Origin: Congeria kusceri
Taxonomy: Eukaryota; Mollusca; Bivalvia; Myida; Dreissenidae
Assembly (NCBI GenBank): GCA_027627225.1
Contig: CM051030.1
Location: forward strand, 28,267,927-28,331,926
DNA: 64,000 nt
Direction: 5' to 3'
A program made the translations under genes and the position numbers. The stretch's first letter is position 1. Every line of letters starts with the position of its first letter. The notes under the pieces are model-generated. The model saw nothing but the letters and a program-made list of their open reading frames with translations. It ran no database searches and was not told the origin of the DNA. This document shows, piece by piece, positions 1-64,000 of the stretch.

Positions 1-3000
1 TATAAAATACGTGCTATAAAAAAATGAAATGCGCATGCAAACAACACGCATAAATTACATGTATAATATATTAATTATGTGTATTTTCCACTATTCGTAA
101 CGTTAACATAATTATATAATATTAGCATATACGTGTGTGTTAAGATATATACAATTTAAGGTCTGATAAAACCACTGGCGATGAAAGTGCGTACACTTCA
201 ATTCAGCAGGATTTAATAGAGAGCAGTCACCGTTATAGCACACCTACATCAATACCCGAGCGAAAAATTGTACAAGGTGACGAAATGTTGAACGCTCAGA
301 AGAGTAAATTATATGAAAATTTGGTTGAGCATGAAGAGTACGGAAATACCGGTAGGCGCTCTTGGTGCATACATGATTTCATAAATCATTATTTAAAGGT
401 TTGATAGACATTTACGTTAGTTTTGGCTGTGTCACCTTAGTATGGCAAAACTTGCCTAGATATATTGTAATTTACATACTCCGAATAAATCCGAATACAG
501 AAATATGTTATTGAGTTTCTTCTTTAACCTTGACACCTTCTTCTACTAATTTTGTTTTGTGATAGATTCGCGTCCTTTGAACGTCTTCTTTTCATATTTC
601 TCTTGAAGGTCATCCACAACAAAACACGCCAGCTGACGAGTATGTATCTTATGTCGCAATAATTACATGCAAATAGTATGTATTCTGTGAAAAACATAAT
701 TTATTAATAACACATTTGCAATGATAAATGATAAAATATATTTAACCAATGTAAATGTAAGGTGTAAATGTAAAACGATATTTCAAATTAAACATAGTAA
801 TTATTGTCCATGAATATTGCGTCTGTCAATTTGTTTCAGTTCTCCGGGCACTATCACGTACGAATCACTGAACAGAAGTACACAGTCTGTAGAAGAGTAT
901 GAAATGATACAGTCAAGTCGTCACTGAGTGGGAAGTGTGTTCTTAACGTGGTGCATTGTGGATAATTCTGCTGCCAAGTAGTATGGAAGGAACTGATGAC
1001 AAGTATGTGTGAACATGAATATCAAACGCATACTTACCCAGTATCGCCCACGTGAATGTGACATTTAAAGTAGAAAATATGCGCTAACAAAACGTTTATA
1101 CTTCATACGTGAGTATATAGTGCAAATAAGTATTCTTGGTAAAATTATATGGACATAACACATTGACCGCAATGAGTGTCATATATTTGTAAGTATTTGT
1201 CAATAAGTTAATATGTGGCTCATCTACAAACAAATTCATATTGGACAATCTTGAAGTGTAAAGGTGCAAGTAACGCATAAATCAACAAAGAACATGGTGT
1301 TCTCTGTGTTTAAGACTACATATTGTACAATTGACAAATGCATTATGCTTATACTAAGAAGTGATACTGATATAGACATTGTATAAGCATGTATAAGCAG
1401 ATTTAAATCTTTTTGACCTGAACTATTACTCTGTCATGCATTTTCTTGAATTATGGTGGTTTTTGACTGATCATCTTAAATGAGTTTCTTGTTTGGGCAT
1501 ACTTGTTTTAAAATATATTTTATCTACATCTTTGACACTTGGTATGCATATTTAGCATGATGCGGTGAGTAAATGCACTCCCGTTTTTACGAAATTTGCA
1601 CCAATGAGACGTAACAAAATCCGTACAGTTAATAATTCAACAATGTTGTTATTACCATAAATTGTGTATTAACGATTATCCTTTCCGTAAACTTCATATT
1701 CCGCACGAATCCGTTGAAACACAATCCGAACACCTCCGTTCTTCCGCACCATTACGTAAAAGTCAGCGAAACGGTATAGGTGTTAAAGATGTATTCTAAC
1801 ACGTACCGCGGCTTTTTTTTTCATAGACAAAGAAGGAAATCACGTATGGGTAATTCTGCAATAATTACTACATTTACATAACTTATTAAACGTAAACATT
1901 ATGTACAATTTCATTGTATGTGAGTTTGCTAGAATGCTACTTTCACTGTACATTGCATCAATAAACATGACGTCATATTTTTTTTTATCAACGAAACTGA
2001 CGTCATCCGCTTAATATTTATGAATGAAGTTGACATTATATTGTTTTGTTATGATTCGTTGACGTCACTGAAACAAGTCAAGTCAGCACATATGAATAAC
2101 ATATATACACACATGCTATGCACAGTTTGTTTACCGACTTAATGAAACGCGTGTGAATGTACTTTGTAGGAAGATGGGCGGAGTGAAGATAAAATATAGT
2201 TATCATTCAATAACTTTAAAACAGAGACTAAGATCGTGTAAGAATTCACACGATGATTTCTTCATTAACATCCCTTTACCGACATCATTGAAACGTGTGT
2301 GCTTGTGCTACGTGTACCTTCTCATTGATATCTTAACAACAAACAACAATTAAGAAAGACAATCGACAATAGACCTCTGCAAATGAATTCTTATAAAACT
2401 ATACTTAAACACATACAAATAAACATCAACCTCCGCGCATAGATTTAACTGGTTCAGAGCCTATCTCGATTTTAAATCCCTGCCGGCATGAAGTTGCACG
2501 TGACCTAATCAGATCAAATGGCGCAATCCATTTGTGTTCATTTCATTTTAACTCGTAAAATATATAACTGGACCAATAATCCAACGTGTTTAAGTCCTAA
2601 TATCTCCCCTAATCCTTTCCAAATCTGGAAATATGTCCTTTGCGGTAGCAGTCGTTTATGAAGAGTACCGAGGAGGAAGTAACCGTTGCGATGAGTTGCA
2701 ATATACATAAGTAGTTATCTGCAAAATCATCTATGACGATGCAACAATAGCACACATGATTAAAATTAAATGATTGGATTAAAAACGACATGTAATTTCG
2801 CAAGCCAGGAAGTAAATCTAAAGATACATTTAATTGATTAACGATTATTATAATTAAGATCAATGCGACAGTTTTCATTACACTTGTACAGCACGTACTA
2901 CTATATTAAATAAGTAAATACATGATACAAAGAATATAATGCTAATATATAAATATAACTGTATTACAATGATGTACGACATACAAACCGATACTGTAAG

Positions 3001-4198
3001 CGATTTTCTATGAAATTGAGTATACTTAGAAATTATCTGCTACCACAATATTTCCATATGGATACGAAACAAATGTATGCATTTGAGTCGAACATTCTTA
3101 ACTGGCTATCCACTTGCTTTACTAGAACTATCGTTTAGAAATCGCTGCCATAGTGCAAACAGGTGCCAACTGACATTTTTACCAAAATTGACTTTTTTTT
3201 TTACATATTTTGATACAATTATAAAAGATCTTTATTCTGCCAAAAAATCTAAATTGAATATTGATTTTTTTGTACCAAAATTTAACATAACAAAAAAGTA
3301 CTAAGTGATAAACAAAATAATGTTAGTGGGAAAAGGTACCATTTAACAAACGGCTCATTTTTATCAACTGTTTTTGTTTTTTCTTGATACTAATAATACA
3401 GAACTTTGAAGCAAATGGCAACTTTTGCTCTCTTTAATGTAACACTTGTAATTTGAACGAAACTTAATATAAGATTTTATTTAAATTGTATCTTCGAACT
3501 AATCATCGGCAGTGAATACACATCCCAGCTGCTTACAGGACTGATAACAAGGTGTCCAGTTTCTCAGTGCTCAGCATTGGAATATTGTTTGTTATCTTGT
3601 TTATAATGGGCCAATTAAAACGGTGTATTTGTGCATTGATAAACGGGGAGATCTTGGATTCTTTCTAAGGATTTGAATTGAAGCATTCACTAGCAGGAAA
3701 AACACATGGTGATGGTCAGTTAATATCTCATCAATATTTCAAGTCATGGAGAAATTATAAGCTGTAAGTATTGGTTTTTCTTATTTACAATAAATATTGG
3801 CATCATTAAAATGAGTATAGTTTTCAAAAGAATTATTTTAAATACGGTAGTGGCGGACACATTGGTTGTGTTTATATCGGCTGTTGTATTTTGCTAATTT
3901 TCGTAAATGTTCTGACTTTTTATCGATATGTGTTGGGTGTGAAATGAATCAGTGTGTTACCTAGAATGGTCTAATGATCTTAAATCAATGAAAACAGTGG
4001 ACATAAGGATGTAAACCAGCTGCGCTCATTGTGAGTAAATCTGTCTTTGTTACGAACTATTCATAACTATAAACTATATATAGAAGTTTGATCTATTTTT
4101 AGCAACAAACAATGAGAAATATCGGGTAGCATACACAGCTGTTACGCATACTTTTTTCCCATCCTATACTGTTCAAATTAGATAGAGCACCTCATATA
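1..4198. other. Non-coding AT-rich stretch
   Basis: I see no convincing gene in this stretch. Short open frames lack recognisable domains and codon structure. It contains three TGACGTCA palindromes near 2 kb (listed separately). Two loosely similar segments, TTTACCGAC followed by AATGAAACG near 2131 and a TTTACCGACATCATTGAAACG-like copy near 2275, suggest a degenerate local duplication. The last few hundred bases probably hold the 5' UTR of the LINE that follows, but its 5' boundary cannot be placed. Confidence 0.5.
1968..2067. promoter_or_regulatory. Cluster of three CRE-type palindromes
   Basis: Three perfect TGACGTCA octamers lie at 1968-1975, 1998-2005 and 2060-2067. This is the consensus site for CREB/ATF bZIP dimers. 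Three perfect copies within 100 bases of AT-rich DNA is more than expected by chance, but no gene starts nearby that I can recognise. It may be an enhancer, or part of an unrecognised repeat, since other GACGTC-containing sites occur in the window (37.77, 58.11 and 59.5 kb). Confidence 0.35.
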
Positions 4199-5074
4199 AT
4201 GAGCCTTACTACATCCACCCCCAATACTGGTGCCAAAACCAAGAGGACTATTTCCTTGTTGTCAACTCCAGAGGACCAAGGTGAGCAGAAGAAAAACCGA
4301 GTCGAAAGCAATTCCAATTGTGAGTTCAATTATACCTTTGAAAGTATGGCCGAAACTGAAAAATCTGGTAATGTTGCATTTGACGACAACACCATGAGGG
4401 CCATCAAACAGACCGTCCAAGAGGCCATCAATAACTCACTTTCCATCCAAATGAAAAGCATGATCGAGACAATCATTACCGGGGTAGTGGATGGTTTATC
4501 AAAACGGATAGAATGCCTTGAACATGAAAACCTATCACGTAGAAATGAAAATCGCATCCTTAAAGATCGCATGGTAGACATAGAAAATACGATGGATGCC
4601 AGTGAACAGCATAGTCGACGTAACAACTTGCGTATCTTCGGTATCCCGGAAAGTGAGGACTCAAATGAAAGTACTGATAGTCTTGTTATGAAACTGTGTG
4701 AGTCTATGGGAGCTGACATATCTATAGGCCAAATCGACCGCTCACACAGAACCGGAAAACCGGGAGGGCGACGACCACGCCCTATCATTGCAAAATTTAT
4801 CAGCTACCGAGCCAGGCAAAAGTTGTATTCCCTTCGACGAAACCTCAAGACAAACAGAGAGCTCGCTCGGGTTTTCATCAACGAGGACCTTACCCAGAGA
4901 CGTGCACAGTTGTTAATTGTCGCGCGTGGACTGGCAAAATCAAAGAAAATTGAAAGCGTCTGGTCTGCTGATGGTACACTTCTCATACGGGTGTTGGAAA
5001 ACGGCGAGTCGAAAATCAAACGTATCAGCTGCGAATTTGAGTTAGACTGCGAATCAGCTGCGAATATAAATTGA
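4199..5074 (+). CDS. LINE ORF1 protein (coiled coil plus RRM-like region)
   Basis: This is an intact 291-residue ORF with a true ATG. The first 70 residues are polar and low in complexity. Residues about 70-140 are rich in heptad-like Leu/Ile/Met and charged residues, suggesting a trimerising coiled coil. From about 140 comes the block RRNNLRIFGIPE, which begins an RRM-like fold, and then a basic C-terminal region with DRSHRTGKPGG and FISYRARQKLYSLRR. This order is that of L1-type ORF1 (Transposase_22-like) RNA-binding proteins, which coat LINE RNA in cytoplasmic RNPs and act as chaperones in target-primed reverse transcription. ORF2 of the same element follows after a spacer. ORF1 is intact although ORF2 is broken. 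Confidence 0.8.
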   Translation: MSLTTSTPNTGAKTKRTISLLSTPEDQGEQKKNRVESNSNCEFNYTFESMAETEKSGNVAFDDNTMRAIKQTVQEAINNSLSIQMKSMIETIITGVVDGLSKRIECLEHENLSRRNENRILKDRMVDIENTMDASEQHSRRNNLRIFGIPESEDSNESTDSLVMKLCESMGADISIGQIDRSHRTGKPGGRRPRPIIAKFISYRARQKLYSLRRNLKTNRELARVFINEDLTQRRAQLLIVARGLAKSKKIESVWSADGTLLIRVLENGESKIKRISCEFELDCESAANIN

Positions 5075-5860
5075 TGTAACTGGTCTATTCTTTTTTGTGC
5101 AGTTTATGTCTGAACCATACTGTTCTAATTAAACAGCACGAATGTCACGGGATTTACGCTACTGTTTACACTATTCAACATGGTATTTTGTACTTTAACA
5201 TTAGTTGAAGACAATTGTATTGACTATTATGTACATGAAAACAGTTCTCCAACCACGATACATTGTTGTAGTTCTTAGTTTTATAGATATCTAACTATTG
5301 TGAAAATGCCTACATTTTGTGTTATCGGTTATTTTAGCATATTATCGTGACCTATCATAATCCTTGTATAAGTTTTATGTACTACATGTGGCTACGTGTA
5401 AATGGAAACCTCGTATTTGTTATTGCGATACATACTACCATCTTTTTGTGTATATTTAGTGTTATTATCGTGACCTATCATAATTGATGTATAAGTATCT
5501 ACTACATTACGTTATATTGTATCGTAATGTTATATGCTATATATAATCTTGGTGAAACACCTGCCTAAACCAAATACTCCTCTTGTACTGTTCATTAGTA
5601 AGATAGAATAAGTAAATTCCATTCTAGTATTCCTAGTATATTACATGTAGATGGAAACCTTTCGTTCTGATACAAAATATTGGGCTATTTGTCTATACGT
5701 TGTACTATTAGTTTCAGCTTAATATATTAAAAAATTGTATGCATCCTCTTTTCCTCCGGGATATTTACACTTGTCGCAAAATTTAGTTCTATGCGTAGGT
5801 ATTTCAAACGAATCATGTCAGCGTTCCAGTCTCATCTTGTCTACATCGGAACTCTTCATT
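5075..5860 (+). other. Long inter-ORF spacer of the outer LINE
   Basis: About 0.8 kb without a coding frame separates ORF1 from the first in-frame ATG of ORF2. It contains a direct repeat: TTATCGTGACCTATCATAAT is found exactly at 5342-5361 and 5465-5484, each followed by TGTATAAGT-like sequence, a 123-base period. How ORF2 is translated across such a spacer is not evident from the sequence. Confidence 0.5.
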
Positions 5861-8351
5861 ATGTCAAATACTAAACATATGTCTGGAAACGCTGTCATGA
5901 CAATATATAGGGCTCCACTTTTTTTCCCTTTACTCATGCATTTACTTTTTGCCTGTCAAGTATGGATGAATGGTTTCAGTCTAATATCATTATACATATG
6001 TATATATAGATCAATGAACGCATCGTATACAGTTGAACATTCAAGTAAATGTTTTCGGGTAGCAAATCGTAAATACGATGATATTATATTTCTGAAAAAG
6101 CTCCTTAACTGCCTTGCTGTTGCAACAACAGCATTTTGGCTTGTATACTTAATTTTACAATCAGGTGACATACATCCGAACCCTGGGCCAACATTATCTG
6201 AATTCACTGATACAGATAGTTCTGCTTCCAATTGCAGTAACTCAGCGACACAACACATATCCTTTGTGCATTACAATATTCAAAGCTTATTGCATAAAGT
6301 ATACATCCTTTTCACTGGTCTACGAGAATTTGACATAATTGCGTTTACCGAAACATGGCTGAATGACTCTATCCTATCAAGTGATCTCCTCTTAAATGGT
6401 TTTCACCAGCCAATCAGAAAAGATCGCCCCCTGGATTCACATGGTGGTGAAGCAATATACATTAATGAAAATATTGCTTTTAAACGTAGACTCGATCTTG
6501 AATTAAACCATATTGAATGTATATGGATCGAAATATTTCCTAACAAAAATAAATCGATTCTTTTTGGTGTATGTTATAGACCCCCTAGTGCTGATAGATT
6601 GTATATGGAAGCCATTGAAGACTCGATTGGGCTTGCAAATGACACTCGTATAGATGATATTGTTATTACAGGGGACTTTAATTTGAATCTTCTGTCTCCT
6701 TCTTCTGCACGAAAAATAGATGACATTTGCATACAATACAATCTCACACAACTTATAAATGAACCCTCACATTACTCAGAGCAAACATCATCAATAATTT
6801 ACCTAATATTTGTAAGTAACAAGAATAATGTATTGCTATCTGGAGTTGGCGAACCCTTGTTAGAACAAAATATTCGCTATCATTGTCCCGTTTTCGTAAT
6901 ACTAAAATTTATTAAACCAAAAACTAAAATATACTCTCGACACATTTGGAGCTATGACATTGGTGATTATAATATGTTACGACGCTTATTGTCAGATATT
7001 CAATGGGATCTATGCAAAAGTGAGGACATTGATACTTATGCTGAAAACATTACCAACACTGTATTGCAAACTGCAAAAACATGCATCCCAAACAAAACTG
7101 TATGTATACGCTCGTATGATTTACCGTGGATAAACAATAACATTAAGAAAAAAATTCGACAGCGAAAACGATTATATCGTAAAGCCAAAAAGTTAAATAC
7201 TGATACACACTGGTCAAATTTTCGACGTGTCCGAAATGAAGTAATTTTACTCTTACGCAATTCAAAAACCGTATATTTTGAAAACATTGCAAACAAACTG
7301 AAGTCTTCTGATCTCTGTGCCAAAGAATGGTGGAACATTCTACGGTCTTTTATTTCTCCAAACTCTCAAAATACAATTCCACCCCTCTTCGATGAACACT
7401 CGAACACTTTCGAGGTAAACGGCCCAAGCAAGGCTAATATTTTAAATAAGCACTTTGCTAGTCAATCTTTAATTAATGAAACATATCGTAATCTTCCATC
7501 TGTACACAATGCCAGTACTAATAATTTCCTTCAGACAATTTGTATATCACAGGAAGAGGTCATTGATTCGATTAAATGCCTTAAAGTAGGAAAAGCATCG
7601 GGTCCTGATGGAATTGATAACCGAATCCTCCGGGAAGCAATGTACCAACTTAGTTATCCCCTTTGTGAACTGTTTAATTCGTGTTTAACTGCTTGTAAAA
7701 TGCCGTCTTGTTGGAAAATTGCAAATGTTTGCCCGATCTTTAAAAAGGGCGATCCAGCTTTAGCATCAAATTACCGTCCGATATCTCTATTAAACACCTC
7801 CGAAAAAGTCTTTGAAAGAATCATACATAAACACATATTTAACTTCCTTCGGTCAAACTCTATTTTCACACCTCCACAATCAGGTTTTTTGCCTGGCGAC
7901 TCGACAGTTAACCAGTTAACGTATATATATAATACCTTTTGCAAAGCCTTAGATAATGGTTTGGAAGTAAGAGCAGTCTTCTTTGATATAAGCAAAGCCT
8001 TTGACAAAGTATGGCACAAAGGTCTACTATTTAAACTTCAACAAGCAGGCATACGAGGTAACTTATTGGCATTCATATCTAACTACCTCTCTAATCGAAA
8101 ACAGAACGTTATTCTACCAGGAGCACAGTCCGATACTATTTAAATTTTAGCTGGGGTCCCACAGGGCTCTATTTTAGGTCCTCTTCTTTTCCTCGTGTAT
8201 ATTAATGACATAGTCACCGATATACAAGCCCGAATTAACTTGTTTGCCGATGATACTAGTCTATACATGGTTGTTAACACTCCAACTGAAACTGCTGCTC
8301 TATTGCAATCTGACATAGATAAAATTTCCAGCTGGGCGGATAAATGGTTAG
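5861..8351 (+). pseudogene. Outer LINE ORF2, N-terminal part: endonuclease and reverse transcriptase
   Basis: The frame opens at 5735 with a TTG, but the first ATG is at 5861. A hydrophobic N-terminal leader ends in a 2A-like motif (6167-6190). The AP-type endonuclease follows (FVHYNIQSL, FTETWL, GVCYRPP, GDFNLNL). Two catalytic aspartates appear replaced by tyrosine: the usual IDL is IYL near 6800, and the usual SDH is RYH near 6880. The RT begins with ASGPDGIDN and NYRPISLLNT, continues through FFDISKAFDKV, meets a TAA at 8141-8143, and carries on in the same frame with [13 protein letters not shown] and FADDTSLY. At about 8351 it is cut by an antisense LINE and resumes in frame at 13179. 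It is a dead copy. Confidence 0.88.
6167..6190 (+). other. 2A-like ribosome-skipping motif, DIHPNPGP
   Basis: ORF2 codes SGDIHPNPGP just after a hydrophobic stretch (VATTAFWLVYLILQ). The canonical 2A consensus is D-V/I-E-x-N-P-G-P; here only the Glu differs (His). 2A-like peptides upstream of the AP endonuclease have been described in non-LTR retrotransposons of sea urchin, amphioxus and molluscs. If active, translation would release the leader peptide at the final Gly-Pro and start the EN-RT protein with proline. Whether the His variant works is unknown to me. Confidence 0.6.
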
Positions 8352-8604
8352 TAGATAGATAGATAGATATTTTATTTCAGACTTGTACATTGTACATCGT
8401 CTACAACACATAAAATAATATAAATACAATGTCAACGTGAAATGCATGGGTTAACAATATTTTGGATATTAAATAATATATTTAAAATTAGTTATTCAAT
8501 ATATACCACATTAACCTAACATACTTGTATATACTTGTATATATGTATTTTATTTGCTATCTGAAATATATAAGACTAAACATGTTTGCAATGGAGATGA
8601 GCAT

Positions 8605-11600
8605 TTAGGCAAAAGTGTTATGGAATGCAGAACGTACACTCAAAGCTTCTTTTAAAAACATACAAAGATTTATAAGTTCAGTTCTATTATTAGTTTTCAA
8701 CAATTGGACATATTTAAAAACCGATGGGCGTGCACGGTATTTTAGTTTAACATATTTATTTCTTAGATCAGAAAAGCAGGGACAAATACAAATAAAGTGA
8801 TATTCGTCTTCGACGTCAAACTTGTTATTTTGTAAACAATATAAACAGTATCTTTCATTTCTAGGTGTATTATTTCTATTATATGTACCGGTCTGAATCC
8901 GTAAAGGATGAGCAGACATTCTCAATCTACACAGATAAAACCTTAGGCTTCTCGGGACAACATTTAAATATATTTCATATTCTATAGAAGTTTTGAATTG
9001 TCTATAAACATCCAGCATCGAACTATTCTCGAGTAAATTAAACCATTCCTGTTTAAATGCATCAATTACTCTATTTTTAAAGGTACTTATACATGTTTTA
9101 ACATCTATGGAATGTACATTATCAAATACAAAAGATAATCCGTAATCGTTTAACAATTTTCTCAACTGAAATACCCAGTTACGATTACCATAGTCACAAT
9201 CAGCTACAGCTTGAACATATACACGTTTTAAAATAATGTTATCCGTGGATACAATTTTAAGCCAATACTTGACAATACGAACATATCTGCTTATATACAG
9301 GGGGTATCTGCCCAGTTCACCGTAGACAGCGGCGGTGCAGGTATTAGAAGGAACATTTAACAATCGTTTACAAAATTTCAAATGAATTCTTTCAATTTCT
9401 TTACTTCTGGTGTGACCCCAAAGTTCAGACCCATAGCTTAAAATTGAACCTACAAACGAATCAAACAATTGACATAATAATTTTGGTTTTAAGTCATACA
9501 TTTTACATTTAGTAAGCAAAATATTCATTGCCTTAAGAGCCTTTCCAACCAGATGCTCTTCATTTAGGTTAAAACTACCGGTATATTTAAACACCAGTCC
9601 AAGGTAATTAAAATTATCTACTACTTCTACTGGTTGGCCATTGTAAGACCAACTTTCGGTGGGCAAAAGCCCACCTCGCTTTCGGAAAACCATAATTTTT
9701 GTTTTTTCTACATTAACTTGCAATCCCCATGTATTGCAGTACTCGTATAAATAATCTAAATGAGTTTGAATTTCGTTTGGAGATTTACCAACAATAGCCA
9801 TGTCATCAGCAAAGAGTAAAAGTAACAAAATTATATCATCAATTTGTAGACCTGAGTCAATATCATTTTGCAAATACAGTTCTAAGTCCTCAACAAAGAG
9901 AGAAAACAACAGAGGAGACATTACCTCCCCTTGTCGTAGTCCTACTGCATATACGAAGTAATCAGAATAGGAAGACAACGATTTTACACATGATTTTACT
10001 TTTCCGTACATATCGCGCACAATTCTTAGGATCTTGCCTTGAATTCCTGATTTGTACAATTTAAACCATAACCCATTTCTATATATAGAATCGAAGCATT
10101 TCATCATATCGACGAAAATGACGTATAAACGCTTGTTTTTATATGAGTAATGTTGTATTAAAGACAAAAGAATGAACGCAGCATCAATAGTAGATCGCCC
10201 TTTTTGAAATCCGAACTGCGCGTCCGAAATAAGATTATTTTCATTACAAACTTGTTCGACACGGTTATTCAATACAGTTGTAAATAGTTTAGATAGGCAG
10301 CTCACAAGCGTAATCCCCCGATAGTTATTAACGTCATTAACCGGACCCTTTTTGTGAATCGGAATAATTATACCTTCTGCCCATGCGTCTGGAAAATATC
10401 CAGAGTTAAGAACTGTGTTAAACAAGTCACATATATGCGAAGACAATATATCAACTGTTTCAATGAAATATTCATTTAACAGATAATCAGTACCGCTTGA
10501 TTTGTTACGCTTCAAAGATTTAATAGCTTTTACGATTTCATCAACGCTGATCGGCCTATCAAGTTCAGGGTAAACATCATTAGGCATGTTAAAATCGTTT
10601 TGCTCGTTAAAAGTTTCTGATTCCTCATTTCTGCAATTGAAAAGATTACTGCTAATATTTTCAAAATATTCGCGAAAGTCCCCTAAGGAAATATCTTCAG
10701 AATGTTTACGTGATCGGGATTTAAAATGTTTCCAAAAATCTTTAGGTTTAGATTTCTTCATCTGTTCAAGCTCAAGCATTTTACTTTTATAATGTAAACG
10801 TTTCTTTTTCCTAACTATATTTTTATACCTAGCTTTACATTCACATAAATTAATCCTGTTAGATTCAGTTCTCTGAGAATTAAATAATTTAAGAGCGTCA
10901 ACATAACAAGAACGCGCTGTTTTACATTCATTATCAAACCACACATTTTTAAATTGTGTACTATCTTTGAAACACATTTCATCTTTAAAATAGCACGTTT
11001 TACAAAACAGGGGATCTGCTACGCTTCGTATTGTATTAGTAAAATCATTTAGCATATTATTAACAGAATCTCTGTTTGAGCAATCAACGTTGTCCACAAT
11101 AGCATTAAACTTGATCAAATTACCTATAATTCCTGAGCGAAATTGCTCCCTAGAATGCACATTCCACTTATATTTCATTTCCGCATGACTAGTTTTATCA
11201 CGTCTATTTTTATTACAACACAATGCAAAGTTTACTGGGGCGTGATCGCTCCATTCATTAAAACTATCAATACAAAAACGAGATAGTTGTGAAAAATTAC
11301 AATCGGCAGTGAGCAGATAATCAATTACAGAACAGCCGTTATGCGACAAAAAAGTATACTGATTTGAGTTTCCTAGCCGGCCATTAACAATACGCATACC
11401 GGTTGCCTTACAAAAGTCTAGCAACTTAATACCATGATTATTGTGCCTTTGATCTAACGAGGCCCTGCTAGGAGTACAATCTGGACTATAATCGATTTCA
11501 TCGATGCAAATATTCACTCTATCATGCAAAATATAATCATTCTTTTCACCAACACGACTGTTAAAATCACCGCATATATAAATTGCGCCCTTATTATCAT

Positions 11601-12039
11601 AATCTGAAATATCGTTTTCTAAAATTTGAAATAAGTCAACACTTAAATAGTTATAGACTGGCGAATCCTCACCCCAAATGTAAACGCCACATATAAAAAT
11701 ATCTTGTTCCATGTTAAAAAATACATGATCTAGTCTTAACCAAATTATGGCGTCATAATGATTTTTTATAATTTCTATACCGCCCTCTAAATAATCCCTG
11801 TAACAAAGCAATAGACCGCCACTACTTCGTTTGGCATTTCTATTTTGGAAAGTCCTGTAAAAGTTATGGGTAATATAACCATTTAGTTCTACGTTAGAAT
11901 TTGATTTACACCACGATTCATACAAAAAACAAATGTCATAATTTGCCAATATCCCAACAAAATCAACACTTTCCTTCTTATCTTGCGACAGACCATTAAT
12001 GTTCCACGATAAAACAGACAGTTCATCTCCTGCGTACCC
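8605..12039 (-). CDS. Inner LINE ORF2: AP endonuclease-reverse transcriptase, opening directly after the ORF1 UAG
   Basis: The frame opens at the codon after the ORF1 stop (12042-12040) and runs about 1,144 codons without interruption. SWNINGLS, the first endonuclease motif, lies about 11 codons downstream. The next landmarks are LYESW, then GDFNSR, then YTFLSHNGCSVIDYLL, then WSDHAPV. All expected EN residues are present. The RT holds NYRGITLVSCLSKLF, FGFQKGRST, FVDMMKCFDSI, GLRQGEVMSPLLF and LLFADDMAIVG. The C-terminus has a knuckle, CLYCLQNN...EYHFICIC. No AUG precedes the endonuclease motif in frame; the first in-frame Met is about 110 codons in. Expression therefore needs UAG readthrough, a non-AUG start, or this copy has a CAG-to-TAG change in a one-ORF family. 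It nicks DNA and primes reverse transcription of its own RNA. Confidence 0.9.
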   Translation of the reverse strand, partial: GYAGDELSVLSWNINGLSQDKKESVDFVGILANYDICFLYESWCKSNSNVELNGYITHNFYRTFQNRNAKRSSGGLLLCYRDYLEGGIEIIKNHYDAIIWLRLDHVFFNMEQDIFICGVYIWGEDSPVYNYLSVDLFQILENDISDYDNKGAIYICGDFNSRVGEKNDYILHDRVNICIDEIDYSPDCTPSRASLDQRHNNHGIKLLDFCKATGMRIVNGRLGNSNQYTFLSHNGCSVIDYLLTADCNFSQLSRFCIDSFNEWSDHAPVNFALCCNKNRRDKTSHAEMKYKWNVHSREQFRSGIIGNLIKFNAIVDNVDCSNRDSVNNMLNDFTNTIRSVADPLFCKTCYFKDEMCFKDSTQFKNVWFDNECKTARSCYVDALKLFNSQRTESNRINLCECKARYKNIVRKKKRLHYKSKMLELEQMKKSKPKDFWKHFKSRSRKHSEDISLGDFREYFENISSNLFNCRNEESETFNEQNDFNMPNDVYPELDRPISVDEIVKAIKSLKRNKSSGTDYLLNEYFIETVDILSSHICDLFNTVLNSGYFPDAWAEGIIIPIHKKGPVNDVNNYRGITLVSCLSKLFTTVLNNRVEQVCNENNLISDAQFGFQKGRSTIDAAFILLSLIQHYSYKNKRLYVIFVDMMKCFDSIYRNGLWFKLYKSGIQGKILRIVRDMYGKVKSCVKSLSSYSDYFVYAVGLRQGEVMSPLLFSLFVEDLELYLQNDIDSGLQIDDIILLLLLFADDMAIVGKSPNEIQTHLDYLYEYCNTWGLQVNVEKTKIMVFRKRGGLLPTESWSYNGQPVEVVDNFNYLGLVFKYTGSFNLNEEHLVGKALKAMNILLTKCKMYDLKPKLLCQLFDSFVGSILSYGSELWGHTRSKEIERIHLKFCKRLLNVPSNTCTAAVYGELGRYPLYISRYVRIVKYWLKIVSTDNIILKRVYVQAVADCDYGNRNWVFQLRKLLNDYGLSFVFDNVHSIDVKTCISTFKNRVIDAFKQEWFNLLENSSMLDVYRQFKTSIEYEIYLNVVPRSLRFYLCRLRMSAHPLRIQTGTYNRNNTPRNERYCLYCLQNNKFDVEDEYHFICICPCFSDLRNKYVKLKYRARPSVFKYVQLLKTNNRTELINLCMFLKEALSVRSAFHNTFA

Positions 12040-13038
12040 CTACTGCTTTATCGGCTGTCCATTGATGTACAGCGTATCATACGCCAACCAAGCACGCTTG
12101 CCCTGTCGCTTTGCCTCCTTCATTTGTGGAACGAGACGTCGACGCTTTTCTTGCACTTCCGGGGGAAACTGTTCATACACATTATAATTTGTGCCCTTAA
12201 GTTGTGGCCACTGACGCCTGACTAGCTCCCTGTCCTTAAAAAATGCAAATTTCGCCACAATTGACCGTACCTTACCATGCACTGGCTGAGAAGGGGTACG
12301 ATGCACTCGCTCGAGTTGTAGCCCATCCACCGTCTCTTTAGGGATTTTAAGCTTTTCATGCATATGTTCCCTAAGCTTACGTTCGGTGATGACTTGGGAT
12401 TCATTACCCTGGGAGTTATCCTCTTCATTTCCAGTGAAGACCAGGTTGTTCCGCATTGATTGGGATTTTAGGTAGGCAACCTCGTCACTAAGCTGCTGCC
12501 GCTGCTTTTCGATATCCGCCACTCGGGAATCCAGCATACCAACTCCTACGTCGGCGGCTTCTACCTTGACTTCTAGGCGAGTTACCTTTTCGTCCGTGCG
12601 CTTACATCGGTCATCAAGCGCCAACCAGACCTTCTTAAGCTCACGCTCAAAGTCCGTAACCTTCCTTTCAAGAATATCAATAGTGTCTAGTCGCTTCTCT
12701 ATTTTAGTTAACCTTTCATTGAAGCTGTCTGCAATACTCTTCATATAGTCCATGAGATCCCTATTGGTTGGCTCTCTTCCGCTTTCAGCCATCTTGTTCT
12801 CACTACCACAATGACCATTAAACACGCTAGAATCCACAATATCAATACTACTATTACTTTCATAAAGAACTGAGTTTGCAATGCCCAAGATATCGCTAAC
12901 GCTGATGCTCACATCCTCACACTCATCAGACGGGCCTCTATGTTTTGATAGTCTACACTTACTTGTATTGTCCGAAATATCCGAAGTACTTCCACTACTA
13001 TTTCTGTTTTTTCGTTTAGCCTTTCTAACTTTGCTCAT
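12040..13038 (-). CDS. Inner LINE ORF1 protein (coiled coil, RRM, C-terminal domain)
   Basis: This is a 332-residue protein from the ATG at 13038; the frame also extends six codons upstream to a TTG, which is not needed. A basic, Ser-rich N-terminus (SKVRKAKRKNRNSS) is followed by an acidic stretch. A long heptad-rich coiled coil runs from about residue 90 to 205 (LTKIEKRLDTIDILERKV and similar). RRM-like NNLVFTGNEE comes next, then a C-terminal domain with RVHRTPSQP and SIVAKFAFFKDRELVRRQW. This is the L1-type ORF1p layout: a trimeric RNA chaperone. It ends QPIKQ-UAG, and ORF2 begins in the same frame with no spacer. Confidence 0.88.
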   Translation of the reverse strand: MSKVRKAKRKNRNSSGSTSDISDNTSKCRLSKHRGPSDECEDVSISVSDILGIANSVLYESNSSIDIVDSSVFNGHCGSENKMAESGREPTNRDLMDYMKSIADSFNERLTKIEKRLDTIDILERKVTDFERELKKVWLALDDRCKRTDEKVTRLEVKVEAADVGVGMLDSRVADIEKQRQQLSDEVAYLKSQSMRNNLVFTGNEEDNSQGNESQVITERKLREHMHEKLKIPKETVDGLQLERVHRTPSQPVHGKVRSIVAKFAFFKDRELVRRQWPQLKGTNYNVYEQFPPEVQEKRRRLVPQMKEAKRQGKRAWLAYDTLYINGQPIKQ

Positions 13039-13178
13039 AATTAACAAACTGAGCAATTTATCAAAATAAACACATTGTATGAATCCACCACTTTTACACT
13101 CACAAAAGCTCAGTTTATTAAGAAAAAAAACAATTTTTTCACTCCCGATTCAAAAACACATCTTTACCGCGCTATCAC

Positions 13179-14234
13179 GTGACTCATCATTTTAATCCCT
13201 CAAAATCTGAATCTATACTAATATCACGTAAGGTAAATAAACCTTCTCATCCCACACTTTCCATGCAGGGTATTGAAATACCTATTGTAAACGTACATAA
13301 ACACTTAGGTGTATATTTGTCTAATGATTGTACTTGGCATATGCACATAACTTTTATAAAAGAAAAGGCATGGAAACGTATTCATATAATGCGTCGTTTA
13401 AAATACTTGCTCGATAGAAAATCCCTTGAAATAATATACTTTTCGTTTATAAGACCAATCTTGGAATATTCGGATGTTGTTTTCGATAATTGCACACAAT
13501 ATGACAAAGACGAATTAGAAAAAATCCAAACAGAGGCCGCACGCATATCATCTGGCTGTACAAGATTGGTCTCTCTAGAAGATCTTTACAACGAAGTAGG
13601 TTGGGAAAGTATAAGCTCACGACGTCGCAAACACAAATTAATACTAATACATAAAATGAAATCAAGAAATACACCTAACTACTTACAATCACTCGTTCCC
13701 GACACAGTGGGTGCAACAACCCAATATTCCCTTAGAAATTAAACTAACTTGCAGTGTATCCCAGTGCGTACAATAATCTATTCAAATTCATTTCTTCCAT
13801 CAACTGTCTCCGAATGGAATAACCTTTCCGATGATGTCAAAAATGCAGAATCGATTCTTTCTTTTAAAAGGCTGATTAATATTGACCGACCTATACAAAA
13901 TCCCTTATTCTCTTATGGAAAACGACGCCCTCAAATGTTACTCACCTGCATCAGAACAAAGTGTAGTGCTCTAAATCAGCAGCTATTCAGGCGTAATATA
14001 GTTGCTTCGCCATTATGCGACTGTGGCGAAAGAGAATCGTCGTTACATTATTTTTTCGAGTGTAGACATTACGCAAATATTCGTGATGAACTAATGAATA
14101 CTGTATTTATGTATACTACTCCTTCTATTGAAACAATTCTTCAAGGAGATGATTCTCTAGATTATCAAACCAATTCCAAAATTCTTGACGCTGTTCACAA
14201 ATTTATCACTAAAAGCAAACGATTTGATAGATAG
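13179..14234 (+). pseudogene. Outer LINE ORF2, C-terminal part
   Basis: This continues the outer RT after the nested insertion. It begins VTHHFNPSKSESILISRK, the strand after FADD in CR1/L2 RTs, then HKHLGVYLSNDCTWHMH and FIRPILEYSDVVFDNC (thumb region). A TAA at 13741-13743 interrupts it; the frame continues unchanged with FLPSTVSEWNNLSDDV and the knuckle CDCGERESSLHYFFEC, ending with TAG at 14232-14234. It has the same strand and frame as the 5' part and joins it without loss. It is inactive because of the two in-frame TAA codons and the endonuclease changes upstream. Confidence 0.88.
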
Positions 14235-14645
14235 CTCTGCTTCAAAACCTCACCCTCCACTCCCTTCCATTCTTTATGTTTTTTATTTCCCGTAGGTACT
14301 ACAACTGCTAAACCCTCTTATTCCGTATCTTCACATCGATTTTTTTTTTCTCTTTTTTGTTTTTTTGTCTTGTATATATATACAAGTTATATCATTCTTA
14401 TTCCATTTGTTTATGAATTTGCTTTACTCAAATGTTCCTTGTTATTATCACAGCAAAATCTGCCTCACATGGCTTTCTGTAAACCAATATGTCCGTTTTA
14501 CATCATGCAACTGTACTTTTCCGCTCAGGAGCAGAACTATATAAGACTCTGTCTTTCGTTCTAATCCTGTTCAAACATGTACTTGTCATAAAACGTTGTA
14601 TGTATGTTACTGCAATATGTATTCTTGTTTGAAATAAATATGTTT

Positions 14646-16180
14646 AAACTAAAAGAATTGGCATGCAACCTTAATTCAAAAGTGACACTGATTTTGAATT
14701 TCAGTAAATATTACTGCATACAAAATATTTCAGTTACACTTATGATTGTTTGTTTAATTAAACTTGCCTAAAATACAGGTATAATTTGAATTTTAACACA
14801 TGATTAGACGCTTACTGATTTTAAGCAATGTCAACTATGTACATGAATATAAATGTATACTTTTGATTTTACAGTGTAGCAAATAATAAGTTTTATTTTC
14901 CCTTTTATTCATTTAATTGCAGGATATAGAATGGTCTGTTGAAAATATTTAACTGGCTGAGGCAATCAATTATGACAACACTTAAAAGTTAAAACAAATT
15001 ACCACATAATTAAGTTCGAGCGAAACTACAACACATGATGTGGCTGATACAATGCATGAAGGGATTAATGAAGAACATGGCAGCGTCTCAAAAACTATAT
15101 CAACACAGCTACGCAACAACTCAGCATAAGGAACTATGGGGCATGTGTAACACCAAAAGAGGACAGCACAGCAGATGGGACAGACATAGCTATTACTAAG
15201 GCTATTTCTGCGCAAAACACTTGGAATGTTTCTAATTCCGTACTCACAGCAGCAAGCACAACCAGACAAAAGGTGATAGAGTTGCAACATTAGACTTACA
15301 AGCAGTGCTAATGACTCCGTGCTCGTTGGTTTGTTGTTATATTCAAGAAAGTTGGGCTGCATCATTTTTCCAATTAACTCATTAGGAGACAAGCACGTAT
15401 TCTTTCATATATGGGATTTAACTCAGGGCAAACGAAGGTCCTCTGAAATCTCAACATGCCTATGGCCAGAAAAAAACAGCTGTATTTTGTCATACCAATG
15501 AAATTCATTCACATTATCAACTTAAAGAATTTTATGAAAAATAATTGTTCAAACCTGAAACATTCCACAATTGGCCACTGATTTAGCTGGCTGAAAGTAA
15601 AAAGGCTCCAAGTACAAAAAGAATGTCCAAGATCTTTTTTTGTGAGCTACACATTTAACCCTGAAGAATTCATGGAAATTAACATTTCAAACCCCTACAA
15701 GATGAAAGCAGCAATAATGAAGCAAATGGCTACGGAGTGACTCTGACTTAAGCATGTGTTACCAATCCAAATTGCTTATCTCGCTTAAAAATATTCCTGA
15801 ATAGAACAAGAGCTACTATGAATCATTGCCTGCCCACACACAGCAAAATGATGATATGCCGATGTAAACAAGACAAGGTTACTGATCTTAAGTGAACAGA
15901 CATACGGTCTCTGAAACAGTTATAAGCTGACAGGAAAACCACGAAATAGTGAAATAAGTATAATTGAAATAAAAACATCACCAGAATGTCAAGTATACAA
16001 ACTTAAAGAAGTGATTTTCTTGTGCATATTTCCTTGCAAGTCATATTAGTTGTATATGGATGAATTGTTGTTGAATACAAACAAATGTGCATGATCAAAT
16101 GTGCTGTTTCTGGTATAAACATTACCATGTATACAAAACAATGAGACAAAATTTGCCATGTTGTAAAATGTATAGTGTCT
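14646..16180. other. No clear gene; possible coding remnant near 15.1-15.3 kb
   Basis: The segment at about 15100-15300 (+) reads for some 50 codons with hydrophilic, coding-like composition (CVTPKEDSTADGTDIAITK, then TTRQKVIELQH), bounded by stops on both sides. I recognise no family. The rest is AT-rich with nothing visible. Confidence 0.3.
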
Positions 16181-16199
16181 AGTTTTTAATATTTTTTCA

Positions 16200-16475
16200 G
16201 AGTAAAAAAGTATCAAATGACAAAGGGCACCTTCAAGCTGTCGGTAAGAACTGATTTTCTTGTGCGGAAAGGTACCAAATGACAAATGGTACCTTTTGCA
16301 TTGATCAAAGTACCAAATTTGTGATGGTAAAAACGTGCTATATGTCATATGGTACATTTTTCCACTGAAATAGTTGTAATTTGTTGAAAAATGGTGAGGG
16401 TTAAAATGTGCCATATGTCAAATAGCACCCTTTTCTACTGATCGTTTTATAATTTATTGAGTGCTAAAAAGTACC
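16200..16475. repeat. Irregular tandem repeat around GTACCAAATGACAAATGG
   Basis: Variants of GTACCAAATGACAAATGGTACCTTTT recur at intervals of roughly 60-65 bases (near 16208, 16270, 16310, 16340, 16400 and 16470), with diverged spacers. The same words appear once at about 16650 and faintly at 3330. This looks like an old, decayed minisatellite. Confidence 0.4.
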
Positions 16476-16644
16476 AGAAAACAAAATTAATTAAATAAAA
16501 CCTAATTCATGAAGTCATTCAGTACATACTTCTTTCCGAAGCTTACTTGCATTATTTCAACAAATATATAAAGTTTTACTATTACAGCTTTTATTTCAGC
16601 ATAATGAAACAATAAAATGTGATTTTCTCCAAAACATAAACAAG

Positions 16645-16777
16645 TCATATGGCACCTTCTTGCACTAAGGGGGCGAAATATAGTTTAACCACAAAGTATC
16701 TAGCTGTCGTTGGTAAGTTAGTTTGTATAAACATGTCTTTGGTGAAACGTTTGCCTACTCCCGTGATATTTCCGGAA
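16645..16777 (-). CDS. Candidate terminal exon of an unrecognised minus-strand gene
   Basis: On the minus strand a good acceptor (TTTCACTTTCAG) at 16789-16778 precedes 44 open codons: SGNITGVGKRFTKDMFIQ, then TTARYFVVKLYFAPL, ending at a stop. Composition looks coding. The alternating hydrophobic pattern of ARYFVVKLYF suggests a beta strand of an extracellular domain; a discoidin-like lectin is possible but not shown. The EGF-like exon at 17010-17120 lies upstream on the same strand, but its end phase (1) does not match this exon's start phase (2), so they are not directly joined. Confidence 0.3.
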
Positions 16778-17009
16778 CTGAAAGTGAAACAAAATTGAAC
16801 GCATTCGGCATTGAAGCATTGCATTTCATAACAACAAATATAACAATTAAGTTTCAACATTTTAATGCAACACTGTGATGAAGAGATGGATTGATAACAT
16901 GGATCCTCTTATTTAGTTCCTGTTGAAAATAATTTCATTGTTTATGTACTTTTTATTCACCCCAGTCGAAATGTACTGGGTATAATTAGTTCTATGTTGT
17001 GATACTTAC

Positions 17010-17120
17010 TGCATGTTGCCTAGGTTAGTCCAAAGCCTGTCTTGCATAAACATATGCCACTTGTGCATTCGATACTTAGGCCAGAGTCACTAAATCGACA
17101 GCTGAAGTCGCAGTTCTCTC
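17010..17120 (-). pseudogene. EGF-like exon with an in-frame stop
   Basis: This 111-base minus-strand segment is bounded by AG at 17122-17121 and a strong donor GTAAGT (17009-17004). It gives a symmetric phase 1-1 exon, the usual phase of extracellular EGF modules. It reads E-N-C-D-F-S-C-R...ECTSGICLCKTGFGL, with cysteine spacing like an EGF or related Cys-rich module. It then has TAG where CAG would fit, followed by A-T-C before the donor. The stop suggests a broken gene, or an exon of a gene whose other parts are lost. An open stretch at 17297-17524 on the same strand (HTCLINFGDQQFNNIDVIF) may be another remnant. Confidence 0.4.
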
Positions 17121-17529
17121 CTCAGTTACTTAAATATAAAACATTTATTTACTGTCTCTTATTATGCTATGTGCAAAGTCGTGTATCTCTCCGCCTGTCC
17201 CATCAATAGATATTTGTTGTTGATTTTTGTTTTAACTTACATGCATTCAAATGTGTGCGCATGTTGTAATATTACGCATGTTGCTCCTTCTTAGTACTAA
17301 GGCTCGAAGATTACATCTATGTTGTTAAATTGCTGATCACCGAAATTAATTAAACATGTGTGGTTTATGTTTACATTGATAGGCTCAAACAAATACATTG
17401 AAGACCATATACCTCGAACTGCAAGGTCGTGTGTGTAAAAGCTTAGATGGTCCCTGGAATCCGTGCATGAAAATGCCGCACACATTAAATCGTTAACAAC
17501 TTTGATAATTAAATTAAAATTCATGAATG

Positions 17530-19095
17530 GATGCTTTCGAAGTCACAATGTAGTCAGAAGTAACTGGTGTGCACATATCAGCCGACCAAAAGCATTCGGT
17601 AATGAATTCGTCATGTTTAGCCCAAATAACGCCGGACTCCGCATCATTACGTCATGTCATCGTGAAAGACGATCGCTTTTCGGGAATTGCATCTTGAACA
17701 ACAATTGTATTTTTTACTTGTAAAAAAGCAGTTGATTTGCATGTTAGTGTACATACGTGGTAGTGTCCACGTTAACTTAATGCATATACGCGTTTGTCGC
17801 TGATTTATTTGTAAGCATACGTAATGTAATGTAACAATTAAATGGAATGTAATAATCCATACATTCAATAAACACATGGAACGGCAGAACACAAATGCCA
17901 ATCCTTTTGTACACACCCATTGTACCGTTAAAATCAATACAACAAAGGCCACATAACTTCTACTGTAAACGGACAAAACAATTCTTAACTCATTGTTTAC
18001 CCATGACTATAACATAGAAAACAGGGCTGTACAAGCTCTTATCTTTATATTGGATTTACGTAGTTTAAAAGCTTTTCAACGTGTTACAGTATCGAACAAT
18101 CTGGTGCTTTTATAGCCAATGCATTACATAAATAGCATATACTGACTTTTGCTTTGTTTGTCACATTTCAACATACACAATCATCCTGAGTTCCTCATTG
18201 ATTTGGTTTATTGTTCTGTTGTGATCCCCTTCGAATGTTTGACACGTATAATCGCATGTCTTCGTATTCAATAGAAGGTAACGACTAAATGTTTAGAATA
18301 GAAGTTATGCTAACGTATAGTTAATTTCAGAGTTATTGTGGAATTTGATCCGTTCAAGTACAATAAGATACCCGATCATATTAGTTTTATTTTTACTTAA
18401 TAATTCAAATTTTAAATAGTTTCAAAATACAATATAATGAATTTCGAAAAAGAAGAAAAACACAGTGAGAACAATTGTACCTGTTACATGCTGCGACGTT
18501 ATATGCATTGTTCACATAACCATCAGTCTTGATGAATACCGAAATACCGATAAGGTACACTTGTATTGCCAACTAAACAAACACTCATATTTGCATGTTA
18601 TTACATGAGCTTATTAATAATAATTTAGACAATCACACTTAATATAAGAACCCAAGTCAAACAAAATAATCGACGTTTAAGTAACTGTTAAAATGTAAGA
18701 GCATACAATATAATCTGAAAAAAGACATATAACCGCAAAGAGTTTTCAAAAGCGTAAAGCGGTTGTAAAATAAATAGCTCCGGTAGTTATCGTTGTATCG
18801 ATTGTGCGCTTATCCGTGCACACTCGAAAAACTAAGCAAACGACACAAGTTTTTGTTTAAAGGCCCAGTTTAAGGAATGTCTGGCCACTCAATGGGGTAT
18901 TCCACTATGTGTATTGGTCCACCATAAAATATCTTATCTGTATCTGTAATATTTTCCCTCAACTGATTGAGCAATGTCTTTGTGCACTGTTTCCCCGGCA
19001 GCAGTATTGATCTCAGCTGATAAGGGTCACCACACTATGTCCACACTGTTGCCACAGCAGGGTACCAATACACAGGGGTATAATACCACATATTA
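17530..19095. other. Non-coding AT-rich stretch
   Basis: I see no gene, RNA or clear repeat. Short open frames in this stretch lack domains and conserved composition. Confidence 0.5.
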
Positions 19096-19097
19096 TA

Positions 19098-19140
19098 TTT
19101 ATTTTTTTTATTTTTTTTTTATTTTTTTTGGGGGGGGGGC
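19098..19140. repeat. T-rich/G-run low-complexity tract
   Basis: Runs of T broken by single A residues end in about ten consecutive G residues at 19130-19139. Simple low-complexity DNA. Confidence 0.8.
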
Positions 19141-19207
19141 GGTGTAGTCAAATAAAAAAGGATTAAACGAGGCCTTTAATAAACTACTCAGCAGAGAAGT
19201 ATAGTAT

Positions 19208-19222
19208 ATTAGAGGAGAATGT
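19208..19222 (+). repeat. Left target-site duplication of the Tx1/L1-like element
   Basis: ATTAGAGGAGAATGT here matches ATTAGGGGAGAATGT at 24008-24022, just after the poly(A) tail: 14 of 15 identical. This is the expected footprint of target-primed reverse transcription and fixes the element's ends. Confidence 0.8.
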
Positions 19223-22200
19223 TTACTGCGATTATCAGTATTCAGCCATTCAAATAGTAATCTATTTTTAGACAGGGAATTTCCATAACAATTGCATTGC
19301 AGTCAGTACTACAGTCTTTCAGGTAGCCTTTGAAAACTGCTAATATGGTATGAAAATGCTCAATAAAAAGAAGCATTTGAAGAGTAAAAAAATTATTATA
19401 GATTTATTTTACTATGAAATATAAATAACTCCTGTATGAGGAGCTATTAACATTAACAATTCACATCTGTTGTGTTTTATCTCTCTCAAGTATATGATAT
19501 AACTCTTAGAATTGCCTAAACTACATAATAAACTACATTCTATAACACATTAAATAAGAAACTGAGAATAAATTGCAAAACAACAGCAAGCTATACATTA
19601 TTATAGTTCACTAATTTGATGTTTTGTTCAATCACTATTCAGGACACAGGGGGTGTAAAGAAAAAGATGATACATTGCGTACATTGTTTTATCTTGCATA
19701 TGCGAATCAAAAGTCAATTGATGAAAATGTTGTTAATTGGGTTTTATAATTGTATGACTTACCATATGAAAACTTCTAGCGTTTACAATAATGGTTGACA
19801 TAAAAATTGTTTCTTACAACTGTCGTGGCCTTAACGATTGTAAAAAACGAAGAGATGTACTCAGTTATTTAAAAAAACAAAATGCACATATTTATTGTCT
19901 ACAGGATTGTCATTTTACCCCATCTATGGAAAAGCACATTTATTTGCAGTGGGATGGTGACTGTTACTTTAGTCATGGTAATTCCAACTCTAGAGGAGTG
20001 TGTATTTTGTTAAAAAAACATATATCTGTAACGGTCCATACCACTGAGAAGGATCAGCATGGCAATTATTTACTGTTAGATTTAACATTCGATTCAAAAC
20101 GATTTACTGTCTGTAACCTGTATGGGCCTAATAATGATACACCAATGTTTTACAAAGATCTATTTTTGAAAATAGACTCTTTAGGTAATGAAAGATATAT
20201 AATATGTGGAGACTACAATCTTGTACTCGACCCCAAAATAGACTATGTTAATTATAGAAACCTAGATAATAACAAAAACTCAAGGAATCTGTTATCTTCT
20301 TTCATTAAAGATAGGGGCTTAATAGATACTTTTAGACTAATGAATGGTAATTTAAACCAATACACTTGGAGAAAACCTAACTCTCTACAGCAAGGTAGGC
20401 TGGACTTCTTCCTTGTCTCTAACAATCTTTTACAACACTTAAGAGAATCTGACATTAAAGCAAGCTACAAATCTGATCATTCAGTTATAACCTTAGAATT
20501 GAATCTTTGCGAAGTAATCCATGGTAAGGGACTTTGGAAGTTCAACAACTCTTTATTATTTGATGAAGAATATCTTAAGTGCATAAAACTAAAAATAGAA
20601 GAAGTTAAACAACAGTATTGCTTACCTGTTTACAATACTGAATTATTGAATACCATTGATAATAATATGATTCAATTCACTATTAATGACCAATTATTCT
20701 TGGAAACGTTATTAATGGAAATTAGAGGCAAAACAATCTCTTACTCCTCTTACAAATCCAAACAAATGAAAGACAGAGAATATATTCTTATAAAAAAAAT
20801 TGAATTACTAGAAAAAGATGTTAAGGAAACAAACATTGTAGAATTAAACTCATTAAAAGAAGAACTTTCAAAAATGCGTGACAACAAAATGAAGGGATCA
20901 TTTATAAGATCAAAATGCAAAATGGATCGATGAAGGTGAAAAACCCACAAAATACTTTTGCAATTTAGAAAACCAACATTCAGCCAGTAAAACCATACCT
21001 TATATTATAAACGATGATGGTCAGAATGTATACGATCAAAAAAATATTTTAACGGAAGCCGCAAAATATTATAAAACTTTATATGCTAAGACTACTTCAA
21101 ATGAAAAAAAAAACAATATTGATATTTTTTATGACCTTGACGGAATGCAAACAGTTAAACTAAGCTATGACCAATCTCAAGCATTAGAAGGATTGTTGAC
21201 AATGGAAGAAATTTCAGCTACCTTGAAAAACATGAAGCACGATAAGAGCCCAGGCTCGGACGGTTATACAACTGAATTTTTCAAAGTATTCTGGAATGAT
21301 CTGAAGTGTTTTATTTTAAGAAGTCTGAATCATGTTTTTATTTCTGGATCTTTGTCAATCACTCAAAAACAAGGAATCATAACCTGTATTCCAAAAGATA
21401 GTAAACCAAGGCACTTTTTTAAGAACCTTAGACCTTTAACACTTTTAAACGTTGTATATAAGATAGCATCAGGTACAATTGCAAACAGATTGAAAACAGT
21501 CCTTGACACGCTCATTTCAAAAGATCAAACCGGTTTTATAAAAGGTCGATATATTGGTGAAAATACAAGACTTATATATGATATCATGAAATATACGGAG
21601 GATAATAAAATACCAGGACTTCTAATGACTCTAGACTTCGAAAAGGCCTTCGATACACTAGCATTTAACTTCATTGAGAAAACTCTAGAATATTTTAATT
21701 TTGGTATTATGTTCAGAAAATGGATTTCTCTTTTTCTTTACAACACCATGGCAGCTGTACAGATCAATGGGTATCTATCAGAATTCATTAAAATAGAAAG
21801 AGGTTGCCGTCAAGGTGACCCAATAAGTTCTTATATTTTTATTCTATGTGCGGAAATTTTAGCAATTAACATAAGGAATTCAAAACAAATTAAAGGAATT
21901 AAAATTGAAAATATAGAATACAAAATTTCCCAATTTGCGGATGACACATCTTTATTACTAGACGGTTCAGAAAATTCACTAAATGCTACAATTGATTTAT
22001 TACAATTTTTTGCACTAGAATCCGGACTTAAAATTAATTACGATAAAACAAATTTGATATGGATAGGTTCTAAGAAATACAGTGCACAATCAATAAAAAC
22101 TAAGTACAAACTAGTGTGGGGCACAACCAGTTTTAAAGTGCTAGGCATTTTATTTGATATTAATCTAGAAAAAATGGTTGACCTCAATTTTTCAAACAAG

Positions 22201-23975
22201 ATAATCAAAGTACAAAATATGATACAATTTTGGAGTAAAAGAAACCTAACACCATTAAGAAAAATAACTGTGGTAAAATCCTTGTTACTTCCCCTGTTTA
22301 CACATCTGTTTATAGCCCTCCCCAGTCCTGGGACAAATATATTAAAGCAAATACATAACAGCTTTTGTAGCTTCATCTGGAATGGCCCACTAAAAATTAA
22401 ACACACTATTCTCATTAAACCATATGAGGAAGGAGGACTTAACATGATAGATATTTACTCATTTGAAAAAAGCATGAAATTGACATGGATAAAGAAAATT
22501 GTAACATGTACAGGTAAATGTTTTCAGCTAGTTTATTCCATGTTTGATGTTAAAAAAATGATTAATATGGGGACAGCTTATGTTGAGAAAATTGTGAATA
22601 AAATAGGAAACCACTTTTGGAAAGATGTTCTTAGATATTATATTATGTACATTGATAAACTAAACATTTGTAAATTTGATGATGTATTGAATATGCCATT
22701 GTTCTATAATACCAATTTTGAAATTGGTTTGAACTGCATTTATGAAAATAATATGTATGAAAGAGGAATACGATTTGTTAGAGACATAATGTGTATCTCT
22801 GGAAGTTTCATATCAAAGCAAGACATTGAGGTTTATACTGGTAAAGCCCTCAATTTTTTATTTTATGAAGAGCTTAAAAGATCTGTATCACAGTTCATTA
22901 GAAACTCTAGATTTGATACAACATATGTACCAAATAGTAACAACGTTTTTATTTCATTCTATTTAAGTGAACTCGTTTTCATGCAAAAACATAAAGCAGT
23001 ATATGACAAATTTATCTCAAATAATGACAGACCTTCCAGTCAATGCAAATGGAACGAAATGTATAACAATATAGATTGGAAATATGCATACAGTTTTGAT
23101 TTTAAATTATCCAGAGATACATATTTACAATGGTTACAAACTAGAATTGTACATAGAATTTTAGGAACGAAATCTCTGTTACAAAAAATGAAAATTGTAA
23201 CTGATAATTTATGTTGCTTTTGTAACAAATATGAAGAAACTTTAACTCATCTCTTTTGGGACTGTGAACATGTCCAATCTTTAATTAATAATATTAAAAA
23301 TGAATTGAATACAAACCAGTTTGACTTACCTACACTGACTTGTCAAGACATGCTATTTGGAATGTGCAACAAAAAAATGGACCATATTAATATTTTATTT
23401 TTGGAAGTGAAGAGATATATTTTTATGTGTCAAAAATCTTGCAAAATTCCTACTATTTCAGGGTTAAAGAAAAGTCTAAAACTAGCTTGGGAAATTCAAA
23501 AACATACACTGTGCAAAAACCCAGAACTTCGATTATCTAACTGGTCAGTTGTAAGACTTTTAATGCAATAAAACCCAATATACAAGCATGTACATCCACA
23601 TTATCATGATCCTTTTGTACATTCAAATAACCATACTGACATTACACTGTGTCCTATTCACTTTCTTCCATGTTTTGTATCAAAAATTTCTGTTTAAAAG
23701 TAAAATACATGATTACTTACCCCCAAAAAGGTGTGCAATATTATATAGAAGATATACATGTTTACATCTAAAAATTTATATAGCATGTATGTTCAATTTA
23801 GTATTCGGTAAAATGTTTTTGATATATAAAATTGTATGTATAGTATGCATGTATGGATGTTTACAACTTTATTTATATGCAGCTTTACAATATATGTACA
23901 TTACAATTTTTAACTACTCTATATATAGCATGAATGTGTGTATAATATACTATGAAGAAAATAAAATTGTGCACA

Positions 23976-24008
<33 letters not shown>
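19223..24008 (+). mobile_element. Poly(A)-tailed Tx1/L1-like LINE with target-site duplication
   Basis: The element is bounded by a 15-base target-site duplication. It has a 568-base leader without a coding frame, an EN-RT ORF (19791-23571, one frameshift), an AATAAA signal at 23960-23965 and an A31 tail (23978-24008). The poly(A) tail, EN style (SYNCRGL, GDYNLVL) and RT style (GCRQGDPISSYIF) fit the L1/Tx1 group. No ORF1 is present between the left duplication and the EN. Either this copy was 5'-truncated just upstream of ORF2, or the family lacks ORF1. Confidence 0.88.
19791..23571 (+). pseudogene. Tx1/L1-like ORF2: AP endonuclease-reverse transcriptase with one frameshift
   Basis: It starts at the ATG at 19791. 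The endonuclease holds SYNCRGLND, CLQDCHF (Asp where most L1 enzymes have Glu), GDYNLVLDP, QYTWRKPN, GRLDFFLVS and SDHSV. At 20919-20922 an AAAA run has one A too many: the frame then ends at 20933, while the +1 frame continues through KWIDEGEKPTKYFCNLE into the RT. The RT holds KSPGSDGYTTEFFK, LRPLTLLNVVYKIAS, TLDFEKAFDT, RGCRQGDPISSYIF and QFADDTSLLLDG. A C-terminal knuckle, CCFCNKYEETLTHLFWDC, closes it. There is a single lesion over 3.8 kb, so it is young. A sequencing or assembly error in the A-run is possible. Confidence 0.9.
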
Positions 24009-24010
<2 letters not shown>

Positions 24011-24375
24011 AGGGGAGAATGTGCATTTTATATTGGATTTTTAACGTGTTCTTATTTACGTACACATCGGGTAAGCAATTAACTAAACATCTGTATTGAT
24101 TACTGCAACAGAAAAACAAAGTATATTTAATCCTTTCATTAAGCTCTTGTTTATTAAACACTTCCAATTAATCGGAACATCTGTTGGATTAATTTAAAGA
24201 TCGGTTTATATAATGTTTCGTTTAAATCTTAATAATAATGTGTGCACAATTACATCAACAAATGTCATCCATATCATTACATTTTTGTGTAAACTGTTTT
24301 CAGTTTTAAAGTTAAACGTCATTTTACGAGAATGTATTCAAATAATGCAAACACCTCGAACGAGAATATACGCAT

Positions 24376-26228
24376 ATGCTTCGTCTATTTTTAGAAGTAC
24401 TGTTTCTGGTCCTGTTTTCAAAACCAATATTGCAAGGATCTTCGGCAACTTTCAAATGCGAATGCGATGAAGATGTGCTTGGTATACGATGTGGAAAAAG
24501 TAGTTCTCTGCCACTGCTTTCAGTTGGTACAATATGCAACATGGGTAACAATGGGGTCTGTACTGCAATCGTTTCCGAAGGTGAACCAAATTACACGTTA
24601 TACAGTTACAACTGCACTTCGAATTCAAGCCAGACACTAACTGTGAAGAATCTGATAAAAATAATGACGGATGGAAATGGCAGTGTGTGGCATTTCCCAG
24701 ATGTGGAGGAAACACACTTAGCAATGTTGTAGTTTAAAACATCGACGTTAAGTAAAAATTAGTTCGATTGCATTAATATATTATTCATAAGGTTGATGTA
24801 ATTTTAGTGTAAATTTCATGTTTCAATTGAATTATAACGGCGGATAATTATCAAATTTATGTTTAGCTGTGCTCTGAAGATATCTAAATCGTTCATTCCG
24901 ACACTGTAGTTTACCACACTGTCACATTTAACAATATAACGATGCAGGACACCAAAATAAGGACTAACGCCAATAAGACTGGCTTTATATGTGTTCCACG
25001 TGCCTTATTACCGTTCCAGTTAGCTATTTCACACTGACACCAGACATTGACATTCTTTCTGCCATTGAGGATGACGTATTACAGATTAAGTGCTTTACGT
25101 CACCTGGCAAACCATTCCCAACTATCAGTTGTTACAAGAGTAGCAACACGCAAACCACCGCGACCCTCAATATAACACACTAATCGTCTTCGTTTGCTAG
25201 CGAAAATGGAACAAACAGCACACTTGTGCTGTTGATGTCAAGAGCAGACAACGGAGTCAAAATTTACTGTACTGCGGAAAATGTTGCAGCCCTAATAGAA
25301 TCAAGGAGACTTCCCTTAAAAATTGTGTGTATGTCTTGTTATTATCAACACCTCTCATATTCGTTGCATTGTTTTCTACTACAAAATATCATTATTTACA
25401 TACAACTACTATTTCTCTCTATGTTCCTGTCGTTTATATATCAAGTAGTCGTATTATACCATTATGTCACAAAGATGGACCTAGCACGCTAGTTTGTACG
25501 TATCGAGGGCGAACAGAGAGTGGCCCAATCTGGATAATTCAAAACAGTACACGTGGACACATCCCACAGGTCTTTACTACGGACAATATTTGACACATGC
25601 TAGTTTTCACACATTGCATGATGGCAATTTTACGGCCCAAGCAAGAAGCACAATGTATGCAACTGGCAGTGCAGTAGGTGTTAATAAAACTAATCAACAC
25701 AATATTCTGCGGAGTGGTTTGTGTAAGTAGTTTAGTGTAGCATTAATACATAATTAATATCACACACTTGTCCACATTTCAACATGTGAACGTGTAAACG
25801 TGTAAGGAGATAATTTAAAATACAAACAGCTAAATGTGTGTGTTATTAAAGACTGCATTAGGGAACAATACCTCACTATGAATTGATTAATACATACGAA
25901 CTGATAAAACCAAATGATACCAATGAATTATGATATGAAACATACATAATCAGTGTGCTTTAATTTTCTAATTCTGCTCCCCCAACACCGCCACAGCTAA
26001 CGATTGACAATGTCACAGTGTTTGGCACTGTAAATGTCATCATTGGTAACAATCTTAATATTAGCTGCTTAAGTCATAGATACCCCCCGCCTACATCGTA
26101 CGCTTTGTCACCTTGTGGTACTGGAAATAGCACTGATCTTGTACTCTGAAATTTACAAGATCTGGTAATTAACGTTCAGTACACGTGTACAGCGGAAAAC
26201 GTCATGCAACCAAAAATTGGTGGGTGGT
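24376..26228 (+). pseudogene. Broken Ig-superfamily receptor gene (several exons)
   Basis: An ATG at 24376 opens a signal-peptide-like leader (MLRLFLEVLFLVLF) and a Cys-containing domain (FKCECDEDVLGIRCG); the frame then shifts into CEESDKNNDGWKWQC and FPRCGGNTLSNVVV before a TAA. From about 24911 an Ig C-terminal strand pattern appears (YHTVTFNNITMQD, TGFICVPRALLPFQL). It shifts frame into LTPDIDI, DDVLQIKCF and, after a stop, SRADNGVKIYCTAENV. At about 25450-25722 comes a further domain (STLVCTYRGRTESGPIWII, frameshift, then LHDGNFTAQARS) with a good donor GTAAGT at 25723. The last exon starts after CCACAG at 25997 (NNLNISCLSH, a stop, QYTCTAENV). The many independent frameshifts and stops indicate a pseudogene. 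It shares the strand pattern of the exon at 63.1 kb. Confidence 0.65.
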
Positions 26229-26239
26229 AACAGGAAATT

Positions 26240-29200
26240 CGAGCTCGATTGTGAATTATATGTACAGTGTAATACAGTGCATTGCATAAATAAGAATATT
26301 TTATAGCCAATGAAATAACTGAATTGAACCAATTATATGCAACTCTTAATAATTATAAAATTGTTCTTAACAGATGTTCTATATGGCTTTCGTTTGGCTA
26401 TTTGTAACCTCGCCTTCCAGATAATGGAGTAAGCATTACCATACATGGGTATCTACTATTTACATGTACGTTTTACTGCGCTCGCTCCGCCCTTCTATAC
26501 CAAAGATTTTACTTAATATATTCTAAATATTACTTAGTGTACCTCATGGGCAAGTAACAATCTCAATAAGTATATACGAGTTGGTTGTAGGCTATTTAAT
26601 ATGCCGTATACTTTAATATACACGTTATATATTAGTATCTAGCTCCATACAGTACATAACTGAACAAAGGTAGAACCAAGTGTTTAACTTGAATATACAC
26701 AACCTAAAATTACCACATTCTTCGATATTGATACTCTATTAACCGTAAAACATTGACATGTATTATAACGCTTCTATAAAACATTAAGCATTGATAATTA
26801 CAAGACGTTCTCAATTTGGAGATTGTTCGGTACAAGTTTGCTACTTAAACAAATCATTTACAATACGTTGCATTGGAAAGGTCGTCGTTGTTTATTTCAG
26901 TTTAACTGTGAAATATCAGCTGCCATTCAGTCAACCGTGTTTAATGACATATTATAATTTAACATTTTTAACAATGAAAATTTCCTCATTCGAAATGTTC
27001 ACGGATATGGAATTGGCATACATGATTTAAGAATTCATTACTTCCTTTCTAGATTTATTGATAGATAATAACCCTGACTGTCCAATTAAAACTATTTATT
27101 GTATACTTTAAACTTCCCTTGCTTAATAAGAATTAAATATTGTTTCGCCTATTGATTTAACTGAATAGACGTTAATTCGTAGCTTAAGAGTATATGTCAA
27201 CGAAAAGGTTATCTCCCTCAGCATTTATAATGTTTATATGTTCAAAACATGAGCAATATGAAGGCGTATACAATAAATAACGTGTGAATAATTTACTACA
27301 TTATGATAATTTTGATAAAAACGAACAAAGAAAAATACTTAAAAACAGAACTCACGACGACGGAGTCGTAAGAACGAATGACAGTTGACAGCGCCGTAAC
27401 CAATTGCGCTATTTTGACTTGTTAAAATGAATGTGCATAGTATGGCTATATAAGATACCGACACATCCGACGACAAATTGTAGACAAGAAAAGGGCCAAA
27501 CAAACAATATCTTAATTATGTAATGATTTCGTTCTCAGTATGCAAAAACTCTTTTTCCATTATATTGACATTATTGTGACCTTTATTAAATGCCAATATT
27601 AATATGGAGCCCTTTTAGTTGAGATAGTCCCTTTAAAGTGTGTGTGTACGCTTTTTATTATAACCAATATTTTACCAAATAAGCATATGATAGTGTAGTT
27701 CAAAGTAGCTTAAAATCAACCGAACACTAGTTTTGACAATAAGGCTTGCCAATTTTGCGTTTTACAGCAATGGTCCTTATGCAACTGTATTCCCTTTTAA
27801 ATCGATATGTAATAATCCATTTTATTATGTTATGTCAATATACGCCATTTTGCCTATTGTTAGATTGTACAAACACATTGTAACACTATGTATTGTAAAT
27901 ACATTTCATTCTATATTAATTCACCTGGAGTACATGCGGACCTTCTGTTGTAAAATGGCATTTTAAATGGGCGAAACCTATTTCATTTTACTCATAATTA
28001 TTGTTGGGGTACATACAAACAAACACATCACAGCACATACAGATACGCGAATAGACCACCCAAAACATTACTCGTGGTTGAGCTTAATAAATACGACAAG
28101 TAAATACGCGTAGATGTTTAAGAGGTACACCATTAACTTTATAATTTTAACACACACTATAATATAGATGTTTAATATTACACACATAAAAGTAATATAT
28201 TTTGACCTAGTGTAATAAAATGCTAATAAAGTCGCGAGCTGTAAGACATATGCTTAATTGAAGAGTGTGCTTTTTTAACAACACGATTTTCAGTCATTTG
28301 AAGAAAGGACCCGCGTGTCAGGTCGTCATATTAATTTTTAGGTATAGAAATGATAAAAGTCCAGAGACATCATCATTATTTTATGATACCAAGTTACTTT
28401 AAACGTTTAATATGTATTCACAAATATAACGACTCAACCAAATGAACGGAAACAAAATGTATGTATCTCATCATCCTCCGTTTCCATATTCGTGAATTAC
28501 CGGTTACGATATCTAAAAATCTCACCTAATTGGAAGCTGTATAAAATGTTATATGTGGGTCTTACATCCTTAATGTATTTACTGATTTTGACAGCATACT
28601 ACTAATCGATTCGATTCCTGTTGATAAGAACAACCGATCCTGTTACCAACCCGGAGTTCATCGCCCACAGACAGTTCATTGTTTAAACATTTGTCCTTGA
28701 AATTTGTATATTGAGGATATTTGTTGGAAATAGTAGAATATCGATTTGAATTCACGAGTGATCATATAAATTTATATTTTCAGCAGTGGGGCAGCCACTA
28801 GTGAAAATATTTATTACGGGAAAACCGCCTATAGATAACGCGACTACCTGTCTATTTGTTGTTGTTGTTGTTGTTGTTTCATTTCCAATACCTGATGACT
28901 TTAAAATCTCTGTTCCGGAAGTGTCAATCGCAATCGGATTCTTCCGGTTCCGGAAGTTTATAAATAGGTTCCGTGTTTTAGTAACGATAAACAACACCGA
29001 GCGCAACTGCTAACAGGAAACCAAATTCTTGCATTTTATTGAACCCAAAGAAGATATAACGAAAAGTAAATAGGTGTAAATACAACGCAAAACAAAACGT
29101 CGTCTGTACTCACGTCGATACATTCATTTATTACCAATATTTAATGCGCAAACTTAATAATTTATCATTAATGTTGTAGAAAACAATGGTGCTGTATTGT

Positions 29201-29740
29201 ATTTGTATATATTTCAATAATTTTACTTGGTAACTTGATGATAGGCATTTGTAAAAACTTGATAAAGTTGATAAATTATACCTAAATAGTTTAATACTGC
29301 AATATTACAGTTAAAAGTGACAAAAAGAGTGAAATAGTTTTGAACTGTTTTGACGAGTCAAACAAAAAGTGGAAGACAATTGACATAGTATTTTATTCTG
29401 CTTACGTTCAATGCAAACTTGAAATAAAACCGAAAATTCAATACAGCGATAATAATTCTAGATCTGCATCCTAGAACAAAGTATTCGATCTATGTTGAAA
29501 CATATTTATTTATAATCTTAAGTTTTAATACATGTATAAATAGCCAATGTAATAATTCACTGTCAATTATATAAATATGTTGGCAGTTTTCTGCAACATG
29601 GTATTACAAATTACTTTAAAAACAACTTATCTACTCGGTTGCAGCCACTCTCATCCACTCACAAAATGGACAAGATGCAATTTGAATACGTCACAACAGT
29701 GAATACGTCATGAAATTATGTCGATTTGAATCTCATCAGC
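26240..29740. other. Non-coding AT-rich stretch
   Basis: I see no gene or RNA. It includes a short GTT microsatellite at 28858-28878. Open frames are short and unremarkable. Confidence 0.5.
28858..28878. repeat. (GTT)7 microsatellite
   Basis: Seven uninterrupted GTT units; the local open frames on both strands (poly-Val and poly-Thr) are artefacts of it. Confidence 0.85.
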
Positions 29741-29756
29741 CCAGCCAGCATAAATA

Positions 29757-30535
29757 TATGGGACCCATATGGGTCCAATATGAGCTACCATATGGGGTCT
29801 GTATGGGCTAACGATATGGGGCCAAATGGGATTTTGCAAACTGTATTTGTATGGGTCCCAGATGGGTTGCAATATGGGACCTATGTGGGTTCCATGTGGA
29901 TCCGAGATGGGTCCTATATGGGATACCCATATAGGTCCAATATGGGCTTCGATATGGGTCCTGTATTGGCAATCCATATGGGGCCAAATGGGATTTTGCA
30001 AACTGTATTTGTATGGGTCCCAGATGGGTTGCGATTTGGGACACACATAGGTCCAATATGGGTTTCGATATGGGTCCTGTATGGGCAACCCATATGGGGC
30101 CAAGTGGGATTTTGCAAACTGTTTTTGCATGGGTCCCAGATGGGTTGCGATATGGGACCTGTGTGGGTCCCATTTGGACCCAAGGTGGGTCCTATATCGG
30201 CTACCCATGTGGGTCCAATAATTGGCTTCGATATGGGTCCTTTATAGGCATCCCATATGGGGCCATGTGGGATTTTGCAAACTGTTTCTGCATGGGTCCC
30301 AAATGGGTTGCATTATGGGATACATGTGGGTTCTATATGGATCCAAGATGGGCCCCATTATAGGCTACCCATATGGGACCCATGCAAAAGGTGTTTGCAA
30401 AATCCACTTGGCCCCATATGAGCTGCCCAATTAGGACCCATCCAGGTTTCGATATGGGTCCTCTTTGGGCATCCTATATGGGACCCAGTTGGGTTTTGCT
30501 AACACTGTTTGCATGGGTCCCATGTAGGTTTCGTT
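29757..30535. repeat. Higher-order satellite array 1, built on CCCATATGGG
   Basis: Variants of GGGTCCCATATGGG recur about every 23 bases. A marker word, GGGATTTTGCAAACTG, starts at 29828, 29990, 30106 and 30269 (spacings 162, 116 and 163), showing a higher-order unit near 162 bases. An inverted copy of the marker lies near 30390 and a diverged one at 30490. The core contains the palindrome CATATG. The array stays open in several frames on both strands, which follows from repeat composition, not from a gene. A related array lies 4 kb downstream. Confidence 0.85.
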
Positions 30536-30539
30536 TATG

Positions 30540-32630
30540 TAAAGGTCTTTGATACAACAACACATTTAATCCTTTCTTACTTTAATTGGTTTGCCATTTG
30601 CAGAATATAACACTTACTAGTAATTAACATATGTCTGTTGTCGTTAAAGGGTATTCAATAGATGTGTTAGTTCCTTTATTCATAATGTTAACCGGACAAT
30701 GCATTTGTGTACTTCATATGTACAATCAATCACTTGTTTTCTACATGTAAACAGGAACAATAAACAATCACACACTATTCATGATGACATTTTGGTCTGT
30801 GTTACAAAAATGGACCATACCATTCAGATCATATTCACTAGTCTAGAAAGATACAATTCGGTAAATAAAGCATGATTGTGAACTGCACATGTGGCACAAT
30901 AAAACAGCAATAAAAGAATAACACATTATGAGTAAATTCAGACACATTTAAAAGCCGAACACAGTGTGAACAAATCTAATACTTGATGTGACTCTATAGC
31001 ACACAGCCTGTACTGGTAGTAAGGTATGATAATGGAATCAAATGCGAGACAAGTCCACCAGTAGATATACCAATCTTACAGCATTGCATAGTATGGACCA
31101 ATTAACCGAACAAAGACGTTTTAGTATGACTATATTATCAGAATTTACAAACAAAAAATGTAAACATGTAAATATAGGCCTCCGGCCCAGACTACAACAT
31201 AAATAGCATATATACATAATGAAATATACCACCTTGCGTTAATAATATTGATAATATGTATCAGGCACAGAATACAGCATATAAAACAGTTTCAATGCTT
31301 GTAAATTCCAACAGACAACTGTGTTATCATAGAATCAATACAATGTATTTGTCTGGCCCAGAATACAACGTAAGTGTATATTATGGTTTCAAATCAATTC
31401 AGACATAGCAATGTGTTTCCATTCTGGCAATATAATTTATATATCCAACCCACAATACAACATAAACAGTTTCAAACAATTCTGATAGTTGTGTTTTCAA
31501 AGCGAAATATAAAAATGTATCGTTCCGAATTAGAGTACCGCATAATTTTAACAGTGCAATACAAAACAATTCAAATAGGCCAATGTGTTAACTTATGAAT
31601 ATTTATAAAGCATAGATTGAGATATATAGTTAACATTTTCAGTAGGTAAGCCTGTTATTTTGATACATGTCATTGCATACACCATTGTTATAAAACATTT
31701 AAAATGGTCACAAGACAAAGGCTCACAAACTAATTCAAGTATGAAAATAGTTAGGGTTGTGTCAATTTGTAAGAGCCAAATCTCAATGATACTAACTTGA
31801 TCATGCATTAATATTCAATATGTAGAAACGGTTAAAACTTTCTCACATTTAATACCGAGCCTTCATTAAACAACAATTGATTCAAAACATAAAGCATGAT
31901 CAAGATAATGTAAAATATAAGGAGGACTGATGTGGTGAAATCAAAGTGTAAGCTAGCAATTCTAAACGATCAAGTATTTCTAAAAAAAATAGTTCAATAG
32001 TTAAAAAGTTATGTTTCTTGAAATAAACTTTTTTTTAAAGAATATTAGCATATAATCTTTTTTTAAATATGTTAAATTACAAGCCTGAAAATATTATAGG
32101 GAATATGTGAATTAGCAAGAGCTGCCTCAGGACAGGGCGCTCGACTATTCACTACACTTAAATTTTGTGAAAGTATAATATATTCTGTCAGTGACTTTAC
32201 ATAATGACCATAAAAACGTCAATCGAATACATGTAGTAGTTACGTATATATGCAGGGCTTCCATTAAGGGAAGATTGGGAGTAATTTACTCGCAGTTTTT
32301 GTCAGAGAACTTCCAAAATTGCAGCCATGGAAGTTGCTGAACTTCCAAAATTGCAACCAATGAAGTTCCATCATGTAAGGATGAACAAGTCAGAAGAAAA
32401 ATTGAGAATTTTTTTCTTAATGTATACCTCTTTCACTGAATAAATTGGCATATAAGCACTTGATGCAAAAGAACTGGCCTTAAAAAACCTTGAATTTTAT
32501 ACTTAATGTACCCATTTCTGAAATGCTCAGGACTTCTGTAGCGCAATACTGTCAAGACTTCCAAATATTATGAGCAAAACTTCCGGGTTTTCAAACGTTA
32601 ATGAAAGCCCTAGATATGTACTTGCACACA
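30540..32630. other. AT-rich stretch without recognised genes
   Basis: I see no convincing gene. Words of the dispersed repeat found at 32.64 kb (CATAATGACCAT, GTAGTAGTTAC) appear from about 32190, and a short AACTTCCAAAATTGCA direct repeat lies near 32310 and 32342. Confidence 0.4.
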
Positions 32631-32639
32631 AATTTAACC

Positions 32640-32960
32640 TGAATATTTCTAAGTACAAAAACGGGTCATAATTCTGCTAAAATGTTAGTCACAGTAATGG
32701 GCATTGGCTAATGACCTTATAATATGACCATGAAGACATGTGAGAAGTTTCAGCTGAATATCTGAATTTAGCTAAATTGCAGATACGAGTTATAGGCCTT
32801 GGTCAGTGACCCCGAAGAAATGCGTGAAGTTTCAATTAAATATCTGTAGTAGTTACAGAGATATGCCCACAAACCTTAACCAGAGCATTATGCCGACGCC
32901 GACGAACCGGTGAGTAGTATAGCTCAAACTATTCGGTTAATAGTCGAGCTAAAACACGTA
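32640..32960 (+). repeat. Dispersed bivalve-type repeat, copy 1
   Basis: The segment contains GTCACAGTAATGGGC, GACATGTGAGAAGTTTCAGC, GTAGTAGTTACAGAGATAT and a 3' end with GCCGACGCCGACG and TAGTCGAGCTAAAA. Matching words occur at 41.24 and 55.08 kb. Repeats with this vocabulary are abundant in bivalve genomes by my recollection; class (SINE- or MITE-like) is unclear. Confidence 0.6.
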
Positions 32961-32969
32961 TAATTATTT

Positions 32970-34160
32970 AAAATTTAAGTCGATGTAATACAACATTTTA
33001 GACTATGATTGCAATCATTTCACTCACAATTACAATTACAATTGCATGTTTTCTAGTTTAAAACTACTGGATTTAAATATCAAGTGTCAATAACACTGGT
33101 AATTATGATGTGCATTGTTTCTCTTATTTAGTGTGTTAAGGGCTAATGAACTTCATTGCTAACTGACTGTCTCTTGTAATGAGCACGAACATACTGGACT
33201 CCATACAAGTTCGGCAATTACTGCCTTGTTAATAGTTAATTGAACTGATCACTGTTTGTTTATCAGAAGCATGGGGTGTTTCACGTTCATTTATTTACAT
33301 CTGCAGCATTTTTGGATCGCACACACCAACAAGTAGCTTTGTTCAGTATCCTCAGTGTACGCTTGCCTTGCATTATTGGTTCCTCGACCTTAACACATGT
33401 TCTGAAATTTCAAATTAAAAATATGTGTGTTGAAATGAAATAAACATGAAGAAATACATAGAATTCAAGACAGTGCGAAACCTGTCAGACAATCATATGT
33501 GACAGACAAAAAATGAGGGTGTCTGACAAAATTTATCACAAACCTTATACATATTATTATTTAAGGTTAGTTATACCTTTGCTTTTTATATAAAGGAATT
33601 ATTACTGCAACAATCAGTGTATGCATTATGTTATGCCAATATTTAGTGTGTGAGATTGCTTAAGCTAATTTATAGAATTAAACTTCTGAACTCAAATGCA
33701 TGTAACTTATTGTTCCAATTAGTGAAATTATTCCAACATTCAATTAATTGCCATATAGTGTACGTTTTAATAAATAATGCAACTTCAACAAAAGCAACTA
33801 TATTGTTTTCCTACTGATAACCCATGCTTTATTTGCACAAAGATAACACGTACAAAACAACACACAAATTTGTGTTTTGATAGTGAAGTAACATTTTTGA
33901 AATAGTCGAGAAATACACGACAATACAGATATATTTACTATAATTCTGATTGAAATTGCAATTATGATTATTAAGTTATGACAAACATTTTTCCAAGTGC
34001 AAAACACATATTTACTTACTTGATATTTAAGAAATGCAAGCTGCATTGTGGTCCTCGAAAGAAAATCTGTATATGACAAAACAAGATGGCGGCCGTGAAT
34101 AACTGCTTTAAACTGGTCACAGAAGCACACATCAGACTGACCGATATGGACATGTTTTCT
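32970..34160. other. AT-rich stretch without recognised genes
   Basis: Nothing recognised apart from short open frames without domain content. Confidence 0.45.
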
Positions 34161-34162
34161 GG

Positions 34163-36130
34163 GTCCCATATATACTTGCTAGTTAGGAACCCATATGGTC
34201 TCTCTTGCTGGGAGGCATATGGGCTTGCGATTGGTGACCCATCTAGGCCTGCTTTTTGGGGGCCCATATGGGCTTTCTTGCTGGTACCCATATGGGTTTG
34301 CTTTTGGGTGACGCATATATAGGCTTTCATGCTGGGACCCATATTGGCTTGTTTGCGTGGGTCCTACCTGGGACTGATCAGCGCATAACAATGTATGTGG
34401 GACCCTCACGCAACCCATGTGGTTAATAAACCCCGTTATAGCCCATATTGGGTCACCATTGGCTGGATTGCCGGGACCGAAACGAGCTTACTTGCTGGGG
34501 ACCCAAATGGGCTATGTTGATGGGACCCGTATTGGGTTGAATGTTGGTATCCCATATGTGTTTGCTTGTTGGGAACCCATATGGGGATGCTCTTTGTGAC
34601 CCATATGGGCTAGTTTGTTGGAGACCCATAAGGGCCATTTTGCTGGGACACTTATGGGATTGCTTTTTTGGTACCCATGTCGGCTCTCATTCTGGGATCC
34701 ATGCGGTCATGCTGTTGTTGACCCATATAGGCTTACTTGTTGAGGACCAATATGGGCTGTCTTGCTGGGAACCATATGGACTTACGTGTTGGGGACCTAT
34801 ATGGGCTTTTTTTTGTTGGAACCCATATGGAGCTTACTTGGTTGGCGCCCATTTGGGCTTTCTTGCAGGGACCCATATGGGCTTGCTTGCCTGGGATCCA
34901 ACTGGGTCTGATATGGGAAATACAACGCATATGGGTCCAACATGGGGCACATGTGGTGTATCAGCCCAGGTATAGCCCATATCGGTCCACATGGGATGGC
35001 TTACTGGGACCCATATGGGCATACTGTCTTGGAACCCATGTGGATTGACTTGCTTGGTCAAATATGGGCCCGGTATGGGCAGAACAATATTTCATGGGGC
35101 CCATATGGTATATTTGCCCATGTAAAGCCGATATTGTGCCCATATGGGCTTGCTTGCTGGGTTCGTGATAGGACCAATATGGGCTTACTAGTTGGGAACC
35201 CATATGGTCTTTCTTGCTGGGACATATATGGACTTGTTTGCCTGCGACCCAAGTGGGTTTAATATGGGCAAGACGATGTATATTGGTCTCACATGTGGAA
35301 GATCAGCCCGGATATAGCCCTTATCAGGCCCACATCTGATAGCTTTACGGACCCATATGGGCATACTTGGAACCCATGTGCGCTTGCCTGCTTGGTCCAA
35401 TATGGGCCCGATATAGACAGAAAAACATATATGGATCCCACATGGGGCCATATGATATATGTGCTCAGGTATTTCCCATATTGAGCCTATTTAGGCCTAC
35501 TTGCTGGGACCCATATGGGGGTGCTTGTTGGAAACACACATGGGCTTTCTCGACGGGGACCCATATGGGCTTGCCCTTTGTGAGCAATATGGGTCTGTTT
35601 ATTTGGATCCCATAGAGGCCATCTCGCTGGGACCCATATGGGCTTTCTTGTTGAGAACCATTATGGGCTCTCTTTCTGGGACTCATGTGGGCTTGGTATC
35701 GGAGGCCCATATGGCTTATTTGGGACCCATTTGGGCTCTGTTGCCGGGACCCATTTGGGCTTGTTTGTTTGTGGACCTATATAGGCTTACTTGTTGGGAA
35801 CCCATATGGGTTTTTTTGTTGGGTACCTTTATGGGCTTGCTTGTCTGGGACCCAAGTGGGTCTAACATGGGCAAGGTGATGTATATTGGTCCCATATGGG
35901 GCCCATGTCGAAGAGTAGCCCAGGTATAGCCATTATCAGACCCACATGTTATGACTTACCGGGACCCATATGGGCATACTTGCAAGAGAACCATGTGGGC
36001 TTGCCTGCTTAGTCCGATATGGGCCCGATATAGGCTGAACAAATAATATATGGGTCCCACATGGGGCCCATATGTTATATTTGCCCACCTGTAGCCCATA
36101 TTGAGCCTATATGGGCTTGCTTGCTGGGAG
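34163..36130. repeat. Higher-order satellite array 2, built on ACCCATATGGGCTTGCTTGCTGG
   Basis: About 2 kb of 27-33-base units with consensus GGGACCCATATGGGCTTGC. A longer composite block beginning near ACCCAAGTGGGTCTAA and ending CATATTGAGCCTATATGGGC recurs at about 34900, 35250 and 35850, giving higher-order organisation. The core is shared with array 1 (CCCATATGGG, GGGTCC), but the flanking words differ (CTTGCTTGCTGG versus GATTTTGCAAACTG), so the two are diverged branches of one family. Long open frames on both strands, rich in Gly-Pro-Ile-Trp, are composition artefacts. Confidence 0.85.
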
Positions 36131-36139
36131 GGGTGTAGC

Positions 36140-39100
36140 TTGGTCCGCAAATATGTGTAGGCCACTTTTATAAGTTGGTGAATGAGGGAGTGAGTTGCCC
36201 TGCCATGTCTTTTTTCAGTAAGTTTTGGAGATTGTTTTGGGTTAATATTTGGCAGCATTACATCATGCTGATGCATTATCATGAACACCGTTAAATGGGT
36301 CAAATAACACAACATTATCTGCATAAACTTGGATCGATTAGATTAATAAACCTGGTATATTTACTTCAGTTCAATGAAAACCTATGAAAGAATACATTGG
36401 TGCGCATGTATAGATTTCAAGACACTAATTAGTGTCAACATTATCATTTTTAAAACGCCGCTGTAATCTGTAAGAGGTATGCTAGACACACTTCCCCGCA
36501 CCCCCGCTACGGAAACTTAAGCTTTTAGTTGCAGATTTGGCATGTTTATTTTTTTCAAAATTTCAGAAAATTGTGTAGGCCGCGGGCGATATATGGGCTT
36601 CAGAAAGCTACGCCAGTGGTTCAGTGCACTTTGTAAAGTATTTATAATACAATTTAAAGAACCGGCCGTTACGTACCTAACCAGAGAACATACCAGGGTT
36701 AAACATTTTACCAAACTAACAAATATACCACCAGTGTTAAACAATTTGGCTGGTGATATTTTTATTTAACTCATAGTTCAAAATAATAAAGTATTAGTCA
36801 CTGATCCAATTAAATATTCATGAAAAGTTTACATAATAAAATGTCCCCAAAGACTAAAAAAAATAACGGAGTCTATTGCCTTATCAGTACATAGAGTGTA
36901 ATAGTGATATGATATAACATTTATTATATTTTTGTATCGAACTTTATTTATTTTCTAAAGGAGTAGTATACCCCACGGCCAATCGACTGTTCAAACTCTA
37001 ATCAATTGTTTAACTTGTTCGAATATGTGCAACTGAACCATTTTATCAAATAGCGAATATCACCATATTAACATCGAAAAACAGTTTTAACTGTGTTACC
37101 TACATATTTGTCATATATCTATATGACATTCGAATTTCAATAGGCCTTAGGAGAAAATACATCATTTATAAGGAAGAAATAAAACATTTTTAAATATCAT
37201 AGCATATGATGTATTTTACACATTCGTTATCTCTACGCGAAAAAAAAAACGCGGATTCGTGGAATACAACCTTACACAATCAACTCTAGCGATAAAAGCC
37301 ACCGGAACACCACCGTTATGCAATATTCCCCATATAAACCATGAATATAAAGGTAATTATATCTACGTGTATCAATTACATGGAATGAATGATCTTTGAA
37401 AAAAAGGACGAAAAACCATTTGTTCACATAATCATTTTGTAATTGTATAATAAACAAATGCATTGATCAGCTTGTGTGGTTCGAAATTATCAAATTTCAA
37501 ATGATAGCTTTACAGGTGCTGCATTAAAAAAAACTCTAGAAATATAACATCTTTATAATGCGAGTATAGTCTATTTCTGTTTGGTTTTCCCGACTTAGGC
37601 AGTGCCTAAATTCATTTTATTTTCTATGATCACGAATGAATCAAAGATCAATATTCTACCGAAATCTACACATTTTCTTTTTATTTTATGCATTTTACGC
37701 CATTTTGTTACATTTTAAGCGCTATCTAAATGCGTTTAATTTGAAAATACTGCGGGAATGATTACGTCATGACGTCCAAATAATGACGTCCTTACACAAA
37801 TTTGAGTCCGGCATTGTTGACGGTCCGTTGTATTTATTGTTTCAAATCGGGAACCAGTGGGAAACAGTGAAAATTACCAGAGTGGTTTTTTCGTTGTTTC
37901 AAACAGTGAATTACCTATTTTTTTCACTGATATTTCACTATAAATCACTGAAAAGCCTAAAATAAAAAGACACTATTATTTAGAAGATATACAACAATGT
38001 TAAACGTAGTGAATTGACATATGCATCAATAATATATATGCCAATATTACGAGTATCAGGATTTATGGAGATGATAACATGTATATAATAAGTTGATGTT
38101 ATCTTAGCTATTGCCCCAGTCATCGAATACATTTAATGCCCCGAAGGAAACGTAAAATTAGTGACTTAAAAGGACATGTTGACACAATTTCAAATTTTCT
38201 TTTTAAATGTCATTATGAATCAAAACTGCAAACATTAACACAGTTGGACCAATCCCTGTATTACAATGACAACATAAAACAGTATTGCTCTACTGTGGAT
38301 TGTGTCTACGTTTACCAGATCAAATGCCAATGTCTCGATATTTTCCTGAGCTAGATGGTTGTATATACATCGAAGTCAATTTAACGCTCTGCGAGTCATA
38401 CACGCTGTAATTTTCATCATAAAGAGCAGGGGCGGTTCCAGGATGTTTGGGTTACGGTGGGTGCGTAAACTTTAGATCATTTTGATATGAAGCTATGACC
38501 TTTATGTGTTGTATATGGCTCTGCACTGACCAGCTGGCAGTTTTAAACTGTCCGTTTTCATTGCTACTCATATAATTATGTTCAATAAGTGTTAAGCGAG
38601 AGGAATTTGTTATTTAAAGTAATATTTTTTCAAAAAATGGGTTTATTAGTGACGATAATAGTGTCTGTCTGTGTATATCCAATGCAATTTCTCTGTAAAT
38701 TAGCAATAAAACGGTCCTTGCCTTTTGTGCTACTTTTGTTTTCTTAAACAATTTCAAAGAGAATTTCGACAATTCCATAATGTTGTCAATAAATCGTTTA
38801 GTTTCCAAAACTCAAAAGCGACAGTCTTTTGTCCGAATAGTTTTATGTTAATATAACAGTTGTAGTGCGTTAAAGGTTTGTAGTGCATCGATTCCCAGAG
38901 GTTTCATAGTTGTTCCGGGACCATTAGTAAGTGAAATTAATCACGAAACTGTTTACAATGCTTAATCAATAATTAGTACCTAAAATATCTTATCTAAGAT
39001 ATGAAGATCGATGGAACAATGCCGTAGAATGTAGCCTTAGAGACTATAGTAGAAAAGAATTAGTTGTACCTGAAGTTGTACAAGCAGGAGGAGGAGAACC

Positions 39101-39830
39101 TCTCGTCGTGTTACTGATTAACTCAGTATTTGCCTGCACTGAAAATAACTAGTTCCTAGCAAATAAAGCTTTTTAATCCTGTCTTAAATGATGACACTTG
39201 ACATAATATTTGTGTAATAAAGAAATAAACACATGATGTAAATCTGGCTATCAGACTGAAGATAGTGTATGGATTAAAATAAAACTCATGACATCGAGGT
39301 AAATCTCAGCATTTTAAACATCGCACATGATACAGTTATCAAATGTACGCGTAATGAGCTGTTACATATGTCTGCTAATGAGAATTATTTTGTCGAATTA
39401 GCATGAATGCTGTCAAAAATGGAAAACAGAAAAATACGTTCAATTAACAATATTAAATGCTAAAAAGTACGCATGCAAATAGCATACATTGCAAACAGCA
39501 AGCATACATGTACGACATTGCAGATTAACCATTCTGCATTGTATATATGCTTAAGTAGTTTTTTAATGTGTCATATACACGTTTAATAGTAATTTTTCGG
39601 AGACACTGTAAAATGGATAAATCCCACACTGCGATAAAGTATAAACTACATTTAAGTGAATTGGATCACAACCAAACCATTTATAGATTTGTTTTGGAAA
39701 AGATGTAAATTGTATTAAGTATTAAAACCTTTTTGAACAATATGGCATTGCAGACCTTACACGTTTCATTATAAAATTCAGTATATATTGTATGAAAGTA
39801 CGGTACACACCACGCACAACCAGCAAAACA
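36140..39830. other. AT-rich stretch, no convincing gene
   Basis: A 72-codon frame from an ATG at 38136 (+) begins with a basic MPRRKRKISDLKGHV but resembles no family I know. Near 38983-39150 (+) a frame reads RKELVVPEVVQAGGGEPLVV, faintly like a LINE RT segment. A TACGTCATGACGTCC plus ATGACGTCC pair lies near 37763-37790. Nothing else was recognised. Confidence 0.35.
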
Positions 39831-39834
39831 CGCG

Positions 39835-40090
39835 ATATGCGACGAGCCGATTTTATCGCTAAGCGCAGAGCGCTCGCTCACGATGACATGAATCTGCGTT
39901 AATTCTCGCGACGAACATTTGCGCGAATAGCGACAACATTTCGTGACATATTCGTCGCGAAATTTCCCGATGGGGCCGCCCACTATCTTTTGCGAATCTT
40001 CGCGAACTTTCGTGACGTCCGTTAGCGAAAATTGATCGAAGGCTCGTCATGACAGCGCGAATTCTGTGGCTTTCGCTTGGCGCGTACTGT
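39835..40090. repeat. CGCGAA-rich small repeat element, copy 1
   Basis: A CpG-rich island in AT-rich DNA, full of TTCGCGA and GCGAA words. It contains ATATTCGTCGCGAAA and GGGGCCGCCC. Part of it matches, in reverse orientation, the segment at 41105-41235, so the two are likely copies of a small non-autonomous element. Open frames across it are not supported as genes. Confidence 0.45.
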
Positions 40091-40099
40091 AAAGCATTT

Positions 40100-41100
40100 A
40101 TTGTTTGCTCTTCATTTTCCCCACATATTCACCGATATATGTGACAAGGTTTATTCACCAAAACAAACTTATTTATCATACAGTTTATGCTCTAACCCTT
40201 TTAAAGTTTGGTCTTCATCTGCACTTTGTGTCCACTTAGTTAGCCTTTATCCATTAATGAACATACCATTCCGAAATAATATTGTTTTTGACCCTCGAAA
40301 ACATACGGTTTAAAATATTATAACGTGATTCTTGCAGATTCTTCTATAAAAAAAAGCCTACAAATATCGTTGTTAAACTTCCAAATAAGCAACGCAAAAA
40401 GTAGTCCCGATTCAGAGCGCAGCATAATACAATGTAGTTCTCATTATAATTGCATAAATATTTGTCAGATTATGATATAATCTAAATAATTTTAGCATTA
40501 TCGTTGTCTATCGCCTATTAACAACTTTGTGTCGTTCTTATGCGTGGCTGTTCCCGCTTATTTTTCAAATAAACGTTTAAATGGGCTTCTAGATATATTA
40601 ATTTATTATTCTCAAACAGTTTACTGTGATACTGTGTCAGTAAAGATGCCGACTATTAAATAAAAACTTGAACTTGTTATCAATAATGTATTTCCCAAAG
40701 ATATTTTATATAATAAAACATGATTTTATTTAAACTCACTTTATACAGAGTGTTGCTGGACATAACGTTATACAATAATTACGTATACTAACTCAGATTG
40801 TATAGAACGGCACAATATTAACCTACTTGCCATTAGCCGACGACATATAAAACCTAGTTTGGTTGTACCCTTCCTAGTTTGGATTTCCAACGCACAGGGT
40901 GTAAAAGTTTTAGGTTCGGACGCACTAAATGTGGAGTCATGCATCTCTCCACATGTCAACTTGTATAAAACTTCCGTATCGAAAATTTTAAAGTAGGAAG
41001 TCATTTCGCGATGTTTAGTTTAATAAATACGGCGTGTGTCGTTTTATTATGGATTACGTACCGAACAGGTATCGTTTATTTGTTTAGCAGTTCGTGCCAC
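40100..41100. other. AT-rich stretch between the two CGCGAA islands
   Basis: No gene recognised. Confidence 0.4.
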
Positions 41101-41104
41101 GCGA

Positions 41105-41235
41105 AACCCAAAGCATTCGTGGTGTCTTACTGCCTTTGATTAATACTCGCGAAGCGACATCATTAAAGTTTGCGACGTTATCGGGCGGCTTCAGTGCGAT
41201 CTTTTGCGACGAATATTAAGTTTTGCGTCCAACCA
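41105..41235. repeat. CGCGAA-rich small repeat element, copy 2 (inverted)
   Basis: Its reverse complement carries TAATATTCGTCGCAAAAG followed by GAAGCCGCCC, aligning with ATATTCGTCGCGAAA...GGGGCCGCCC in the 39.8 kb copy. Confidence 0.4.
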
Positions 41236-41239
41236 GTAA

Positions 41240-41470
41240 ATATCTTTGTAACTACTACAGCTATTGAATTGAAAATGCACACCTGTCTTTAGGGTCATTA
41301 TGTAAGTTCACTGAACAAGGCCCATAACCGTGACCTGCAATTAAGCAATTATGCCCCTTTGTGTACTAAGAAAATTCAGGTTAAGTTTTGCGTGCAATAG
41401 CTCCATATCTCTATATCTACTACAGATATTCAATTAAAACTTCACAAATGTACATGTATTCGGGGTTATT
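41240..41470 (+). repeat. Dispersed bivalve-type repeat, copy 2
   Basis: It contains TTTGTAACTACTACAGCTATTGAATTGAAA, GGCCCATAACCGTGACCTG and ATATCTACTACAGATATTCAATT, words of the same family as the copies at 32.64 and 55.08 kb. Confidence 0.5.
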
Positions 41471-41479
41471 ATTATACTC

Positions 41480-42900
41480 AACAAAAAAGAAAGCATCCAC
41501 TTATATATTTATTATTGCTTTTCCATACATGAATGACATATTTAAACCCAAAATTAAGTCACTTTAATAATCTTGCAATAAAATGCTTACATTTGTTTCT
41601 GAATTAATTCCATCTTTATGGTTAAGCACAAAGAAAAACCTAAACAGGTGTAAATATAAAACACACAAAACAGGAACGCGTGAGTAGACAATTAATTGTC
41701 GCCATTGTGCCATTAAACGTTCCACTTATATCAGTTAAAATCCGTCCTGCTCGAAGGATACGAAGAGCCTGGTTTCGCTCGTCCATATTTAAACATGCCC
41801 TGCCATGTGAACTTCACATGATTTGGACGATTTTATGAACTATCCTCACAAACTCGATAGCAATGAGAACTTGCACAAAATGTGTTCACATGTTCATTAC
41901 TCAACAGGTAATTGCGTTTTGGTGGGCCAATATTGAACATTGAAGAATATGATCTTTAAGTCGATAGTCATCAACCAAAAATCTGATTTTAATTTTAAAG
42001 ACACAGGTGTTTAAAAGTAGATACTTTCTTTTTTTTGTTTTGACTATGTACTTTGTGATTTTCAATTTTACATCTGTTACGTATGTGTATTTGACAATAA
42101 ATATGGAATTCATTCATAAACAATCTTGCATTTTATTGAAAGATGATTAAGGTTACATGGACTTTATGTTTAAATATTACATACAGGTATCGAGTGGCAC
42201 GTAAAGTACGTGTTTAAGCCAGTAATAATCAGCTTAATCTTGTTTTAAATTTACAGCCAGAATGCGAACTGGCAGCTGGCGTCTAGGTTGGCAGTTAATT
42301 TTTAGCAAGGGAATTCGGAATTGGCAACTGGCATCTAATTTTCATGTACATCCCATTCCTAAATGGCAGCGTGTGGAATAGCATCAACTTAACACAACAG
42401 TCTTGACCGTGTTCGTGAACATACTGTAGTGGCCGTCTCTTCTTCACACGTGTGTAACGTTATCACTAGTTTATAATCAAACTCAGTCCGTTTTCAAAAT
42501 GGTATTTATTTAACTATATTAGCTTTCAGTACTTGAGTTTTAATCAAACAAGTTCTTAATTATTCATTCCCATACACACTTTACACATGTGGCAAGACTT
42601 ATGAGTCGCTTAACAATTAGTTGTCCAACGGCGGGCAATTACTACAACAAACCGGTTTTAAAGACGTTATTAAAGTCAACCTATTTTTAGCCGAATTTAG
42701 AACAGGTCAATAAGACATTGATATTTCTCAATGGAGAAGCGCTCTGGAACAGTCTATTGCACGTCAACGATTCAATGCGTTTAATTTATAATAAACCGAA
42801 GTTTGAAATGTTGGATTATTTAATTACCACAAATAATGGTTAACACATTCAGACTCTTGCCCAAAATAAGATCAGTACTCGCATAAACTATTGATTAAAC
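41480..42900. other. AT-rich stretch
   Basis: No gene recognised. The last 200 bases may hold further decayed LINE sequence belonging to the next entry. Confidence 0.4.
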
Positions 42901-42902
42901 AA

Positions 42903-43075
42903 GGACGACATGGTCACATACCCCGGAAAGTAAGGATGTATGTACTCCTCAATTGCAACAAAATCGAGGACGAGTTTCATTTCTTGCTGATTATGTGACA
43001 TTCACAGGCAATTACGGGAACGCTACATCCCTCCTTTCTATACGCGAAGAATGTGTACAAATATTAAATGTAAAG
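42903..43075 (+). pseudogene. LINE ORF2 C-terminal remnant
   Basis: The frame reads GRHGHIPRKV...NCNKIEDEFHFLLIM, then a stop, and in a shifted frame RQLRERYIPPFYTRR. This matches the C-terminal knuckle region of LINE ORF2s; compare the inner LINE in this window, RYCLYCLQNN...EDEYHFICIC...LRNKYV. It is a short, frameshifted, 5'-truncated relic of an element distinct from the three longer ones. Confidence 0.6.
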
Positions 43076-43201
43076 AAAAATGCGACGCAATTATAAGAAA
43101 CAAGAAATGTCTGTTAAAAGTACAATCGTCGTTGAAAATATCATATTAGATATCATTTTTGCTCTTAACATAATACAAGAAAGGACTCCCGCTTTTTAAG
43201 T

Positions 43202-43436
43202 CCGACCTATATAAAGACACTATTCGGACCCCAGATTTTTCGAATACCATATGAAAACTTCTCGGACCCCCAAATTAATTTGATAATAATTCAATCCATA
43301 TTAAAGTGAATAAACCGATCATACCACCTATATAAGGAGACTTCTCGGACGGACCCCAGATTTTTTGGATACCATAGGACAACTTCTCGAACCCCCAAAT
43401 ATATTTGTACCGTGAATAAACCGATCATATCACCTC
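43202..43436. repeat. Two-copy 124-base direct repeat
   Basis: ACCTATATAA...CTTCTCGGAC...GTGAATAAACCGATCATA occurs twice, starting near 43203 and 43327. Copies differ by small indels. No coding content. Confidence 0.75.
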
Positions 43437-43785
43437 TTACCAGCAATGTTATCCGGCGGCCCGTAGGTACTCTTGTGGTCTCTATGCGGTATTACCGCGT
43501 AGTACCATTGCGTCTTTACTCATTTTAGTTGACCGCGTGTATCTGCACCAGTCCGACCCTCGAGGCTTGCATCCCTTGAGATACAGATAGGGTGCAATAT
43601 CCGAACTGAGCTGAAGCTCATAACGAAAGAGAATGATACAACATATCATGATTCTGACTCGGTCTTATTTTCAAATGTCATGTTTTATATCATTTTTCAA
43701 CTTTGTTTACTTTGTCTTCGTGAATAAATATGATTAAAAAATGAATTTTTCTATATGAGCTAATACGATCAGTGTGTAACTACTA

Positions 43786-43915
43786 GAGCCAGTGTGTAAA
43801 CAATTGGGGACAGTGTGTCAACAATTCGGGACAGTATTTGATCAATATGGGGCAGTGCGTCAACAATTGGGGACAGTGTGTGAACGATTGTGGACATGTT
43901 GCCAATAAGTAAGGA
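43786..43915. repeat. 21-base minisatellite, about five units
   Basis: Unit CAATTGGGGACAGTGTGTCAA repeats with substitutions. On the minus strand it reads as a 7-residue repeat (CPQLLTH) because the period is a multiple of three; there is no other evidence of coding. Confidence 0.75.
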
Positions 43916-44119
43916 CTACGCGTATCTGTTAAGATGTTGTTGTTTTGCAGGTAAGTCGATGGGTTTTTCCCCAATTAACGTATTACATTAGTTATGACTA
44001 TTTATATTTATAACAAACAATACACAATTATCCAATATAATGAAATTTTTTATGATTGAAAACGAGCTAGAGCAGATAAGCAGCTTTTATAGAATTGTCC
44101 ACGATCATCGCACGGCCCC

Positions 44120-44365
44120 CGCACGATACTCTTGAGGAATGGTACAGTGCCATCTACAATATGTTTCCGGGCTACGAGCTTACGATTAAAGAAATATGTA
44201 TACAAGTCAGTGAATCAAAATCGTTGAGGCTACGACGCCAGTAAATCCTTCGATATCGTTCGAAACTCGAACGGCTTCCTCAAGGAGGACGCACAGAATG
44301 GGACTTTCGGGCAGTTTACGGGCGCCGTAGACGCATCTTAGTCCACATGTAAATTAGGTCCTAAC
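44120..44365. mobile_element. Partial copy of a MITE-like element
   Basis: CCATCTACAATATGTTTCCGG, CAAGGAGGACGCACAGA and GACGCATCTTAGTCCACATGTAAATTAGGT match the right half of the element at 44745-45246. Only that half is present. Confidence 0.5.
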
Positions 44366-44744
44366 TATCTGATATTTTTTGCATACATGTTTGTATCATC
44401 TTTTCATTTTATAAGTTATCTGTTTATTTGTATCATATGATTGAATAAAATACTACCCTCTACTATGAGTAACAAACAACATAATAAACAAACCAAACTA
44501 TTATCCTTCTGATCTACATGTCAAGTTAAAATTTGTTAAAGATAATAACATCTTCAGGATAGGAAAATAATACGGAAATAAATATTTTTGTTGCTTAAAT
44601 ACACTATTCATCTCTTGCGGCGATCATTCGAACAACTTGCGATGACCGTGTGGTAACCTTATGGCGACTTGGCGACAGCTGTAAACATATTTAACAATTG
44701 AACGGTAACCGTACGGATACGATGCAAAAGACGCACGTTATGTC

Positions 44745-45246
44745 AGGTTTACATTAGTACCGTACGATGCATTCGTCTAAGATTTTCCGTACGATTGTTA
44801 TGCATCTTAGGTGGCTAAGAGCTAAGGCATCTGTGTTCACATTGAATACGATCTCTTTGCGACTCTTTGTACTGACTGTCGGGAGCAGACGAGGGCAAAT
44901 CCGTACGGAAACCGCACGGAGACCGGACTATGGTTTTACGGAAATCGTCGGATTTCAGTGCGGCCGCGGTCCTGCTGTCTCCGCAAACTTCTCATGGAAA
45001 TCGTCCGGCGACTGTGCAGCATTTATGCATAGGCCGTGCTGCTTCCGTGCGGAGATGTTGCGGCATTCTCACCTTACCCGTGCGAACGTCGTAAGTGCCA
45101 CCTACAATATGTTTACGGCGTAGGTAAATCCGTACAATATCGTACGTAAATCACACGGCGTCTTCAAGGAAGTTGCACGGAGAGGGAATTAGGGACAGTT
45201 TACCAGCGCTGCAGACGCATCTTAGTACGAATGTAAACTTGGTATA
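44745..45246. mobile_element. MITE-like element with imperfect terminal inverted repeats
   Basis: The left end reads GGTTTACATTAGTAC...ATGCATTCGTCTAAGAT. The right end, reverse-complemented, reads AGTTTACATTCGTACTAAGATGCGTC. The interior is GC- and CpG-rich (CGTACGG words). No transposase is encoded. A 118-codon open frame inside it has no recognisable domain and is best explained by composition. Confidence 0.5.
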
Positions 45247-45756
45247 AAGTCTACCATGCGCAGTCAACTTTACTATCCGCAAAATCGAGAAAGCGCGGCA
45301 GCCGAACTCCACATGTTTTTACAAAAGGCATGAGCTTGTGCGGAAGTCTCAAAACCTTGCGTTGGATATTCGGTCTCCGGCGACGGCAGTGGCCCGAGTA
45401 TGTTATTACCAAGGTTTACAATGAATGAATCTATGTAATACTAAATTTGTCCTTACTGTTTGTAACTGTAGAAGCGAGGAAATGTATATAACATTTGGTT
45501 TTCAAAAATGTCTGCTCAGTCATTATTGATTTGATTCGTTAGGCATATAAAAGCATGTAATTCGTTGTAATCTCCACTGCCACCGTGTTGCAATTGTCGA
45601 AGATGTTTGAACCTTCGTTATACTAAATACAGGATGACTGGAGCGGGCCATCGGGTATCGCTTGAAGGCAGGCTTTCCCGCAGTATTTCTTGAATGCATG
45701 TCGGCATCCCCGACACCCCACCGGCGAAATAAATAGGCTCCACCCTCGCAATTGTT

Positions 45757-46135
45757 CAAATCCGCCCCTTAGCACCCGACCCAAATCAGCCGCTCTGTCG
45801 TTTGACTCCCCACCACCACGAAATCAACCGCATTGCCCGACCCCAATTTCCCGAAATGGTCTAAAATGTTTTGCCCCACCTCTCCAAAATCGGCCGCATC
45901 GCTCGACCCCACCTCCCCGAAGTCAGGTGCAACGATCGACTCCACTTTCCCGAAATCGGATAAAACGCTTGACCCCAACCTCCCCGAAATTGACCGCAGC
46001 TGCCTGAAATCGGTCCCCCACGCTCCCCACGCTTGACATAAGCTGCCTGAAATCAGCCGAAACGCTAAACCAACCTGCCGCAACGATCGACCCCATCTGT
46101 CCGAAATCGGCCGCATCGCTAAACTACACTTAATT
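45757..46135. repeat. 33-base minisatellite, open on both strands
   Basis: Unit approximates CGACCCCACCTCCCCGAA followed by ATCGGCCGCATCGCT, about ten imperfect copies. The 33-base period gives 11-residue repeats on either strand (for example DFGEVGSS on the minus strand). I see no start context, splice site or flanking domain indicating expression. Confidence 0.75.
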
Positions 46136-46139
46136 AATC

Positions 46140-47610
46140 TTACTAAAATCACACTAACCGGGTTTTTGTTTTAATTGAATGCTTATTTATCAGTGTAATT
46201 GAGCAAATGTAAACATACCAAGAAAGTTTAAAGCACTTCCTGGTCTAAATAGCAAAATGGTAAACGTGTTTAAAATCATAAAGTTTTTTCGTGGATTACA
46301 CATTATTTCCCGAGGTAACAGTTTAATTTTGTACTTGCACTATTTAAACATTATGCGTTTTCCTTAAATATTTAAATAAAATAATAATCAAAACGCAAAC
46401 TCTACATTTATTGATCAATTGTTAGAATTCTACGAAGTCACAGTGAGGTCTGAGACTTTGATATGATACGGGATATCTCAAATGGCTTATCCGGATTTCA
46501 GAGTACATGTAGTCCGGTGTATTAGTGTCTCCAACGGGAACGGTGGGTTGGGGGTATCAAAGTCTAAGATAACACTAATTCTAATCATTCATAAATAAAT
46601 GTCGAATAATTTATTAATTGTACGTCATCACAGTGTGACTCAGCCTTTTCTATGAAAATTTTAGTAGCCACCGAACTACAAGGGAATGGACTACACAAAT
46701 AAACTAAGCTCTCTGTATTTTGTGATATGTTAATCCACTGAATAAACAGTACTTCAACTGTTGCAAAACATGGTATATATTAACAAAAATAACGGTGCTA
46801 TGGAAATTTTCTCGGTTGTATAATTACATCAATTACAAATCTTAATAACCCATGTGGCAATCACAAACAACATTGCTTGTAATCAGTGTTATAATTGCTG
46901 AGAATCGCTAATGTAAACAGAAGTGCCGTAAGTAATCGGCTTATCATAAAACTGCCGGAAAATGCACTATTTTATACCAACAAGCTGTCCAAATGATTGG
47001 CGAGAGCTTGGATTTGTTTACACATTATGCAGTAGCTGCTCGAACACCATGAGGTTTTAATATGGCAATATCAATACCTGAAGTACCAAGCACAGTTTTA
47101 ATCCACCGAGAAATTGTGTCTTGTACAACATTGCTGTTTCCTTTCCCAAAAGAGACTTTGGTACCTCTAAGTACGGAAACATACAATTCAATTGACGTTA
47201 CGACAGAGCCGAGTTAACCACGCCCAACGATTTTAAGGCAGACTACTCTGTTTGTGTCCGTCAAAAATATAACATTGCGTCAATGCACAAGCTTTTGTGT
47301 TAGCATCTTAAGTTGAAAAAAAAGTAGTATGACCACTTCGGAAATCGTTAAATTCACGGGGAGATCTAACCTACAGTAGTGTCAAAATGTCAAATAGTAA
47401 AATAGTCGCACTGTCGATAAAAGACGATATGTTGATAGTATCGACATCAACAAAAATCAACGCGCCTAACAAAAAGCTTTCTGCAAATGCAAACAATGAA
47501 AATTTCTTAAATTCCATAACGAATGTGTATGTGTGTTGTTTTTATTCAGTTACATATACTCAGTAAATTATTTGGAACCTACCTGACCTCCGATACTTTC
47601 TTGTGTGTTC
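46140..47610. other. AT-rich stretch without recognised genes
   Basis: Nothing recognised. Confidence 0.4.
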
Positions 47611-47614
47611 ACAG

Positions 47615-47703
47615 TTGCATTGTTCCAAGAGGACTAACGGACAATGTCTGCGGGTATATCTTGTGCCCACAAAGCATTGGAGCTCTTCATCTTGGTTCAA
47701 ACC
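47615..47703 (+). CDS. Candidate internal exon of unknown gene
   Basis: It is preceded by a pyrimidine-rich acceptor (TTCTTGTGTGTTCACAG) and followed by donor GTATGT. The 89 bases are open as HCSKRTNGQCLRVYLVP...KHWSSSSWFKP. I do not recognise the sequence and see no partner exons nearby, so this rests on splice-site quality and composition alone. Confidence 0.25.
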
Positions 47704-47925
47704 GTATGTTAACATCCTTAATATGTATGTATACTTCCTTATTATTTATTCTTTATACATGCTTTCAGTTGTTCCATGTTGCCAAGCACGCATAGACTAT
47801 GCCATAGTCTCCCTTTGTTTACATTTTATTGTTGTATTTGATGGTTCTCTAACTGCAAACTGATTCCATTTTGCCTTCAGATATCAAATTGTTCTTTAAA
47901 CAAAATATAGTGTTGTTTAAAGTAT

Positions 47926-48533
47926 TTATTTCCAGTAATCACTCTGAAAAATTGCATTATTGAAGACGTTTTCTGTGTTCGTGGACTTTCCCCGGGTCGA
48001 TTTTGTTTTGATGGTTTGTCTGCGGTCAGTTTGAAAACGATTTGCGTAAACATTACTGCCACTTTTCGATTCTTGGTTGGTCGTTTCGTGTCCGAATGGC
48101 CTATCAACGAACGTCCGGCATAGGTTCAAATCTTCCTTGGTTAGTCTCGATGTTGAAGACGTGGATTTCAAAGAGAGAGCAGTAACCATTAAAGATGCTA
48201 CCGAAAAATATAAACTTTTATTCCAATTTTGGCGATTAATCCGTATATAACAAATATAGAAAACACTTTGTACGTATTCGTAATCCATTTCTGAACACTC
48301 TTTAAAAGTACATTTTCGAGAGTTTGACAATCTAACGCAGATCTACGAATGTATTCATCTTGAATTCTGCCTACAACACTTGTGCGTTTAAATCCTGTGA
48401 CTGTGTAAACTAAATCTACGTTAGCATAACGCGTCATACACATGTTATTTTTAGAATCAGGGAATTTCGTGAACGGACTTTCACTATTACTTTTTCTAAA
48501 GGTTACACGCCACCAAATCGTGACTACAAACAT
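47926..48533 (-). CDS. Hypothetical minus-strand gene, two overlapping frames
   Basis: An ATG at 48533 opens a 111-codon frame with hydrophilic, coding-like sequence (VTFRKSNSESPFTKFPDSK, GRIQDEYIRRSALDCQTLE). An overlapping frame from 48330 to 47926 continues with SLKSTSSTSRLTKEDLNLC and GHETTNQESKSGSNVYANR to a stop. They could be two exons or one frameshifted ORF. An ATG with good context (CCAACATGTCGG) lies just upstream, near 48560, but that frame stops quickly. I recognise no family. Confidence 0.3.
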
Positions 48534-48539
48534 ATAACA

Positions 48540-49492
48540 ATAATATTGGAATTTCCGACATGTTGGTCAGTATGACGGACAAAATGGCGGATGCAACACA
48601 TGCGTATTAGATTGGCTTATTGACCTGTCAATCATCGGTCCGTCGTAACGTCAATTCTTGTCATTACGATAAGCCCAGTGATTTTAACGTCACTTTAAAT
48701 GATTTAGCAAATCGCCATATGGTATTGTTATATCATTACTACCAATATGTATATTTCTGATGTTAATCATAGGCAAAGATTGGATGCGTTGTCCTGATAA
48801 TGAATATAAAAGCATGGCAGTCTTTACTGACAACTATTTTAAAACAACTAACTCTATTATTTATATTTAAACTAACTAGATAATGTGACACATTGTTTAT
48901 ATCTTACGTTTATGAATATCTTGGTGATCTGTCGTAGCAGACAGTGTTCCCACATAAATCTTTTAATAAGATGATTTTGTTCCGAATATAACAATAAATG
49001 TACTTAAAACACTCTGCACCGGATTATTGGCACTAAATTCAAGCCCTAGCTGAAATAAGTGAGGCAAATTATGTAAATACATCGTTTACAATTGATGACA
49101 AGGTACTATAACTCCTTTCTTTACAAAACAATATACATTTTTCCAAATGTTACATTATAATATATAATATTATTGTTTTAGTACTAAATTTCCATGAGGA
49201 TTGTGGTATCCATTGCAATATATACTGTTTCCAGAGAATATAAAAACAGTCAGATGTAATTTGTTTAGTATCGTGTGTAACTTGTCGATCTGGGTAATGT
49301 CAACAGATCGTTAGTCACAGGCAAAAGTCTTGGGCAGTGGAACGACATTCTAAGAAATTGGGGAAAATCACATGAGTTGTAACTTCAATTGCCGCCCTTG
49401 TCTGAAGTTGTAACTTCTGTAATGCTTGTCCGACAAAAATGATGCATATTAATAATAATATTATTATTAATAATGATAATATTTAAAAAAAA

Positions 49493-49543
<51 letters not shown>

Positions 49544-49955
49544 TAAAATAAATAATAATAATAATTTTGCATGACACTCTCAATGGCAGCTTTGTATGCG
49601 TAATACGTTTTTACTTGTCTATTCATGTTTGAAGCAAATTATTATATGTCTGACACATCAACACATTTACAATTCTATGAAATACAGATCTTTAAACCAT
49701 CCACACTGTATCTACATTAACTACTCGGGACTCTGTATGAAAATTACATATCGGATGAAATTTTAAGACCCATTCGTATTTTCAGCTGACAACCACACAT
49801 TTCCTTAAATGCAAATAATAAGTGGGACCTTTGTTGAACCTTGCTTATTAAAACAAACAGCAGCTGTTGAACTATCAGCGCAAATTCTCATCTGCCTGTC
49901 TATTATTTCTCTACACAATGAATGAAACGCTAATCAAACTGATTTTAGTTCATGG
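48540..49955. other. AT-rich stretch left of the TTAA element
   Basis: Nothing recognised apart from the microsatellite at 49485-49541. Confidence 0.4.
49485..49541. repeat. A26 run followed by (TA)n microsatellite
   Basis: Twenty-six A residues (49485-49510) are followed by about 15 TA units; TAA repeats flank both sides. Confidence 0.9.
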
Positions 49956-49958
49956 CAA

Positions 49959-49994
49959 TTAACCAGTAGACAGCGCTGAGATAGCTCCGCCCAC
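49959..49994 (+). repeat. Left TTAA and terminal inverted repeat
   Basis: TTAA, then CCAGTAGAC, a 12-base insertion relative to the right end (AGCGCTGAGATA), then GCTCCGCCCAC. The CCGCCC box could also act as a GC-box promoter for the gene starting at 50039. Confidence 0.6.
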
Positions 49995-50038
49995 TGATCA
50001 CATGACCAAACCCTTGGACAACTTAAGATAATTAAACA

Positions 50039-52008
50039 ATGGCCGACACGCTATCGTTGAGTGTTATTCCCAGCGCGTTTGGCGAACATGTTTTGCAATA
50101 TAAGCCGTCATTGCGACATAGAATTGAAGGGGGAAAGTTTGCGAATGAGTCGTACGTTGCCTTTGGGAACTTTTTAAAAGGTTTTGATACGGACATCTTG
50201 GTTAAAGCCGGTGTTTATCGAAGCCAAAAGCGTAATGACGAGGCGCATAAAAATAAAATAAACTTGTCGGTGGAGGGAGTTTTGATTTCGTATGCACTTT
50301 GCAGTTGCACGGCAGGGTATGTCAAGTTTACGTGTTCTTTGTTTGTAATTAAGTTGTATATAACGAATATTTAAAGAATTAATTATAATAAGCTATTGTC
50401 GAAAGTCCGTATTGTTCGAAATAATTATGTAAACATTGCATCACTGTGCTAATTAAATTTCCTAAACTACATTTGATATACCTTCTATAGTACTATATTA
50501 TAATAATTAATGTATAGTACACCACTACACAGTATAGACAGTATAAATGCTTGCTCTAGCGTTGGTAGTGTTTTATTGCATTTAAGAACTAGTTTTCGAT
50601 TTATCGTTGAAAATCTGTCAATAAACAAATATTTGGAGTTCTGATGCGTTGGAATTAAATCACAAGGGCGTTAAATTTTTTCAATTCTAACATGATCTGT
50701 CAAATAATTTGGCATTTGTAATGAGAAATACATTTAACTATGCTGCGCTAAGAATCTGGAGTATTTTTTTCGTCATTTATTGCGTATTTTAACAACGAAA
50801 ATTTTGTTCTTTGTCTTTAGAAGCGAGTTTAATGAGAACCATTAAGAACTGATCTTGAAGCCTCACCGACTTGAACACTGAAATTCGTTTTGATATTTCA
50901 AATGGGATATGTGATTCATTGGCACTAGAAAAATAAATATTTTCATGAATTGTGTGTACACGAGTCCAGTGTAATACTTAAAGTTCTTGTTAATAGATGA
51001 ATCTCTCACAGATTCAACTGTCATTGGTTGACTTTGTTGCTGGCTTTTGCATTGTTTCTCTGAACTTTAAATGTTCACGTCTTAGTTCTTCATTACACAG
51101 TATCTGTGCTGCTAGTTGCCTCTTCAAAGAGTCATTTCAGCTGTGATTGCCAAAAGCTGCAATGGTGTCAAACCAGAATCTGGAAAAAAAAGTATTTTTG
51201 TACAGTTATTGTTTATGGTGTTACATATTTTGTATCATTAATCTATTTCAGTTGCCTCTGGTTGAACAAGCTGACAACCCTGTTGGTCAGTCTTTTCCTT
51301 GTGGACAGCTGGCTTTTCCAGTGGTTACAGACACTGATTGGAGCAAGGCTGATGATTAAGACTGGTCAAAAGTTGAGTTGACTATGTCGGAGGCTGTCCA
51401 GTTGGAAAAAAACACAAGACAACAGAACTGCTGTGAGTTGTGGATGGACCAGCGGAAGCACAGAATTACTGCGTCCAATGTGGGCGCTATATGAACAGGC
51501 GCGTGTCTTTCACACAGACATTTGTGGATTCTTTTCAAAACAGAAGCCATTTAAATCAATCGGCCGCCACGTCATATGGCTCTGCAAATGAAAATGTTGC
51601 CCGACTGTTGTATCAGAAGAAAACTAGTAACCATGTGCATGACTGCGGGTTTGTTGCCATTCCGGCATTCCCATTCATTTGAGCAACATCGGATGGGAAA
51701 GTGTGCGACTCCAATACAATGGAAACGGGTATCCTACAAATAAAGTGCACGTTTTCCATAAGGGACATGAGTATTATGGATGGTGAACACAATTTAGAAA
51801 TGGATGAGAACACAATCAAATAAAAAAAAAATCATGCATACTTCTTTCAAGTGGAGGAGCCCAGTTTTGTGATTTTGTAACTTTTACAAAGTGTGAAATT
51901 CTTGTTGAGCAAACATCTGTACAGTCTGATATAGTAAAAAAGCTAGAATATTGTATACAACTTTTCAGTTGTAAAAGTATACCTGAGGTAGAGCTGTCTT
52001 GTGGTTGA
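50039..52008 (+). pseudogene. SWIM zinc-finger/YqaJ-type nuclease gene, degraded
   Basis: Exon 1 (50039-50316, ATG, donor GTATGT) encodes MADTLSLSVIPSAFGEHV...SYALCSCTAG, where CxC begins a SWIM finger; the CxH half would lie in the next exon and was not found. After acceptor ATTTCAG (51251) come LPLVEQADNPVGQ, a stop, LEKNTRQQNC...RITASNVGAI, a frameshift, ATSYGSANENVARLLYQKK, VAIPAFPFI, a stop where Gly is expected, ATSDGKVC, and ILQIKC, where the family's catalytic ExK has Gln for Glu. Then KKNHAYFFQV, a frameshift, CDFVTFTKCEILVEQ, and a stop at 52006. YqaJ proteins are lambda-exonuclease-type nucleases (PD-(D/E)xK fold). With at least four lesions this copy is dead. Confidence 0.75.
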
Positions 52009-52009
52009 A

Positions 52010-52814
52010 CTTGACTGCAAACGTCTTAATTAATCTGGGGGTCCGTTGCAACATTGTCTTTATTGCTGAAAGTATGATTGTTATGTTATACAAATAATGG
52101 ACGGTTGTTGCTTTAGCATGCCAATGTTATTGTTATGATTGTTTGATATGTTGTCAGGAAGCATTTAATGGTTCTTCTAATTTTACTTATTTATTTAGTA
52201 AATCAAATATGTTATGTGATACAAAGTGACAAACGTGTTAAGACATGATTATGTTATGGATAAGCCTTTCTTTCCAAGTGTATTGTTTTCTTTTGCTGAT
52301 GGGTCGAGAGGTGTATTAATAAACTGCATGATAATTTATGTATGAGTGTTGTTATTCCTTGTTTCATGATGTAGAAATCACTAGACTACATAAAAGTGCA
52401 GGCTGTTATTTCAGTTAATCACGGTAGCCACATAAAACAGTATTTGAAATAACCCACTTGCCTAAAAAGCCTGGGACCAGTAAAATTCTATACCGGCAAG
52501 TTAAAATTTTGACCTGCCTGCCAGAAAGAGCATGTACAAGAAGGATGAAATTTTTTGAAATTAAGACTCAATAATACGACAATGTTCATAATTCTTTTCT
52601 CAAAATATATCATTACCTGATTTTCTTTCTATATGACTGACTACATGAAGACATCACTATCATTTATTTATAAGGTTTTTATAATCTCTGGGTTTTATTT
52701 CCACATTTTGGACAAGTTCAGTTGAAATTGTATGGCTTATGCCCAAATGGACAAGCCCTTTCAAAATAATTATTGTGAAGATTGCTAAAGTGCATTTAAG
52801 GTTAAAGAACATAC
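52010..52814. other. Interior of the TTAA element between the two genes
   Basis: No coding sequence was recognised. A transposase remnant could be hidden here in a state too degraded to read by eye. Confidence 0.4.
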
Positions 52815-53584
52815 TTGTACCAGGACTTTTTTCGAAATTGCGGATACTGAGCGGTACTTAGGTGGTGGCCGTCTTGGTATAATTTCCTGTCTTGAATATG
52901 GGGTGATGGCAAGTATTGGGTATGGATAAGCTTCACCTGGCCTTCCATCATGGAAGTGCCAAAATAACATAATATTGATATGCATAAACTTGAAACTTAT
53001 GCTGTTTCTCTAACAGCAAAATGTAAAAATAAGTAAATATTTACGTGTACAATTAAATATGCTAATGTTATTTCAAGAATACAACAGTAAACACAATATA
53101 GACTCTTACTTGTCATCAGAATTTTCAGAAACATAAACAAAATTGTATCTGAATCACTGAGAAGTCGTTGTTTACACTGTGCGATATAAGGAGTTTTGCA
53201 ACTCAAGTTGGCAATATAGTAAAGTTGCATTGGTCAATAAATCGAGTTACAATGACATAAGCTGCTCGTAACCATAGATGGAAATAAAACATTCAAGCGT
53301 TTGTATTGATCAAGAGCATAAGCCTTGTAAGTTTTATAATCGGATAATCATTCATGCAATATTAAAAACGTTAAAACCTTACTGCAGACGTAAAGGCAGT
53401 AGTTTCCTCCTACGATCGCTACATTTAGCTTGTGTTTGGGCCGACCGCAAGCTTTAATCCATTGCTTGCATCTTTCAAGCTGAAATTTAGGCTTCGGGAA
53501 CGGATGGAACACCACACCACCTTCCAGACGTTCCTTTTACCTACTATCGCTGTTATACAGCCCCCACTGGCATCGTTTAACCAT
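52815..53584 (-). pseudogene. THAP zinc-finger gene, two exons, broken
   Basis: Exon 1 (53584-53378, 69 codons from ATG) encodes MVKRCQWGLYNSDSR, a TAA, then GGVVFHPFPKPK, RCKQWIKACGRP and YVCSK. Exon 2 (52958-52815) continues HFHDGRPGEAYPYPILA to a donor GTATGT (52814-52809). This is the C2CH THAP DNA-binding domain (C...C...C-x2-H with the FPKP block). Three lesions are visible: Tyr replaces the second zinc Cys (GLCNSD is usual), a stop follows DSR, and the exon 2 acceptor reads GG instead of AG. THAP domains bind DNA and occur in P-element and Kolobok transposases and in host proteins. Its start lies just inside the right inverted repeat. Confidence 0.8.
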
Positions 53585-53744
53585 TTTTCGTGAGTTTAAA
53601 CAGTTGATATTTTCACTAAGCTAGAGAATAACCCATATCTACTTTCGGTTAGTCTTTCCAAGAAAAACGCTCGGATGTAAAACTTTACTAGGTGCGCGTC
53701 AACGGACGATTTTCATTGGTTAACCGGTTATCGGTTCTAGAATT

Positions 53745-53769
53745 GTGGGCGGAGCCGTCTACTGGTTAA
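53745..53769 (-). repeat. Right TTAA and terminal inverted repeat
   Basis: GTGGGCGGAGC, one base, GTCTACTGG, then TTAA: the mirror of the left end without the 12-base insertion. Confidence 0.6.
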
Positions 53770-53779
53770 TTACGGGGCT

Positions 53780-55070
53780 GTTGTGTTTCATCAACATCCC
53801 ATTGATCTCCTGTTGATCCGTTGTCTTTGTGTCATTCATAAAAGTATTATTTTTAATAAACTATTTGTGAAAATGGATCATAGTACACGGAATCCACCAC
53901 TTAATATGTTTATTACATCAGTCTGGCAAGAAAACTGTTACATCCGAATTCCCATAATTTCCATGATTCATTCCAAGCAACTCACATTGCGGTATATCTC
54001 TAATCTCTTTGTAAATAAAGCTGCATGGGGTACAGCAGGACCACAGCCATATATTTGATAATTAAAGTAAGCAAAATCGTTTATCGCACAATTTTTGTTG
54101 GGAATAATATACTGGCTCTCGGTCATTATTTTTGCACTTTTTAGAGAGCTGATACTAATTTTCATTTTTCTTGAATTTTAATTAAAACAAAGAAATTCAA
54201 TTATTTGCGTTGTCTTAAATACAGGCTTGTCAATGTCAAATAAATGAACCGTTTCTGCGACATTATCTAAATGATCTGTATTTACAAATCCCTGTTTCTG
54301 AGATGTGCAAAAACCCACTTCAATATTTTACTGTAACGACTTTCCAAAAGAACATCGGGTATTTACTATAATTATTTAAGATATTGACAATGTACTATTA
54401 CACGTCTTTCAGATCGCAGCAAGCAGTCTTTTTTTCATTACACGCAGTGCTGCTTTCAGTGTTTCCATTTTGAAGTGCTTAGAATCAACACTTTCATTCA
54501 AACGGCTTAAAATAAATTAATATCAGTCTTATTAAATTGTCCTTGTTATGTCGAATAAAATGTTTGACGCAAAGCCATCAGATTTGCTCGACATGTCATC
54601 AACATATGACACTACTGTGTCACTTTTGGAGCTTTGTCCCGACATGCCACTGTGTAAAGCCTTCTCCCTATTGTTGTGTCCACAATTACTATCCTCCATA
54701 ATTATGTCCCTATCATGTAATATTCTCAAGCAATATATACACATCACTCTTCTTGTTAATTAAAGTAATATTATATCACTTAGTCCAAATCACAAAAAAA
54801 CGATATCTAAATAGAGATCTACACTTAAAACCTTCTTCCTTATGCTACATTTTCCTGCCCTAATTGTTAAATAAACACGTCAATCCCTATAAACAACCTC
54901 TGACAAGCCACTGGATATATCCTATCTCATAGCAAAGTGAGTCACACTGTGATGATGTAGAATAAATGTTTATGTAGAACAACAAGTATTGAAACACAAT
55001 CTGGTCAATCTTTGAATTAAACAGTATGTGTTACATGGTTCTTAAGCTCAATAGATTCTTGCATAGTCAT
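53780..55070. other. AT-rich stretch right of the TTAA element
   Basis: No gene recognised; open frames of up to 91 codons have no domain signature. Confidence 0.4.
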
Positions 55071-55074
55071 ATAT

Positions 55075-55440
55075 TCTGTCATTGACCTTACATAATGACC
55101 CCCGACGACGATTGAATATCAGTAGTAAGTACAAAACGAGGCACAATTCTTATAAAATGCTGGCCACAGCTATGAGCCTTGGCCAGTGACCTTCTTTAAT
55201 TATCCTGAAGACATGTGTGAAGTTTCAGCTGAATATCTGTAGTAGTTACAGCGATATTTACTGGCACGCAAACCTTAACCTGAATTTTCTCTTGCACGCG
55301 AACCATAACCCGACTTTTCTTATTAGGGGTATAATTCTGCTAAAATTCTGGTCACAGTTATGGGCTTTGGCTAGTGACCTCATATAACGACCCTAAATAT
55401 ATGTGTGAAGTGTTAAATGAATATATGTAAGTCTAAGTAA
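55075..55440 (+). repeat. Dispersed bivalve-type repeat, copy 3 (with internal duplication)
   Basis: It contains GACATGTGTGAAGTTTCAGC, TGAATATCTGTAGTAGTTACAG and two rounds of GGCCACAGCTATGAGCCTTGG / GGTCACAGTTATGGGCTTTGG about 190 bases apart. Same family as 32.64 and 41.24 kb. Confidence 0.6.
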
Positions 55441-55444
55441 TTCA

Positions 55445-57580
55445 AAAAAATGCATTTATTTCAAAGCTTTAATGTTGTGTTTTACTCGACAAAGATGTGC
55501 CAGTATTATTAAGGGTTCACAAATTTAACTTTCAATTTGTTGTTCCAGCATTGTTTCTTACATAAGGCGTTTAAATTATATACATGTACACCTCTATATG
55601 AATGAAATATCAATGCATCAATTTAGATATTGTTATAGTTAAGACAATTTAATACTATAAAAATCAACGGCACATTCCTCAGCACTGAGTAAACAATTGT
55701 GATAAAATTGTGGTAATACCGCATTTTCAGAGCATAAAAATCTAACTTGTAGTTGTGTTGTGTTGTTCTCTTTGCAAGCATGTTTCATGATCTTCTGCTG
55801 ATAGCTTGTGACCAAGACTGTAAAAATTTGCTTCATATGTTATGTTTCTTTTGAAAGAAATAAACTGTTAATTTACATGTCTATGAACAAATAATGTCTT
55901 AGAGATAAAATAAGTATCTCAGGTTGATACCTTATTTCGCAAAAATACATAAGTATTAAAAATGCGTAAAAAATATTTTCGTTTCAGATTACATGACCAA
56001 ATAAATTAGGGTAGGTAAGTAGGTAGGGATTTTTTTATTTAGTAAATGGTCAACTTGAAGGTTCTAGATCTGAATCAATATTCAAAACACTTCAGTAATA
56101 TAGTTCAACAAGTAGATGCTATCAAATCAAAACACTTATTTAGCCACAAAAAACAAAAACATTCAGTTATAAAAAAAACAATAAATACAAGAAAAAAATA
56201 TCTGACAAACAATAAAATGTTTTAGGGTCAGGGCATTTTTTAGGATAGGTCGGTTAACCTGAACCCATTTTTTTACGCCTTACAATAATACTAATGTTCT
56301 ACTGGTAAAAAAAAAGACAGGTTTTTGTAAATGGTCTCATTTGTCATAACCAAAACTGAGCGTATGTTTACGAATCGCAAAGGTTTCCCTGTTACCTAAT
56401 ACAAAAAATCACAATAACATTTCTTCACTTGTAAGAATCCGCTTTATTGTAAGTTGACGGTAAAAATGATTACCATTTAATATTTAACAGACATTTGTTG
56501 TTTTTTGCGATTTGGGGGAAAGGGCCTGACCTTTTTATAGGAGAAAAAATTAGTGTAAAATGCCTGATTTGGGGGGGAAAATAAGCATGTTATTGGCAAT
56601 TTTAGGGGAAAATATTAACAACTATAATATGCACACAATTCACCTATTCTACTATGCGTAAGTGTCAAGTAATTGTGTGATGACTTTTGACTATTCCTTT
56701 GTCATCTGTCTTTTCTCGGAACACTGGCCACTGGAGGAACCTACCTCTATGTCCTTATTGTTTTAATTTATATATATATTTCATTGTGTTATATATCAAT
56801 GCCATTATGCCAGAATTAAATATTATGTCATTACCAAAAGCACTTGTACACTAAGATTACATGCACTATATTAAATGTATTAAACATTGTAGTTTATTGA
56901 TCATTGCAGTAACTTGAATAACTTAATTTTCATGTCAATGTTATATTATTTACAAGCGCTTTACAAAATACTATTATTTATATTAATAAGGTAAAATTTG
57001 TAAATAATATGATGAATTGCTGCCCTCTGATTAATATATAAAAGCTGAACAAAATATACACCAAATGTTACGTCAAAATTATAAAAGGCACATATACATG
57101 TAAAAACAACAGCTTATTTGTAATATCAAGAACAATCCACTTTTACTTTACTGTCCGAAATGTAAACATACCCGATAACCAGTCCATTTGACACATTAAA
57201 GACACCCAATTTCACACTCCATTTATCGACAAGATAATCCTTTAATTAACTGTTGTGTATGCTGATTTTACAAGATATTGCAAGCAATCATCTTTAATTA
57301 GACAAGACAAGAGACCAGACAAATATTTATTAAGACTTGTACAGTGTTCATCGCTTAACACTGCAATGTTACTGTTTCTGCATTTTCCTAAATTGTCAAT
57401 CACTAAACGAAAAAGGGTCAGATAAGAATATCGAGAAAAATGATTTGAGAACCATTAGCAAAAAACGCACATCCACTACCCAACTCATACTTTAGTTAGC
57501 CCATTGTACTAACCGTTGTTTTAAATAAAAATTAATCCTATCCCCCTTTGCGTATTGTTCAGATACCTTAATTATCAAAC
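55445..57580. other. AT-rich stretch without recognised genes
   Basis: Nothing recognised; homopolymer A and G runs near 56.3 and 56.5 kb only. Confidence 0.4.
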
Positions 57581-57589
57581 CTATCACAA

Positions 57590-57655
57590 CAGTATGGTCT
57601 TCATCTGTACAAGTTCTCAGGTGAGCGCTTTGGGCCATCAAAGCCCTCTTGTTAA
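57590..57655 (+). repeat. Fragment of a common bivalve repeat end
   Basis: TTCTCAGGTGAGCGCTTTGGG followed by CCATCAAAGCCCTCTTGTT resembles, from memory, the conserved end of an abundant bivalve dispersed repeat. Family name not known to me. Confidence 0.4.
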
Positions 57656-58111
57656 CTAACTTCTGTCTGTAGAACTAAGTTGAAACAAATTCATCTATTA
57701 TGTTAATTACTCTTAAACACTTAATATGATAAATTACTCATGTTCACAATTTTTAACCTTTCGACTTAATCACATCATGAATTGTTGGGGTTTCAACTTC
57801 AATATTATATCATCATGTTGCACCCAAAGAATGTCCTGTGTTGGCCACACTAAAGGACCATTTTATTTCCTTTGATTGAACCATCAAAGAGCGAGTTATA
57901 AATGGTACCTACGCTACACTTTTATAATGTAGTTGGCAATAGAATAATGCAAAAACTTCTTTCGTTTTATATACCCTATACCCTATATTGACAATTTTAG
58001 AAAAAATTATTGTAAATATGAAATTATTTAGTTTATGATGCAAATTTTGTCTTCACTAGTCCATATTCCATTAGTAAGTAATAATACATAGTGTTGCTAA
58101 AAATAGTAAAA

Positions 58112-58222
58112 TGTTGACGTCAATTACGGGCCGTTACGCGGCTCCGCTGAGCCGATATAATTATAATTGGCCGCGGCCGATTTTTCGATAATCGAAGAGA
58201 ATCCGATCGCGCGACGTCAACG
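58112..58222. repeat. Small GC-rich inverted-repeat island
   Basis: GTTGACGTC at 58113 faces an inverted copy (GACGTCAAC) at about 58214. The interior has self-complementary blocks (CGGCTCCGCTGAGCCG, GGCCGCGGCC). Surrounding DNA is strongly AT-rich. Probably a MITE-like foldback. Confidence 0.45.
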
Positions 58223-58229
58223 ACCACGA

Positions 58230-58930
58230 ATGGCGTATTTAGTCAAAATTAAACGGTAATATCCGAAAATGCAAATACTGAATATTAACGAAAGTTTGTA
58301 GTTAAATTGATTAAATATATATACGATTTATAGCCTATGCATCGTTTGAGAAAAAGAATCACTGAACAAAATTGAACAGATTGGAAACTTTTACTGTACC
58401 TCAATTTCAATCCATTGCTTCCAACAATAAAAATCCAACAATACTGTAAGCACTTCAATTCCATTTTGTTGTATCCATAATCCTTAATTTTTAACAATCA
58501 TGATATTAATTTCATGCGAACCATTCTGACCAGAAACACTATTTACGAAATTGCAATGACTGGTCAGAACGTTTGATTTTATTCGATTCAAAGTCTCAAA
58601 CTATATTATTTATCCAACTGACACATTCATCATTCAGAATTCGTCCATCATGATTTAGTAAACTAATAGTAATGTAGTTTGCTAAAAATAAAAGCAAACA
58701 CGACATAATCGTTGTCACAACAAAACAGCGAGTCCAGCGAAAACTGGTTTGTTTTGTCACTGTTTTTCTGCTTATAAATTACGTCATTCGTTAGAATTGC
58801 GTCACGTATTACGTAATTAGTTGAATGTTAAATAAAAGTACGGAAAGTTTGTTTGGTGTTTTTGTTAACATTTTGTGTAATAAAGAAAGTAACATGATTC
58901 TTTTCTTGTGACAGGATAATATGTATTATA
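58230..58930. other. AT-rich spacer between two GC-rich foldbacks
   Basis: No gene recognised. Confidence 0.4.
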
Positions 58931-58933
58931 AAC

Positions 58934-59090
58934 GATAATATACGGCTGAGCTGGGCCGGGCGTCTATAATCGGCCCTAGCCGTATAACGGCCCTCGGGCC
59001 AAAGGCTCTCGGGCCAAAGGCTCTCGGGCCGTCATATCGGCAGCTGGCCGATTATAGATGCTCGGCCCAGCTCTGCCGTATATTATTGTC
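58934..59090. repeat. Foldback element, about 42-base arms with 15-base core repeats
   Basis: The left arm (58935-58975) reads ATAATATACGGC, GAGCTGGGCC, TCTATAATCGGCC. The reverse complement of 59046-59086 reads the same with two or three mismatches. The 70-base centre holds a tandem GGGCCAAAGGCTCTC. It can form a long hairpin or cruciform; non-autonomous MITE-like origin is likely. Confidence 0.7.
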
Positions 59091-59094
59091 TAAA

Positions 59095-61050
59095 TATTTT
59101 CTTTATAATTGCAAGATCTGTGTCCACATTATATATTATATTATATATGCATACTTACCCATTTTTGTAACAATCACTGTAAAATTGTGTTTTAATAACA
59201 ATCTTGCAGAGTCGTATGATATTAATTTAAATCTATTTAAAAATAATCTGAGGTATCATGCATTTCTGGTAAGGCATGCTACGCATTTATAAGCTGTTAA
59301 ATATTCAGACTGATTGCATTTACATAATACGTAACCTCAGCTGCATGTATAAGCTTAACACAATCGTGTTTGTAACGATAACAAAACTCTTTACCCAAAC
59401 TTTTAGTTCCTAAGTTTTCATCGGTCAGTGCATAAAATGATAGCCCTCCATTATTTGTTTTCCTAAGGTTTACCACAATACTTTGTGAACTTGATGACGT
59501 CATGCAAAAACAATGACGTAATAGCACATAAATATAATACTTTTACAAAATGTCCATTTAAGCTGTAACATAGGTATCGGTAACATAGGTGACATAGATA
59601 TGGCAAAACGATAAAATGATAAATACAGACTATCTGTAAACAATTAATATATATTTTTGACAGGTTTTGCAACCTAGAAATTTGACGGAAATTGTGACTT
59701 AAAAAAACAACATTTTAAGAATTGTATTTCGTTCTCAACCACGTAACATATGTATTGAGTTTATATATAACACTCCAAAATAAACAAATGACATTTTAAC
59801 TTTGCAGAAGAAAAATATAAAAAAAAGGTTGTTAAACTATACATCCATAAATTACTATATATGTATGGCCTTTTTTAAGCACAAAAGTAACCGCTTTATA
59901 CTAATAGTTTATAACTTGTGTATGCACAAAGTCACTGGTAACAAAAGCTCCCCAAAATAAATATTATTTCTTGACTCCATTTGCATACACCTACCATAAG
60001 CATGGACATGCGTGACTAGTTCGACACAAGCAACCCCTTCCAATGAGGCATAGGTTTGGCAATTAACATCAACTGGGTTTTGTCAAATAAATTTCACATT
60101 TTTGCTGCTAACATTATTTATCCACCAATATAACTTCCTGACGCTTACCTCAGACAACTGCAATTTGATACTAAAGTATACAGAATTCTGGATACCTACT
60201 AATTTGACTCTTTCAAGTGTACGGTAATGCATCTTGGCTTCAAAATTTGCAAAACATTTGTTAATGATAATTCCACTGAAATAAGCTTATTGTCTGACCT
60301 CAATCCACGCTAAAGAAACCAACCTGTTTGCCATAGAAATGATATTTTCCATTCTGTTCGCAGCCAAGTAAACCTTAAACTCAACATAATCAATAATGAA
60401 ACCAAAACATGTAATTCTCTGACAAGGTTGTTACACATATTTTTATGCCTGTCATATCAAATCCTAATGCAACCTAGGTGTCAACCAATGTATTGGAATT
60501 ATAAAAACACTTCAGTTTGATATGGTTCATATTAATGGAATCATCAATATAATAACATTGAATGTTTTGCTTTCTAAACCATGCAAAAACAGGTTTGAGA
60601 ATTTTCATAAACAAATATGGTGCAATTGATACAACAAAAGGAAAATATATACATTTGTATAGTCTGCCATTCCAAAAAAAATCAGGAATTTAGTGTCCGT
60701 TTCATGTATAGGAACCGAAAATCAAGCATAAATGAGATATATTTATAAAAAATAAACATTATTATGAACAAGATCTAAAATAACATACAAGGTCTCTCTC
60801 TAGCTAAAAAAGGTTGTATTCAACCAACTGATTTAAATATATTACATTAATAATTGGTCTGTATTTTCCATTCGACTTCCATTGATTGTCCAAACAGTGT
60901 CAGAGAATCAGATAACAAGGTTAGTGCCTCCGAAGAAACATAGCCTTTCAATAACTCCTCCCGCTGAATGATAGGCACGATACGACAGAAACTAAACACT
61001 GAAAATCGACCATAAGTCTGGCATTAGCATGTACTTTCCTGTCTAATATT
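59095..61050. other. AT-rich stretch without recognised genes
   Basis: A perfect TGACGTCA lies at 59495-59502. No gene seen. Confidence 0.4.
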
Positions 61051-61057
61051 CTCCATA

Positions 61058-61660
61058 TCACCTAGTTCGCAAGAGGCAGTGTAGCCTTGTCAAATTTTTT
61101 CGAATTTTATACTTATTCAAGAGCATATCTGTATAACATTGAACTGTGCAAGACACATTAATAAGCTTTGCAAGAGAGTCTGAAACAGATTTTCCTTTAA
61201 CAGGTACATTCAATTTGGTAAAAACCCTTTCATCATCACTTAATTTGTCATTCTGACTGTCACTAGAACCAAACAAAGCTTCAGAAAAGCTACGATTTAA
61301 AACACTATAATCCTCATTGTCATAGACATTTCTAGCATCAAATTCAACCGTCAATGGCTCAAATGGTACCCCAACTTTATTGTCGGCCTCTAGTACCACG
61401 TGGCTAACCACATGGTCCGAAAATCCCCGAAGGTAAAATGCCAAGCAAATTCCTCAAAGACAAAATGTCTTTCTGTGACAACTTCGTTATGTCAAAAATA
61501 TTATGGTTACTGTCCGAAGACGTAATCTTCTTGTCAAAAGACGTATTATTTTTGTCCGAAGACTTACTTCCTTTCTAAACACTCTTTTTACGGGTAGTCA
61601 AACAAGATTTGAATTACGGCTTGGACTCACTTTTCTTCGACTGCTGCTCCGTCAGATACT
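61058..61660 (-). pseudogene. Decayed coding remnant, possibly from a mobile element
   Basis: On the minus strand a frame reads (with stops) LTEQQSKKSESKP, FKSCLTTRKKSV, SSDKNNTSFDKKITSSD and IFDITKLSQKDILSLRNLLG, then shifts by one base into a 128-codon frame from 61444 to 61058 with VFTKLNVPVKGKSVSDSLAK and LNKYKIRKNLTRL. The composition is coding-like throughout, and the tail resembles a motif I associate with uncharacterised, high-copy molluscan ORFs linked to tyrosine-recombinase-type elements. That link is from memory and weak. Confidence 0.4.
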
Positions 61661-61669
61661 AAATAGTCA

Positions 61670-62110
61670 CCTAATTACAAGATATCTTTGTTGTGCAACG
61701 TGGTGTATAAAACAAATGAAAAATGTTCAAATAGACAAGCCCAATTTACGTCTGAACCCCTCAACGCAAACACTTTTAATGCATTGTTTCGGTGTGTCAT
61801 TTCCGTTGCACTGCGCATTTGCATATGTAGGTCAGAGCGTAGTAGATTTTTTCGGTGTTTAAAGTGCGGATCCCTCATTCGTCCAAAACGGAATGCTATC
61901 TATACATGTGAAAGCTGATGGCCTTACGAAAATAATGGCGACAGGTAACGTAGGTATCATTTTAGAAAAATGCGTGATTGATGCATGTAGACAAAACACA
62001 CAAACTCCATTCGACAGAGTGTGTTTATTTCAAGCACATAAGGTGGTATCCATTGAACATGAAAAAAATGTGATTCTGGGGACTTTTAAATTTTTTCCTT
62101 ATAACTGAGA
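61670..62110. other. No gene recognised
   Basis: Short open frames without domains. An ATG in good context (ATAATGGCGACAGGTAACG) at about 61935 is followed by a GT donor-like site but no supporting exon. Confidence 0.35.
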
Positions 62111-62120
62111 ACTGGTGTAC

Positions 62121-62570
62121 AGCTTGTTCAGACTGTTAATTCATCATTCATCAGTGAATTTTAAAATAACTTGCCAGGAATGTTCACATGCTAACAGTGT
62201 GTCACACGCAATACATGTGTCTCTAGCTCAAAGGTCAACGTCAAACTTACTTGGTAGAGGTCAAATGTCAAATCGGGGTATAATACAGCTTGTCCGGACT
62301 GTTAATTCATCATTCATCAGGGAATTTAAAATAACTTACCACAAATGTCCACCATGTGGAGTCGGCGTGTCGTACGCAAGACCTGTGTCCCTAGCTCAGA
62401 GGTCAAGTCACAGATAGAGGTCAAAGTTCAAATATGGGCATATAATAGCTTGTCTGGACTGTTAAGGGAATTTTAAAATAAATTGCCACAAATGTTCACC
62501 ATATGGAGACAGTGCGCCACATGCAATACCTGTGTCCGTAGCTCAGAGGTCAAGTTCACACTTAGAGTAG
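62121..62570 (+). repeat. Three tandem copies of a 160-166-base bivalve-type repeat
   Basis: AGCTTGTCCGGACTGTTAA starts near 62121, 62287 and 62447. Each unit also carries AAATAACTTGCCACAAATG, a GACAGTGTGTCACACGCAA variant and TGTGTCCCTAGCTCAGAGG, then GTCAAA. Units differ by indels. This vocabulary is widespread in bivalve genomes by my recollection. Confidence 0.7.
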
Positions 62571-62574
62571 ATTG

Positions 62575-63109
62575 ATTTGCTTGTTAGAAAATGTGATTTT
62601 AAAATAATTACAATACAAGTTGCTTTCTTGACAACGGGCTCGGCTGTTGCCAACAGGCATCTACTTTATCCGTCTTGTTCATGTACTTGCCCATTCGGAT
62701 AATCAGGTCAATATTTTAACTCGCCTGAATAGTAAATAACTGTTTGTACTTTTTTCCTTTCTAACACAATTTAGTATTGAAAGCTATACCTTGGGAGCTT
62801 TCACCCATCTACTATGGACTTCATTAGCCAACTGATCTCCTTTACATTAACAGGGGATTAGGACTAACACCTCTTGAGGGCGTGAGTGATGTTAATGCTG
62901 AATAGTTTTTTAATTGTCCCGGGCTTTGGGAAAGCAGGTTATTTCAAAGACTGTGAAACATTGTATAGTGGTCATCTACAAAGATTGTTCAAATTATGCC
63001 CCTGGGATGTACAAATCATGTCCCTGGGATAAAATACTGTATACATGAGTGACAGGGGCCACTCCGCACACTTGTTCAAACTATCACATATCACTTTATT
63101 GTTTTGTAG
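62575..63109. other. Probable intron upstream of the Ig exon
   Basis: No coding content. It ends in TTTATTGTTTTGTAG, the acceptor for the exon at 63110. Confidence 0.5.
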
Positions 63110-63739
63110 ATGTGTGCTCAGCATTGGCAGTTCTGAATGGGGGCAATACAACAATTCTATGTAGTTCGAGAAACAGCGTTTATCCAAGTTGGCAAGGACC
63201 CTCTATAAATGGGACTATTTTTATATATTCCTTTCAAGGAGTACCAGGATTTAACCCAGTACTTGGTGTTGACAAACTTAGCCGCCTTTATTGGTCCAGC
63301 AACAACATTGATCTACTACTGTATAATGTGAAGAGATTGGATGAAGGAACATACACATGCACACATGCTGGACCAAAATCTGGTGAAACATCGTCTGTCA
63401 ATCTTACAGTTCTTATACAGCCATCAACACCTGTCATCTCCAACACAGAGCCCGGTGGTATCGTCCAAGGCACAGAGGGGACACCTCTAACATTGTCATG
63501 TACCTCAGTGGGAGGATACCCAGTGCAGACTGTAAACTGGTACAGGGGAAGTACATCTAACCCGGCGTTGTCATCTGGAGCTGAATCTGTGGTAGAAAGC
63601 AATGAATTGTACAACGTGATACGTACTGTGACATTTACGCCGACCAGGGCAGATGATGGAATTTCGTACATATGCCAGTCATTGTATCTAGGTGACCTAC
63701 CACTTCTGCAGTACAGCAGTGTACGCCTTGTGCTTAATC
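63110..63739 (+). CDS. Ig-superfamily exon encoding two Ig domains (partial gene)
   Basis: A 630-base exon lies between TTTTGTAG and GTAAGT (63740). It is symmetric phase 1-1 and open for 210 codons. Domain 1 holds NTTILCSS, a Trp (YPSWQG) and DEGTYTCTH. Domain 2 holds PLTLSCTS, VNWYRG and DDGISYICQS, ending LQYSSVRLVLN. Both have the Cys-Trp-(D-x-G-x-Y-x-C) signature of extracellular Ig folds, as in adhesion or recognition receptors such as hemicentin-like or nectin/CD22-like proteins; I cannot say which. The rest of the gene lies outside the window. No lesion is present, unlike the related locus at 24-26 kb. The last 39 bases of the exon are the first unit of a 60-base tandem array. Confidence 0.85.
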
Positions 63740-63995
63740 GTAAGTAATTACTGCAAACACCACTTTTGCAGTACAGCAGTGTACGCCTTGTTCTTAATGG
63801 AAAGTAATTACTGCAAACACCACTTTTTCAGTCTAGTAGTGTACGCCTTTTGCTTAATGGTAAGTAATTACTGCAAACACCACTTTTGCAGTACAGCAGT
63901 GTACGCCTTGTGCTTAATGGTAAGTAATTACTGCAAACACCACTTTTCAGTATAGCAGTGTACGCCTTGTGCTTAATCGTCAGTAATTACTAATA
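63701..63995 (+). repeat. 60-base tandem array spanning the exon 3' end and splice donor
   Basis: Five units, with GTACGCCTT starting at 63721, 63781, 63841, 63901 and 63960. Each unit carries CACTTTTGCAGTACAGCAG (acceptor-like), the last coding bases of the Ig domain and the donor. Donor words in order are CGTAAGT, GGAAAGT, GGTAAGT, GGTAAGT and CGTCAGT. In the Ig frame every unit has TAA right after its donor. Confidence 0.9.
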
Positions 63996-64000
63996 ACTGC

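Follow-up and report, generated by a model that had tools for sequence, protein, structure and literature searches.

Positions 49959-53769 of the window, as the whole 64-kb stretch of DNA analyzed here is called, hold two degraded genes enclosed by inverted repeats. A nuclease gene on the + strand and a THAP gene on the - strand are convergent, and each begins just within its own end of the element. The original prediction had described two degraded, convergent genes starting just inside inverted repeats, and the gene readings presented below confirm that description.

Terminal inverted repeats

The outer boundaries are formed by an inverted pair of 18 nucleotides (49957-49974 and 53754-53771) with 17 matches, of which the outermost 15 are identical. 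Inside this pair lies the 13-base terminal repeat TTAACCAGTAGAC, found exactly at 49959-49971 (+) and at 53757-53769 (-); these are the only two exact copies in the window. A subterminal block of 11 bases, GCTCCGCCCAC, is also exact at both ends and has its only two exact copies in the window there, at 49984-49994 (+), 12 bases inward of TTAACCAGTAGAC, and at 53745-53755 (-), 1 base inward of it. The matching ends said to bound 49957-53771, with a 15-base outer match and an inner 11-base block, are therefore both present as claimed. When a single gap is allowed, the two blocks align as one repeat, CCAGTAGACRGC-TCCGCCCAC, with the left end longer by 11 bases; the terminal inverted repeat is roughly 21 bases in length.

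Not every component of these ends is unusual. Exact inverted pairs of TTAA plus 9 bases, spaced 200-8000 bp apart, number 2 in the window versus a shuffle mean of 0.58; of the 300 shuffles, 128 contain one such pair or more and 38 contain two or more. By itself, a pair of this kind is neither rare nor remarkable. The combination of a TTAA plus 9 pair with a second exact 11-mer within both ends occurs once in the window and in none of the 300 dinucleotide shuffles that served as the null for this test, and two-block inverted ends are outside chance. Relaxed searches gave a different picture for each block: TTAACCAGTAGAC with up to 3 mismatches has 17 matches in the window versus a chance mean of 20.1, which is not above chance, and GCTCCGCCCAC with up to 2 mismatches has 9 versus a shuffle mean of 2.3 and a maximum of 6 (100 shuffles). 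Near-matches to the GC-rich GCTCCGCCCAC are commoner in the window than the shuffles predict.

The ends and the predicted proteins were also compared with viral and prokaryotic collections. The end pattern TTAACCAGTAGACRGC had one match in a viral contig collection (L001), which was treated as chance and not as a relative, GCTCCGCCCAC being absent from its 13,965 bases. Neither the one-gap end pattern nor the left subterminal stretch matched anything in that collection, and searches of it with the open frames and the joined readings found no protein relatives. Among genome contigs the one-gap pattern had a single match, in a Hydrogenophilales MAG (L002); this too was treated as chance, as a single site with no preceding TTAA in DNA of 64% GC. 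These near-empty scans carry little weight because collections of viruses and prokaryotes are unsuited to a eukaryotic transposon.

The nuclease gene

The nuclease gene opens with exon 1 (MADTLS...CSCTAG), which spans 50039-50316 on the + strand, has no in-frame stop, and is followed by a GTATGT donor at 50317. Its ATG lies 80 bases in from the left terminal block, counted from that block's outer edge. A Pfam search with this exon gave no match, and the exon closes on a CxC half-motif. The SWIM zinc finger motif has the form CxC...CxH, and the half-motif fits its first half. No exon with the CxH half was recognized in the element, and neither the six frames of the element nor the joined readings gave a Pfam match to SWIM. 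The gene had been called a "SWIM-YqaJ" nuclease; the YqaJ part of that name holds, as shown below, but SWIM is represented by the CxC half-motif without a Pfam match and was rejected as a demonstrated domain.

The last recognizable exon, at 51252-51942 (+), contains the YqaJ (lambda-exonuclease) domain, PF09588, interrupted by a frameshift and stops. Exon boundaries in this gene were read by hand, and the start at 51252 is approximate. In one open frame the domain scores 15.4 bits, under the cut-off of 22; read with stops as X, it scores 33.8 bits (E=5.1e-8) and 32.5 bits, and read across the frameshift it scores 49.7 bits (E=6e-13), so that the curated Pfam cut-off of 22 is exceeded both with stops masked and with the frame restored. 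The frameshift lies near 51490, with five stops at 51494-51942 and one further stop upstream. The frameshift-spanning reading also matches the viral alkaline exonuclease family PF01771 (E=1.2e-6), and two phage exonuclease families match the nuclease as well, the RecE-like phrog_434 (2.4e-9) and another at 4.6e-7.

Searching PDB sequences with the joined nuclease returned a sole, weak match (E=1.2), the exonuclease 3syy, which we take to be the LHK exonuclease; plain, unjoined frames found nothing there. In this weak alignment, GILQIKC of the nuclease is placed against GLIEIKC of the solved 3syy. Nucleases of the lambda-exonuclease/YqaJ type presumably share a catalytic motif D...E-x-K, of which the E aligned in 3syy would be the catalytic residue. 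By that alignment (E=1.2) the decayed copy keeps the D and the K of the motif, and has Q at the E position. As it reads, this copy of the nuclease is dead. The protein it once specified was a member of the lambda-exonuclease/YqaJ family, with a probable N-terminal zinc-binding part, and its gene was probably split by introns; the phases of the exons point to one or more others that are missing or beyond recognition. A dispersed repeat lies in the presumed intron at 50673-50823 (+), and is 75% identical to 40341-40492 on the opposite strand.

The THAP gene

THAP exon 1 occupies 53378-53584 on the - strand and reads MVKRCQWGLYNSDSR, then one stop, then KERLEGG...YVCSK. Its ATG, at 53584, lies 185 bases in from the right terminal block, again counted from the outer edge. 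Exon 2 (HFHDGRPGEAYPYPILAITPYSRQEIIPRRPPPKYRSVSAI), at 52836-52958 (-), has a degenerate acceptor and boundaries that were set by hand. The zinc ligands of THAP domains are C2CH. Here the first C and the CxxH pair are present, the latter spanning the intron as CSK/H with its H provided by exon 2, and a Y stands where the second C is expected. That replacement, together with the stop in exon 1, marks the gene as decayed.

Single frames fall short of the cut-off of 23.9 for PF05485, at 23.4 (E=1.1e-4), 21.5 and 18.0 bits. Exon 1 with exon 2 joined by hand reaches 37.9 bits (E=3.1e-9), and it is only after this joining of two exons that THAP exceeds the cut-off. A PDB sequence search with the joined reading found nothing.

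Other contents of the element

The nuclease and THAP genes are separated by a gap of roughly 800-900 bases that contains a second dispersed repeat at 52437-52542 (+), 74-78% identical to 62678-62742 and 62902-62954 (-). Elsewhere, the window also contains three reverse-transcriptase elements. A second copy of the element is not found within the 64-kb window, and no Rfam family reached its gathering score anywhere in it.

The six frames of the element were scanned against Pfam at E up to 10, under HMMER filters that discard most matches above about 0.1, and no DDE domain was found. The scan returned YqaJ and THAP, along with PgaPase_1, Endopep_inhib and DUF4187, all three of which are below cut-off and were rejected as meaningful matches.

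A probable decayed two-gene transposon

The stretch from 49959 to 53769 is best read as the relic of one cut-and-paste TIR transposon with two convergent genes, a reading held here with considerable confidence because the genes share one set of ends, face inward from starts beside those ends, and have decayed jointly. The same layout, in which both genes start just inside one inverted-repeat unit, makes the nuclease gene appear to belong to a mobile element. Against it one might suppose that pieces of two different elements, or pseudogenes of the host, came by chance to lodge between inverted repeats: both genes are broken, other repeats sit inside the element, three reverse-transcriptase elements share the window, and one copy is known. 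That both start codons adjoin the ends, that the genes converge, and that the two-block ends exceed chance all speak against such lodging, which we consider very unlikely.

Some observations do count against the transposon reading. A single copy of the element was seen, its THAP domain passes only on hand-joined exons, and with no DDE domain found in six frames no transposase is demonstrated. If the element is a transposon, either its transposase core was lost or it never had autonomy; a DDE transposase need not be present in a copy that is deleted or non-autonomous.

From what is known of related families, a course of events can be proposed for the intact ancestors of this relic. What survives as the THAP gene most likely represents the 5' portion of a transposase gene; the zinc finger of that transposase would attach to the terminal repeats, and its catalytic part would have been lost through internal deletion or decay. 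In intact copies the transposase would excise the element and insert it into a short, AT-rich target, in the cut-and-paste mode. The nuclease may have served as an accessory in this movement, for example by trimming or resecting the ends of the DNA while the donor site or the new insertion was under repair.

Target-site duplication

Because the boundaries are mirrored, the target duplication depends on where the repeat is taken to start, and four parsings are allowed: AT+TAACCAG, AATT+AACCAG, TA+ACCAG and TTAA+CCAG. A duplication of TTAA had been proposed; it is one valid parsing, but AT, TA and AATT fit equally well, and TTAA was accordingly rejected as a demonstrated duplication. With a single copy in hand there is no choosing among the four.

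The traits of Kolobok are a THAP domain and a TTAA duplication. The reading as a Kolobok-like element, with CCAGTAGAC ends, a duplicated TTAA and the SWIM-YqaJ nuclease on board as a helper or as cargo, is accommodated by the valid parsing of TTAA with the repeat CCAGTAGAC and by the presence of a THAP gene. However, the three alternative parsings suit the boundaries just as well, and no DDE core was matched in six frames (Pfam may lack a Kolobok model). The T2-type ends of Kolobok begin with an A/G-rich, AAGGG-like sequence, and the element's ends, CCAGTAG, are unlike these. On this evidence a Kolobok origin is rather unlikely. Nor do the features of the element point to Kolobok alone: no DDE core was found in six frames, four duplications are possible, and THAP is not specific to Kolobok, THAP domains being found also in P and ISL2EU-type transposases. 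The proposal that the nuclease belongs to a Kolobok-like element thus survives in part: both genes do lie inside a THAP-bearing inverted-repeat unit, but Kolobok is not established. Stated without the superfamily, the YqaJ gene is probably inside a THAP-bearing mobile unit. PMC4455052 counts Kolobok as a superfamily, and PMC3706591 groups it with hAT, P and MuDR on the basis of a transposase motif, DxxH or CxxH, and regards both the size of the duplication and its sequence as diagnostic. In this copy neither the motif nor the duplication can be made out.

TTAA is likewise the target of piggyBac, which also has asymmetric inner inverted repeats (PMC2874221). The block spacing of the element is asymmetric too (12 versus 1), as might be seen if a piggyBac-like element had captured both genes, but no piggyBac transposase was matched in six frames and TTAA is one parsing in four; capture of this kind is very unlikely.

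Superfamily assignment

No superfamily is assigned to the element. We lean toward the ISL2EU branch of PIF/Harbinger, which we would put at about an even chance, and after it toward Kolobok. ISL2EU elements would combine a THAP-bearing transposase, a second protein that is a YqaJ nuclease, a 2-bp AT duplication, and repeats starting TAACCAG. If the element were a member of this PIF/Harbinger-related group, its two genes, THAP and YqaJ, would be the transposase and second protein, and its boundaries do permit an AT duplication with the repeat TAACCAGTAGAC. Against membership, a PIF/IS5-type DDE core was not found, six frames having no DDE match with Pfam. ISL2EU groups with PIF/Harbinger and the prokaryotic IS5 in PMC5718144, and appears in the superfamily lists of PMC4455052 and PMC5753468. 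As to the link between ISL2EU and YqaJ, passage searches found no occurrence of the word YqaJ in the main text of PMC5718144, PMC4455052, PMC5753468, PMC2874221 or PMC3706591.

If the nuclease travels between these ends, then many "uncharacterized SWIM/YqaJ proteins" that are annotated as host genes would be the products of transposon genes, and there follows a testable question as to why a cut-and-paste transposon would need a phage-type exonuclease. If ISL2EU elements with YqaJ are on record, the pairing is ordinary, the element would be a broken member of that group, and its value lies mainly in annotation. The broader idea, of a TTAA-targeting, Kolobok-like lineage in which the nuclease is a second part of the transposition machinery and which explains the numerous invertebrate SWIM-YqaJ genes, we regard as quite unlikely.

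Comparison with known systems

Four known systems bear comparison with the element. ISL2EU, as characterized above, would resemble it in having both THAP and YqaJ and in an AT duplication that is among the parsings allowed, but no DDE core was found in the element for comparison. Kolobok, by its usual traits, shares THAP and a possible TTAA duplication with the element, which differs in that no Kolobok core was found and in ends unlike those of the T2 type.

The nucleases of the lambda exonuclease/YqaJ/RecE group have their domain in common with the element (PF09588 at 6e-13, phrog_434 at 2.4e-9), whereas the element's gene is probably split by introns and reads Q in place of the E. Lastly, Academ elements are cut-and-paste transposons that carry an XPG-type exonuclease of their own and are without THAP. 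Their nuclease fold and their want of THAP set them apart from the element described here, but they are a precedent for an exonuclease borne by a transposon.

Repeats in and around the probable transposon relic

Elsewhere the window contains three non-LTR retrotransposons that encode endonuclease and reverse transcriptase domains, at 5723-8140 (+ strand), 8608-12039 (- strand), and 19770-20930 and 20908-23568 (+ strand); two of the three, with open frames of 1144 and 887 amino acids, look fairly young. Multiple frames are open on both strands at 29711-30360 and 33801-35926, with repetitive translations (e.g., MGP, WDPYGS), and these are probably tandem repeats rather than genes. An immunoglobulin-domain open frame occupies 63049-63744 on the + strand (PF00047, 6.8e-13, and others).

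Two dispersed repeats touch the probable decayed transposon at 49957-53771. One copy of the first, at 50673-50823, sits within the presumed intron of the nuclease gene and is 75% identical to a copy in opposite orientation at 40341-40492. The second has copies at 52437-52542 and 62678-62954, the latter, near 62.8 kb, being interrupted by approximately 160 bases. A further exact 9-mer inverted pair beside TTAA (ATATCAAGT, 33073-34030) is within chance expectation by comparison with shuffled sequence.

The subterminal block

Near-matches to the 11-base subterminal block, GCTCCGCCCAC, with at most two mismatches, occur at 9 places in the window (a count that includes both exact copies) versus 2.3 in shuffles, making them about four times commoner, and none of 100 shuffles attained that number. 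The exact copies, at 49984-49994 and 53745-53755, lie upstream of the start codons of both genes, and on the opposite strand each reads GGGCGG, an Sp1-like GC box. The block could also serve as a promoter.
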